A stretch of 64,000 bases of DNA from Aphrocallistes beatrix. Taxonomy: Eukaryota; Porifera; Hexactinellida; Sceptrulophora; Aphrocallistidae. Made by a program: the position numbers and the translations under genes. Where the stretch lies: contig OY725495.1 of NCBI GenBank assembly GCA_963281255.1, positions 2,108,001-2,172,000 on the forward strand, given 5' to 3'. Below are positions 1-64,000 of the stretch, piece after piece. The notes under the pieces are model-generated. The model searched no databases. It saw only the letters and a program-made list of their open reading frames with translations, and was not told the origin of the DNA. Position 1 is the first letter of the stretch; every line of letters begins with the position of its first letter.

Positions 1-357
1 ATTCTATGACTTAGAAATGTGTTTTGTATGGTGAATTTTGAGAAAAAAAAATGTGTCCTGGCACGCAGCGAAATCGCGAATCAGGGCTCACTGCTTCTGT
101 AAAAAATGTCTTCATAATCGATGTCCCATGAGGATGTAGCACCAGGTACCATTCATTCGCCATAGAAATATTTCATAAATCCACTGAATTCGTTATCAGA
201 AACGAGAAAAAGTTCAGTCGCAGTTCAAATTAGGTACATTTTGCAAAATTCCCCAAATGGCACTTTTTTTGGGCCTTGATTCACGATTTTGCTGCGTGCA
301 AGGACACATTTTTTACTCAAAACTCACCATACAAAACACATTTCTAAGCCATAGAAT
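1..357. repeat. Family F inverted-repeat element (left edge cut by window)
   Basis: The first about 88 bases (from ATTCTATGACTTAGAAATG) reappear as a close reverse complement at about 270-357, separated by a short unique middle. Both arms include a stretch resembling GGACACA next to TTTGCTGCGTGC. This is the signature of a short non-autonomous DNA element. A half copy lies at 18141-18240. The true left boundary is outside the window, so target duplication cannot be judged. Confidence 0.6.
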
Positions 358-492
358 CGAAAAATCTTTTAAAATCATTGAAAATATTCGAATTACAATC
401 TCTAAGGACCATAATAACTAAGATCGTTTGAGTATAAGAAATTTTATACCTAATGAAGCTTGGAACAGAACTTATGTGTCACCCTATATATA
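358..492. repeat. Repeat segment shared with 18.2-18.36 kb
   Basis: The sequence following F here (CGAAAAATC..., then AAGATCGTTTGAGT... and GTGTCACCCTATATATA) is found again, diverged, after the F half copy at 18230-18365, and in both places a D element follows. The two loci therefore share an older F + spacer + D arrangement, either by duplication or because this is one larger element. Confidence 0.45.
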
Positions 493-825
493 CAAGGGCG
501 CTTCGCTTGCTTGCGCACTGCGGCTGGCGGACACTTTGTGTCCACCGGAGGCGCCGTTTGGGCGCCTGTGGTCACAATTGATTAATTATATGGGAGATAG
601 CATTTCTAAATACGGCTGCCTTACTGTTATAATCGATTTCGCACGAAAAATCACCAAATTTGTCAATTTTTATAATTTTTATGCATAATGATGACGTCAT
701 AACAGAGTAATGAGCAATCATTTTTTTACTATAGTTGAATTATATGTGAGAGATATTAATACACACATTCTATCATAGTTTCAGCCTTCTATCACCTAAA
801 ATGGCTGAGTTTTGGTCAAAAAACA
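493..825 (-). mobile_element. Family D (Helitron-like) copy, minus strand, 5' part missing
   Basis: Read on the minus strand this is the 3' two thirds of D: it ends in the GC-rich hairpin region (GGCGCC and GGCGGACAC stems) and CCCTTG at 493. A TGACGTCA palindrome lies at 692-699. The 5' end is replaced by family C at about 826. The 86-codon frame across it is only a translation of repeat sequence. Confidence 0.6.
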
Positions 826-1727
826 CAGATAAATATGGTGTCATAGTAAACATATCCGTTTTAAAAATCTCGATTAGTCACCATATGATTGCGCAATAAG
901 TTTTATTTGTGACAAATTCAGTGATTTTCAATGACCGTTTAAGTGCTTTTAGTATAAGTGTTTTTGGTTTTTAGCATAGAATTGGGATGTGAATGGGTTA
1001 ATACGAAAAATTTGGAATCTTTTCATGGATTGCTGATACATTCCAGTATCCCTATAGAAACGTGTTGTGGTCATTTGTGGTCATATCTTAAAAGCCACAA
1101 GAGCTACACATTCAAATGTAATCCCATTTGATTGCGAATAGACGATTTCCTATTAAGTACTAATATAATTTATTTGTCTAAATTCAATGGTTTATCAGTT
1201 TTAAGACAATTTATCAAACTGGTCACTTTTGCTATTTTGTCGAATATCTCATAAACAATTGAATTTAGACGTAAAATTATATTAACTCTTAATAGGAAAT
1301 AGTCTATTCGCAATCAAATGGAATTAAATTTGGATGTCTAGCTCTTGTGGTTTTCTAGATATGACCACAACTGACCTTGCAACACTTGAATGTATGAACA
1401 TTCAATGAAAAAAATTTCCAAATTTTTCGCATTAACCCATTCATATCTCAGTTCAATGCTAAAAATCTTATAATAAAAACACTTAGAAATGCCCTTCAAC
1501 GGTCACAAATAGAACTTATTGCGCAATCATATGGTGACTAATCTAAATTTTAATAACGGATATGTGTACTTTGAAACCATATTTATATATGCTGGTAATA
1601 TATTCCTAAGCTCTATTGTGCTTGGTTATGATTTACGGCAACTCATGTATTAGTTCAACCATCTTCTACCACATCCCTAGTCCAAAATCTGCAAGTTACT
1701 GTGTGGCCTTACATGCAATAGGCTATG
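826..1727. mobile_element. Family C fold-back element, copy 1
   Basis: The copy is a long imperfect palindrome centred near 1222. Left-arm landmarks such as GAATGGGTTAATACGAAAAA (about 990) and the TTCCTATTAAG stretch (about 1150) recur as reverse complements at about 1430 and 1285. The right terminus is AGGCTATG at 1720-1727, the complement of the CATAGCCT end seen at 25355. The left terminus is missing, lost at the junction with D. It has no coding capacity. Confidence 0.65.
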
Positions 1728-2825
1728 ATTCTACATATTTTCTGATCAAAGTATACTGTCTTCACTTGTCAAGTTCCAATGTCAATGAAGCTAAGTCCAA
1801 ATTTCTCAAGAGTCTCGTCTTCTGATATTTGGAGATGTTAGTATTTACAATCACTGTAGTAGATGATTAGTTGATCCTCTAGTAGTAGCAGCATAGTAGT
1901 TTTGTGCATCATTTATTCTTATATGTCGTAGGTTATACTTTGCCCTAAGCATCAGACATTCTCTCCTGAATTAATGGTAATGGCTTGTCAGCACAAGATC
2001 TGCTATGGGTTTGAAATTTTAACCTCAAGAGATTCAACCATTGTTATTTATAGTATGCTTCTAAGGAAATTTAGAACTCCCCCAGGTGTAATTAATATGA
2101 TAATGCCTGTAACCTAACCACGACTGCAATAATGAGGTAATATTTTAATAATAATGGACATTTGTCTCAATCTAGGGATGTTTGGATGTATTCATATTAT
2201 ATGGATCCTGCCATATTTCGCGACACATTTCTGGTTAACAAGTTTCACAGCGAAAATCATCGTTGTTAACATCTTTTCGATGAAAACCTGGGCTATAAAT
2301 GGAATGAAAGTATAAATTCAGAAATTTGTGAGCTATTATCTTCAACCCTTCGAAGAATTGCAAAACGTATATGCGAGTTGAAAATGTATTATTCACAACT
2401 CGTTATTTTTTAGCGAGATGAACAAAATTGTTATTATAAAAACCAAGAATTGGAAGATAATTTTGTATTTTATTAGTTACCAACATAAAATTGAAATCAT
2501 TTGTAGATAAATTATATGTTAATTTCTAAATTATGGAAAATTAACACAGGTTAGACAACTAAAACTTCCATCATTAGTAAAGCGGTCAGAAAAACCAAAC
2601 ACATTCATTATGGAACCAGTCTCCACATGTATCACATTGAACATGTGTTTAACTGAACTTGCACTTTTTCCAACTAAGCGTAGATTGGCAAGTTACACTT
2701 GCATATCAGATTGATGATAAATTGATTTGATTATGGTAGTTTCTCTGTGCATACTCCAGGTGTACTGCTTATTGGATATAGAGTTTTTCGTTCTTCAACT
2801 ATGCATCTGATACAATGGTACAACA
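1728..2825. other. No gene seen; apparently single-copy AT-rich sequence
   Basis: I found no repeat family shared with the rest of the window and no convincing coding frame. The part next to 2826 could be the decayed continuation of the protease-bearing fragment on its right, but I could not recognise protein similarity. Confidence 0.3.
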
Positions 2826-3098
2826 TTACATCCTGATTCTATGATTGTGTTCAGGATCAATACAGGCAGCTATGCCTGTAGTCACAGTTAGTGATAACAA
2901 GCCACAATCAAAACTACCCTTCTGCTGCTGTCTATTAGGACCTGTTAATAAAAACTGGCGCGATTTGTCGGCATACAAGAATGCCAGTTGTATACCTAAG
3001 TCTCTACTTGTTTTTCTCATGTACAGAGTCGTATAGATATATTCCACTTTTACCATCGTACATAGAACATACCTAGTGTTTGCTAAAGGAATATATCT
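2826..3098 (-). pseudogene. Ulp1/C48-like cysteine protease domain fragment (transposon-type)
   Basis: The minus-strand frame of 76 codons contains YIYTTLY, then LAFLYADKS, then QQQKGSFDCGLLSLTVTTG and a following DPEH. In transposon-associated Ulp1-like (C48) proteases a V-x-V-Y-D-S-L-Y strand is followed by Q-x-Q-x-G-x-x-D-C-G-L-F-A-I-A, where the Cys of DCG is the nucleophile; the match covers both blocks in order. The His-bearing block expected upstream is not evident, so this is only the C-terminal part. No host gene structure is visible. I read it as a remnant of a mobile element that carried a protease; which superfamily cannot be told. The family is recognised from memory. Confidence 0.5.
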
Positions 3099-3154
3099 GT
3101 ATACTAGGGCTATTGCGTAAAGCTTTCAGATATCGAAGTTTCTACAAATATTAA

Positions 3155-3440
3155 CAAGCGGCGGTTTGCGCGCTTGCGCTGCACGGCTGACGAAAACAAA
3201 GTCCGCCAGAGGCGGCATTCAGACGCCAAGGACACATTGATGAATTATAAGGTAAATAACATCTCTAAATACCTCTGTCTTACTGTTATAATTGATATCA
3301 CTAAAAAATCACGAAAATTGTCAAATTTTCAAAATTTGATGAGTAATGATGACGTCATTATAGAGCGATGAGTTATATGAGTTATTTGTGATATTTAAAT
3401 TACTTAAGTATATGTGAAGAATATTCATATACACATTCTA
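3155..3440 (-). mobile_element. Family D copy, minus strand, 5' truncated
   Basis: The GC-rich 3' end begins with CAAGCGGCGG at 3155 (minus-strand end CCGCTTG), followed by the diverged hairpin region and the TTATAATTGATATCAC stretch typical of D. TGACGTCA lies at 3350-3357. The copy gives way to an A element at 3441. Confidence 0.55.
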
Positions 3441-4832
3441 TTTAGGATACCGCCCTCGAAAAACTTTGCCTGAGTAAAAACAAATAGCAAATATTTTTAT
3501 TGTTAATTTCATTGTATTGCTGAGCAGTCTACCACCTAATCGTACTAGTTGAACGGTATTTATCTTGATTTTTATGAGTCAACCCCTAAAGTTTAGCGTT
3601 CCTAAAAGTTGTAAATTATTGGAGGTTTTTCAACGCATTCATCAATTAGTTTTTTACTTAATTAATATTGTTTAATTATATGGACTTCAAAATTGTTTTA
3701 GCTCCTTTGGAGATTCTATAACACAAATATTTAGAAGAAAGATCAAGAAGTACAATAAAAATAGCTCTAAAAGGGAATTTATTTCTTTAATGCTCAGGAA
3801 ATGGCCGGTTTGATATCAAATATTTAGCGACAATTGTATCAGAAAAAAAATTCTGATCATTTTCTTCAAAAAATTATTCAGATACGATCATTTGTTAGTG
3901 AGTTATCGCCTATTATCGGCAAAGTTCGGGCATAATACCTCTCTATGGTCCCGAAATAGGCCGATGTCATATCTTAAGGATTATTTAAGATATATAATAT
4001 ATTATAATCATAAATGAAAGTATATATATGTGATAATATATCGGTTCCTCAAACATCTCTTTGTCAAAAAATAAATATTTCTCGACTTATCATTGACCTT
4101 ATTGTAATACAAATTCTATGGAGAACTTTGAATATATTAGAAACTGTCGAATCTAATCAAGATAAATGAGTTCAAGTATTGCTATTATGCAAAACAATCA
4201 ATACAATTGTCGTTAATAATGTGTCCAGAAGATTGGAGCACTTTCATAATTATTTTAGAATTTCTGGCCTTAAACCACCAGATTCGGTCAAAACCCATCC
4301 ATTTAGGGTCCAAATTGAGATATCTCTATCTCTGTAAATATGAGCCCAAATTCTTAGTTCTCAATTCATAATATACTTTTTACAACGGTATATATATATA
4401 TATATGATTCAATGATAATTATTGCACTACACCAATGGAATGTTATGTTTTAGATCTCTATCATGTGATTACTTATCATTTTTCGAAAATCTTAACTTGG
4501 AAAATAAAAGTCGTAGACTCTCGTTCTAACTTCCTAATATACTTTTTAGCAGCTCTTTATTCATTCTAAACTAATGGATTATACTTTGTATCGATAGGAA
4601 TATGAATTATTATCCACAATTTGCTCAAAATATTGGGGGTTAGGGGCCTCAAAGATTTTTGTGGATTATTAGTGCACATTTGTTATTTTCCCAAATTTGG
4701 TTGGAATATATCAAATCATGCGGTTTCGAATGCGTAAGTATTTCTATAAGGAGATACGTGCCCACGTTTAACATCCCTTATAGCTCTCCTTTTATCGTAT
4801 GCTGTAAGCCAAATCGCGGGTGGAATCCTTAA
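3441..4832 (+). mobile_element. Family A element, internally shortened copy
   Basis: It starts TTTAGGATACCGCCCTCG at 3441 and ends GGAATCCTTAA at 4832, an inverted but decayed match of the start. At about 1.39 kb it is shorter than the 1.93 kb of uninterrupted copies, so internal sequence has been lost. Interior landmarks match other A copies (GAGTCAACCCCTAAAGTTTA, CTAAAAGTCGTAGACT-type stretch, GCTGTAAGCCAAATC near the right end). No coding frame. Confidence 0.65.
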
Positions 4833-5319
4833 AAATTAAGTTTCCAAGGGTATAGATTTGAAGTCGTCCGTAACAATTTTCCGTAACAATTTAAGGGTGT
4901 AGAAGTGCCAATAGGGTGTGCTTGAGGTAATAATGATCCAATGCCTTAAGGATGAGGTCATGTGGTGTTGAAGAGTAAAATGACCTGATGTGCCAACTGT
5001 GTATAAAGTGTCGAAAGTGAGGGATGGGTGGGAAAGGGTAGCCACTTCATGAACTTCATTGCATAACCAGGGAGAATGATCAATTATTGGCTTAAGAAGT
5101 GGCCTGAGATGAGAAGAGACAAGGGTAATTATTGGGGTTTGTGGTTAGCGATTGGGCGTAGGAGGGTACCAAGTTGAATGAGAGTTTTGTATTTCGTATA
5201 AGGACGGTGAATACATCTCTTTGACTATGAACGTGGCCTTGTTTTTTTGGTTTGAAATATAATGTGGGGGGGGGGGGGGCGATCATCGGCTCTAAAATGT
5301 AAAATTTAATTTTAAAAAG
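4833..5319. other. Unexplained segment of higher GC content, possibly a decayed coding remnant
   Basis: This stretch is less AT-rich than its surroundings and is not shared with other repeats here. On the minus strand two open stretches (codons 4836-5045 and 5092-5322) read like amino-acid sequence with many P, S, T and H residues, but I recognise no domain and there is no continuous frame. A run of G lies at about 5268-5279. Confidence 0.25.
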
Positions 5320-5363
5320 CAAAGCAATGTATATACATTAATCGAGTTTTAATAGTAAGGATT
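5320..5363 (-). repeat. Isolated 5' end of family D
   Basis: The sequence ATTAATCGAGTTTTAATAG followed by TAAGGA is the reverse complement of the D start TCCTTACTATTAAAACTCG. Nothing else of D is present beside it. Confidence 0.5.
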
Positions 5364-7020
5364 ACAATATGATAAATAATTAATTGTGGTATGGATCTAG
5401 TTTGAATTCAAATCAGGAAAATTAAACTGTCTACCCTGGAGTTTCGCATAATCAATGAATATTAATGACGTTCTACTGTATACATAAATAGAAATTTATG
5501 CTAAAGATTACTTGTGCGAAGATAGTATATTTTAGTCATTTGACATCAGGATAGCTGTGTTTCAGCAAAGTCTATGTAATACATTTAATTAAAAAAAGAT
5601 TTTAATGTGGAAATGAGATACATAGTTTATTATTATTTATTTCAATATACATACTCACACAGATATGTATCTACGTATGTTAGATTGTCTCAAAATTTTA
5701 TCAGCATTCAGTGTGATAGAAGTATCGCTGATAGTACGTCACCCGTCTGCATAGAGTTATTCAGATGCTCCTTATCTTCATATCAATGGCAATCATATCA
5801 ATGGCAACAGAACTAAGTGGCAGTTTCTCTTGATTATCTTGTGGTACAAATGTTAAACCTTTCAAAAATGAATTTTTGGAATGATCTTAACAATCTCAGT
5901 TAGTCATTACTTTTTTCTTAAGATACAATTGCTAGCGATTGTGTTCATGCACTTTTGGTTGTACTCGTAATGATGTTAAATTTTATAGAGTTGCTAACAA
6001 CCTTTTTAGATGTGTGCTCATTTGTAGATAATATCGGAATATTACTGCGTATTATTTACGAAATTAGAATATCATTTATGACATTCTTTGTCACATTTGA
6101 CGGATATACATTGGAATCTTTTTTTGTTTGGCCACCAGACTTACAAAGATACTATATGCAAATACATACAAGTACATTATTGCTTAATAATATGAATTTG
6201 CGATACTATTAATTTGCTATTTGCATTTGCGAGTAGAATTATGCTTTGTGTCACATTATATAACATTTGGAATGCAAACCCCCTAATGGAAATTTGAACA
6301 GCCCACGATACGAATTTACTCAGTATATTACGAGAATATTTTTTGATAGTCCATCCAGCAACTCTAGAATGTGCTCATCAATCAAGGGCTTCGATTCATG
6401 TTTATTTCTTTATGACCTACCTTGTTTACTACACAAGGGCTGGGATAAACCTCACACAAGGGCTAGGAAAACCTAACAAAAAATATTGAAAATATTATCT
6501 CCATGTACTTAGGTTGTATTAAAACTTTTAGACTAGACAAAATTGTTGATAATTCCAGTAAGTCAAAAACAGATGTTCCAGCTGACTTTTGAATTATTTG
6601 TTGATTACATGAAATAGCGATTGCTCTAATGATTTGGCTGTAATTAGAAATTTCCAGGATACAAATGAAATTCCAAGTCAAATAAGCATAAGATATTGTC
6701 ATTCGACTACTGTCGAACAGTAGTTATTCGACAAGTCGAATATGGGTATTCAATATATGGAATATGATGAAGTGGTGTGATGAGCTAAAATAAGCCTACC
6801 ATTTAAATTGGATATCTATATAGTAACAAATTGTGGTGTAGCAGTACTTTAAACTCTCTGTTTGAAAACTCGTAATAAGTGAATACTAATAAGATCTACA
6901 ACCGGTCAAGACTTCGTACACCCTCTGAGTTTAGTTTAGTTATAGCGATAAATCGTTGTTCCTTGATACTATTTGTAATGTCGAACATTCTTACTATTAA
7001 AATTCGACCAATCATAGCCT
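5364..7020. other. No gene or repeat recognised
   Basis: Short open stretches (5955-6212 plus, 6463-6702 minus) lack recognisable motifs and have the composition expected of random AT-rich DNA. I see no repeat shared with other parts of the window. Confidence 0.3.
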
Positions 7021-7085
7021 ACTCTATATAAGGCTTCACAGTAACTAATGGATATTTGACCAGGGATGCACAAGGTGAGGTAATA
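7021..7085 (+). repeat. Left terminus of a family C element (fragment)
   Basis: CATAGCCTACTCTATATAAG at about 7014-7033 and the following GGATATTTGACCAGGGATG match the left end of C at 25355 and 34503. The palindromic body is absent. Confidence 0.5.
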
Positions 7086-7716
7086 TATTAAATAGCCACA
7101 ATATTTTTCCATAATCATAAATTTTATTCACAAAGGATCATGTAGTACTTACCTGTAAGAAATACTCTAAATTTGATTCTAAATAGGTTATCTACACATC
7201 CGAATTACTCATAATTGAAAGCCTCAAATCAATTTACTAACTACCAAGTTCTAAAATATTTACAATTGATACTTGGGCTACATGTTACTAGTCACGGCCT
7301 TTAATTATGATGGTGGTTAGTGATACAAAGTGGCAAAAATCGATAATTTTCAACATGAGAATAAGTAATTGTGTTGAAAGTTCCAAAAATGAGTAATCGG
7401 ATGTGTAGTAGTTTTTTAATTTGAAATGAAAAATGGAATTTTGCTTACAGTTTAAGTACATATTCCTTTATGAATAGAGCCACTTTAATACTGTTTTTAT
7501 GGATGTTTAAGTGGTGGTCAGGGTTTGGTTCAAGTACTTTTGAAAGTACTTAAGTACAAGTACAAGTACATTCAAAAGTACTTAAGTACAAGTATAAGTA
7601 CTTTTACTACCAATTTCAATTTTATCATATTTTATGTAAATTTAAATTAATATACTAAGTGCGTACAATGGTTCAATTTTTTAGATTAACACAACTGTAA
7701 AGATAAAAGGATTATA

Positions 7717-9412
7717 CTATTGCATGTTTTCCCTAATGAACATCAGTGTTTCAAAGCATTTGTCAGGTAGGTTACATCTATCGAGGCGATAAAATTTTCC
7801 AGCAACACTGAAAAGTCGTTCCACTGGTGCTGATGATCCTGGAATTGCTAAATATTTTTGAGCTAACAGTTAAAGTTTGTGGTAAGTGTTTTCATGATTT
7901 TTCCAGAAGTTAAGTGGATTAGAATCGACTGGAACACTAGGTTTGCTGAGATAATCGTCCAGTTTTGTTTCATCAGTATATGTACATACTGCTTCTTCAT
8001 CATCTGATTCCTTAAATGAAAACAACTTGGCTCTTTTTGGCGTTGGCAGTTCATCTTGACATTCTAATATCACTGGTATGTTTTGTTTGTTCAATTGAAC
8101 TTCAACCAACTTAGACAGAATATAACCTTTTATGAGATCCTTTTCAATCTATCTTTGCACCATTTTAGCTTAAACCTGGGATCTAGTGTACTAGTTATTT
8201 TGTAAATATCCCCAGATTCATACTTAGAAAGGTGGTGTTCGATTGATTCTGTAAGTTCTGTTACAAGGCCATTATAATATTTATCACAAAGTGTTGTCAT
8301 TTGAGCTCGCAGGCCTCGAATGCATGGGATAACCAAACTGGAAGATACTTCATTCTCAATATAGGCAATTTTTGTTGCTTCCTCAAAAGGTGAAAGAATT
8401 TCAATAAGATCCCTCAAGGAGTTAAGTTCATAGGATGCTAACTTTCCCGTATTGAGAGTGCTAGTTTTTCTTTATCTACCTTTAGGATTGATTTAATCAT
8501 TATGATTTGTGAATTCCACTAGTGAGCACACCTGACTGTAGCCGATTTTCATCTGATAGTATTTCTGTTGCAATACAGGACTTGTGTACATATGATATAA
8601 TTGTTGATACTTTTGAGCTAACCTTCGTGAACATATCAGCATTGCTAAGACCATCTTTTACAACAAGTTGGAACGTGTGTGCGAAACAAGAATTACGAAT
8701 TGGTGGATTCACCATGTTGTAAGCATTGTCAGTGATGATAGATAAAATTTTGTTGTTTATTTCAAATGAAGCGATGAATTTCGATTTCAAATATATATTA
8801 CAAGCAGTATGCCTCCCTGATAACCTGTGACATGCCACCATAATGGAATTCATTTGCCAGTTAAGAATGAAGTGAACCGTAATACCTATGTAGCTCTTCG
8901 TTTCACTATTTGACCAGAGAGATCAGTGGTGAGAGCAATACTTTTAACTTGTTCAAGCTTTTTCATAAGTTGTTAATTTATCTCGATGGATTTCTCTGTT
9001 AATAGCTTATTCGACAAATGCTTTCTGCTTGGTATTTGATATTGTGGGTCTAACTAAAAGATAAGATTGCGAAACCTTGGACTCTCTACAATTGAAAGTG
9101 GTATCAGATCTCCTGCGATAAAGCTTACTAGTTCATCTGCGATTTCATGCTGACGTGCATCATGTGTAGGATACTTTTTACACAATTTAGATAGTAAGTT
9201 AAGTTTCTGTTGAGCGTCGATCTTTGGTTCTTTTTTACTTATGAATACTTCATTGAATGACAACGTTTTATGTATTTGATAAAGTTTGTTGTTGTGCCCA
9301 GAGAACCTGAAATCTCTTTATGACAATATTTATATTTCGCTTTGAAATTGTCATCAAAACTATCTAGTATATTGAAGTGTTCTAGTATTTTCGGAAGCTT
9401 TCTGTTAGCCAT
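7717..9412 (-). pseudogene. hAT transposase pseudogene (BED-finger type)
   Basis: From the ATG at 9412 the frame reads MANRKLPKILEHFN and then a BED-type finger (YCHKEISGS ... FIKYIKRCH) in which the first Cys of the C-x2-C pair is Tyr. All three catalytic residues of the hAT fold can be seen: Asp in ALTTD (8922-8936), Asp in IITDNAYNMV (8700s) and Glu in SSAPVERLFSVAG (about 7800). SSSLVIPCIRGLRAQ and TSTLDPRFKLKWC (8130-8417) are the helical insertion; the C terminus FIRENMQ and a stop end at 7717. At least four frame changes interrupt it, the first just after the finger, so it makes no protein. Length before decay would be about 560 residues, normal for the family. It lies wholly inside the element at 7519-10000. 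Confidence 0.88.
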
Positions 9413-9469
9413 TTAATTAATTTGAAGTAAGCTTAAAGACAAATTTTGAGAATGAATAATTGATACAAC

Positions 9470-9758
9470 CATAGGCGTCGTAAACTTTATTTCCTACCCT
9501 TGGACTTCCCGGCCACAATAATCTAGGGCCGTTCAGTCAGTTAACCGGGCCGTATCTTCAGCTGATCCAGCGTTACCGTCATCCAAATGGGCCGTAAACC
9601 CTTGATCTACATGAGGAATTAGTAACAGCCAATTACCAGTACATACTAATAGCACTAAGCTTTTTACCGGGTAGCACCCGGAAGACTGGGTAGTACCCGG
9701 GATTCCCTCTGGGCCGCCCGGCCATTGCCGGATAACCGGGTGGGTTACGACGCCTATG
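9470..9758. mobile_element. GC-rich hAT-like MITE nested in the hAT transposon
   Basis: The ends CATAGGCGTCGTAA and TTACGACGCCTATG are inverted repeats and GATACAAC flanks both (9462-9469, 9759-9766), an 8-bp duplication. The interior is GC-rich with several GGGTA/ACCCGG blocks, in sharp contrast with the host. It lies upstream of the transposase start and is younger than the element it sits in. Confidence 0.85.
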
Positions 9759-10039
9759 GATACAACATATATATATTATGTTGTTTGTTATGACTATCGA
9801 AGAGAAACCTAATGGTGCTACAATTTGATTCATTACTAACTTATTAATATTCGGCAAGAATATGCAAGTTACTTTTGATGACCAGTGCACAATGGAAGTA
9901 ATTGAAAAGTACTTGGAAAGTACTGAAATTTTAAGTATTTGAGCAAAGTACTTAAGTACAAGTACAAGTACACACAAAATTGTATTTGAACCAAACCCTG
10001 GTGGTGGTCGAACATTTTGTCCGGTAGTGTATAGCAGTA

Positions 10040-12070
10040 CCCACACTAAGGATAGCATTACCGATACTTCTAACGCATCTCATATTGCATCCGCAGAAAG
10101 CCATATACAACACATTATTGATAACATCCATAATTCCAAGTCAGATGATTAATTACTTGATTGTTCCGAAGTTTCTAGGCTCCAATTCATTCTATGTTAG
10201 CTTCAAAATAGCCTTGTACCGAATAAAAGGCGGAGAAATAACATACGGGCGCAAATATTGGGCCTCAAAGCACATCTGAGTATCTTCGGAACATGTCAAT
10301 GCTAGAAAAATTGTATTCATCTTTTGGGCTTGATAACGATTTTGTTTCATTTCTTAAGCAAGCCACCCAATCGTTTTATCCTGAGCAGAATTATGCTATT
10401 ATCCAAATGAATGAAATACATGCCAAATCAGACATCTCTTACAAAGGAGGCAAAGTGTTTGGTTCTAATCTCGATCCCGATAATCCTACTAAAACTGCAT
10501 TCGCTATCATGGTGTCTCGTCTTTATAATAAATGATCCTGTATTGTCCGTTTATTGCCATGCGCTTCTGTATCAACTGGATATTTGATATTATCTGCTCT
10601 TGTGCTAAATATGTTGAGCATTGCGGGTTATTCTTTCATATCATCTCTACCGCAACTTTCCATATAATGTGAAACTTTTCAAATTGTTTTCGCCCATTTG
10701 TAAACAGGAGACCAGAGTACCCCATCCTTGTGATATAAACGTCTTTTTCTAACTTTTGATTTCGTGCATCCTGAATGCTATTCATAATAATTGATTGAAT
10801 CAATAATCTGATAAACCTTTCCATATCCTGATTCACTTTTAGATTGTATTGTCATTGACCGATGCGATTACCCCTTGAACTTATTGTATGCTTCTTTTCG
10901 TGAAATCGGTATCCTTTATATAGTATTTCTGAGAGGAATAGTTTGGCGAAACTATTTCCAAGTTTGACCATAAAATTATGCTATCCTTCCTGTATCGAAA
11001 TTCAAAATGTTAAGGTGCTAAAAATAGTTCATGAATCAACCATTTCTGCTTTGGCTATTCAGAATGACCAACGCTGTTCAACTTTTAAATCAAACACTTC
11101 CGTCTTCGTTGGGATTCTATTGTCTCTGTGGAAAATCGTTAATGTCATCGTACCGTATAAACATGTACGTTTGAATGACCCGATGTCTAAGCCTTTGACG
11201 TTTAATGACGACTGATTTACTTTTTAACTCGGATACTTTGTAGGTTAGATTCTTGGAAGTCACTTCCTGACAAAGGTGAGAAATCAAGTAAGCAGACATT
11301 TACTAGCATCAAGCATGCATGCCTCGTGTTAGCTTAAATTACAAATTATCTATCTTGGAAAATTCCTATGACCGCAGGGGCGGTCATGGGAATTTTCCAA
11401 ACCGGGGCGAGGCGGGGCAAAATAAAAAAAATCCGGGGCCTTCCCATGATTTTGGCTTAGATGGTCGAATGAAATCCGGGGCCGCACAATCAAACTAGGG
11501 GCAAATGCCCCGGATGCCCCTCCCTGGGACCGCCCCTGCCTGAGGGTGGTGTAGACTCAAATCGCGAAGTTGACTTTGACCCATTTATGAGTGCATTATC
11601 AGATCTCTCTGCCATTGAATGTAATATTCAGGTCCTTCAATATTTAGCTTTTATAGCTAGTTATTCAGCACACCAATACTTGAAACGTGTCAATATTGTA
11701 GGATATGTCGGGATTTATTAACTATCGATAAGGATTTGCTTATTGATGAACCATCCTTTTCTCAGTTCAAGCAATTATCTCTCTCCGAAAGTGGAGGTTT
11801 GAAGTACTCTTCGGAGTTAATCCTAGAATCTATCGTTATAGTTTGGAAGATTTTTGTTAGCATCGAAAACGATAACGAACTGATGGCATTGTTTGTAGAA
11901 GGACCATCCATGAAAATCCTTGCCAATCTATCAATGAATTCTATTTTGGATGCCGATGTCTGTGCTTCATGGATACATTTATACCCGTTTGTGTTGTGAG
12001 TGGTCGTCATATCCTTCGAAAAATTATATTTGTTGCTAGTTGTAACTGTTTTTAAGCAAATAAACTAAAA
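10040..12070 (+). pseudogene. P-element/THAP9-type transposase remnant
   Basis: Ordered blocks of the THAP9/P-element transposase catalytic region are recognisable from memory of the family: CTEIKRRR-like block near 10210, YLRNMSMLEKLYSSFGLD (10270-10335), YAIIQMNEIHAKSDISYKGG (10390-10455, with the catalytic-Asp position read here as Asn in MNEIH), a FDFVHP block near 10765, CYPSCIEIQNVKVLKIVHES (10980-11040), KHVRLNDPMSKPLTFND (11160-11210), LAFIASYSAHQYLKRVN (11645-11695), GGLKYSSELILESIVIVWKIF (11790-11855), ending with a stop at 11997. AATAAA follows at about 12058. Multiple stops and frame changes, a deletion around the 11340 insertion, and no THAP finger or terminal repeats are visible. 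It is a dead copy; whether it was a transposon or a domesticated relative cannot be told. Confidence 0.75.
11375..11538. mobile_element. GC-rich MITE inside the P-type remnant
   Basis: CAGGGGCGGTC at 11375 and GGACCGCCCCTG ending at 11538 are inverted ends of hAT appearance. The interior contains CCGGGGCC-type blocks. The 8 bases on each side do not form a clean duplication, perhaps because the flank has mutated or the host was deleted here. Confidence 0.55.
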
Positions 12071-12322
12071 AATATAATTCGATGGTTATTTCTAGAGGTA
12101 TGGAGAAGCAAAAAATTGAAAAATTCCAATAATACATATTTTAGTCTATCAATGGTTGTACTCTATTATAGTAATTACTTCCTTTAGTGTATTTTATATG
12201 TTAGTAGAGATTCAAAACAATGAAATTAGTGTAAATATTTAGAAAAAAAAACAGATAGGCAAACCGATTAAAGATTTTCTTAACCATTAACCGAGATTGA
12301 AGGCAGTTAGCAGGTTAACTGG

Positions 12323-13597
12323 TTAAGGGTGGCCTTTCCTACAACAACAATCATTTGACTTTTTTCACTGATTTGTATTTTTTTTCAGTGCAGATTTGAA
12401 TCGCAGAGTTATCTGTAAATTAAATTAATCAAGAAAGAAATATAAGTGAAAAGGAGTTATTTTTTTACCTTGATTAAATTTCAGTAAAAATCAGACACAA
12501 TATTTGCACAATATAATATCCATTTAGAAACTTTCTAAATGTTTTCATTAGAGGGTCATCTAACTCGGTACAGATTACTTTTTGAAAATAAGAAAATATT
12601 AACTGAAACACTCGACCAATATTTTTTAGTAATTTTTACGTTATTTTTTTATAACTCCCTTTTGATTCGTAATCAAAAGGTTGTCTGAACCGGAGTTGCT
12701 CATCGTCGAAATCTATCAAAAACCGTGGAGTTTTCGTTTCTAGGTTGAATTTACGAAAGGTTCCCACTTATTGATGCTACAAAAATATTCTCAAAAATTA
12801 GATTAAAAAATTATATATAAATCCCTCAATCTCCATTAGTATTATGCATATCGTAATATTATACTCTTCGTTGCTTGGAATTTTGCTGCCTCATTTCCGG
12901 TTTAAGCTATTTTGAGTAGAGAAGCCATACAAGTTTGGGGTAGTTAATATAAATAGAAAAATCCCAGATTCAAATTAGGATATTATATAGCTTGCAAACA
13001 CCCATATTCAACAACAGATAGCAGTCTTAAGTTAATAATGTGGTATATCAAAATTTTTCAATCCATTACTGCTTCAAAAGTGCGAAAAACCTTTCAGCAT
13101 GACTGGTGCCCCAAAAAGACAACGTCCGTTAATATCCACCGGATTCCATATCTATGACTGGTATTCCAGATCATTATTTGAATATTTACTGAAATCGTGT
13201 CTAGTACTGAATTTCCAGTGTTTTGATATATATATTGACCATATTTGCAGATTTTTTTGCTGCATGTTCCTAGCAACGGCCAGGTATGTAAAAAATTTCC
13301 TAGCCACGGACAAACAAAAAAATCTCAAAATATGGTCAATATATATCTCAAATCGCAGGAAATTCAATGGACACGAATTCAGGATTAAAATGATAAGATA
13401 ATCTGGCGGACCTAAAAGTACACATAAAAATGGGCCATTTCGCTTCAAAGATATCTCAGTGCCAAAATATTAGCATTTGAGTATAAAAAATCGATATAAA
13501 GTGTTTAGAACCCTTACAAGGATTTAGAAATGATAAGAAGGCGAGTTTGGTAAATTTCTGATAAAATCAAATTCCCCATAGGCAATCCCAACTTTAA
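12323..13597 (-). mobile_element. Family B element, short copy, minus orientation
   Basis: TTAA at 12323-12326 is followed by GGGTGGCCTTTCCTA; the other end reads TAGGCAATCCCAACTTTAA (to 13597). The block TTTTTCAGTGCAGATTTGAA (about 12374) matches the reverse complement of the B right end at 32050-32110. The middle (13150-13400) holds the hairpin with TGGTCAATATATAT arms that marks B. About 1.28 kb, no coding frame; overlapping open stretches are translations of the hairpin. Confidence 0.7.
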
Positions 13598-14331
13598 CAA
13601 ATCCACCCTTGCATCACGCAAACAAAAGGCTACAATTGTTATTTCAATTCAATTTCTTTGACGACATTGATTGACGAGGTTTATTTGTATAATTCATACT
13701 TTCTCCATTGTATTCAAAAGAACAATCTCCATTTAGATTTTAAGTGCATGATACTTCCAAAACTCGAAGACTCCAAAGTATTTAGTAAATCCTATCATAA
13801 CCTTTCAGTGTAGAGGTGAAGTAATGTTATTTCGACGGAATGACATCGAATATACCCTATATTTACCAACTTTTTCAATTTGTGTGTAAAATAAAATCTA
13901 ATTACATGTTATCATTCTAAACATTACATTTCACAGATTATTTTACAAAAAAATGTCTAAAGAACAAATTTATAATGCATAAAATTGCAAAAGAAAGTTG
14001 TTGATTAATGTGACTATTTTGACGCTCCAAAATACTCCAAACCTAGGGGATTTGAGGTATTTTGGCGGCTCATAAAAGGTTTATTTATATTTGCGTGCAA
14101 TGATTTCTATTGTGAGAGTGAAGCCGTTAATACTATTATATAGAAAAGGGGTGAAAAATTGTTCTCCACTTTTTTGCAGATGTGTGAAAATTTCGTATAG
14201 ATCTTAGAACCTAATCGTAGCCATATCATTTGACACCTACATGCCAATTTTTATATCTCTACAACTTGCCAATTCTTCAATCAATTCGGACAAACACCAA
14301 GAAAAACATTTTATATAGTATATATATATAA
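13598..14331 (-). repeat. Unassigned sequence, then family D2 5' fragment on the minus strand
   Basis: From about 14095 (GCAATGATTTCTATTGTGAGAG) to about 14310 the sequence matches the minus-strand D2 copy at 42400-42640, including GACACCTACATGCCAATTTT and CAATTCTTCAATCAATTCGG. 13598-14090 contains nothing I recognise. Confidence 0.45.
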
Positions 14332-14832
14332 GATAGATATATCTGTAACGAATTGATTGAAGAAACTACTAGACACAGAAAACTGATTTTTGTCGTTTGG
14401 GAGTCGTTTGGCTATGGCTCCACTAAGTTCTGACCTTAGACGAATTTGTCCACTCATCATGGAATTATGACGTCATTGTCACCTTTTTAACCTGCGGTTG
14501 GCTGTTTTTTTCTATTTATAGTAAGACAACAAATTTGTATGGCTTTCCCGCCAAAATTGGCTTAATCCGGAAATGACGCAACAAAACACCTCGCCTAACG
14601 CGGGTTAAATTAATTAATAGCTCAAAATTTAAGTTTTTCTGCTATAACTCAGCTATTTTTGGTGATAGAAGGCTGAAATTTAATTGACTGTGAATATTAA
14701 TATATCACAAATATGACACAACTCTCATTAAAAAATTACTCATCAATTGTCCGAAATGCCCCAAGGGCGCCTCTGGCCGACACAAAGTTTTCGCCAGCTC
14801 TGCAGCGGAAGAATGCGAAGCGCACTTGTTTT
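14332..14832 (+). mobile_element. Family D copy, plus strand
   Basis: Landmarks in order: TGTAACGAATTGATTGAAG, CATGGAATTATGACGTCATT (TGACGTCA at 14468-14475), the GGTGATAGAAGGCTGAAAT block, and a GC-rich 3' end closing with GCGCACTTG at about 14831. The exact 5' terminus is blurred by the neighbouring D2 fragment. Confidence 0.6.
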
Positions 14833-15225
14833 GCTTCTACTTGAGATATTTTTTGCTATCTGTTCCTAGCCACGGCCAGGAATGTGCAAAAGAATTCTGG
14901 CCGTTATAGCACGGCAAGACAAAAATCTTTCCAATTATGGTCAATGTATATATCAAATAGCTGGAAATTTAGTGCTGAGCATGTAGTATAATGATGATAT
15001 GGCACTGTTTAAAGAAGTTGCAGATGTGTGACTTTTCGCTTTAAAAATGTGTCGTTTCTAGAGCGACACCAGGTGATACAAGTGGCTGCAAGTGGCGACA
15101 TATTAGCATTGAAGTTATAAAATAAGAATTAATCTTCAGAACCCCTATAAGAATCTAAAAATGATAAAAAAGCACTTCGGCCCATTTTTAATAATAAACT
15201 AATTTTCCTTGGAAAACTCCAACCT
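14833..15225 (-). repeat. Family B fragment (hairpin and one end)
   Basis: The hairpin arm with GGCCAGGAATGTG and GGTCAATGTATATATC, then GCGACACCAGGTGATACAAG, then GGAAAACTCCAACCTTAA match the left third of the B element at 27757-28210 in reverse order. Confidence 0.55.
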
Positions 15226-15510
15226 TAATTGCGTTACTTATATTTTTTGAAACTGTTTTATCCTAAACTTCCAAATAGACTTAAATTTCTTCATTCATTA
15301 TTTTATGATGCCAATCTACTGCTTACAATAGCACATCTAAAGTTTTCATGCTGCATATACTACTTCTTTATTTTATAACTCCTATAAAGGAATGAATTTA
15401 TAACATAATAATCAATCTTTATTCTAAATCCCATAAGGTAGTAGTTTGTGAGAACCATTATATTCATTTTGTATACAGTGTATTTGAAATGGCCGTTTAC
15501 AGTAAATATA

Positions 15511-15694
15511 CAGTCAGGGTCGCTTATTTTTTACCACCAGGGGACCAAAAAATATGTTCATAATAGAGATACTTCATATTAAGCGAACTTGATTCAATAC
15601 AAATCCTATCTAAAAATGAAATTGGGACCAGGAGGTTAGTTCATAATAAACGAATGTTCATATTAAGCAGGTTTATAATAAGCGACCCTGACTG
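15511..15694. mobile_element. pogo/Tigger-type MITE
   Basis: CAGTCAGGGTCGCTTATTTT and the complementary AATAAGCGACCCTGACTG form the ends, with TA on both sides (15509-15510, 15695-15696). The middle repeats the phrase TTCATATTAAGC. A solitary end of the same family occurs at 19788-19801. Confidence 0.8.
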
Positions 15695-15850
15695 TATACA
15701 TATATATTATACACGTGTGTATTTACTGAGAATACCTAAGGACAATCAGAATAAGCGTTTGCATTAGACTAATTCAGTTTTAACATTTCAGGTTTAAACT
15801 GATTTTTAAAAATTTCAGTTTAGATGTCGTTTTGAATAAATGAAATGCAG

Positions 15851-15988
15851 TATCAATTGGCATCCATTGCTCAAAAATTCAATACATGGAGAACAAGAGA
15901 AGGACAAGAAGAGTGCACCAAGTTCCTCAAAATAATAACAACTACTACTAACGAATTGCGAGACCTTCTTATATCTAAGACTCATCAG
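15851..15988 (+). CDS. Possible 46-codon internal exon, product unknown
   Basis: Between an AG at 15849-15850 and a GT at 15989-15990 lies an open stretch of exactly 46 codons. Its composition (ASIAQKFNTWRTREGQEECT, then TNELRDLL) is charged and helical, unlike translations of the surrounding AT-rich DNA. I do not recognise the protein and cannot link it to further exons, so this is only a candidate; chance splice-like dinucleotides are frequent. Confidence 0.22.
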
Positions 15989-16418
15989 GTTTACTAGTTG
16001 CCAACATAAAGTCGACACTTGGTCCATATTATGAAGTTGATTTGTAAACTTTAGAATTGGAAAATGAAAATTAGGGAATTACCATGGATGCATGCTGATT
16101 CGCTAAAAATATATGTTATTATATTCTGTATTTGATACTGATAATGTCATTCGATGCTGGGGAATTAGGCATTGAAATTAGAGGCTGATAATAGTTTGAA
16201 CTTGGAATATAGATGGATGCATTGCATTTAAGCAAAGTCCACCGCCTTCACGAATTAATGAACTTTCTCTTCGATGAATCACAACTATCGTTTGCAATCC
16301 CTGATCGTATTTTCCAATCCCGGGATTTAATATTTCACAATATATAATATGCCTAAGCAGGATAAAGGAAATTTATCTGTAAACCAGAATTTAATTGAAT
16401 GACTGCAATTTTTTACTA

Positions 16419-16518
16419 CTGGTAAGTCGCCTGGATCTGAACTTTGTGAATTAGAAGCATTTACTTCTTTGTCATTTTCGTCTAACAATTTTTTCCATCC
16501 TCCACTTTCGAGATTAAC
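16419..16518 (-). CDS. Possible short exon on the minus strand, product unknown
   Basis: A minus-strand stretch preceded by GCTTTCCAG reads NLESGGWKKLLDENDKEVNA and continues with Ser, Asp and Gln residues to a possible donor GTAGTA. It is acidic and low in hydrophobic residues. It lies on the strand opposite to the candidate at 15851, so they cannot belong to one transcript. No family recognised. Confidence 0.18.
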
Positions 16519-16642
16519 CTGGAAAGCAATTCGTTACAAGATATGTAAAAGCTCTTGTTAAAGTATCATGTTCACAGATTTGCAAAGGATTCGCATCAAT
16601 GATATTTGGATAGTATCAATGATTAATCGATCAGGATTCCGA

Positions 16643-17293
16643 TAAATTTAGATTAGTCATCATATGGTTGCGCAATAGGTTATATTTGTGACGAATTTGG
16701 TGATTTTCAGAAGCCGTTTAGGGACACTTCTAAGTGTTTTTATTATAAGATTTTTCGCATAGAACAGAAATGTGAATGGGTTAATGCGAAAAATTTGGAA
16801 TTTTTTCATGGAGTGTTGCTACATTCCAGTGTTGCTATGGAAACGTGTTTTGGCCGGTTGGGGCTATATCTTGAAAACAGCGATAGCTAGACATTCAAAT
16901 ATAATCCCATTTGATAGCAAATAGGCTACCTCCTATTTAGCTATAATACAATTTCTGTATCTAAATTCAATGGTTTACGAGATATTCGACAAATTACCAA
17001 ATGTGACCAATATGATAAATTGTCGAATATCTCGTAAACTATTGAATTTCACCAAATTCGTCACAAATATAACCAATTGCGCAACCATATGGTGACTAAT
17101 CTAAATTTTAACAACGGATATGGGTACTTTGACACAATATTTATATATACTGGTAATACATTCCTAAGCTCTGTTGTGCTGTCAATGATTTAAGGCAGCT
17201 CATGTATTAGTTCAACCATCTTCTACCGCATCCCTAGTCCCAAATCCGCAAATTACTGAAGCCTTTGTGAAGCCTTATATACAGTAGGCTATG
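16643..17293. mobile_element. Family C fold-back element, copy 2
   Basis: The left arm (GATTAGTCATCATATGGTTG onward) and right arm pair around a centre near 17005 (GATATTCGACAAATTACC / TAAATTGTCGAATATCTC). The right arm has lost most of its length: TTGAATTTCACCAAATTCG jumps from near the centre to the outer arm. The right terminus CAGTAGGCTATG ends at 17293. Confidence 0.65.
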
Positions 17294-17363
17294 CTTCAAT
17301 CAATTCGTTTCATATATATATATATATATATACACTAAATTAATCGAGTTTTAAAAGTAAGGG
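17294..17363 (-). repeat. 5' end of family D, minus strand
   Basis: TTCAATCAATTCGTT, a TA microsatellite (17312-17332), then TTAATCGAGTTTTAAAAGTA and AGG. This is the first about 65 bases of D in reverse, abutting C directly. Confidence 0.5.
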
Positions 17364-17367
17364 CATA

Positions 17368-17703
17368 CACCAACCGGACAAATTATTACCACACTTGATT
17401 CATTCCCAAACAAATAACACTAAATCAGATTTTTTCATGAAGGGCAATACGTTCAAATTCAAAGAGATACTAAAAATCTGATTTCAGATTCGAAATCTAC
17501 ACATACTAATTACAAAAGGTTAGGAATGAATGATTAATTATAAAAATTAACTTGTGACTAATTTGAATGCGTATTATTCGAATCTGGAATCCGATTAGCA
17601 GTATCCCATACCGTTTAGAAGTAACCCTCTTCATGAATAGACCCATTTAGTATTATTTGTCTGGCAAAGAATCAAGTGTTGAAATACTTTTGTCAGGTTG
17701 GTG
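17368..17703. mobile_element. Tc1/mariner-type MITE with about 60-bp inverted ends
   Basis: Left end CACCAACCGGACAAATTATT, right end AAAATACTTTTGTCAGGTTGGTG-like; TA flanks both sides (17366-17367, 17704-17705). The inverted match continues inward through ACACTTGATTC and CAAATAA-ACTAAAT, about 60 bases. It sits immediately beside the D 5' end. Confidence 0.8.
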
Positions 17704-17705
17704 TA

Positions 17706-18140
17706 TATACGTATATATATATTTTCGACTTCAAGACCAGAAGCTATATTTAGTATGGGAGTATTATAAATAAAATTTCTCTCTGGATACCCAGCCAAAA
17801 TCTCGATTCAAGGTCCACTGCCTTTTAAACTATCTCTCCAGATTCCTCAAATTCTCTGAAAAATTAGTTCACATATCTTCCTAGAATATCCCAAATTTGT
17901 AGAAGTATATCGTTTTCAGAAATGTGCATATCGATAACAATTTGGATCATATTATTTGGTGTTGTGAAGAAAAGTGTCATTTGGGATGTTTTGTACAAAT
18001 GTATCTAATTTCAACTCGAAAATGAATGACCTTTTTCTCTAAAACTGAATTCAATAGATCATTGAAAAAGTTTCATGGTAAAGAGAAGGTATTCGATGCT
18101 TAATTTTAATTGATTATCGGTTATAATTAACTTTTAGCAG
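17706..18140. other. No gene or repeat recognised
   Basis: AT-rich sequence without a convincing frame or a match to the other families in the window. Confidence 0.3.
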
Positions 18141-18365
18141 AAGCAGTGGGGTATGATTTGTGATTTTGCTGTGTCAGGACACAATTTCTTTTTAAAATCA
18201 CCTTACAAAATATAGTTTCGGGTATTACAATCGAAAAAACTCTTTAAATCAACGACAATATTCGATTTACAATCTCGAGCAACCATAATAAACAAGATTG
18301 TTTGAGTTTTAAACATTTTAAACGCAATGGAGCTTGTATCAGAACTTAGGAGCCACCCTGTAATA
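18141..18365. repeat. Half of family F plus its companion spacer
   Basis: GTGATTTTGCTGTG...CAGGACACA and TCACCTTACAAAATATAGTTT match the right arm of F at 270-350. The following ACAATCTCGAGCAACCATAATAA matches 395-420. Confidence 0.5.
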
Positions 18366-18780
18366 TATCTATATATTTTACTGATCAATTGAAGAAACTG
18401 CCAGGTACAGAAAGCAGATTTTTTGCAATTTGGAGTCTTTTAGCTATGAATCTACTAAATTCTGAATTCAGACGAAAATATGGACTCATGACAAAAAGCA
18501 ACAATGACGTCGCTTTTTTTATAGTTGAAAATTTCAGTTTTTTACTATAACTCAGCTATTTTGGGTGATAGATTGCTGTGTTATGACGTCATTACGCACC
18601 AAAATTTTGTGATTTTAAGTAATATCGATTATAACAGTAAGACAGATATATTTAGGAATGTTATCTACCTTATAATTAATCAATGTGAGCCTAGGCGCCC
18701 AAATCGCGGCTCTGGCAGACACTTTGTGTCCGCCAGCAGTTCACCGCTTGCAAGCGAATCGCGCGTGTTCTCGCTAAAGT
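18366..18780 (+). mobile_element. Family D copy, plus strand
   Basis: Contains TTGAAGAAACTGCCAGGTAC, the TGGGTGATAGATTGCTG block, TGACGTCA at 18584-18591 and the GC-rich hairpin end (GCAGACAC/GTGTCCGC) closing near GCGCGTG at 18769. The central part is shorter than in other copies, so it has an internal deletion. Confidence 0.55.
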
Positions 18781-19184
18781 CCCACTGAAGTTAACTGATA
18801 CATTCATTTGCAATGAATCTGGATATTATTACTCGAAGTTTTTTACTCATTTAGTAATAATCTATGATAGCACCTTATCAGACAGTTGCTAATTCGGATT
18901 GATAAGATTACATTTGGATAAGAATTACTTTTGTTTAGATGAATTATTGCGGTTACGTATCAACTTTACAATAAGTGAAGAGAAGTAACCCTTTTTAGTT
19001 GAAATGTCTGACGATGTAACCGGATGACACTCCGAGCCTAGATGTATTAATGAGACTCGACTCCCTTAAATATTTAAAAGGTCAGAAAAAGACTCATTTA
19101 CTGAGTAGAACTTGGAACTTTAAACTGTGTCATTATCCACCACGCTACAATAGATTGTCATTGTTATTAATGCTTCAAAGCCAG
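18781..19184. other. No gene or repeat recognised
   Basis: Nothing identifiable apart from AT-rich sequence; no frame above background. Confidence 0.3.
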
Positions 19185-19725
19185 AACTTATGTTAAATAT
19201 ATTTATTATGGTGTATAGCAACAAAAAAGGTTTTGCGTATTTTCACACCTTTACGTATATACACTTTTTCACACCAATGACGAATTTTGAAAAATATGCT
19301 AGAGACTAGCTTTCAACGGTTGACAGGGGGTTTTTAGGGGTGTAGATTTAGAATATTATAATTTCGGATCCATATGAATTTATTCGTTAGCTTTGTTTAC
19401 AATATTTATATACAGTCGACTCCGCTTAATAGGGCCACATCGGTCAGAGGACATTTTTCCCCGATTAAGCGGAGGACCCTATTAACCGAAAATATTTTGT
19501 ATTAGCTTCTATGTGTGAGAGCTATTCCGGTCCTGCCAAACGTGGCCCGATTAAGCGGCTGACCCGATTAAACAGCGGCCCTATTAAGCGGAGTCGACTG
19601 TATAGTAAAAAAAATACCACAATAGGTTGGATTGAGTAATTCAAGGAGCCCGCAGGGCGACTCTGCGGATACGCAGTGTCTGCAAGCCGTACAGCGCAAG
19701 CAAGTGAAGCCCGCTTATATATATA
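19185..19725 (+). mobile_element. Family D2 fragment, plus strand, carrying a pogo MITE
   Basis: Matches the 3' two thirds of D2 at 44560-45060: TATAGCAACAAAAAAGGTT, GACGAATTTTGAAAAATATG, CTTTCAACGGTTGACAGGGG, and the closing GC-rich block CCCGCAGGGCGACTCTGCGG with final CCGCTTA. The pogo MITE at 19413-19600 interrupts it. Confidence 0.6.
19413..19600. mobile_element. pogo/Tigger-type MITE (CAGTCGACTCCGC family)
   Basis: Ends CAGTCGACTCCGCTTAATAG and CTATTAAGCGGAGTCGACTG with TA on both sides (19411-19412, 19601-19602). The interior repeats GATTAAGCGG / CCCGATTAAGC several times. A second copy in the opposite orientation is at 37740-37926. Confidence 0.85.
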
Positions 19726-19787
19726 TATACGTATATATATAAACAAATACACATTAATTGAGTTTTAATAGTAAGGGAATATACAGT

Positions 19788-20960
19788 CAGGGTCGATCTG
19801 GCATGGTCAAATAAAGTTATAGATATTGGATTTCGGCGGATACTATCAGACGAGGTCATTTTTGGGTGACTGGACAACTTTTTCACACTTTTGATGGTTT
19901 CATGATGTCAAACACTTTGATATACAATATTTTTGAAGTTAAGTACTGCTATAAGTTGTTGAATAAGGATGTTTGAAGTTATTTAATATTAGGATACATT
20001 AAATACTAATGGAAATCAAGCCTTTCCGAAAAAAATTGCTTTGTGTTTTTAGTAAGGTTGCAACCGAATAAATAGTTCAATATTCGGTTAGATCAAATAC
20101 TATCTGGCAAATAGCTGATATTCGATTGGGAACCGAATATCAGTATTCGTATTCGGTTAGGGAATATTCATGAATATTTATATCCAGTTCAATCGGTTTC
20201 AACCTTGGTTATAATATATTTTCTAACTAATTTACCTATCATATCCAGTCACTATCTAAAAATCGGTCAACATACAGTACTATAACAATTCACAGTCTTT
20301 TATTAAAGATTATTTATTTCAGCTGCGCAGTATTAGGAGTTATGAAGTACCCGAATAATATCAATATTTGTATTCGGTTAGAGTAGCCGAATATTATCAG
20401 TATTCGTTCGGTTCAGGAACTATTCATGAATACTGATATTCGGTCCAATCGGTTTCAACCTTGGTTTTTAGCAATTAAAAAAATCAATATTGCACAGGAG
20501 GTATCTTCAGTTACCATGCTCGTAGAGTAAAAAACCCGACGTTTAAGGAAGATCTCGTCAGGTAGAACAAATTATAGTGGCATATTTTTGATCGACATTT
20601 TGCTTTAGAAAAAAGTTAAAATATTTTTCTATCCGAAAATTTGCTTTGTAATATTGTAGCTATGAAATAGGATAGAAAGATATAATTGGGTTAAAATTGA
20701 AAATTCTATTCCTATCATATTATCTATTCAAACATTTCGTGCAATAATAATTAAGGAAAAGGGACATAAGTTATTGAAGTTTCATCGAATCTCCTGTACG
20801 AATGAGGTGACTTTTTTTAAAAATATTTTTTTCTTGCTTCATGAGCTCCCAAAAAGTTTCTTTATGAATCTAACTCATCGAGAACAGTTTACACAAAAAG
20901 TTCAGAGAGAAAATAATTAAAACTTCTCGAGTTAGTTCTGAAGGAACACCAATCTTAAAA
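19788..20960. repeat. Family B-related sequence with a pogo MITE end at its left margin
   Basis: It opens with TACAGTCAGGGTCG, the end of the MITE family at 15511, then runs into AAATAAAGTTATAGATATTG, whose reverse complement occurs at 46496-46530. The match to 46052-46530 continues in reverse order (TTGAATAAGGATGTTTGAAG, ACTAATGGAAATCAAGCCTT, GTCAGGTAGAACA). The hAT-like MITE at 20053-20463 interrupts it. No coding frame. Confidence 0.5.
20053..20463. mobile_element. ATTCGGT-rich hAT-like MITE
   Basis: It starts TAAGGTTGCAACCG and ends CGGTTTCAACCTTG, flanked by GTTTTTAG on both sides (20045-20052 and 20464-20471). The interior is repeated ATTCGGT/ACCGAAT phrases, and a further end-like motif CGGTTTCAACCTTGG lies at about 20197, suggesting internal duplication. 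The larger relative is at 39906-40930. Confidence 0.8.
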
Positions 20961-21673
20961 AATGGCTTAAAATTCATTTCTTGATTAAGCTCGATTTATT
21001 GATAACCATCGTAAAATCCATAATATAACTAGAAATAAATTTCATAGAAATCTGCATCGATTTGAACTAAATCGCATTAATGAAGTGGCTATGCGCAATA
21101 TCTAGGGGGGATGGTTGATGGAAGGGCGAGATCTAGGAGTAACAGAAAGATACCCACATACAGTTCTCAAACATAAATGTAGGCGCAATGATGAGAAATG
21201 ATCAGTAAAACATGCCGTCCCACTTTGGTTGTACTGGGTAGCGCTAGGCCTTATCATTAAATAATAGCAGTTGGTAGATTTTTTATGATTTTTCTAGATA
21301 AGAGTATATACTGGAATATATTTGTTATGTTCAATAAAAAATGTCTCTAAATTTCTTATTATAGTACTTATTACATATATTCAATCAAATCGGATATTTA
21401 GTTGGAAGAACTAAATTTCACATTTCTAATGATAATCTCAGAATGAGGATGTTTAGTATAAGAATCTTGCAATCTACGCAATAGGTGTATTATGTCAGAT
21501 TCAATAAATCTATCACAGTGAACCTGATGTTTCCGAATCGTTTTCCAACAAGCAACAAAGTATAAGCAGGCTATTCGAATAGGAAATATCTTATAAATAA
21601 ATACGAAAATTCATGAAAATGGATTTGATATTAGAATCTAGAGAAAAGCTTTAAAATGCTTTCACCATTATTT
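20961..21673. other. Region 3' of the PATL1-like gene; no gene recognised
   Basis: No repeat shared with the window was recognised. On the minus strand it is downstream of the PATL1-like stop codon at 21674 and may include the 3' untranslated region, but no canonical AATAAA close to the stop was seen on that strand. Confidence 0.35.
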
Positions 21674-22585
21674 TCAATCACAGTTAGCATTCATACACGT
21701 GTTATACCTTTCAATTTCATCAAGAATTGAAGACTTCATTTGAATGAAAATTTTCGAATTTTTTAAATTGCTATCATCAAATTCTTTAAAATATTCAATC
21801 AATTTGGAATTTAAAGAGCATAAACGTGAAAAATTTTGTCTTGGGATTATTTGCAGGAAGAGAGAAATCAAAGCCTCTGATGGGTCAATAATAGAATATA
21901 TCGGGTAGAAACTAGAAATATTATCAATTACAAGTAATAGCAATTGGTCTTGATTTGGAGGATCTAGGAAATGAAAAAGAGCATTAATAATATGGTTGCC
22001 TTTTTTGATGCAAAGAATTTGTAGGGGCAAAATGTTGTGGCTTTTTTTAAATCCTATAGCAAATTGAAGTTCTTCTTTAAGGCAAAAATCCCGACTAATT
22101 AAGTCATTAAAATCCAAAAAATTGCTTAATTTGAAAGATAACAAATATATTTCCTCAACTAAGAGTAGAAGCTTTTTAAATTCTCCTGAGCAACCGAGGA
22201 TGGGATGGCTAATCGAGTCACGTTCAAATCCGCTAAATTTATCCTGCGTCAAATGGATTAATATTTTAGGACCAGAAGATATAGGAACTCTTTTTGCACT
22301 CATTGAAATATTGTGTTGATTACCCCTTTTATTAAAGGTAGATTTAGAAAAATCATCGGATTCTTCAATTTCTTGACTCGATACTTTATTTGCAGGAATA
22401 AACTCATTCATCGGCATTTCATTTTGTTTGTAAACATCCTTTTGTAAAAATTTGATTTGCTCTTTAATAAGAAGGCGTTTTTCAGCAATTGTCATAAAGA
22501 AACTCCCTTCACAGGAGATTTTTTCATCGGGTTCACGAGCATCCATATTTGGATAATATATGGGTTGGCGGTAAGAATAATCCAT
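21674..22585 (-). CDS. Pat1/PATL1-like mRNA decapping-associated protein, C-terminal part
   Basis: Pat1 proteins bridge deadenylation and decapping by binding Dcp2, Lsm1-7 and Dhh1/DDX6 in cytoplasmic P-bodies. The 303-residue frame shows, in order: MTIAEKRLLIKEQIKFLQKD (31-50), matching the PATL1 block that begins M-T-x-K-E-K-D-W-V-I-K-I-Q; a disordered Ser/Lys stretch (70-105); GPKILIHLTQDKFSGFERDS (105-124), the short block before the folded domain; LLLLVEEIYLLSFKL (139-153), the E-K-x-Y-x-L-L-L helix; LQILCIKKGNHIINALFHFL (188-207), the hallmark C-R-K-G-K-x-x-x-x-R-x-x-x-F-L helix pair; and further helices to 290. Family members are about 700-800 residues, so the long N-terminal region is absent; the last helices of the fold are also hard to find. 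The ATG at 22585 was chosen as first in frame; CAG just before it and TTTTTAG 20 bases upstream could be splice acceptors, so upstream exons are possible. A family A terminus lies 38 bases upstream. Intact frame; either the last exon of a host gene or a truncated retrocopy. Confidence 0.7.
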   Translation of the reverse strand: MDYSYRQPIYYPNMDAREPDEKISCEGSFFMTIAEKRLLIKEQIKFLQKDVYKQNEMPMNEFIPANKVSSQEIEESDDFSKSTFNKRGNQHNISMSAKRVPISSGPKILIHLTQDKFSGFERDSISHPILGCSGEFKKLLLLVEEIYLLSFKLSNFLDFNDLISRDFCLKEELQFAIGFKKSHNILPLQILCIKKGNHIINALFHFLDPPNQDQLLLLVIDNISSFYPIYSIIDPSEALISLFLQIIPRQNFSRLCSLNSKLIEYFKEFDDSNLKNSKIFIQMKSSILDEIERYNTCMNANCD

Positions 22586-22728
22586 CTGGTTCTATGATCT
22601 AAAAAGGACTGAGAATTTAAGGTTTAAGGATACAGCCTGCAAAAAATCCTTTGATTTTGATTGCAGCATATGTTGAAATGATATTTACAGAGATTGAGAG
22701 ATATCTTTTTTTAAACCTAAATACTCTA

Positions 22729-23095
22729 GGGGTCCGAATAAACGGGGGGGGGGGGGGGGGGTGGAAAATTCTCAATAATTAATAAGCGGGGGGTCATGCT
22801 AATAGGATTTACTTATTAGGATTTAATTATTATTTAATTATTAAAATCAACAGAAAGAAATTGGAGCATATATTTACGCCTACGTAATTAGAATAAAGTA
22901 CAATATTATAGTAGAGAATTCTAACTGATTCAGAACATCAAGTCAGGAACTATGGTTCGGTAAAAATTCAAGGTTCAATTAGTATAAAATTTAATAAACG
23001 GGGGGGGGGTGGAAACTTTTTCAAAAATTAATAAGCGCTGGGGGTGGTAATTTTTTCAAAAATTAATAAGCGGGGGCCCCGTTTATTCGGACCAC
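22729..23095. mobile_element. TA-flanked MITE with GGTCCGAATAAACGGGG ends
   Basis: GGGGTCCGAATAAACGGGG at 22729 and CCCCGTTTATTCGGACCAC at 23095 are inverted; TA lies outside both (22727-22728, 23096-23097). Several AATAAGCGGGGG / AATAAACGGGG phrases and long G runs fill the subterminal parts. Consistent with pogo/Tigger-type non-autonomous elements. Confidence 0.7.
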
Positions 23096-23199
23096 TAGAG
23101 GAGAGTTTTTGACGGAAAATGGATGTTTCAAGGCGAGAGCTGCCTAAAGTTATTATGAAAGGATTCAAATTTTTATGTACACGATATTAAAAACAATTG

Positions 23200-23520
23200 T
23201 ATTCATAGCCGCCAAGTGTGGGTACCTGGGAGGGCAGCACCCCCCAGGTTTGGAGCTTGTGGAGGGCCGTGGTGCTGGGCAATGGAGCAGTGGAGGTAGT
23301 TGTGGTATGGCAGGACACCACACAAACTTATAGGTTACAACGAAAACCCCAAATTATGTTAATTGAGTCTAAATATATATCCCAATTACATTTTTCTTCC
23401 ACTATAGTCTAAGAATTTCTTACCCCTAGGTAACAACAAAAGGTGTATATCGATATTTGAGCATCTAAGATTTTAAAAAATTACCATTGCTCGCTTCGCT
23501 CGCTCTTGGCTCCCCAGGTT
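23200..23520. other. GC-richer insertion of unknown type in the A element
   Basis: Reverse A landmarks stop near 23165 and resume near 23525. In between is GTACCTGGGAGGGCAGCACC at the left, TGCTCGCTTCGCTCGCTC near the right, and CTCCCCAGG at the end, which weakly complements CCTGGGAG at the start. Possibly a small MITE; no duplication established. Confidence 0.35.
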
Positions 23521-24498
23521 TTATTGTATTTTCCAAAACTTGGCGCCTATGATTGTATTGATTGTTTAGCACACTTGCCAAATTGGATAAAAATTTATTC
23601 AAAGTTCTCCATTAGAATTTGTATTACAGTAAAGTCAATCATAAGTCGAGAAATATTTTTTGACAAAGGGATGTTTGAGGAACCTATATATTATTGTGTA
23701 TATCCTTTCATTCAAGATTTCGGCCTCTCTCAGGAAATATAGAGGTTTTATGTACGAACTCTATCTAAAAATACCATAACTCACGAACCAATGGTCGGAT
23801 CTGAGCATTACTTTTTCAAAAATGATCAGAACTTTATTTCTGATGTGTTCATCGCTAGATATCTGCTATTCAACCAGCCTTTTCCGAGCATTATAGAAAG
23901 GAACTCTCTTTTAGATATATTTTGAAGGGAATTTAATGACCTTCTTTCTACATATGTGCATTATATAATCTTCAAAGGCGCCAAAACAATGTTTGATGTC
24001 CATTAGGGTGATCTGAGAACAATTTTTTCCCTTGTACCCTTTATTATCGGTTGCCAAAAGTTGCCACTATGTAAACAACGTTAGTATAAAATAAAACCTG
24101 ATTACTATCAACTGCAGATCGCGAATTTTTCTTAAAGTTTTGATAGATATACCAAAATTCGGACGAAAAGTCCCTTTCCCCAAAATTGTTTCAAACAACT
24201 GTTGTGGTTGATATTTACTCAGAGTTGGCTTCACATCATTAAATTGAGTGGTACAAATGGAAATTTACCTATTAAATATCAATGGTATATAACGTGATCA
24301 ATTGACCATGTTTCTATATTAGTGTTTAGAGCTATGTAATTTTTATAATATTGGTTCCCAAGATATTATTCAAAATATATTGTCGAATGTCGATTAATAG
24401 CTTATTATAAGCTTAGAAATAATGGCTTAACAATCAATAAATACACTTTTCGAATTGAATGTGGGGAAATCTATCCTGTTACTTAGTGTGTTTAGAAT

Positions 24499-25371
24499 TT
24501 AACCATGCCTTTCATCATGACCACAAATTGTTGATGAAACCTGCGAAACTAATTGAACAATCCTTTCCACTGGCTGTGTATGGCATGGGTATTGGTAAAT
24601 ATTATTGAGAGGAATTTCAATAGCATTTAAGATATCCTGCTCACTCAAATTTTGTAATAAAGGAGGTGATGTTGGATCAACTGAATTCCAATCAACCATC
24701 AAGAGATAGTTGTCTGCGGAAAAGTTAATTATTGGAATTCTGAAGATTCTGAGGGAAATATTTTCCATTGATAGCTTCCTTACATCTAAAATCTTCTTGA
24801 CGACAATTCCTCTGTTTATTTCTTCATCAAATATAGCCGCTAACAATATGTTTTCCACATGTGCCCAATAACGGTTATTCTGGAGAACAGAATATACAAT
24901 GTTTCTGCATTCAGGAGAGAGATTACGGGCGAGAGATATTAATTTGAAAAAGTTTTTCGCACCTTGAGTGCATATCGAATGCTGTTTTATGCAGAACCAA
25001 CCTGGAATATAAAATGCAATAATAAAATAAACCAAACTTTGAGATCCTCTGATGGAGATCTTTTTGAGATGAATAAACGAAAGGATCCTATTCGCTTTGG
25101 TTAGCCATCTAGCATGATGAAGCTCACCTGGTAATTTGTTGACAATACCACAGTTCTAGAGGTAAGATGTTCTTTTCTGAATCGACATGCCCATTTGATA
25201 AAGGTATTGTTGATCGCTGTTGAGTTGAAAATATACATCTTTAGAAATTTCATCAATAAAACCATTCATTGTTTGAAATTTTGATATTGCACTAACATAA
25301 TATAGAAACATGGTCAATTGATCAAAATATATTACCATCGATATTTGGAATAAGCATAGCCTACTATACAT
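24499..25371 (-). pseudogene. Uncharacterised invertebrate protein family with P-C-H-T-Q-x-V-E-R motif; fossil copy
   Basis: Recognisable blocks in order on the minus strand: LNSDQQYLYQMG, PGELHHARWLTKANRILSF, YIPGWFCIKQ, FFKLISLARNLSPECRNIV, YWAHVENILLAAIFDEEI, FRIPIINFSADNYLLMVDW and YPCHTQPVERIVQLVSQVSS near the end. I recall this combination (H-A-R-W-L-T, A-H-x-E-N-I-L-L-A, P-C-H-T-Q-x-V-E-R) from multi-copy predicted proteins of many invertebrates with no assigned function; this is memory, not a search. Family members are about twice as long, so the copy is N-terminally truncated. It looks broken, with about one break. It is the only coding sequence inside the inverted-end element, which suggests the family travels on mobile DNA. 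What the protein does is unknown. Confidence 0.55.
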
Positions 25372-25384
25372 AAGGCCTCACAAC

Positions 25385-25949
25385 CAGGGTTGGCAGGTTT
25401 TGTCCACTTGGACAAAACCTAGTGGTTTTAACTAGGTTAAAACCGTCCCGTTCAAAACCTCTTGAGTGGACAAAACTGGATAAAACTGAACAAAACCTTT
25501 TGTCCAAGTTTTGTTCAGGTTTTGTCCAAGTTTTGTCCAGGTTTTGTCCAAGTTTTGTCCAAGTTTTGTCCAGGTTTTATCCAAGTTTTGTCCAGGTTTT
25601 GTCCATGTTTTATCCAAGTTTTGTCCAGGTTTTATCCAAATTTTGTCCAGGTTTTGTCCAGGTTTTATCCAAGTTTTATCCAGGTTTTGTCCAAGTGTTG
25701 TTCGTGTCTTCCATGATAAATAGAATACAAAATATAGTTATGGAAATAAACAGGAGTTAGCAAGAAAATCCATTCATTGTCCTCGCTCTCTTTCCATCCT
25801 AAACTGTTTCGTACCCACTGCAATGATTTACAGTTTCCATTAGGTTTTGTCCAGTTTTGTCCAGTTTTGGCCGGTTTTAACCGGTTAAAACCAGGTTTTG
25901 TCCACTGCCCTGTCCAAAACCTGTTTTGGACGGACAAAACCCAACCCTG
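25385..25949. mobile_element. hAT-type MITE built around an 11-bp minisatellite
   Basis: Inverted ends CAGGGTTGGCAGGTTTTGTC and GACAAAACCCAACCCTG-like, flanked by perfect CTCACAAC duplications (25377-25384, 25950-25957). This interrupts the outer arm of C copy 3: removing it restores the C palindrome. The subterminal phrase GGTTTTGTCC is also the unit of the internal tandem array. Confidence 0.88.
25499..25697 (+). repeat. Minisatellite, 11-bp unit GTTTTGTCCAA/G, about 18 units
   Basis: About 18 head-to-tail units of GTTTTGTCCA followed by A or G, with occasional T-to-A changes giving GTTTTATCCA. Because 11 is not a multiple of 3, all frames stay open and give artificial FVQVLSRFCPS-like repeats; these are not genes. 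Confidence 0.9.
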
Positions 25950-27418
25950 CTCACAACTGATTGTGGATTTTGGACCAGGGATGCGGAGGAAGACCGTTGA
26001 ACTAATGCATGAGCTGCCTTAAATCATTTACAAAGCACAATAGAGCTTAGGAATATATTATCAGCATATATAAATATGGTGTCAAAGTACCCATATCCAT
26101 TGTAAAAATTTGATTAGTCACCATATAATAGGTTATATTTGTGACAAATTTGGTGATTTTCAGAGGCCGTTTAGGGGCACTTCTAAGTGTTTTTACTGTA
26201 AAATTTTTCGCATAGAACTGAGATGTGAATGGGTTAATACGAAAAATTTGGAATTTTTTCATGGAATGTTGGTACATTCCAGTGTTGCTATGGAAACGTG
26301 TTTTGGTCAGTTGGCGTTATATCTTGAAAACTGCAATGGCTACACATTCAAATGTAATTCCATTTGATAGCGAATATACTACTTCCTATTAAGTGATAAT
26401 ATAATTTCGACCTCTAAATTCAATAGTTTATGAGATATTCGACAATGTACCATATTGGTCACATTTGATAATTTGTCGATTATCTCATAAACCTTTGAAT
26501 TTAGAGGTTGAAATTATATTATCACTTAATAGGAAGTAGTATATTTCCAATCAAATGGAATTACATTTAAATGTCTAGCTCTTGTGGTTTTCAAGATATG
26601 ACCCAAACTGACCAAAACACGTTTCCATAGCAAAACTGGAATGTACCAACATTCCATGAAAAAATTCCAAAATTTTCGTATTAACCCATTCATATCTCAG
26701 TTCTATGCGAAAAATTTTACAGTAAAACACTTAGAAGTGCCCCTAAACGGCCTCTGAAAATCACCAAATTTGTCACAAATATAACCTATTATATGGTGAC
26801 TAATCAAATTTTTAACAATGGATATGGGTACTTTGACACCATATTTATATATGCTGATAATATATTCCTAAGCTCTATTGTGCTTTGTAAATGATTTAAG
26901 GCAGCTCATGCATTAGTTCAACGGTCTTCCTCCGCATCCGTGGTCCAAAATCCACAATCAGTTGTGAGGCCTTATGTATAGTAGGATATGGTATAAGGTA
27001 AATTTCCATTTGTACCACTTCAATTTAATGATGTTAAGTCAATGATGAGTAAATATCAATCACAACAATTGTTTGAAACAATTTTAGAAAAAGGGACTTT
27101 TCGTCCGAATTCTGGTATTTCTATAAAAATTTTAAAATTCGCGACCAGTAGTTAGATAGTAATCAGGTTATATTTTAAACTAACGTTATTTACAAACATA
27201 GTGGCAACATTTGACAACCGATAATAAAGGATGCAGGGGAAAAAACTGTTTTCAGATCAGCCTAATGTCCATAATATTTAAAAAATGCCAAATAAATAAA
27301 AATCAACTGATTGGTTCCTCAAAAACCCTTAATAATTTTCAATTTTTAGTATCGCGTAACTTCAGCAGGCAAACTCAGAAAAATCAAAATAGCTACCTTC
27401 TAACTAGATTGATTAGAT

Positions 27419-27593
27419 CAAGAGTCTCAAACTGGTGGCCCTCAGGTTGCTCAGAGGTGGCCCGCCAGCCAGTTGCGGAAAATATTATAATTGAATGAAT
27501 CAGTAGTTAAAATTTATTCATTTCTATCATGGACCGGGGAAGATCTGGGGTTATGAAATTGGCGCACTATCGGATTCGAGTTTGACACACCTG
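27419..27593. mobile_element. hAT-type MITE
   Basis: CAAGAGTCTCAAACTGG at 27419 and CGAGTTTGACACACCTG at 27593 are inverted ends of the CAGGGGTCTCAAACT type common in vertebrate and invertebrate hAT elements. GATTAGAT flanks both sides (27411-27418, 27594-27601). Inserted in the reverse A element, 14 bp left of the next insertion. Confidence 0.8.
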
Positions 27594-29128
27594 GATTAGA
27601 TGGTTAAGGATACCGTCCTCGAAAACCTTGCCTGGAGTAAAAAAAATTTTTTATTGCTAATTTCATTGTATTACTGATCGGTCTACCATCTGATAGCACT
27701 ATTTGGACGGTATTTATTTTGATTTTCGTGAGTTAACCCCTAAAGTTTAGCGTTAAGGTTGGCCTTTCCTATGGGCATTTTGTTTTTTATCAAAAATTTG
27801 CCAAAAGTCCTTTTTAACCATTTTAGGATAACTAAAGGGGTTCTAAACAATAATTTTGATTTTTAGAATTTCAATGCTAATATTTCGCCACTTAGAGCCA
27901 CTTGTACCACCTGGTGTCGCCTAAAAAAGGACACATTTTGTCTCATATCAATAACTTCTTCGAACCATGTCAGATCATCATTTTAATACTAAATTCGTGC
28001 TCAACACTAAATTTCCAGCAATTTGATATATATATTGGACATATTTGGAGAAATTATTTGGCTGCGGGTTCCTAACAACGGCCAGGAATGTGAAAATTTT
28101 TCTGGCCGTTGCTATGCACGGACATCCAAAAACTTCTCCAAATATGGTCAATATATATATCAAATTGCTGGAAATTTAGTGCTGAGCACGAATTTAGTAT
28201 TAAAATGATGATCTGACATGGTTCGAAGAAGTTATTGATCTCGAATTCCGGTGGACACTATCGAATGTGGTTATTTTTGGGTGGCCAGTCAGCAATGACC
28301 ATTTTTTTCCACTTTTGATGGAGAAAATTTGATATACCATATTTTGAAGTTAAGTAGTGCTATAAGTTGTCGAATAAGGATATTTACATGTTATTTTATA
28401 TTCCAAAGCAGGTAAAACTAATGGAAATTGAGGGACATATATAAATATTTTCTAAATCCTATTTTCTGAGACATTTTTTTCAGAAAATATAAAGGTGATA
28501 ACTTTTTCTAAATTCAACATAGGGACGAAAACGCAACGGTTTTTGATAGATCTCAAAGAGTAGAACATAATGCAAAGACATATTTTTGATATTACAAATA
28601 AAAAGAGAATTATGAAAAATATAGTGTCAAAATTACTAAAAATAAAATTCCTCGGGTGTTTGGTGTGAATTTCTAACAATTTTCAAAATTTCAAAGATAT
28701 GTCTTTTCATTAGTTAGATCAGGGGTTTTCAACCAGTGGGTCGCGACAGATTTTTTAGTGGGTCGCGGAAGATGGGTACTAAATTACTTGAATAACGAAT
28801 ATTCTCTTATTGAACATTTACACAAACTAACTACAATCGGTCTTGGAGTTAGTATTGAATTTCAATCAAATTTGGTTGGTGTTAGTGTCTAATTGTGAAT
28901 TAGTAAACAATATTGTAATAATATACCAAGGTATTGATAAATGAAAGAATAGAGAAGACATATTAAAGTGTGATATTATAACTGATCAATTATTAGAACC
29001 TATGATAGTGAAAACCTAGTACACGTATACACAACTTTGTAATATGTATATATATTCACATATTACATATGTGTTCATTAGCTTCTAAAAATATCTACAT
29101 TTTCAATACTTCTTTTATTTTCAGTTAA

Positions 29129-30425
29129 ATGGCAACAAAACGTGCTCCTAAGCGAGCCTATTCAGATGATTATCTGAAATTTGGATTTACCAGTATCTTA
29201 ACGGAAGGTATTGAAAAGCCACAATGTGTGATATGTCTTAAAGTTTTATCTGCAGAGTCCATGAAGCCGTTTCAGCTTAGGAGACATTTCGAGAAGGAAC
29301 ATCCAACATACAAGGATCGAGATGTTTCTTTCTTCCAAAGAAAATCAGATTCTGCAAAGAAATCCAGACTCGACACTACAGGACAGACATTTGTAAACAT
29401 AAAAGCTGCAGTTGAAGCGTCATATGCTGTGTCACTCCCCATTGCAAAATCTAAGAAACCCCATACTATTGGTGAAGAACTAGTATTGCCTTGCACGAAA
29501 GACATTGTGCGTCTTATGATTGGTGCGGATGCAGTGAAAAAACTAAGTTCTTTGTCACTCTCTGATAATACTATCCAACGCAGAATACAAGAAATGTCAG
29601 ATGATATAAAGAACCAAGTAGTGGAGCAAATGGAGCAAAACCAATCTGCCTAAATATAGTTTTGCAGGACGCGATAAAAATAGTGAATTTCGTTAAAAAT
29701 AGTGCTCTCAACACACGTCTTTTCAGAAATCTTTGCTTAGAAATGGATGCAGTGCAAAAGAACCTATTGTACCACACTGAAGTTCGATTGCTTTAAAAGG
29801 GCAAGGTGTTGAAACGTATTCTTGATCTTAAAGATGAAATAACAGAATTTTTGAAACTCCAAAAGAAGACACAATGGTTTGATTTGTTCGGGGATCGAGA
29901 GTGGATTTCTAAACTATCTCTGTGATATTTTTGAAAGACTCAACACTCTGAAACTCTCATTACAAGGCAAAGAAAGCAACATCATGGATTTTGTAGATAA
30001 GCTTTCTGCCTTTCAAGAAATGCTTGATCTCTGGGGAAAGAAAATAAAAGCAGGTAGACTGGCAATGTTTTCTCACCTTTGCAGCTATATTGAAGATTGC
30101 GAAACTACCATCAGCGAGCCTTTGAAAATTGACATTGGATCGCATTTGCATTCACTTAGAGAAGAATTTGAAAGATATTTCCCAGAAATAACCAAATTTC
30201 AGTTTGCACTGGTTCGCAATCCTTTCCTTGTCAAAATGGATGACTGTATTGCTGCCATTCCCATCAACCTATCTTTGTGAAACGGCGTTTTCTAGCATGC
30301 TTGTGATCAAAACAAAGGCTAGAAATAGACTTGAGGTTGAGCCAGATTTACGCTGCTGTTTATCATTAACACAGCCAAGAATTGAAAGACTAGTAGATCA
30401 GAAGCAACATCAAAAATCACATTAA
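29129..30425 (+). pseudogene. ZBED-type hAT transposase pseudogene
   Basis: The ATG at 29129 opens a 174-codon frame with a BED finger: PQCVICLKVL, then FQLRRHFEKEHP (C-x2-C ... H-x4-H, all four ligands present). It runs to IQEMSDDIKNQVVEQM, the point where the central catalytic region normally begins; that region is deleted. Downstream pieces follow in other frames: FRNLCLEMDAVQKNLLYHTE (29720-29780), LCDIFERLNTLKLSLQGKES (29912-29975), LDLWGKKIKAGRLAMFSHL, and the C-terminal dimerisation block YLCETAFSSMLVIKTKARNRL-like (30265-30330) with the conserved Glu. The first stop, at 29651, precedes a frame change, and a second frame change lies near 30250. ZBED5/FAM200-type proteins of mammals derive from this hAT branch. 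Not functional. Confidence 0.85.
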
Positions 30426-30455
30426 AACTAATAAAATAAAATAAAGTAAGAATTA

Positions 30456-31787
30456 CTTAGGTCATTTCAAAAGTACTGATCACTATTGATTTTTGACAGC
30501 TAGTGTATATCGAATGTACCAATTAATATAATCCAGATAGCATTACCCATTCTCTCCTAATATCTAAAAGAATCTTTAAGATAGCATAAGTATTTTTCTT
30601 ATAATCATCATTTCAATCTTGTCAGTTTTGGCTACTTATACATTTATGGCTTCAAAATAGTCAATTATTGAGCAAGAGCAAAGGGCGTATATCAAGTTTC
30701 GTTCACTGCTAAAAGATTCGAACAGGTACATCCACAATGATCTCGTGGAAGTTTGTGGAGATCAAGCACTTGCTTATTCCACGGTTAGAAGATGGGCTCG
30801 ACTATTTCGAGAGTGAAGAGACAGCAGTGAAGATGAGCCTCGGACTGGTAGGCCTAAATCAGCAACCTGTGAACCCTCAATTGAGTTGGTTGGTGTATTT
30901 CTTCGAAATAACCCTTGCTGCTCTATTGGAGAGATTTCTAAGTATACGGATATCTCAACGGGAAGTATTTACCGCATTCTGAAGGAAGATCTCGGAGTAA
31001 GGAAGGTTTGCGCTCGGCGGGTGCCGTATTTGCTGTCAGAGGCCCGGATGAAACAGAGGGTAGAATGTTGTGAAAATCTTCTACATAACGAAAAATTTGA
31101 TGCAAGGCGACTCTATGAGAAAGTAACCATAGATTAAACTTGGATTTACTATTCACAACCTAAATCCAAGAAAAATCTAAGTGTTGGCTGCATCCGGGCG
31201 AACCCCGACCTAAAAGACCGCGTCCAGATTTCCGTGCCAAGAAGGTAATGTACGCAATTGCATTTGACGCCTACGGCCCAGTTGCTCAAGTTTGCGTTCC
31301 GAAGGGCCAGGATGTTACTGGAGACTTTTATTGCACTAATGTGCTCGCAGAAATCAGTAAACACTACATAGAGCGTCGGCCGAGAACTGGTCCTCGTGGA
31401 ATACAACTTCTACATGATAATGCCAGTAGCCATAAAACTAAACAAGTCGCAGCATACATCAAGGATATAGGGATGAAAACACTGAATCACCCTTCCTATT
31501 CCTCTGACCTAAGTCCTTGTGACTTCTGGTTGTTTTCAAAGCTGAAAAGTCATCTCTCTGATAAGGAGTTCACTAGCCGAATGGAGATCGGAATCGCCGT
31601 TCATAAGTACCTGAAATCGATCCCACAGACGGAGTATAAAAAGTCATTTAGCTGCTGGGTAGACCGTCTAAAGGAGTGTATTCGCGTCAAGGGAGACTAT
31701 TTCGAGAATATGTAATTAAATAACACATCAGTCGTTGCTTAATATCAAATTGGTGGGGGGTGATCAGTACTTTTGAAATGACCTAAG
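30456..31787 (+). mobile_element. mariner element (Tc1/mariner superfamily), full length, decayed
   Basis: 1.33 kb with inverted ends of about 27 bp beginning CTTAGGTCATTTCAAAAGTA and flanked by TA (30454-30455, 31788-31789). Contains one transposase gene. It is the innermost and youngest layer of the nest, inserted 3' of the hAT transposase remnant. Confidence 0.95.
30646..31715 (+). pseudogene. mariner DD34D transposase pseudogene
   Basis: Starts MASK then a stop at the fifth codon; continues with the paired helix-turn-helix region (EQRAYIKFRSLLKDSNR, STVRRWARLF, RTGRP, SIYRILKEDLGVRKVCARR) in frames that shift once around residue 65 and again around 31190. The first catalytic Asp lies in the relic of GDETW, read here as I-D-stop-T-W (near 31133). 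The 31248-31715 frame is open for 155 codons and holds LLHDNASSHKTK and HPSYSSDLSPCDFWLF; 34 residues separate the two Asp residues, the diagnostic DD34D spacing. It ends WVDRLKECIRVKGDYFENM with a stop at 31713. At least three inactivating changes, yet long open stretches, so decay is fairly recent compared with the hosts around it. Confidence 0.93.
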
Positions 31788-33908
31788 TAGTAATATATTG
31801 TATACATTAAACTCAATTAATTATTAAAAGGTTAAAAAAAATTTTGAGCTTCATTTCAACACTGAGGGGTGGGACGCGAAGACTGCAAAATTTAGAAAGT
31901 GGGTCGTGGTCTAAAAAAGGTTGAAAACCTCTGAGTTAGATCATCGATTATGAATGAATTTGAAAAGTTTCTAAAGGATTGTAAGCATATTGTGTCCGAT
32001 TTCTTTCTTCTATAAATGACCAATTTTTTTAAAAAAATCTATCTGTTGAATGATTTCAATTGTTAATGCAGTTTTGCAGATAACTCTGCGGTTCAAATCC
32101 TCACTGAAAAAATTAAATGAATCGGTTGAAAAAGTCAAAAGTTAGCTATTATAGGAAAGGCCAATCTTAATAAAAATTGAAAAATTGTTGGAGGTTTTTG
32201 ACTCATTTAACAATTAGTTTTTAATATATTTGATATTTTTTAATGATATGGACCTTATCATTGTTTTGGCACCTTTGGAGATTATGTAACACAAAGATTT
32301 AAAAGAATGGGCAAATAAAATCCAAACAAAATAGCTCTAAAGGGAGTTCATTAATGCTCGAGAAATCGCAAGTTTGATCTCAGATATTTAGCGATCACTG
32401 GGTCAGAAATAAAATTCTGATCGTTTTAAAAAAAATTTGATCGGATCCGACCATTTGTTCTTGAGATATCGCTTATTATAGGTCAAGTTCGGGCATAATA
32501 TCTCTCTATGGTCCCGAAAGAGGGCGATGCATATCTTAACTATTGAAGATATATAATATATTATATTCTTAAATAAAAGGATATATGCAAAATATATAGG
32601 TTCCTCGAACATTGCTTTGTCAAAAAATAAAAAATTCTCGACTTATCATTTATTTAATTGTAATATAAATTCTATGGGGAACTTTGAATATATGTATTAG
32701 AAAATGGCGAATCTAATCATTAAATATTTGTCCAAATGTGGCTATTATGCTGAATAATTAATACAATGGTCGTTAATAATGTGTACAGAATAGTTGGAGA
32801 ACTTTTAATAATTATTTTGAAAGTTCTGGCCTTGGACATTGCAGATTCGGTAAAAAACCCCCATTTAGGGTTCAAAAATAGATATCTCTCTATCTCTGTA
32901 AATATAAGTCCAAATTCTTAGTTCTCACTTCCTAATATACTTTTTATGAGTGAACATATATGATTCTTTGATAATAATTCCACTACACCCTATGGAATGT
33001 TAAGTTTTAGATTTTTGTCACATGATGACGTAGCATTTTTCAAAAATCCTAGCTTGGAAACTAAAAGTCGTTGACTTTCGCTCTAACTTCCTAATATACT
33101 TTTTGGAAGCTCTTTAACCATTCTAAACTGATAGATTATACTTCGTAGTGCTACGAATATTAATTATTATTCACAATTATCCCAAAACATTCGGGGTTAG
33201 GACTTCAAGGAAATTTGTGGATTTTCAGGGTACTCTTGCTATTTTTCGTGAATATTTGGTTCAAATATACCTAAATCAGCAGTATAAATGAGAATAAATG
33301 TCTGTGGGATGCATTTGTTCATTATTAATAACTCATTCTAAATTCTTCTTAACATCTAAACTTAAAATCTCTATATCTCGGGACTTTAATATTTCAAAAT
33401 TGACCGTATTTACAGAATTTTGACTCAAAATTGGTTTGAGCTAGAGGTTTGAAAATTTCAAGAGTTGTTCCATATTATTTGGCGATGAGCGTAGGACCAC
33501 CATTTTTTCGATATCTTCTAACTTGGAGATTTTATTCCTGATTCCCCAAAAAAACACACATTTTTCGCAATTAACAATTTTTGTCATTTTAACTATCTTT
33601 TGGTCCTATGTAGTTGCATATATGATAGACTATCTATTATTCGATTTTGGAAGCATTTGATTCCTTCGTATGTCCTAAATTATTGCTTGAGTGCCCGAAT
33701 TTCTACCATTAAGTTGTGCTAGCGAAAACGAAAAAAACAGACTTTGAGCACTGTATCTCAAAAACTAGAAATGAGAATCAAAAACGGTTTGGAAAGTGCC
33801 AGTATTTCTTGATGGATATACCTCCCCACGCTTAACATCTCTTATAGCTCTACTTTAATCGTATGCTGTAAGCCAAATCATATGTTTTTTCGAGAGCGGT
33901 ATCCTTAA

Positions 33909-34502
33909 CCAGTGAGTAATACAATGAAATAAATGATACACATTTTGGCGGTTCCCCCCCCCCCATTTAGATACAAATAGAGATATCTCTCTATTTTTAT
34001 AACTATAGGCCCAAATTATTTGCATTCAATTGCTAATATACTTTTTATACCGCTATTTATATGATTCATTCATAATATAATTGCTCTATTTAAAGTCAGG
34101 GCGGGCGCCAACGCATATTTTATCATATTGTACAATATATATCCCTCTCTAAATTGACACCCAATTTAAAAGAAATCCCTCTTAGGACTCCTACCACCAA
34201 TAAAACATGACCCCGGCCATGAGAATGGAACGTTAAGTTTTAAATATATGGTCATGTGATGACGAAACATTGCCCGAAAATACCACCTTGGAAACAAAAG
34301 TCGTAGACACTTGTTCTAACTACCTAATATACTTTTCAGAAGCTCCATAGTCATTATAAACTGTCAAAATTACTTCGTAATTATAAGAATTATTTTTCGC
34401 TAAATACCATAAAATATTGTGGATTAGAGGCCTCAAAGAAATAAATGGATTTTTTGCCTTCTTTCATATGTTTCCATAATTTTGGTTCAAATATGTTAAA
34501 GC
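33909..34502 (+). repeat. Family A pieces with a small unclassified insert
   Basis: After a C run (33956-33963) the sequence follows A in plus orientation (GAGATATCTCTCTATTTTTA, CTAATATACTTTTTATACC, AAAAGTCGTAGACACTTG). At 34098-34207 about 110 bases (GTCAGGGCGGGCGCCAACGC onward) interrupt the A sequence and resemble nothing else here. Confidence 0.5.
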
Positions 34503-34830
34503 ATAGCCTACTGTATATAAGGCCTCACAGTGACTTGCGGATTTGTGACTATGGATGCGGTAGAAGATGGTTGAAGTAATACATGAGATGCCTTAAATCA
34601 TTAACAAAGCACAATATAACTTGGGAATGTATCACCAACATATATAAATATGGTGTCGAAGTACCCATATCCGTTGTTAAAATTTATATTAGTCACTATA
34701 TGGTTGCTCAATAGGTTATATTTGTGACAAATTTGGTGATTTTCAGAGGTCGTTTAAGGGCACTATTAAGTGTTTTGATTATAAAGTTTTCCGCGTAGAA
34801 CTGAGATGTGAATGGGTTAATACGAAAAAT
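34503..34830 (+). repeat. Family C, left arm only
   Basis: CATAGCCTACTGTATATAAG at 34503, then the outer arm through GAATGGGTTAATACGAAAAA at about 34812, where the sequence breaks off. The inner arm and the complementary arm are missing. Confidence 0.6.
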
Positions 34831-34872
34831 TTTTTACTTTTGAGATAGAAGGCTGAAATTAACAATAGTTGT

Positions 34873-36801
34873 TTAAGGATACCGCCCTCGAAAAACATCG
34901 CCTGATATAAAAAAAATGGTAAATTTTTTTATTGTTAAATCCATCGGATTATTGAGTAGTCTACCATCTAATCGTATTTGTTGGACGGTATTTATTTTGA
35001 TATTCTAGAACTGAGCACCTAAAGCTCAGTCGTAATAAAAATCGGAAAGTTATTCGTGGTTTTGCGGCGCATTCATCAATTATTTTCTAACTTATCTGAT
35101 ATTTTTTCAATTATATGAACCTCAAAATGGTTTTGGCCCCATTAAATATTATAAAACAGATGAATATAGAAAAAGAAGCACATAAAATCCAATCAAAAAT
35201 ATCTTTATGAGGGACTTCATTTCTAAAATGCTCTGGAAATGGCCGTTGTGATATTAGTTATTGGGTATAGAAAAAAATTCTGAACATTTTAAAAATAATT
35301 TGTTCAGATCCGACCATTAGTTCGTAAGTTATAGTATATTGTAGGTAAAGTTCGGACATCAAACCTCTCTATGGCCCCGAAAGTGCTCGATGTCAATGCT
35401 TAAAAACTAATGAAGATATATAATCTATTATCATCTTAAATGAAAGGATATATATGATAATATATAGGTTCCTCAAACATCTCTTTGTCAAAAAGTAAAT
35501 ATTCTTGACTTATCATCGATTTTATTGTAATACAAATTCTATGGAGAACTGTGAAAATATTAGAAAATGGCGAATCTTGTCATGAAATAAGTTCAGAAAA
35601 GTGCTATTATACTCAAAAAACAATGCAATAGTCACTAGCAATTTTTACAGAAATTTTGAAGCACTCAACATGATTATTTTGGAAGTTCAAAGCATTTATC
35701 TCCAAAATTCGGTCAAGGCCCCCCATTTATGGTCCAAAACCAGATTCCTCCATATCTCGGGAAATATATACCCAAATTCTTAGCTCTCAATTCCTAATAT
35801 ACTTTTCAAGACGGTATATATCTGATTCTTAAATAATAAGTATACTACATGGAATGGAATGGTAAGTTTTAAATTTTTATCACGTGATGACGTAGCATTT
35901 TTCGAAAATCCTAACTTGAAAACTAAAAGTCGTAGACTCTCACTCTAACTTCCTAATATACTTTTTAGTAGCTCTTTATTCACTCTAAGCCGATGAATTA
36001 TACTTTGTAGTGGTAGGAATATGAACAATATTTCCTAATTGGTTCAAAATATTCGGGGTTAGATGCCTCAAGGTAATTTGTGAATTTTCAGTATAATTTT
36101 GCTATTTTCACCATAATCAGTTGGAATACATCTAATTCATTAGTATACATGCGATTAAATGCCCATGGATGCTTTTATTTATCGTTAATAGCTCATTTTA
36201 CATCGTTCTTGACATCAAAACTTCAAATCTCGATATCTCGGGACTTTAAAATTCCAAAATTGACCGTCTTTCAAAAATTTACCTCAAAATTGCATTGTTG
36301 TAGAGGTTTGAAAATTTCAGTTGTTCCATATCATTAGGTGATGAGCGTAGGACCACTCGATTTTCGATAACTTATAAATTTGTGATATTTTTGCTGATTT
36401 CCATAGAAAATCGGGCTTTTTTCGCCGTTTTTGGGCTCTTTTTATTATTACACCGATAAATTTTACAATTTTTCTAATTTTAACTTTCTTCTGGTCCTAT
36501 GAAGTGGCAAATATGATAGACTATCTATGCATAAATTTTTGAAGCATTTGATCCAAACATGTGCTTTAAAAAAATCACAGAGTGGAGGAGGGCTTACCAT
36601 TAAGATGTGCTAGTGAAAACGAAAAAAAAAACACTTTGAGACGCTATAACTAAAAAACTAGAAATGCGAACCAAAAACTGTTTGGCATGTCTCAATATTT
36701 TTTAATTGCACTACCTGCCCACGCTTAACATCTTATCTATCTCTATTCTTGATATATGCTGTAAGCCAAACCTATGGATTTTTCACGGGCGGTATCCTTA
36801 A
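34873..36801 (+). mobile_element. Family A element, complete uninterrupted copy
   Basis: TTAAGGATACCGCCCTCG at 34873 and CGGGCGGTATCCTTAA ending at 36801 bound 1929 bp, the same length as the copy at 52367-54296, so this is the full size. Inverted ends are about 20 bp; left subterminal sequence AAAACATCGCCTG differs from the AACTTGCCTGGCG of other copies, marking a subfamily. It has no frame above 85 codons on either strand and must be mobilised in trans. Confidence 0.85.
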
Positions 36802-37739
36802 TATCAATGTTCGATAAACGTAGGACCTCTCACTTTTCGATATCTTATAAATTTGTGATTTTATTGCTGATTTCCAAAAAACGGGCGTTTTTCGCCGGAT
36901 TTTTTTCAACCCCTATAAAATTAACAATTTTGGTTGTTTTAACTTTCATATGGTCCTACGCTCATCGCCTAATGATATGGAACAACTCCTGAAATTTTCA
37001 AACCTCTCACTCAATGCATTTTTGAGTTAAAATTTTTGAAAGACAGTCAATTTTGGAATTTTAAAGTCCCGAGACATAGGGATTTGAAGTTATAATGTTA
37101 AGAACGATTTAAAATGAGCTATTAACGACAAATAAAAGGATACATGGCCATTTAATCTCATTTATACTGATGAATTAGATATATTCCAACAGATTTTGAG
37201 GAAAATAGCAAAATTATAATGAAAATTCATAAATTACCTTGAGGCCTCTAACCCCGAATATTTTGAACCAATTGGGAAATATAATTCATACTCCTAGCAC
37301 TGCAAAGTATAATCCATCGGTTTAGAATGAATTACGAACTTCTAAAAAAAGTATATTAGGAAGTTGGAGCGAGAGTCTACGACTTTTAGTTTTAAAGTTA
37401 GGACTTTCGAAAAATTTGGGTGTATATTTCCCGAGATATGGAAGAATATGTTTTTGGACCATAAGGGGCTTTGACCGAATTTTGGAGATAAATGCTCTGA
37501 ACTTCCAAAATAATCATGTTGAGTGCTTCAAAATTACTGTATACATTGCTAGTGACTATTGCATTGTTTTTTGAGTATAATAGCCACTTTTGGGAACTTT
37601 TTTTCATGACAAGATTCGCCATTTTCTAAAATATTTAAAGTTCTCCATAGAATTTGTATTACAATAAAATCGATGATAAATCAAGAAATATTTACTTTTT
37701 GACAAAGAGATGTTTGAGGAACCTATATATTATAATATA

Positions 37740-37926
37740 TAGTCGACTCCGCTTAATAGGGCCACTGTTTAATCGGGTCAGCTGCTTAATCGGGCCACTT
37801 TTGGCAGGACCGGAATAGCTCTCACACATAGAAGCTAATACAAATATTTTCGGTTAATAGGGTCCTCTGCTTAATCGGGGCAAAATGTCTTCTGACCGAT
37901 GTGGACCTATTAAGCGGAGTCGACTT
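37740..37926. mobile_element. pogo/Tigger-type MITE, second copy
   Basis: 187 bp beginning TAGTCGACTCCGCTTAATAG, the reverse orientation of the MITE at 19413-19600 across its full length. TA flanks it (37738-37739, 37927-37928), and the A host is continuous outside. Confidence 0.85.
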
Positions 37927-37955
37927 TATATCCTTTTATTTAAGATTATAATAGA

Positions 37956-38501
37956 CAAGCGCGCTTCGCTTGCTTTCGCTGCGCGGTTGGCGGACACTTT
38001 GTGTCCGCCGGAGGCGCCCTTTGGGCGCCTGGGGTCACATTGATTAATTATAAGGGAAATAACATCTCTAAATACATCTGTCCCACTGTTATAATCGATA
38101 TCGCGCGAAAAATCACCAAATTTGTCAATTTTTAAAATTTTGATGAGTAATGATGACATCAGAACAAAGTGATGAGTCATCATTTTTTATGATAGTTGGA
38201 TCATACGTGAGATATCTTAGTATACAGATACGATTAAAATTTCATCCTTCTATCTTATATAATGGCTGAGTTATGCTCGAATAACTGTATTGCTTAACTT
38301 TTTAAAATGTGACAATGACGTCATAATTCCATGATGAGTCGACATTTTGCTCTGAGCTCAGAACTTACTGGAGCCATAGCCAAAAGACTCCCACATGCCA
38401 AAAATTAGCTTTCTATGACCGGCAGTTTCTTCAATCAATTCGTTACATATATATATATATAAATAAATAAATATACATTAATCGAGTTTTAATAATAAGG
38501 A
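37956..38501 (-). mobile_element. Family D element, complete, with a clean empty site
   Basis: On the minus strand it starts TCCTTATTATTAAAACTCG and ends AAGCGAAGCGCGCTTG. The A sequence outside, ATAATAGA and TTATATATC, is continuous in the copy at 50625-50645, so insertion added nothing and removed nothing and lies between A and T on the minus strand. Features inside: TA microsatellite near the 5' end, TGACGTCA at 38316-38323, GGCGCC and GGCGGACAC hairpins near the 3' end. Helitrons insert this way, start TC and carry a 3' hairpin; the final CTTG is not the usual CTRR. Confidence 0.75.
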
Positions 38502-38586
38502 TTATATATCTTCAATAAAATTTTAAGCATTGACATCGAGCATTTTCGGGACATAGAGAGGTTTAATGTCAGAACTTTACCTACAA

Positions 38587-38611
38587 TCCTTAATATTAAA
38601 ACTCGATTATT

Positions 38612-38664
<53 letters not shown>

Positions 38665-38965
38665 ACGAATTGATTGAAGAAACTGCCAGGCGCAGAAAGC
38701 TGATTTTTGGCATGTGGGGGTCTTTTGGCTATGGCTCCAGTAAGTTCTGAGCTCAGAGCAAAATGTCGACTCATCATGGAATTATGACGTCATTGTCGCA
38801 TTTTTAAAAGTTAAGCAACACAGTTATTCGGGCATAACTCCGCCATTATAGGAGATAGAAGGCTGAAATTTTAATAGATTATGTATATAAATGTTTAATA
38901 GATTAATAGATTATGTATATAATTAATAAGATTATGTATATAATTAATAGATTATGTATATAAAT
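38587..38965 (+). mobile_element. Family D copy, 3' truncated, ending in short tandem repeats
   Basis: Starts TCCTTAATATTAAAACTCG directly after ACCTACAA of the A host (A|T site). A TA microsatellite of about 50 bp (38618-38660) follows. After the AGAAGGCTGAAAT block at 38860 the copy dissolves into four imperfect repeats of TTAATAGATTATGTATATA (38874-38965). Confidence 0.65.
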
Positions 38966-39905
38966 ATAAATGGGTTAGAAATAAAATTCTGATCGTTTCA
39001 AAAAAAAAAATTTGTTCGGATCCGACCATTTGTTCTTGAGATATCGCTTATTATAGGTCAAGTTCGGGTATAATATCTCTCTAATGGTCCCGAAAGAGGG
39101 CGATGTCATATCTTAAAAAATATTGGAAATATATAATCGATTATATTCTTAACTAAAAGGATATATGCGAAAATATATAGGTTCCTCGAACATTCCTTTG
39201 TCAAAAAATAAATAATTCTCGACTTATCATTGATTTAACTATAATACAAATTCTATGGAGAACTTTGAATATATCAGAAATGGCGAATCTAATCATTAAA
39301 TATGTGTCCAAATGTGGCTATAATGCTAAATAATGAATACAAATGTTGTTACTAAAGTGTACAGAAAAATTGGAGAATATTTGATAATTATTTTGAAAGT
39401 TCTGGCCTTGGACCTCGCAGATTCGGTAAAAAAAACCCATTTAGGGTCCAAAAAGAAATATCTCTCTATCTCTGTAAATATAAGTCCAAATTCTTAGTTC
39501 TCACTTCCTAAAATACTTTTTATGAGTGTACATATATGATTCTTTGATAATAATTCCACTACACCCTATGGAATGTTAAGTTTTAGATTTTTGTCACATG
39601 ATGACGTAGCATTTTCAAAAATCCTAGCTTGGAAACTAAAAGTCGTTGACTTTCGCTCTAACTTCCTAATATACTTTTCGGAAGCTATTTAACCATTCTG
39701 AACTCATAGATTATACTTCGTAGTGCTAGGAATATGAATTATTTCCACAATTATCCCAAACATTCGGGGTTAGGGGTCTCCAGGAAATTTGTCGATTTTC
39801 AGGGTACTCTTGCAATTTTTTGTAAATATTTGGTTCAAATATACCTAAATCAGCAGTATAAATGAGAATAAATTTCTGTGAATGCTTTTGTTCATTATTA
39901 ATAAC

Positions 39906-40930
39906 CAAGGTTGAAACCGCTTCAACCAAATACTAATATAACCGAATAATGGTCAGTCCAAATAATTTGGTAAACCGAATAATGGCCCTACCGAATAATT
40001 TGGTCAACCGAATAATTTGGTCAACCGAATAATTTATTAACCGAATAATTAGCATGCTTTCCCAACACAATCACTATATCCATACAATTAAAACTCGATT
40101 ATTGTTTGTTTATATATATATATATCTCTGTAACGAATTGATTGAAGAAACTGCACGGCACAGAAAGCTGATTTTTGACATGTGGGAGTCTTTTGGCTAT
40201 AGCTCCAGTAAGTTCTGAGTTCAGAGCAAAATGTCGACTCATCATGGAATTATGACGTCATTGTCACATTTTTGAAAGTTAAGCAACACAGTTATTCGGG
40301 CATAACTCAGCCATTATAGGAGATAGAAGGCTGAAATTTTAATAGAATCTGTATACTAACATACCTCACATATGATGCGACTTTCATCAAGAAATGATGA
40401 CTCATCACTTTGTCATGACGTCATCATTACGCATCAAAATTTTATCATTGACAAATTTGGTGATTTTTCGAGTGATTCCGATTTTCAAACCAAGATGGAC
40501 ATATTTAGAGATTATATCTCCCTTATAATTAACCAATGTCACCTCCAGGCGACCGAAGGGAGCCTCTGGCGGACACGAAGTGTCCGCCAGCCCCGCAGCG
40601 CAGCGCGCTTGTATTCAATATATAAACATTTATACAAAAATATAATCAAGTATATGTAGGCCTATTAGATTTATTTGTGTTCGGACCACTACATGTAAGA
40701 ACATGTGATTGTGTTGGGAAAGCATGCAAATTATTTGGTAGACCAAATTATTCGGTTGACAAAATTATTTGGTTGACCAAATTATTCGGTTGACCAAATT
40801 ATTCTGTTGACCAAATTATTTGGTTTGCAACCGAATACCAAATAATGATATTTGGTTACAAACCGAATATCAACTATTTGCGAATATTATTTGGTTAAAC
40901 CGAATAATCAACTATTCGGTTGCAACCCTG
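39906..40930. mobile_element. ATTCGGT-rich hAT-like MITE, large copy
   Basis: Starts CAAGGTTGAAACCG and ends CGGTTGCAACCCTG, with TTAATAAC on both sides (39898-39905, 40931-40938). Subterminal arrays of ACCGAATAATTTGGTCA-like phrases mirror each other on the two sides, and an inner palindrome GCATGCTTTCCCAACACAAT / its complement (40053 and 40705) surrounds a nested D element. Confidence 0.85.
40079..40611 (+). mobile_element. Family D element nested in the MITE
   Basis: Starts TCCATACAATTAAAACTCG after CACTATA and ends CAGCGCGCTTG before TATTCAATA: again an A|T site. Contains TGACGTCA at about 40255 and 40418, the AGGAGATAGAAGGCTGAAAT block, and the GGCGGACAC hairpin. Confidence 0.75.
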
Positions 40931-41548
40931 TTAATAACTCATTCTACATTCTTCTTAACATCTAAACTTAAAATCTCTATATCTCGGGACTTTAATATTT
41001 CTAAAATTGACCGTCTTTGCAGAATTTAACTCAAAATTGGTTTGAGATAGAGGTTTGAAATTTCAAGAGTTGTTCCATATTATTTGGCGATGAATGTAAG
41101 ATCACCATTTTTTCGATAACTTCTAACTTGGTAATTTTATTCCTGATTCCCCAAAAAACAGACATTTTTCGCCGTTTTTTGGCCCTTTTATTGGAACACC
41201 GATAAAATTTACAATTTTTGGTATTTTAATTTTCTTCTGGTCCTATGAAGTTGCAAATATGGTAGACTATATATGATTCGATTTTGGAAGCATTTGATTC
41301 CTTGGTATGTCCTAAACAATTCCTTGAGTGCCCGAATTTCTACCATCAAGTTGTGCTAGCGGAAAACGAAAAAAACAGACTTTGAGACACTGTATCTCAA
41401 AAACTAGAAATGAAAATCAAAAACGTTTTGAATGTGCCATATTTCTTGATGGATATACCTCCTCACGCTTAACATATTCTCTTATAGCTCTACTTTAATC
41501 GTATGCTGTAAGCCAAACCATGTGTATTTTCGAGGGCGGTATCCTTAA

Positions 41549-41863
41549 CTTTATCATTGTCTTTTATGGTTCCTCATATGGTAGACCATGTATCAATTTT
41601 CTAAGCATTTAATACAACAATTGTTCAAAACTAGATACGGAGTGGATAGGGGTCTATAATTAAGAAGTTTTAGCGAAGAACGAAATAATCCGAATTTGAG
41701 ACGCTGTGTCTCAAAAATTATACATGAGAACCAAAAAAAGGGTTCGGAATTGACTAATATCTCTAAAACCAGTGGCGTGCCTACGCTTAACATCTTAGAT
41801 AGCTCCTTTTTCATCATATGCTTCAAGCCAAACCGAGAGGTTTTTTGCGGGCGTCATCCTTAA
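41549..41863 (+). repeat. Family A right-end fragment
   Basis: A landmarks GGTAGACCATGTATCAA to GCTTCAAGCCAAACCGAGAGG and a decayed terminus GCGTCATCCTTAA. Diverged further than its neighbours. Confidence 0.6.
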
Positions 41864-42648
41864 AAATAAGAATGTAAATATCGCATGCAATCAGGAATCC
41901 GAGAAAATATTTGAATTATAGCTTAGCAATTTATAGTTTTGTTATACACAAGAGTTGCTCAATCTAACCTATTTAGGGAATTTTTTCCTTTATATAAATA
42001 TTGTAATCAAAAGTTAGCAAAAAATTTCTCATATGGATCCTAAAATATAATATTCTAAATATACATCACTAAAAACCCCATGTCAACCTTGGTAAGATAG
42101 GCTCTAGCCTATTTTTGTAATTTGTTTACTTTATGTAACTATTGTAGACAAAAGTAAAAAAATTAATTATCAAATTTACTCGAAAATATGATATTCGAAA
42201 TCTACACCCCTGAAAATCCCATGTCGTTGGAAGCTAGTCTCTAGCATATTTATCAAAATTCGTCAAATGGTGTGAAAATATGTATATAGAGGTGTGAAAA
42301 TATGCACATAATCTTTTTTATTGCCATACTCTATAATACATTAAAGATATCAAACATAAGTTGTGGCTTGCAGTATTAATAACAGTGACGATCTATTGTA
42401 GTGTTGTACAATGATTTCTATTGTGATAGTGTAGTCATTTATTTTGTATAGAAAAGGTGTGAAAAATTGTTTTCCATTTTCTTTGCAGAGGTGTGAAAAT
42501 TTTGTTTAGGTTTTCGAACTTAATCGTAGATTCATCATTTGACACCTACTATATGCCAATTTTCGTATCTCTACGACTTACCAATTCTTCAATCAATTCG
42601 GACAAACAAACAAACAAACAAAAATTCTTGCATTTTAATATATAAAAT
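41864..42648 (-). mobile_element. Family D2 element, minus strand
   Basis: Reverse match to 44284-45000: CAATTCTTCAATCAATTCGG (42586), the (CAAA)n tract 42602-42622 and TTTTAATATATAAAA at the 5' end. The GC-rich 3' end is not present at the left margin. Confidence 0.55.
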
Positions 42649-42678
42649 TTTCCCTTACCACTCCTATTTCATTATAAG

Positions 42679-43256
42679 CAAGCGCGCTCCGCTTGCTTGC
42701 ATTGCGCGGCTGGCGGACACTTTGTGTCCGCCGGAGGCGCCCTCTGGGCGCCTGGGATCACATTGAATAATTATAATGGAGTTAACATCTCTAAATACGT
42801 CTGTCCTACTGTTATAATCGATATCGCACGAAAAATCACCAAATTTGTCAATTATTAAAATTTTGATGCGTAATGATGACGTCATAACAGAGTGATGAGT
42901 CATCATTTTTTATGATATTTGCATCATTTGTGAGGTATGTTAGTATACAGTTTCTATTAACATTTCAGCTTTCTATCTCCTATAATGGTTGAGTTATGCT
43001 CGAATAACTGTATTGCTTAACTTTTAAAAATGTGACAATGACGTCATAATTCCATGATGAGTCAACATTTTGCTCTGAGTTCAGACCTTACTGGAGCCAT
43101 AGCCAAAATACTCCAACATGCCAAAAATCAGCTTTCTACGCCAGGCAGTTTCTTCAATCAATTCGTTACAAATATATATAGATATAGATATATATAAATA
43201 AATAAATAAATAAATAAACAAATAAATATACTTTAATCGAGTTTTAATAGTAAGGA
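42679..43256 (-). mobile_element. Family D element, minus strand, full length
   Basis: Starts (minus) TCCTTACTATTAAAACTCG at 43256 and ends GAGCGCGCTTG at 42679. Contains a TAAA/TATA-rich 5' tract (43170-43230), TGACGTCA near 42881 and 43038, and the GGCGCC and GGCGGACAC hairpins. Immediately follows the D2 copy. Confidence 0.7.
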
Positions 43257-43392
43257 TTTAATTGATTGTATTATATTGGAAATTTCATACAATGTATGTT
43301 AAATCTCGATAAAGTATTCAGATTTCGAAAACGATTTATCGTATTTTAAGTTAAAACTCTCTCCAATATCCGTGTTGCCTGAAATTTAAAAC

Positions 43393-44040
43393 CAGGGCTT
43401 TTCACAAGTCATCTACTCTAATGACTCGAGTCATTGAATCATCTGACTCGTTAATTAAATACACTGCCTGGTCAATTGTTGGAACACCATATTGCTTTGC
43501 ATCATAAATAATACAAAATGGGTATATCCATGGAGGCCAATTCATTAAAATTACGACAGCTACTGAAAATCTGACATCAACTTCGAAATCTACACACTTG
43601 AGTTACTCAGTTTTGCCTAAAGGTTAATTAATATCGCTTGTGCCACCTAGATCCACTTGTTCCCATATAAGGGTCATAACAAGTGGCAGGTGGCACAAGG
43701 TGATACAGGTGCTAGTAATTACGCTTTGGAAAGGATTATCTATAGGAAGCTTCTAGATTGATTTATTCGAGGGTGTATATTTCGAAATTGACGTTTGAAT
43801 TCATTAAACCAGGTGGCTATAATTGATTGGCGTCCATAGACCCAATTTATTATTACTTATGATGCAAAGCAATATAGTGTTCGAATACTTTTGGCCAAGC
43901 AGTGTATAATGACTCGATTCATTCAATCATCTGACTCGTTAATGAAACCTGATGACTCGAGTCAGTGAGTCATGATTCGATGACTCGGTGACTCACAAGT
44001 CATGACTCGGTGACTCGCAAATCATGACTCGGTACCTCCC
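43393..44040. repeat. GACTCG-repeat element, partly decayed
   Basis: Begins CAGGGCTTTTCACAAGTCAT, resembling a hAT terminus, and consists of repeats of GACTCGAGTCA, TGACTCG and GTCATGACTCGGTGACTCG-type phrases. The matching right terminus was not found. The Tc1-type MITE at 43462-43904 is inserted in it. Confidence 0.5.
43462..43904. mobile_element. Tc1/mariner-type MITE
   Basis: Ends CACTGCCTGGTCAATTGTTG and CTTTTGGCCAAGCAGTG with TA outside (43460-43461, 43905-43906). Subterminal GGAACACCATATTGCTTTGC is mirrored by GCAAAGCAATATAGTGTTC. Relative at 62395-62861; the inner GGGTATATCCATGGAGGCC block is shared. Confidence 0.85.
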
Positions 44041-44226
44041 CAAAATCCCAAAACACGAATAGGCTTTTGAAGGATTCAGATTAAAAATAAGAAATTTAAC
44101 GTGCTCAAATGTTACGATCGTAACAATATTATGTTCAATACTTGAATCTACTAAATATTCGTTTTTTTACTAAATAACCAGTTTCAAAAAGCAATTAAGA
44201 GTTGAGATAATTTAGTCAATTAAAAA

Positions 44227-44283
44227 TACATATACTGTCTGGCCAAAAGTATTGGAACACCCCGAATTTTCCCATAATAATAA
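44227..44283 (+). repeat. Solitary Tc1-type end
   Basis: TACTGTCTGGCCAAAAGTATTGGAACACC-type sequence (44229-44258) is the terminus of the MITE family at 43462 and 62395, cut off by the D2 element that follows. Confidence 0.55.
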
Positions 44284-45060
44284 TCTTATATATTAAAATG
44301 CTAGGATTTGTTTGTTTGTTTGTTTGTTGGTTCGAATTGATTGAAGAATTGGCAAGTCGTAGAGATACGAAAATTGGCATGTAGGTTTCAAATGATGAAT
44401 CGACGATTAAGTTCTAAGATCTAAGCGAAATTTTCACAACTCTGCAAAAAAAATGGAAAACAATTTTTCACACCTTTTCTATACAACACTATGTACGGCT
44501 TCATTCTCACAATATAATCATTATACGACACTATTGTAGGCAGTCATTGTTATTAATACTTCAAAGCAATAACTTATATAAATGTCTCAATTATATTATA
44601 GTGTATAGCAATAAAAAAGGTTATGTGTATATTTTCACACCTTTATATACATATTTTCACACGATTTGACGAATTTTGAAAATTATGCTAGAGACTAGTT
44701 TTCAACGGTTGACATGGGGTTTTTAGGGGTGTATATTTCGAATATCCTTATTTCAGATCGATGTGATAAATTATTTGTTTACTTTTGTTTACAATAGATA
44801 TATAAAGTAAACAAATTACAAAACTATGTAAGAGACTAGCTTCCAACTGTTGACATAGGGTTTTTAGGGGTGTAGAATTCGAATATTATATTTTCAGATC
44901 GATATGAGTAAATATTGGTTAACCTTAGTTTACAATATTTATATAAATTAGAAAAATTCCAAAAATAGACTAGATTGAGTAACTCCAGGCGCCCGCAGGG
45001 CAACTCTGCGGAAACAAAGTGTCCGCAAGCCGCGCAGCGCAAGCAAGCGAAGCGCGCTTG
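44284..45060 (+). mobile_element. Family D2 element, complete
   Basis: Starts TCTTATATATTAAAATGCTA followed by (TTTG)n, ends AAGCGAAGCGCGCTTG. The flanks are ATAATAA and TAATAAAATAATAG, so it too sits between A and T. The 3' end carries CCGCAGGGCAACTCTGCGG and GCGGAAACAAAGTGTCCGC hairpin material in common with D. 777 bp, non-coding. Confidence 0.7.
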
Positions 45061-45120
45061 TAATAAAATAATAGTCGAGGAGAATCAATCCAAATTATAC
45101 CATTTAATTCTTTTCTGATA

Positions 45121-46051
45121 TTAACCATGTCAGATCATCATCTTAATGCTAGATTCGTGCTCAGCACTAAATTTCCAGCAATTTGATATATATTGAACAC
45201 ATTGGAGAAATTCTTTGGCTGCGGGTTCCTAGCAACGGCCAGGAATGTGAAAAAATTCCTGGCCGTTGCTATGCATGGACATCCAAAAAATTCTCCAAAT
45301 ATGATCAATATATATATATCAAATTGCTGGAAATTTAGTGCTAAGAACGAATTTAGCATTAAAATGATGATCTGACATGGTTCAAAGAAGTTATTGATCT
45401 GGGATTCCGGCAGATACTATTGAATGTGGTTATTTTTGGGTGGCTAGTCATCAAAGACCAGTTTTTTACACTTTTGATGGTGAAAAATTTTGATATACCA
45501 TATTTTGTAGTCAAATACTGCTGTAAGTTGTCGAATAAGGATATTTACATGTTATTTAATATTCCAAAGCAGGTAAAACTAATGGAAAATGAGGGACATA
45601 TATAAACTTTTTCTAAATTCAACATAGGGACGAAAACTCAACGGTTTTTGATAGATCTCAAAGAGTAGAACATAATGCAAAGACATATTTTTGATATTAC
45701 AAATAAAAAGAGAATTATGAAAAATATAGTGTCAAAATTACTAAAAATAAAATTCCTCGGGTATTTGGTGTGAATTTCTAACAATTTTCAAAATTTCAAA
45801 GATATGTCTTTTCATTAGTTAGATCATCGATTATGAATGAATTTGAAAAGTTTCTAAAGGATTGTAAGCATATTGTGTCCGATTTCTTTCATTTAAATGA
45901 CCAATTTTTTAAAAAAAATTTATCTGTTGAATGATTTCAATTGTTAATGCAGTTTTGCAGATAACTCTGCGATTCAAATCCTCACTGAAAAAATTAAATG
46001 AATCGGTTGAAAAAGTCAAAAGTTAGTTATTATAGGAAAGGCCAACCTTAA
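45121..46051 (+). mobile_element. Family B, left-truncated copy without the hAT insertion
   Basis: Collinear with 27965-28719 joined to 31942-32170. It ends TATAGGAAAGGCCAACCTTAA (46051). It preserves the empty hAT site at about 45817-45832. Hairpin with GCTGGAAATTTAGTGCT arms at 45140-45345. Confidence 0.8.
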
Positions 46052-46760
46052 CCCAATTAATTTTTTCTTTCCAATTTCTTTGCTACAATATTTAGAAGCA
46101 GATTTTCCTAAGGAAAAATATTTTGACGTTTTCTTAAAGTAGAATATCGAATATCTGTCACTATCATTCTGTTCTACCTGACGAGATCTTTCCAAAACAG
46201 TCGTGTTTGTTACACTACGACCTTTATAACTAAAGATTCCTCCTTTGTTAAATTGATTTTTCAAGTGCTAAAAACAGGCTACAAATCAATTTTCTTCGGA
46301 AAGGCTTGATTTCAATTAGTTTTCACTGTATCCTAATATTAAATAATCCAAACATCCTAAATCAACAACTTATAGTGGTACTTAACTTCAAAATATGATA
46401 TATCAAATATCTTCACATCATGACACCTTCAAAAGTGTGAAAAAGTGGTCAGTTATGATTGGGGACCAAAAAATGATCATGTCCGATAGTAGCCGCCGAA
46501 ATCCCATATCTATAACTTTATTTGACTACGCCAGGTCGTTATTTCAATACTAAATTCGTGCTCAGCACTAAATTTCCAGCAATTTGATATATATATTGAC
46601 CATATTTGGAGAATATTTGGTTGCCTGTTCCTAGCAACGTTCAGGAATGTGAAAAAATTCCTGCCGTTGCTAGGCACTGTCAAACAAGAATGTTTCCAAA
46701 TATGGTCAATATATATATATATATCAAATTGCTCGAAATCTAGTGCTGAGCATGAATTCA
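46052..46760. repeat. Family B-related sequence with its own hairpin
   Basis: 46052-46535 matches 19800-20560 in reverse. 46545-46755 is an inverted repeat with arms GTGCTCAGCACTAAATTTCC / GAAATCTAGTGCTGAGCA and an inner TGGTCAATATATAT, the same hairpin as in B but joined to other flanks. Confidence 0.55.
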
Positions 46761-47838
46761 GCAAAAATATCCCTATATGATAAATTATATAACCAACTTC
46801 GCGTGATTCTGCAGTGCGGCATGCGGAAATTTAGATGGTTGTCTTGCACAGAAATAGTGAAGCCAATAGTTACATCTAGTTTTACACATAATATGAATAG
46901 ATAAGAAAATCATGTGTGACAATTTAAAGGTTCTGTTGAAGTTTACATATGCAATTGTTATATACACATCAAGACGATTGTGTTTCCACTTTAGTCATCT
47001 GGCAGGTTTGAGGCTGGTTGAATCTACTGTCTGTTGTGTCCATCAGAATTTGAATTGGTTGTTTTCTATAAATGACTACTGCATGCTTTATGCTTCAAAT
47101 AATGTTACATGCTAAAAAGATCAGCATCTACTTTCAAATTCATTTTACTTGTTTTGCAACAAATTAATCTAAAAATTTCTGAAATTAACTTTTAGAAAGA
47201 GTGAATCGTTTTATATGAAAAATGTACCCACTGGTATCACAACCAACGTGAGGATTTCCCTTATCAAAAATGCGTATCAAAGAGAATAGCTCAAATATTT
47301 AATAGCTCTATTGCATCTACAATCAGATATACTACACTGTCTAGACTTTTTTAGGTAGTGCATGATACTCCGAAATATAGAATGTTTTCGTTGAATTCTG
47401 TGAAGATGAGATGAGAATGTCAAGCTATTTGAATAGAAAAAGTGCTCTTGGACGATAAAAGAAGGCAATAGCTAGCTACTTATACATTTATTAAATTCAA
47501 AACTTGTCAATGAAATTAAATTTGATTATTAATTCCGTTGTACGCACTAAATACTTTCTAGCGCATGTGCAATACGATATGTACTTTTAAATACTACCTC
47601 AAATCAGAAATCTAACCAAAAAAGCAGTTTTTCTGCATTTTAATTTTCCCAAAAGAATAATGAGCAGTCTGTGGTTATTTAAAATCAAGGTTTTAGTGGA
47701 AATTTTAAAATTCAAGCAATTTTCAAATTTTGGCCACTTGGTGTAGTTTTACCTTCTAATATACAAGCAATTATTTTGTGAGATCCGCTCACAGCTTTTG
47801 CCAAACATGAAAAAAAAGCCAATTAATTTTCCAATGAT
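46761..47838. other. No gene or repeat recognised
   Basis: Short open stretches exist at 46912-47115 (plus) and 47277-47468 (minus) but show no motif. This is one of the few intervals without recognised repeats, so it may be original host sequence. Confidence 0.3.
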
Positions 47839-49120
47839 TTAAGGATACCGCCCTCGAAAAACATCGCCTGGCGTAAAAAAATGGTAAAATTTTTATTGCT
47901 AATTCCATTGTAATAGTGAGTGGTCTACCATCTAATCGTACTTGTTAGACGGTGTTTATTTTGATTTTTAGCATAAAGTTTAGTGTTAATAAAAATTGAA
48001 AAATTATTGGTGGTTTTTTCAGCGCATTCACCAATTAGTTTCTTACTTATTTGAATATTTATTAATAATATGGACCTCAAAATTGTTTTGGCCCCTTTAG
48101 AGATTATAAAACACAAAAATTTAGAAAAAAACCATATAGAATCCAATCAAAATAGCTCTGTGAGGAAGTTCATTTTAAAATTGCACGCGGGAAATAGCCT
48201 GAAGTTAGCTATTGTATCTAAAATAGAATTCTGATCATTTTATTAAAAAATTGTTCAGATCCAACCATTTGTTCGTAAGTCATCGTATATTATAGGTAAA
48301 GTAAGGACATTAAAATACTCTGGTTCCGAAAGAGGTTGATGTCAAATCTTAAGGATACCGCCCTCAAAAAACTTGCCTGGCGTAAAAATAACGGCAAATT
48401 TTTTATACCTAATTTCATTGTATTACTGATCGGTCTACCATCTGATAGCACTATTTGGAAGGTATTTTTTTAAAATTTTTGTGAGATAACCCTCTGAAGT
48501 TTAGCGTTAATAAAAATTAAAAAATTATTGGAGGTTTTTAACATGTTTACCAATTAGTTTTTGACTTATTTAATATTTTTTTAATGATATGGACCTTAAC
48601 ATTGTTTTGGCACCTTTGGAGATTATATAACACAAAGATTTAGAAGAATGGGCAAATAAAATCCAAACAAAATAGCTCTATAAGGGAGTTCATTTATATA
48701 ATGCACGGGAAATCGCAAGTTTGATCTCAGATATTTAGCGATCACTGGGTCAGAAATAAAATTCTGATCGTTTCAAAAAGAAATTTGTTCGGATCCGACC
48801 ATTTGTTCTTGAGATATCGCTTATTATAGGTAAAGTTCGGGCATAATATCCCTCTAAGGGCCCGAAAGAGGTCGATGTCATATCTTAAAAACTATAGTAG
48901 ATATATAATATATTATATCCTTAAATAAAAAGATATATGCAAAATATATAGGTTCCTCGAACATTCCTTTGTCAAAAAATCAATAATTCTCGACTTATCA
49001 TTGATTTAATTGTATTACAAATTCTATGAAGAACTTTGAATCTATTAGAAAATGGAGAATCTAATCATTAAATATGTGTCCCAATTTAGCTATTATGCTA
49101 AATAATGAATACAATTGTCG

Positions 49121-51520
49121 TTAAGGATACCGCCCGTGAAAAATCCATTGTTTTTGCTTACAGCATATACTATCAAGAATAGAGATATATAAGATGTTAA
49201 GCGTGGGCAGGTAGTACAATTAAAAAATATTGAACATACCAAACAGTTTTTGGTTCGCATTTCTAGTTTTTGAGTTACAGCGTCGTCTCAAAGTCGGTTT
49301 TTTTCCGTTTTTCCCTAGCACATCTTAATGGTAAGCCCTCCTCCACTCTGATTTTTTTTTAAACACATGTTTGGATCAAATACTTCGAAAATTTATTCAT
49401 ATATAGTCTATAAAATTTGCAATCGCATTGAACCAAAAGAAAGTTAAAATAACCAAAATTGTTAATTTTAGAGGGGTTTAAAAAAATTTTTCCAAAAAAC
49501 GCCGAAAAAAGCCCGATTTTCTTTGAAATCAGCAATAAAATCACAAATTTATAAGATATCGAAAATCGAGTGGTCCTACGCTCATCGCCTAATGATATGG
49601 AACAACTCCTGAAATTTTCAAACCTCTATCTCAAAGCAATTTTGAGTTAAAATTTTTGAAAGACGGTCAATTTTGGAATTTTAAAGTCACGAGATATAGG
49701 GATTTGAAGTTATGAACGATGTTAAGAACGATGTAAAATGAGCTATTAACCAGCGGTTGGCTAGGAATGTTGAAAGTGAAAATGAAAGTACATTGAAAGT
49801 GAACTGAAAGTGAAAATGAAAGTGGGGTTTTCTCTATTTATACTTTTGAGACGTAGCCAGGCGAGGGTTAATGATAAATAAAAGCATCCATGGGCATTTA
49901 ATCGCATGTATACTAATGAAATAGATGTATTCCAACAGATTTTGGTGAAAATAGCAAAATTATACTGAAAATTCACAAATTACCTTGAGGCCGCTAACCC
50001 CGAATATTTTGAACCAATTGGGGAATATAATTCATCTTCCTAGCACTACAAAGTATAATTCATCGGTTTAGAATGAATAAAGAGCTTCTAAAAAGTATAT
50101 TAGGAAGTTAGAGCGAGAGTTTACGACTTTTAGTTTTCAAGTTAGGATTTTGAAAAATGCTACATTATCACGTGATAAAAATTTAAAACTTAGCATTCCA
50201 TTCCATGTAGTACACTTATTATTTAAGAATCAGATATATACCGTCTTGAAAAGTATATTAGGAATTGAGAGCTAAGAATTTGGGTGTATATTTCCCGAGA
50301 TATGGAAGAATATGTTTTTGGACCATAAATGGGGTGCTTTGACCGAATTTTGGAGATAAATGCTTTGAACTACCAAAATAATCTTGTTGAGTGCTTCAAA
50401 ATTACTGTATACATTGCTAGTGACTATTGCATTGTTTTTTGAATATAATAGCTACTTTTGGGAACTTTTTTCATGACAAGATTCGCCATTTTCTAATATA
50501 TTTAAAGTTCTCAATATAATTTGTATTACAATAAAATCGATGATAAGTCAAGAAATATTTACTTTTTGACAAAGAGATGTTTGAGGAACCTATATATTAT
50601 CATATATATCCTTTCATTTAAGATTATAATAGATTATATAACTTCAATAGTTTTTAAGCATTGACTTCGAGCACTTTCGGGTTCCATAGAGAGGTTTGAA
50701 CTTTACGTACAATATACTACGTAGGGCACTCGTAAAGTTTTGACGTTTGCTATGAAATCATTAATCTAGAAGAAAGATTTATTGCTAATTCGTTTCATTC
50801 TGCGGTTATTAGTATAAACTGAAAGTTTCATTCATTTTATCTTTTATACTTTCTGAACTTTTCAAGGTAATCGGCACTTTTCAAGGTAATCGAAGCCATA
50901 CCCAAAGATGAGTGGAAAATGTGTTTTCAGAAGTGGTTTAGTAGAATGAAAAAATGTATAGAGTCTCATGGAGAGTATTTTGAAAAAATGTAATATAAAT
51001 CTTCATACTAACTATTTGATATGTAGGTGAACGTCAAAACTATTCGAGTGCCCCTCGTATAACTCACGAACTAATGGTCGGATCTGAAAAAAATTTTTTT
51101 TTAACTGTTCAGAATTCTTTTCTATACTCAATTGCTAATATCACAACGGCCAAATCCCGAGCATTTTAAAAATGAAGTCCCTCATAAAGATATTTTTGAT
51201 TGGATTTTAAGTGCCTCTTTTTCTATATTCATCTGTTTTATAATATTTAAAGGGGCCAAACCATTTTGAGGTTCATATAATTGAAAAAATATCAGATAAG
51301 TTAGAAAATAATTGATGAATGCGCCGCAAAACCACGAATAACTTTCCGATTTTTAGAAACGACTGAGCTTTAGGTGCTCAGTTCTAGAATATCAAAATAA
51401 ATACCGTCAAACAAGTACGATTAGATGGTAGAGTATTCAATAATCCAATGGAATTAGCAATAAAAAATTTCACCATTTTTTTAAATGTCAGGCGATGTTT
51501 TTCGAGGGCGGTATCCTTAA
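49121..51520 (-). mobile_element. Family A element in reverse, third layer
   Basis: TTAAGGATACCGCCCGTG at 49121 (complement of an A right end) to TTCGAGGGCGGTATCCTTAA at 51520 (complement of the left end). The outside joins as ACAATTGTCG-TTAA-TAATGTGTA, the normal A sequence. It carries a mariner derivative (50720-51057) and a 115-bp insertion with GAAAGTGAA repeats (49752-49870). Confidence 0.88.
50720..51057 (+). mobile_element. mariner deletion derivative retaining the transposase C terminus
   Basis: Inverted ends CGTAGGGCACTCGTAAAGTT and AACTATTCGAGTGCCCCTCG with TA on both sides (50718-50719, 51058-51059). Near the right end an open stretch reads IPKDEWKMCFQKWFSRMKKC followed by IESHGEYFEKM and a stop, the last 32 or so codons of a mariner transposase (compare WVDRLKECI...GDYFENM in the element at 30456). 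The rest of the gene is gone. Its ends differ from the mariner at 30456, so it comes from another mariner lineage. Confidence 0.88.
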
Positions 51521-52366
51521 TAATGTGTAAAGAAAAAATGGAGAACTTTTGATAATTATTTTGAAAGTTCCGTCCTTGGAACTCGCAGATTCGGTTAAAA
51601 ACCCCCATATAGGGTCCAAAAAGAGATATCTCTCTATCTCTGTAAATATAAGTCTAAATTCTTAGTTCTCACTTCCTAATATACTTTTTATGAGTGTACA
51701 TATATGATTCTTTGATAATAATTGCGCTACACCCTATGGAATGTTAAGTTTTCGATTTTTGTCATATGATGACGTGGCATTTTTCGAAAATCCTAACTTC
51801 GAAACTAAAAGTCGTAGACTTTCGCTCTAACTTCCTAATATACTTTTTGGAAGCTTTTTATTCATTCTAAACTGATAGATTATACTTCGCAGTGCCAGAA
51901 ATATGAATTATTATTTACAATTATCTCAAAATTTTCGGAGTTAGGCGCCTCAAGGAAATTTGTGGATATACAGGGTACTTTTGCTATTTTTTGTAAATAT
52001 TTGGTTCTAATATACCTAAATCAGCAGTATGAATGCGAATAAATGTCTGTGAATGCTTTTGTTCATTATTAAAAACTCATTTTACATTCTTCTTAACACC
52101 TAAACTCAAAATCTCTATATCCCGGGGCTTTAAAATTTCAAAATTGACCGTCTTTACAGAATTATTTCTCAATTTTGGTTTGAGATATAAGTTTGAAAAT
52201 TTCAAGAGTTGTTCCATATCATTAGGTGATGAACGTAAGGCCACCATTTTTGAGATATTCTAACTCGGTGATTTTATTCCTGATTTCCCACAAAAAACAG
52301 ACATTTTTCGCCATTTTTTGGCCCTTTTTATTCGGACACCGATAAAATTTACAATTTTTGGTCATT

Positions 52367-54296
52367 TTAAGGCCACCGCACTCGAAAAATCTTGCCTGGC
52401 GTAAAAAAAAACAGCAAAATGTTTTATTGCTAATTTCATTATATTACCAATCGGTCTACCATCTGATAGCACTATTTGGACGGCATTTTCTTTTATTTTT
52501 TGCGAAATAACCCCCTAAAGTTTAGCGTTAATAAAAATTGAAAAATTATTAGAGGATTTTAACTCATTTACCAATTAGTTTTTAACTTATTTGATATTTT
52601 TTTAATGATATGAACCTTAACATTGTTTTAGCACCTTTGGAGATTATAAAACACAAAGATTTAAAAGAATGGGCAAATAAAATCCAAACAAAATAGCTCT
52701 ATAAGGGAGTTCATTTATATAATCCTCGGGAAATCGCAAGTTTGATCTCAGATATTTAGCGATCCCTGGGTCAGAAATAAAATTCTGATCGTTTCAAATA
52801 AAGATTTGTTCAGATCCGACCATTTGTTCTTGGGATATCGCATATTATAGGTAAGGTTCGGTCATAATATCCCTCTAAAGTCCCGAAAGTGGCTGATGTC
52901 ATATCTTAAAAACTATTGTAGATATATAATATATTATATCCTTAAATAAAAGGATATATGGGAAAATATATAGGTTCCTCGACCATTCCTTTGTCAAAAA
53001 TAAATAATTCTCGACTTATCATTGATTTAATTGTAATACAAATTCTATGGAGAACTTTGAATCTATTAGAAAATGGCGAATCTAATCATTAAATATGTGT
53101 CCAAATTTAGCTATTATGGTAAATAGTGAATACAATTGCCGATAATAATATGTACAGAAAAATTGGAGAACTATTGATGATTATTTTGAAAGTTCTGGCC
53201 TTGGACCTCGCAGATTCGGTCAAAAACCCCCATTTAGGGTCCAAAAAGAGATATCTCTATCTTTATAAATACAAGTCCAAATTCTTAGTTCTCACTTCCT
53301 AATATACTTTTTATGAGTGTACATATATGATTCTTTGATAATAATTGCACTACACCCTATGGAATGTTAAGTTTTAAATTTTTGTCAGATAATGACGTAG
53401 CATTTTTCGAAAATCCTAACTTCGAAACTAAAAGTCGTAGACTTTCGCTCTAACTTCCTAATATACTTTTTGGAAGCTTTTTATTTATTCTAAACTGATA
53501 GATTATACTTCGCAGTGCCAAGAATATGAAATATTATCTACAATTATCTCAAAATATTCGGATTTAGGGGCCTCAAGGAAATTTGTGGATTTTCAGGGTA
53601 CTTTTGCTATTTTTGGTAAATATTTGGTTTTAATATACCTAAATCAGCAGTATGGATGCGAATAAATGTATATGGATGCTTATGTGCATTATTAATAACT
53701 CATTTTACATTCTTCTTAACACCTAAACTTAAAATCTCTATATCTCGGGACTTTAAAATTTCAAAATTGACCGTCTTTACAGAATTATTTCTCAAATTTG
53801 GTTTGAGATAGAAGTTTGAAAATTTCAAGAGTTGTTTCATATCATTAGGCGATGAACGTAGGACCACCATTTTTTGGATATATTCTAACTCGGTGATTTT
53901 ATTCATGATTTCCCAAAAAAAACGTTTTTTGGCCCTTTTTTTTCGGACACCGATAAAATTTACAATATTTGTCATTTTAACTTTCTTCTGGTCCTATGAA
54001 GTTGCAAATATGGTAGACTATCTATGATTCGATTTTGGAAACGTTTGATTCCTTGGTATGTCCTAAACAATTCATTGAGTGCCTAAATATCTACCATTAA
54101 GATGTGCTAGCGGAAAATTTAAAAAACAGACTTTGAGACACTGTATCTCAAAATCTAGAAATGAAAATCAAAAACGGTTTGGAATGTGCCAGTATTTCTT
54201 GATGGAGATGCCTCCCCACGCTTAACATCTCTTATAGCTCTACTTTCATCGTATGCTGTAATGCAAATCATGTTTTTTCGACGGCGGTATCCATAA
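52367..54296 (+). mobile_element. Family A element, third layer, uninterrupted
   Basis: TTAA 52367-52370 then GGCCACCGCACTCG; right end CGACGGCGGTATCC then ATAA (one base from TTAA). 1.93 kb. Outside, TTTTTGGTCATT and CTTTCTTCTGATCCCC join to the standard A sequence. Confidence 0.85.
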
Positions 54297-55200
54297 CTTT
54301 CTTCTGATCCCCTGAAGTTGCAAATATGGTAGATTATCTATGATTTGATTTTGGAAGCATTTGATTCCTTGGTATGTCCTAAACATTTCCTTGAGTGCCC
54401 AAATTTCTACCATTAAGATGTGTTAGCGGAGAACAAAAAAAAAAGACTTTGAGACACTGTATCTCAAAAACTAGAAATGAGAATCAAAAGCGGTTTGGAA
54501 TGTGCCAGTATTTCTTGATGGATATACCTCCCCACGCTTAACATCTCTTATAGCTCTACTTTAATCGTATGCTGTAAGCCAAATTATATGTTTTTTCGAG
54601 GGCGGTATCCTTAAATACTATTGAAGATATATATCTATTATAATCTTAAATGAAAGGATATATATGATAATATACAGGTTTCTCAAACATCTTTTTGTCA
54701 AAAATTAATATTTCTCGACTTATCATTGATTTTATAGTAATCTGAAATTATATGGAGAACTTTGACTGTATTAGAAAATGGCGAATCTAGTCATGGAATA
54801 TGTGCTCAAATGTGGCTATTAAACTAAAAAATCAATACAATTGCCACTAACAATGTATACATAAAAATTGGAGCACTTTTATTAGTATTTTGGAAGTTGG
54901 CCTTTTTACCTCCCAGATTCAGTCAAAGCCCACCCATTTATGGTCAAAAACAGATACCTCCCTATCTCTGGAAATATATACCCAAATTCTTAGCTCTCAA
55001 TCCCTATGGAATGGTAAGTTTTAAATTTTATCACGTGATGACGTTGCATTTTTGAAAATCCTAACTTGAAAATAAAAGTCTCGCTTTTACTTCCTAATAT
55101 ACTTTTTAGAAGCTCTTTATGAATTCTAAACCGATGGATTATACTTTGTAGTGCTAGGAGTATGAATTATATTTCCCAATTAATTAAAAATATTCGGGGG

Positions 55201-56749
55201 TTAAGGATACCGCCCTCAAAAACCTTGCCTGGCGTAAAAAATACCAGCAAAACTTTTTATTGCTAATTTCATTGTAATACTGATCGGTCTACCATCTGAT
55301 AGCACTAATTGGACGGTATTTATTTTGATTTTTGTGAGTTAACCCCATAAAGTTTAGCGTTAATAAAAATTGAAAGATTATTGGAGGTTTTTGACTCATT
55401 TACCAAATAGTTTTTAACTTATTTGATTTTTTTTTGATGATATGGACCTTAACATTGTTTTGGCACCTTTGGAGATTATATAACGCAAAGATTTAAAAGA
55501 ATGGGCAAATAAAATCCAAACAAAATAGCTCTATAAGTTCATTTATATAATGCTCGGGAAATCGCAAGTTTGATGGGTCAGAAATAAAATTCTGATCGTT
55601 TCAAAAAAAAAAGTTTGTTCGGATCCGACCATTTGTTCTTGAGATATCGCTTATTATAGGTAAAGTTCGGGCATAATATCTCTCTATGGTCCCGAAAGAA
55701 GCCGATGTCATATCTTAATTATTGAAGATATATAATCTATTATATTCTTAATTAAATGGATATACTGTAAACTGGGGCGACTTTGGCCCTAGGAGGTGAC
55801 TTTGCCCCACAATAGAAATTTTAATAAATATACTCAAACTTAGAAATATTACGATTTAAATGTCTTTGGATATATTGAGAGTTTCATTCAACATATTAGC
55901 AATGTGATTACATTGATTCATAAGTTTGAGTATATTTTATTAAAATTGCTATTGTGGGACAAAGTCACCTCTAAGGTCCAAAGTCGCCCCAGTTTACGGT
56001 ATGCGAAAATATATAGGTTCCACGAACATTCTTTGTTAAAAAATATATAATTCTCGACTTATCATTGATTTAAATGTAATTGAAATTCAATGGAGAACTT
56101 TGAATATATTAGAAAATGGCGAATCTAATCATTAAATATGTGTCCAAATGTGGCTATTATGCTAAATAATGAATACAATTGTCGTTAATAATGTGTACAG
56201 AATAATAGGAGAATTTATAATTATTTTGAAAGTTCTGGCCTTGGACCTCGCAGATTCGATCAAAAACCCCCATTTAGGGTCCAAAGAGAGATATCTCTCT
56301 ATCTCTGTAAATATAAGCCCGAATTCTTAGTTCACACTTCCTAATATTCTTTTTATGAGAGTACATATATGATTCTTTGATAATAATTGCACTACACCCT
56401 ATGGAATGTTAAGTTTTAGATTTTTGTCATATGATGACGTAGCATTTTTCGAAAATCCTAACTTGGAAACTAAAAGTCGTAGACTTTCGCACTAACTTCC
56501 TAATATACTTTTCGGACGCTCTTAACCATTCTAAACTGATAGATTATACTTCGTAATGTTAGGAATATTAATTATTATTCACAATTGTCCCAAACATTCG
56601 GGGTTAGGGGCCTCAAGGAAATTTGTAGATTTTCAGGGTACTCCTGCTATTTTTTGTAAATATTTGGTTCAAATATACCTAAATCAGCAGTATAAATGAG
56701 AATAAATTTCTGTGAATGCTTTTGTTGATTATTAATAACACATTCTACA
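55201..56749 (+). mobile_element. Family A element inserted in the outer layer, right part lost
   Basis: TTAAGGATACCGCCCTC at 55201 through ATAACACATTCTACA at 56749, where the D array begins. Internal TA-flanked MITE at 55765-55999. Confidence 0.8.
55765..55999. mobile_element. TA-flanked palindromic MITE
   Basis: CTGTAAACTGGGGCGACTTT and AAAGTCGCCCCAGTTTACGG as ends, TA at 55763-55764 and 56000-56001. Arms of about 90 bases also share GAAATTTTAATAAATATACTC-type sequence, leaving a centre of about 50 bases. Confidence 0.85.
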
Positions 56750-58543
56750 TCCTTACTATTAAAACTCGATTAATGTGTATATCCTTAATATTAAAACTCG
56801 ATTAATGTGTATATCCTTAATATTAAAACTCGATTATTGTTTGTTTGTGTATATATATATATATGTTACAGGGTATCTGTAAAATCAGGGTAATTGTATT
56901 TACCCTGGTTCAATCAGGGTAACTGTAATTACCCTGACTTTTTCAGGGTAATTGTAATTACCCTGGTTCAATCAGGGTAATTGTAATTACCCTGACTTTT
57001 TCAGGGTAATTGTAATTACAGTATAACCTCCATAAGTAGGGGAGCATGGGACGGGATAAAACTGGTTTATCCCCCATTCCCCGGTTAAAATTCAATTATA
57101 ATTTTCTAGATGAGAACATCTAACAGCCTATTTGAAACTTGCAGAATTTCAGAAAATACATAGTACATAGTACATATAACACACCCATTAATGTACCAGT
57201 TGAGTTTTATAAGTTACACAATTACATTTAGAAAACTCCACTTCCTAATATGGTACTTAGGTGGTATAATTGTTAACTTATAGTATGGAAGGGGGCGAAT
57301 TCAGGGGGGGAAATTCAGGGTGGGCAATGTTACCTGTTACAATGCAAATGTCAATTGAGGAATCCTATTAATAGGACAATTGCTCTTAGGTGAGCTAAAT
57401 TGTGTTTCACGTACTTGTGTATTACAGGCTGAGCAAATCTGGATGGACATGTGAAAATGGCCCAAGTTGCGCCTATACAAATGATCCACTATACAATGAG
57501 TGGTCACTATAATTAACCTAAAAAAACAAAGTAATTACAATTACCCTGAAAAAAGTCAGGGTAATTACAATTACCCTGAAAAAAGTCAGGGTAATTACAA
57601 TTACCCTGAAAAAAGTCAGGGTAATTACAATTACCCTGAAAAAAGTCAAGGTAATTACAATTACCCTGATTGAACCAGGGTAATTACAATTACCCTAAAA
57701 ATATCAGGGTACAGTACACCCTCGGTTATCCGAACACCTCCGTTTGTTAGCTCAAAGATTGGTGTTCGGATAAGTGCAATCGTTCGGATAAGTGAAATAC
57801 GTATTTTACGCTCTTAAATGCACATGTACCAACTTAGATGTTATTAAAGAACGTATTATTATTTGAATACTACTTACACGCATGTATAGCCAAACAAATT
57901 GACAATGCTACGCACAATTTTGGAACTTACATTTTTAAGGAATTGATTTATTAAACATTATTTCAGTTATCCGAACACATATTTTAGTTATCCGAACACA
58001 ATTACAATTACCCTGATTTTACAGATACCCTGTAACATATATATATATATATATATATATATGTAACGAATTGATTGAAGAAACTGCTGGGCGTAGAAAG
58101 CTGATTTTTGGCATGTGGGAGTTTTTTGGCTATGGCTCCAGTAAGTTCTGAGCTCAGACGAAAATGTCGACTCATCATGGAATTATGACGCCATTGTCAC
58201 ATTTTAAAAGTTAAGCAATACAGTTATTCGACCATAACTCAGCCATTATAGGAGATAGAGGGCTGAGATTTTAATAGAATCTGTATACTAACACGTCTCA
58301 CAAATGATGCAACTATCATCAAAAAATGATGACTCATCACTTTGCTATGACGTAATCATTACTCATCAAAATTTTAAAAATTGTGTTTTTTCGAGTGATA
58401 TCGATTTAAAACTAAGATGGACATATTTATAGATGATATCTCCCTTATAATTAACCAATGTCACCTCCAGGCGACCGAAGGGAGCCTCCGGCGGACACGA
58501 AGTGTTTGCCGGCAGCGCAGCGCAAGCAAGCGAAGCCCGCTTG
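56750..58543 (+). mobile_element. Family D: three stacked 5' ends and one 3' end, with E inserted
   Basis: D starts occur at 56750, 56782 and 56814, each TCCTTA-TATTAAAACTCG and each within the TATA tract of the previous one. Only one 3' end follows, GCGAAGCCCGCTTG at 58543. Family E (56869-58032) splits the innermost copy in its TA tract. The host junction TTCTACA|T matches other A copies. Confidence 0.7.
56869..58032. mobile_element. Family E: element with arrays of CAGGGTAATT palindromes
   Basis: Starts CAGGGTATCTGTAAAATCAG and ends in its complement. About five palindromic units (CAGGGTAATT joined to AATTACCCTG) lie inside the left end and about six inside the right end, spaced by short CTTTTT or AAAAAAG linkers. 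Between the arrays are non-repetitive sequence and, at 57712-58000, pieces with TTATCCGAACAC repeats resembling a pogo/Tigger terminus. The symmetrical flank ATATGTTA/TAACATAT hides any target duplication. Confidence 0.7.
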
Positions 58544-59066
58544 TCCTTACTATTAAAACTCGATTATTGTTTGTTTATATATATATGTAACGAATTGATT
58601 GAAGAAACTGCACGAAACAGAAAGCTGATTTTTGGCATGTGGGCGTCTTTTGGCTATGGCTCCAGTAAGTTCTGAGCTCAGACGAAAAAGTCAACTCATC
58701 ATGCAATTATGACGTCATTGTCACATTTTTACAAGTTAAGCAACACAGTTATTCGGGCATAACTCAGCCATTATAGGAGATAGAAGGCTGAAATTTTAAT
58801 AGAATCTGTATCCTAACACGTTACACATATGATGCAACTATCATCAAAAAATGATGACTCATCACTTTGCTATGACGTCATCATTACTCATCAAAATTTT
58901 AAAAATTGTGTTTTTTCAAGTGATATCGATTTTAAAACTAAGATGGACATATTTAGAGATGTTTCCCTTATAATTAACCAGTCTCACCTCCAGGCGACCG
59001 AAGGGAGCCTCCGGCGGACACAAAGTGTCCGCCAGCCGCGCAGCCCAAGCAAGCGAAGCGCGCTTG
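58544..59066 (+). mobile_element. Family D element, complete, in tandem
   Basis: 523 bp from TCCTTACTATTAAAACTCG to AAGCGAAGCGCGCTTG, directly following another D end. TGACGTCA occurs at about 58711 and 58875. This is the best copy for defining the family. Confidence 0.8.
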
Positions 59067-59078
59067 TATATATACTTA

Positions 59079-59109
<31 letters not shown>

Positions 59110-59596
59110 GTACGAATTGATTGAAGAAACTGCTAGGCGTAGAAAGCTGATTTTTGGCATGTCGGAGTCTTTTGGCTATGGCTCCAGTAGTTCTGAGCTC
59201 AGACGAAAATGTTGTCTCATCATGGAATTATGACGTCATTGTCACATTTTTAAAAGTTAACCAATATAGTTATTCGAGCATAACTCAGCCATCGTAGGAG
59301 ATAGAAGGCTGAAATTTTTATAGAATCTGTATACTAACATGCTTCACACATGTTACAACTATCATCAAAAAATGATGACTCATCACTTAGTTATCACGTC
59401 ATCATTACTCATCAAAATTTTTAAAATTGATAAATTTGGTGATTTTTCGTGCGATAATGATTATAACAGTAGGACAGATGTATTTAGAGATGTTATTTCC
59501 CTTATAATTAACCAATGTGACCCCAGGGGACTGAAGGGAGCCTCCGACGGACACTTTGTGTCCGCCAGCCGCGCAGCCCAAGCAAGCGAAGCGCTT
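59067..59596 (+). mobile_element. Family D element in tandem, 5' end replaced by TA tract
   Basis: Begins with TATATATACTTATATATG instead of the TCCTTA start, then GTACGAATTGATTGAAGAAA and all later D blocks to GCGAAGCGCTTG. The 156-codon frame 59339-59809 crosses two D copies and is not a gene. Confidence 0.7.
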
Positions 59597-59880
59597 GTAA
59601 ATAAATTAAAACTCGATCATTGTTTGTTTGTTTGTGTGTATATATATATATTTATATATATCTGTAACGAATTGATTGAAGAAACTGCCAGGCGTAGAAA
59701 GCTGATTTTTGGCGTGTGGGTGTCTTTTGACTATTGCTCCAGTAAGTTCTATGCTCAGAGCAAAATGTCGACTTATCATGGAATTATGACTTCATTGTCA
59801 CATTTTTAAAAGTTAAGCAACACTTTTATTCGGGCATAACTCAGCCATTATAGGAGATAGAAGGCTGAAATTTTTATAAT
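59597..59880 (+). mobile_element. Family D element, last tandem copy, 3' truncated
   Basis: TAAATAAATTAAAACTCGAT start (decayed), (TTTG) tract, TA tract, TGTAACGAATTGATTGAAG, ending after AGAAGGCTGAAAT at 59872. Confidence 0.65.
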
Positions 59881-60345
59881 TTATAACGATATATTCATTA
59901 ATAACAATACCTCTACATACAATGGGAAGTTTTAAGAGTTATGTGATGACGTCGCATTGTTCGAAATTTCTAACTTGGAAATTAAAAGTTGGAGAATCTT
60001 GAACTAAATTCCTAATATATTTTGAGAACTTCCTTATTCACTATAAACTGATAGATTTTAGTTTGTATTTGTAGTTAGTTATAAAAATCATTTTCCACAA
60101 TTATCTAAAAATATTAGGGATTAGGAGGCCCCAAAGAAACTTGTGAATTTTTAAGCGTTCTTTTGATATTTTATCCCAACTTTGGTTGTAATATTTTAAA
60201 ATTATTCTTGTAATTGTGAACATATGCCTGTAAATCTAATTTTATGCTTAATGACTCATTTTACATTGTTTTTAATATTTAAACTTAGAATCTCTATATC
60301 TCGGGTATTAAAATTTCAAAATTGACCGTCTTTAAAATAAATAAG
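59881..60345 (+). repeat. Diverged family A fragment
   Basis: GTGATGACGTCGCATTGTTC, CTAACTTGGAAATTAAAAGT and CTCTATATCTCGGGTATTAA match the A interior but with many differences, so this is one of the oldest A pieces. Confidence 0.55.
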
Positions 60346-62394
60346 AATATGAAAATTGACATATACTTATTGGTTTGAAATATGAGTACTAAGGTTTAAT
60401 ATCGAAGCAAAATATCACACCCACAAAAATATCAAGCCATTTTTCACGCCTTTCTTATTTTTTAGAATTTTAAAATAGATAAATACGTAAAGTAAACTCA
60501 AAAAATATGCTAGAGATTAGCTTTTAGCTGTTGTACTTTGATTTGTATTGTATTCGTTTCAATGAGAGTTTCTCGACCTTTTTAAACTTTTGGATATACT
60601 GAAAATTATATCTATGTTCAACTATATTCTGGTTAAATCGTTATTTAGAGAGTATATTAGATTATATTTGTCTCCTTCTAATCCTCAAACATCATTTGGT
60701 ACTGCAAAAGTATGTTTTCGGGTTCGAAAAATTTCCAAAGGAAATTTCTACGTACATACCCGACAAAAATTGTGATCATTTTGATTTAAAAGATCACAGG
60801 TCGAGAAAGCTTGGTGTAGACCGAATACGTGTTTTGGAAACTTTTGGCAATATATAATTCTCAATAGTTTCATTGTAAATTATTGTATAACAAAATTAAT
60901 GATGCAAAAAAACACAAAATCAAAAATACAACATAAATCGATAATGCTTGCACAGTGCGGCAAATTGATCAATAGCACACAGTACATGTTAAGGGTTCAT
61001 TGGTGATGCATTTTTGATTAAGGACCAGGAGCAGCGCCAGAGGGGGGCAGGGGGAAAGTCACCCACCCTGTGGGGGGGAAGATTTCAAGATGATATGACT
61101 AATTTGAGGGTGCTTGATTTTATGGACACTCTCGAGTAAAATAGGGAGAGGGTTTTTGTACACCCTGAACTCTTTACAAATTACAAATTACATGCATCGT
61201 ATATCTCAGGTTTGATAAATAGAAATTAAGCAACTTGGTTTATTGATATTCTTAATGAATAATTAAGTCATCTAAATCAATATTAATATTTATAATTTTG
61301 TATACATTATGTAATAATAACGATAAGTGACAGTTGTACATAATGTTGTACAATATTATTGTGCGATAGATATTGTCTAATATTGTTGTGCGATAGATAT
61401 TGTACAATATTGTTGTAGCTCACAATGTCATCTGGTATAAATATTAATTTCAACTCCTAAATTTTGATTCTAATTGAATAAATAAAAATGGAAATTTCTC
61501 ATCACATGTTCATTAAATCACAATCTTTTCGAAAAAAAAGGAGTTCAGATGGTAATTCAATAATGAATGTGTGTGTTATGACATATCAAATGATGTCTTA
61601 GTTTGAATGGTGACATGGGTCACCTGTTGTGACCATTTGCAACTCAAACTTAGCTAGATTACGTGTGGTTAGAATTTTTTTGAGATTATAGATCATAGAG
61701 ATTATAGATATTTGTGCCACAATAATCCAAGCTACAATTAAGCTTAATTTTTCTTTGATTAATCGATATCATATAGTTCAACAATCATGTGCTGAAAATT
61801 TTAAAAGCCAAAACTTTGTTAGATCATGCTACCTACAATCTACATCTGATCTGAATATCAATTGGAATGTTGAAACCTCTCATAGAAAAAAAACCGCAGA
61901 TGGAATAGAATTGTGGTTCTATATATCCAAAGGCGTAGCAGCACAATTTTAGGGTGCGGCGATTCAGTCTATTCCTAGAAGGTACTCAATGTACTTTGTG
62001 AAATTTTAGTGGGCAGAGCCTTTGAGGTTGTGGCCTAGGCCCCAAGTGTCGCCCCTGATTACGCCTCTGTATCTAGCTGACCAACTCAATAATTTGGAAA
62101 GACACACTCTATATGTTGTTCTTTACATCGATCAATTGTATGCAATATTTTCCACAGAACGCGTTAAATGCGCTATTTAACGCGTTAGTTTGTTAATGGA
62201 CATGCTTTTGTTGTCAAATAATACAATTTAATTTGTTAAACCACTCAAAAATTGCAAAATAAACGAACTTGCAATATTCGTGAGGAAAACAAATTTCTTG
62301 ATGACGTTATTAGACTACTTCCAGACAATTTTTTCAGTCATAAGTTTGTTATGTAGCGTGATTTAAAATAATGTGGATTATATTTTTCACTTTA
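60346..62394. other. Mostly unrecognised sequence, short D2-like patches
   Basis: 60400-60540 (AAAATATGCTAGAGATTAGC) resembles D2. 61040-61075 is a G/C-rich patch. 61370-61410 repeats TGTGCGATAGATATTGTACA. At 62160 GCGTTAAATGCGCTATTTAACGC is a near-perfect palindrome. Frames at 60590-60775 and 61755-61952 carry no recognisable motif. Confidence 0.3.
61928..62069. mobile_element. Short hAT-like MITE
   Basis: CAAAGGCGTAGCAG and GATTACGCCTCTG are inverted ends; flanks TATATATC and TATCTAGC agree at six of eight bases. The GC-richer interior contrasts with the surroundings, and the ends resemble CATAGGCGTCGTAA of the MITE at 9470. Confidence 0.55.
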
Positions 62395-62861
62395 CAGTGC
62401 ATAGCCAAAAGTATTGGAACACCATTCATCTTGCTTTGCACCATAAATAATGCTAAAATGGGTGTCTCCATTGAGGCCAATTCTACAGAACTACGACAGC
62501 CAAGGAACTGATAGTAAATTCGAAATCTATAAACTCGAATTATTTAGTTTTTCTATATATCTATTGTTGCTAAAGGGTATGTAATATCGCTTGTGCATCC
62601 TGGTTCACTTATTCCCATAATATATAGTGGTCAAAACAATTGGCAAGTAACACAGGGTGACACATGTGCTAGTAAATACGCTTTGAGAAGGATTAAACTA
62701 TAGGAAGTTTCTAACTTGATAAGTTCGAATGTATTCATTTCGAAATTGATGTCAGATATTCATTAACGGATTTTTAATTGATTTGCCTCCATAGATAGAC
62801 CCATTTTATTATTACTTATGATGAAAAAATATGGAACCTCAATAATTGTCGCCAAACAGTG
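62395..62861. mobile_element. Tc1/mariner-type MITE
   Basis: CAGTGCATAGCCAAAAGTAT at the left, TAATTGTCGCCAAACAGTG at the right, TA outside both (62393-62394, 62862-62863). Shares the GGTGTCTCCATTGAGGCC and ATCGCTTGTGC blocks with the MITE at 43462. 467 bp. Confidence 0.82.
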
Positions 62862-63059
62862 TATTTTTATGAAGTTATCTTGATGGCGTTAGTTTAATAA
62901 TGCAACGACTCCCAAGTTGAACATTTCATTAAGTTTTATTCTATCCCTTCTTATTCGTGAGATTTAATATTTTTAGATGATGACGGCATTGATTTTAATC
63001 TTAATAACTACAAGTAAGAGCGCCAATGTCCGATTGATTTGAAACTGAAATATATTTTA

Positions 63060-63140
63060 GTATAGCCCTCTGTATATAAGGCCTGCCATCTAAATCTCAA
63101 AAATGGTCCAGGGAGGCGGTCGAATATGGTTTTATTGTTA
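63060..63140 (+). repeat. Family C left-end fragment
   Basis: ATAGCCCTCTGTATATAAGG at 63064 and AATGGTCCAGGGAGGCGGTC match the outer end of C, diverged. Body absent. Confidence 0.4.
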
Positions 63141-63279
63141 AACCAAATTAAATGCATCAACTTTGAATTTAAAATTATAATCCTTTGTCTTAAGTCAATA
63201 AATCTATTAGCAACAATGTTTTCGGGCTCCAAAAGCACCACCTGAACTTGCAAGCATGGATTCGAGCATTAGATCGATA

Positions 63280-64000
63280 GCATATTGACAACCTAAAGAT
63301 ACATTGGTTTTGTATACACACTTTAGAGAAGATGATGTTGAATACACCTACAAATTATGACGGTACATTCAGAGAAATCCTTCGAAGTCCGAAGCTAAAG
63401 GATGGTGCAGTTCCATGCTTCTTTGAAGGATGTTCTTCATACTACTCCAGTCAATCTTCCATCAAACGACGTCACTCATGATTCAAAAGAAGAATATTTA
63501 GTGAATCAAATGATGTCTAAGCTTACAGTTTGAAAGTAATGAGAAAGAGAGGTTCAGAAGTTTACAATATATCAAAGATGTGCATGCAAGGTCATATTCT
63601 TGAGAGATCATGACGACTCCGCTGGCTTCGTAGACAGAAAGACCCGAGACACAAGTTTTCGAGATGGATCCAGGAGCTAAAATAAGTTCAATATGTGTAT
63701 TGGAAAGGAGAAAACATGGGCCGATTATCTATCCAGACTCCCTAGCTTGGTAGATCAGTGTATGAACAATGATGTTGACCATTTCAAGCCTGATCTCAAT
63801 GACTTATTTTCGAGGATTGTAGATTTCGCATAGGCAGAAGATCTTCTTTGGCATTGAATCAGCAGGAGAAGGGTGGGGCTATTCACGGAGGTATACCGAC
63901 AGAAAATGATGAAAGTAACAGGAGGGATTCTGTACAGAAGGAATCAAGTTTTTGTACCCCACAGTCTGAAAAACGAAGTAATGCAAATCCACAATCATCC
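63280..64000 (+). pseudogene. Ty3/Gypsy LTR retrotransposon fossil, pol fragment running off the window
   Basis: A run of plus-strand stretches matches the order expected in Ty3/Gypsy pol: the end of the RNase H domain (with an A-D-Y-L-S-R-L-P block, typical of the RNase H C terminus, near 63718) followed by the start of the integrase zinc-binding region (GGILYRRNQVFVP, near 63920). Reverse transcriptase and LTRs are not visible in the window. The copy is broken in several places and is an old fossil; the right boundary lies beyond 64000. Confidence 0.65.

Follow-up and report, generated by a model that had tools for sequence, protein, structure and literature searches.

The structural, comparative and statistical observations described here indicate that the element in our window is very probably a dead, internally deleted cut-and-paste DNA transposon, and that the open reading frame (ORF) it contains is the C-terminal part of its own transposase. 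For the ORF family as a whole, our best reading is that it is the transposase of a divergent, hAT-related lineage with long terminal inverted repeats (TIRs). The window is the whole 64,000-nucleotide stretch that was analysed (C9:2108001-2172000) of the Aphrocallistes beatrix genome, which spans 100.5 Mb in 28 contigs. An earlier note, made from this stretch alone, had proposed that copies of the ORF are spread by, or encode part of, a DNA transposon, and this is borne out by the finding that, across five TIR families within this one genome, 28 of 30 pairs enclose the ORF. The accompanying suggestion that the transposon type is not described was half right, in that the element looks hAT-related. 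If these assignments hold, a protein family that no Pfam model fits gains a function, that of a transposase, from its genomic anatomy.

Limits and interior of the window element

The transposon extends from 24004 to 27264, with TAGGGTGATCTGA as its left terminus and TCAGATCAGCCTA as its right terminus, the latter ending in GCCTA (TAGGC when read inward). Inverted arms pair at 23996-24072/27196-27272, 24070-24109/27155-27194, 24132-24247/27020-27135 and 24247-24270/26996-27019 with 87-100% complementarity, and the TIRs of this copy measure 267-269 bp (Table 1). The inverted ends reported previously are thus real, but they had been placed at 24003-27265 and given a length of about 325 bp, which corresponds to the left-end stretch common to sister copies. 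Likewise, TGTCCA, which had been taken for a 6-bp target duplication, proved to be the middle of the 8-bp duplication ATGTCCAT. Removal of the element does restore its host, as had been claimed: the empty site, made of the flanks and a single copy of the duplication, aligns over the junction to the window repeats 4138-3536 (71%) and 49041-48451 (70.5%). Because the reconstructed site matches members of this host repeat at about 70%, we regard the window element as an insertion into that repeat.

Table 1. Features of the window element (positions are those of the window)
Feature	Position	Strand	Basis
Target site duplication, 8 bp, left copy ATGTCCAT	23996..24003	.	
Left terminal inverted repeat; likeness to sister-copy TIRs extends to ~24330	24004..24270	+	
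Transposase remnant, counterpart of L038 residues 459-738; one in-frame stop 25156-25158	24439..25281	-	similarity to L038 relative
Inverted internal TIR fragment	25294..25346	-	repeat arms and TIR search
Fold-back (palindromic) element within the transposon, upstream of the ORF remnant	25355..26990	.	inverted repeats
Non-autonomous small element of hAT type, CAGGGTTGG...CCAACCCTG, within the fold-back element; contains an 11-bp minisatellite	25385..25949	.	
Right terminal inverted repeat	26996..27264	-	
Target site duplication, 8 bp, right copy ATGTCCAT	27265..27272	.	

The ORF remnant lies on the minus strand, where it is open over 24499-25155 and continues in the same frame to 25377 past one stop, and it contains all three blocks that had been listed for it (P-C-H-T-Q-x-V-E-R, H-A-R-W-L-T and A-H-x-E-N-I-L-L-A). 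Although it had been described as the only gene inside the element, the remnant is adjoined by the fold-back element and by the nested small hAT-type element. The latter has its own 8-bp duplication (CTCACAAC at 25377-25384 and 25950-25957) and splits the fold-back element in two. Compared with its relative L038, the window copy has no counterpart of the first ~458 residues and lacks both conserved aspartates as well as the C-x2-H motif; with these residues absent and a stop in frame, the copy is dead and could not move by itself. The inverted TIR fragment between the remnant and the fold-back element is a sign of an internal rearrangement or deletion at the place from which the gene's N-terminal part is absent.

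Inverted repeats and ORF copies across the genome

The left TIR of the window element has 27 matches in the genome (family 1), and the ORF was found in at least 120 stretches, which on that count were merged into 74 loci. Using diverged ORF loci as starting points, we discovered four further TIR families: family 2 (L043/L044) with 24 TIR matches, family 3 (L069/L038/L073) with 25, family 4 (L042) with 2 and family 5 (L030) with 8, the TIR lengths over all families being 141-437 bp. Adjacent matches in opposite orientation were taken as TIR pairs, by eye, from the match lists. By family, the ORF is enclosed in 9/9, 10/10, 5/7, 1/1 and 3/3 pairs of families 1 to 5, respectively, and when one founder pair per family is left out, 23 of 25 pairs still hold it. 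The two ends of a pair lie 1.1-7.7 kb apart with the single exception of a 21-kb pair in family 2, which has the identical duplication ATACACAT at both sides.

A scripted count over the 74 merged loci, run before family 5 was added, found TIR matches on both sides of 23 loci, on one side of 10 and on neither side of 41, where chance would give a TIR match within 6 kb at 0.009 per locus (also computed before family 5). Family 5 shifts three loci to both sides and one to one side, which leaves 37 of 74 loci without a match to any of the five families. Since the script fused two adjacent loci on contig C19 and could not reach across to the distant end of the 21-kb pair, two complete family-2 elements are scored as one-sided, and some of the other one-sided loci may be merely neighbouring TIRs. 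Inverted repeats at L070/L071 were also considered as TIRs and dropped, as they are part of a repeat so abundant that 4185 candidate places were counted.

Duplications of 8 bp were found in 13 of the 21 TIR pairs that could be read at both edges. Four of the nine family-1 pairs were readable in this way and all four have one (two perfect, two with one mismatch). In family 2, two of the ten pairs lack a duplication; of the other eight, five are perfect according to the script and, by eye, two are perfect and one matches at 7/8. The one pair of family 5 that was read, out of three, has a duplication matching at 7/8 by eye. No duplication was seen at the TAGGG edge in any of five family-3 pairs, a count that excludes L082/L083, where the right end is unreadable, and C10:1713520/1716549. 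The single family-4 pair, whose site lies inside a TA microsatellite, has none either. As a separate observation, two of four family-3 pairs tested share a 6-7-bp word within 9 bases of the edge, which we left uncounted.

Of 11 duplications, 9 have a T as their second and an A as their seventh base (nTnnnnAn), and the same pattern fits ATACACAT and GTACCCAT/CTACCCAT, both outside the 11 counted. A target preference of this form, nTnnnnAn, is given for Hermes in a passage of PMC10368747. The element ends mostly start with TARNG, being mostly TAGGG or TAGAG in family 2, TAGGG in family 3 and TAAGG or TAGGG in family 5. The terminal sequence of hAT elements is Y-A-R-N-G, and it fits 12 of 15 family-1 ends (the misfits are L012, L015 and the right end of the window element, TAGGC), while the ends of family 4 have no clean fit to it.

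None of the copies that we read has an intact reading frame. In family 2, the copies read, L043 and L044, share a deletion of ~22 residues directly after C-x2-H that is not present in L034 and L067, and several other copies also break just after C-x2-H in the search alignments. Because the family-2 ends are 91-98% identical to the L043 end, this family was probably spread by transposase supplied from another copy.

The protein and its similarity to hAT transposases

The relative used for comparison, L038, has a single frame that runs over at least 738 codons and is broken by five stops, the fetched locus starting at its first codon; residues ~559-590 are unaligned with relatives and are probably off frame. 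Alignment rows from the other TIR families are 22-46% identical to the L038 protein. Within this alignment, counting only rows with a residue at the position (several rows being pieces of one locus), we find conserved the D of FDG (12/12), the D of DG-x-x-x-N (18/18), the C and H of C-x2-H (18/20 and 17/20), the R and W of the R-W-L-T block (20/20 and 17/20), the E of H-P-E-N (19/20) and the E of V-E-R (17/18), the last of which may correspond to the catalytic glutamate of hAT transposases. In the numbering of the alignment core, the candidate DDE residues are D85, D157 and E469, and the H-P-E-N glutamate is E369. The FDG, DG-x-x-x-N, C-x2-H, RW and VER blocks would be compatible with a DDE transposase, as judged from sequence. 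It had been suggested that conserved His and Glu residues of the P-C-H-x-Q-x-V-E-R motif could be catalytic; this is partly supported, through the Glu, which lies in a late predicted helix where the third acid of a DDE enzyme would be expected. Toward the N-terminus, which was read in few copies, a C-x-C ... C-x-C cluster occurs in six of the nine rows spanning that region.

Among 36 aligned pieces, Pfam gave no match to transposase families, none to hAT models at E<=10 and none to the hAT C-terminal dimerisation domain PF05699, and a Pfam search of the ORF family gave none to the BED zinc finger. Matches to zf-piccolo (E=4.7e-4, 1/36 pieces), HEAT (E=0.033, 4/36) and Cnd1_N (E=0.012) were scattered and weak, and none was taken as meaningful. 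A sequence search of the PDB gave nothing below E 0.8, a single query of viral contigs found no relative, the five motif strings were absent from the full texts searched, and among open-licence papers (Repbase being outside the scope) no title or abstract on an undescribed hAT-like or 8-bp superfamily describes this ORF family.

Sixteen DUF4371-type hAT proteins encoded in the same genome were made into a profile, and its comparison with the alignment by hhalign gave E=1.6e-4 and a score of 43.7, with both aspartates and C-x2-H in register and with the R-W pair also in register, though in a loose alignment only. Leaving out each hAT protein in turn gave E values of 3.7e-5 to 5.4e-4 in 16/16 runs. 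The true score was reached by none of 60 column-shuffled profiles (top score 22.2) and none of 60 block-shuffled profiles (top score 38.3, E=5.2e-4); as block-shuffled profiles come down to this E value, much of the score must stem from single motif blocks. The reversed hAT profile gave E=0.27, a P-type profile of six same-genome proteins gave E=0.62 with motifs out of register, and a smaller hAT profile of six proteins reached only E=0.083, spanning the region of the second aspartate and C-x2-H. In statistical terms, these profile comparisons indicate that the D...D...C-x2-H region of the protein is remotely homologous to hAT transposases.

The structure models are weak, with a mean pLDDT of 53 and pTM of 0.39 for the whole frame (model 1, low confidence) and 63 and 0.59 for the core (model 2, weak). 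In their predicted order, long strands are followed by a helix, the second aspartate and C-x2-H are each preceded by a strand, and an extended helical region comes before the late helix that bears V-E-R (residues 466-483 of the core model). An RNase H transposase that contains an insertion domain would be expected to show this order. Insertion domains of this kind are described in a part of PMC7776569. In Foldseek searches, model 1 best matched the ISCth4 transposase (1.6e-4) and the P element transposase (6pe2, 1.7e-4), followed by many PRP8 RNase H domains, all above 1e-3. For the weak model 2 no PDB match fell below E 0.001, PRP8 RNase H domains heading its list at E 0.02 and worse; Hermes does not figure in the 50 matches listed with each of these two weak models, and a viral structure library gave nothing below E 0.001. 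The remote RNase H-like fold for which a search had been recommended is therefore supported by the hAT profile comparison, and weakly by the structure models.

Placement among DNA transposons

Similar to hAT transposons (Hermes, Ac and the DUF4371 type), the elements described here mostly make 8-bp duplications with an nTnnnnAn bias, have mostly TARNG ends and encode a protein with the motif order D, D, C-x2-H, RW and the remote profile similarity given above. However, family 3 shows no such duplication in its five pairs, the TIRs of 141-437 bp stand against 10-25 bp for hAT in a passage of PMC3942097, and the ORF family has no Pfam match to hAT or to a BED finger and has the C-x-C ... C-x-C cluster in six of nine rows. 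We place it as probably hAT-like in its working, yet without the short TIRs and the BED finger, and hence as a divergent hAT-related lineage. In such a lineage the enzyme would be a protein of at least ~740 residues with the C-x-C ... C-x-C cluster at its N-terminus (as in several copies) and an RNase H fold interrupted by an extended helical insertion. It would bind the TIRs and use the D of FDG, the D of DG-x-x-x-N and the E of VER to excise the element, which would then be joined to the target at nTnnnnAn-like sites through cuts staggered by 8 bp, in the manner of Hermes-type hAT transposases.

A bolder version, which we put forward only tentatively, would make the ORF family the transposase of an unrecognised superfamily of animal DNA transposons in its own right, a sister group of hAT that is set apart by long inverted ends, target duplications of 8 bp, another kind of N-terminal region with the cysteine cluster and a fourth conserved acid in H-P-E-N-I-L-L. 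If so, many invertebrate ‘uncharacterised proteins’ would be its copies. Read as a divergent hAT-related lineage, the family would extend the hAT-related group to include elements whose TIRs are long and whose N-terminal region differs. Should the family be multi-copy and unannotated in many invertebrates, as the earlier note has it, gene sets there would carry many transposase copies under the label of unknown genes.

Other superfamilies share single traits with these elements. Termini of the form TA...TA, as here, are given for IS3EU/GingerRoot in a section of PMC10045372. Duplications in that group are mostly of 6 bp, against 8 bp here, and the ORF family has no integrase-type Pfam match. 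Transposases of the KDZ group (Zisupton, Kyakuja and Dileera) have cysteine clusters. Zisupton also makes 8-bp duplications, according to a passage of PMC12730594, but the ORF family has no KDZ Pfam match; KDZ models matched nothing in the A. beatrix genome, in a weak search that found no match in the control genomes either.

The closest competitor is a P superfamily or an IS256/MULE-like transposon that does not stand near hAT, which we consider unlikely. Duplications of 8 bp are described for the P element superfamily in part of PMC7776569, our models predict an RNase H fold with an insertion, and ISCth4 and the P element transposase head the matches of model 1. That model is of low confidence, though, and the P-type profile gave E=0.62 without motif register against 1.6e-4 for hAT. 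The ORF family also has no P-type Pfam match, and the seven ORF loci of contig C9, the one contig compared, show by eye no overlap with its 12 PF21787 matches. A stripped Maverick or Polinton derivative, one of two alternatives offered in the earlier note, would account for long TIRs and for the apparent 6-bp duplication. With duplications that measure 8 bp, both the 6-bp and the Maverick readings are rejected; TIR pairs 1.1-7.7 kb apart (one 21 kb) and the absence of Pfam integrase, polymerase or capsid matches in the 36 aligned ORF pieces also speak against such a derivative, and we give it practically no credence. The other alternative was chance capture, in which a fragment of a host gene would have been acquired by an unrelated transposon and would have no part in transposition. 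It would agree with a window copy that holds the C-terminal part only, and with the half of the merged ORF loci that match none of the five TIR families. We judge it very improbable all the same, as the ORF is enclosed in 28 of the 30 pairs even though its sequences are only 22-46% identical to L038 across families, and as its catalytic-like residues are conserved.

Spread of family 2

Among the families of terminal inverted repeats that enclose the ORF in this genome, we found that the family-2 copies read (loci L043 and L044) share, compared with L034 and L067, a deletion of about 22 residues directly after the conserved C-x2-H motif, yet the family is highly uniform between copies and most carry 8-bp duplications, which together suggests that it spread in trans.

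Element edges in family 3

When the family-3 TIR pairs (L074-L083) were searched at their edges for an 8-bp duplication none was seen. Left flanks in this set end in GG in 4/5 cases and right flanks start with AATT in 3/4, a hint from sequence that the true ends of these elements may be asymmetric, although the flanks of L069, also of family 3, are at odds with this pattern.

Repeats around and within the transposon

The transposon (24004-27264) sits in a host repeat family with many copies in the window, about 70% identical. The fold-back element within it has a 7-base loop and arm complementarity of up to 100%. This fold-back element is the insertion site of the small hAT-type element, which has CTCACAAC as its target duplication and contains an 11-bp minisatellite of about 20 GTTTTGTCCAG-like units.

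Coordinates of repeat features in the window
Feature	Position	Remarks
Host repeat copies (examples)	3536-4138, 32168-32693, 35033-35561, 48451-49041, 52515-53062, 55305-55705	about 70% identical
Near-perfect fold-back element	25355-26990	inside the transposon
Small hAT-type non-autonomous element	25385-25949	ends CAGGGTTGG...CCAACCCTG

Other repeats and transposases of the genome

A repeat of about 515 bp (L070:125-639) has 4185 candidate places genome-wide, some adjoining one another in tandem or inverted. The genome is also rich in P-type (at least 131 PF21787 matches) and hAT DUF4371 transposases (at least 142), and many of these have long open frames.
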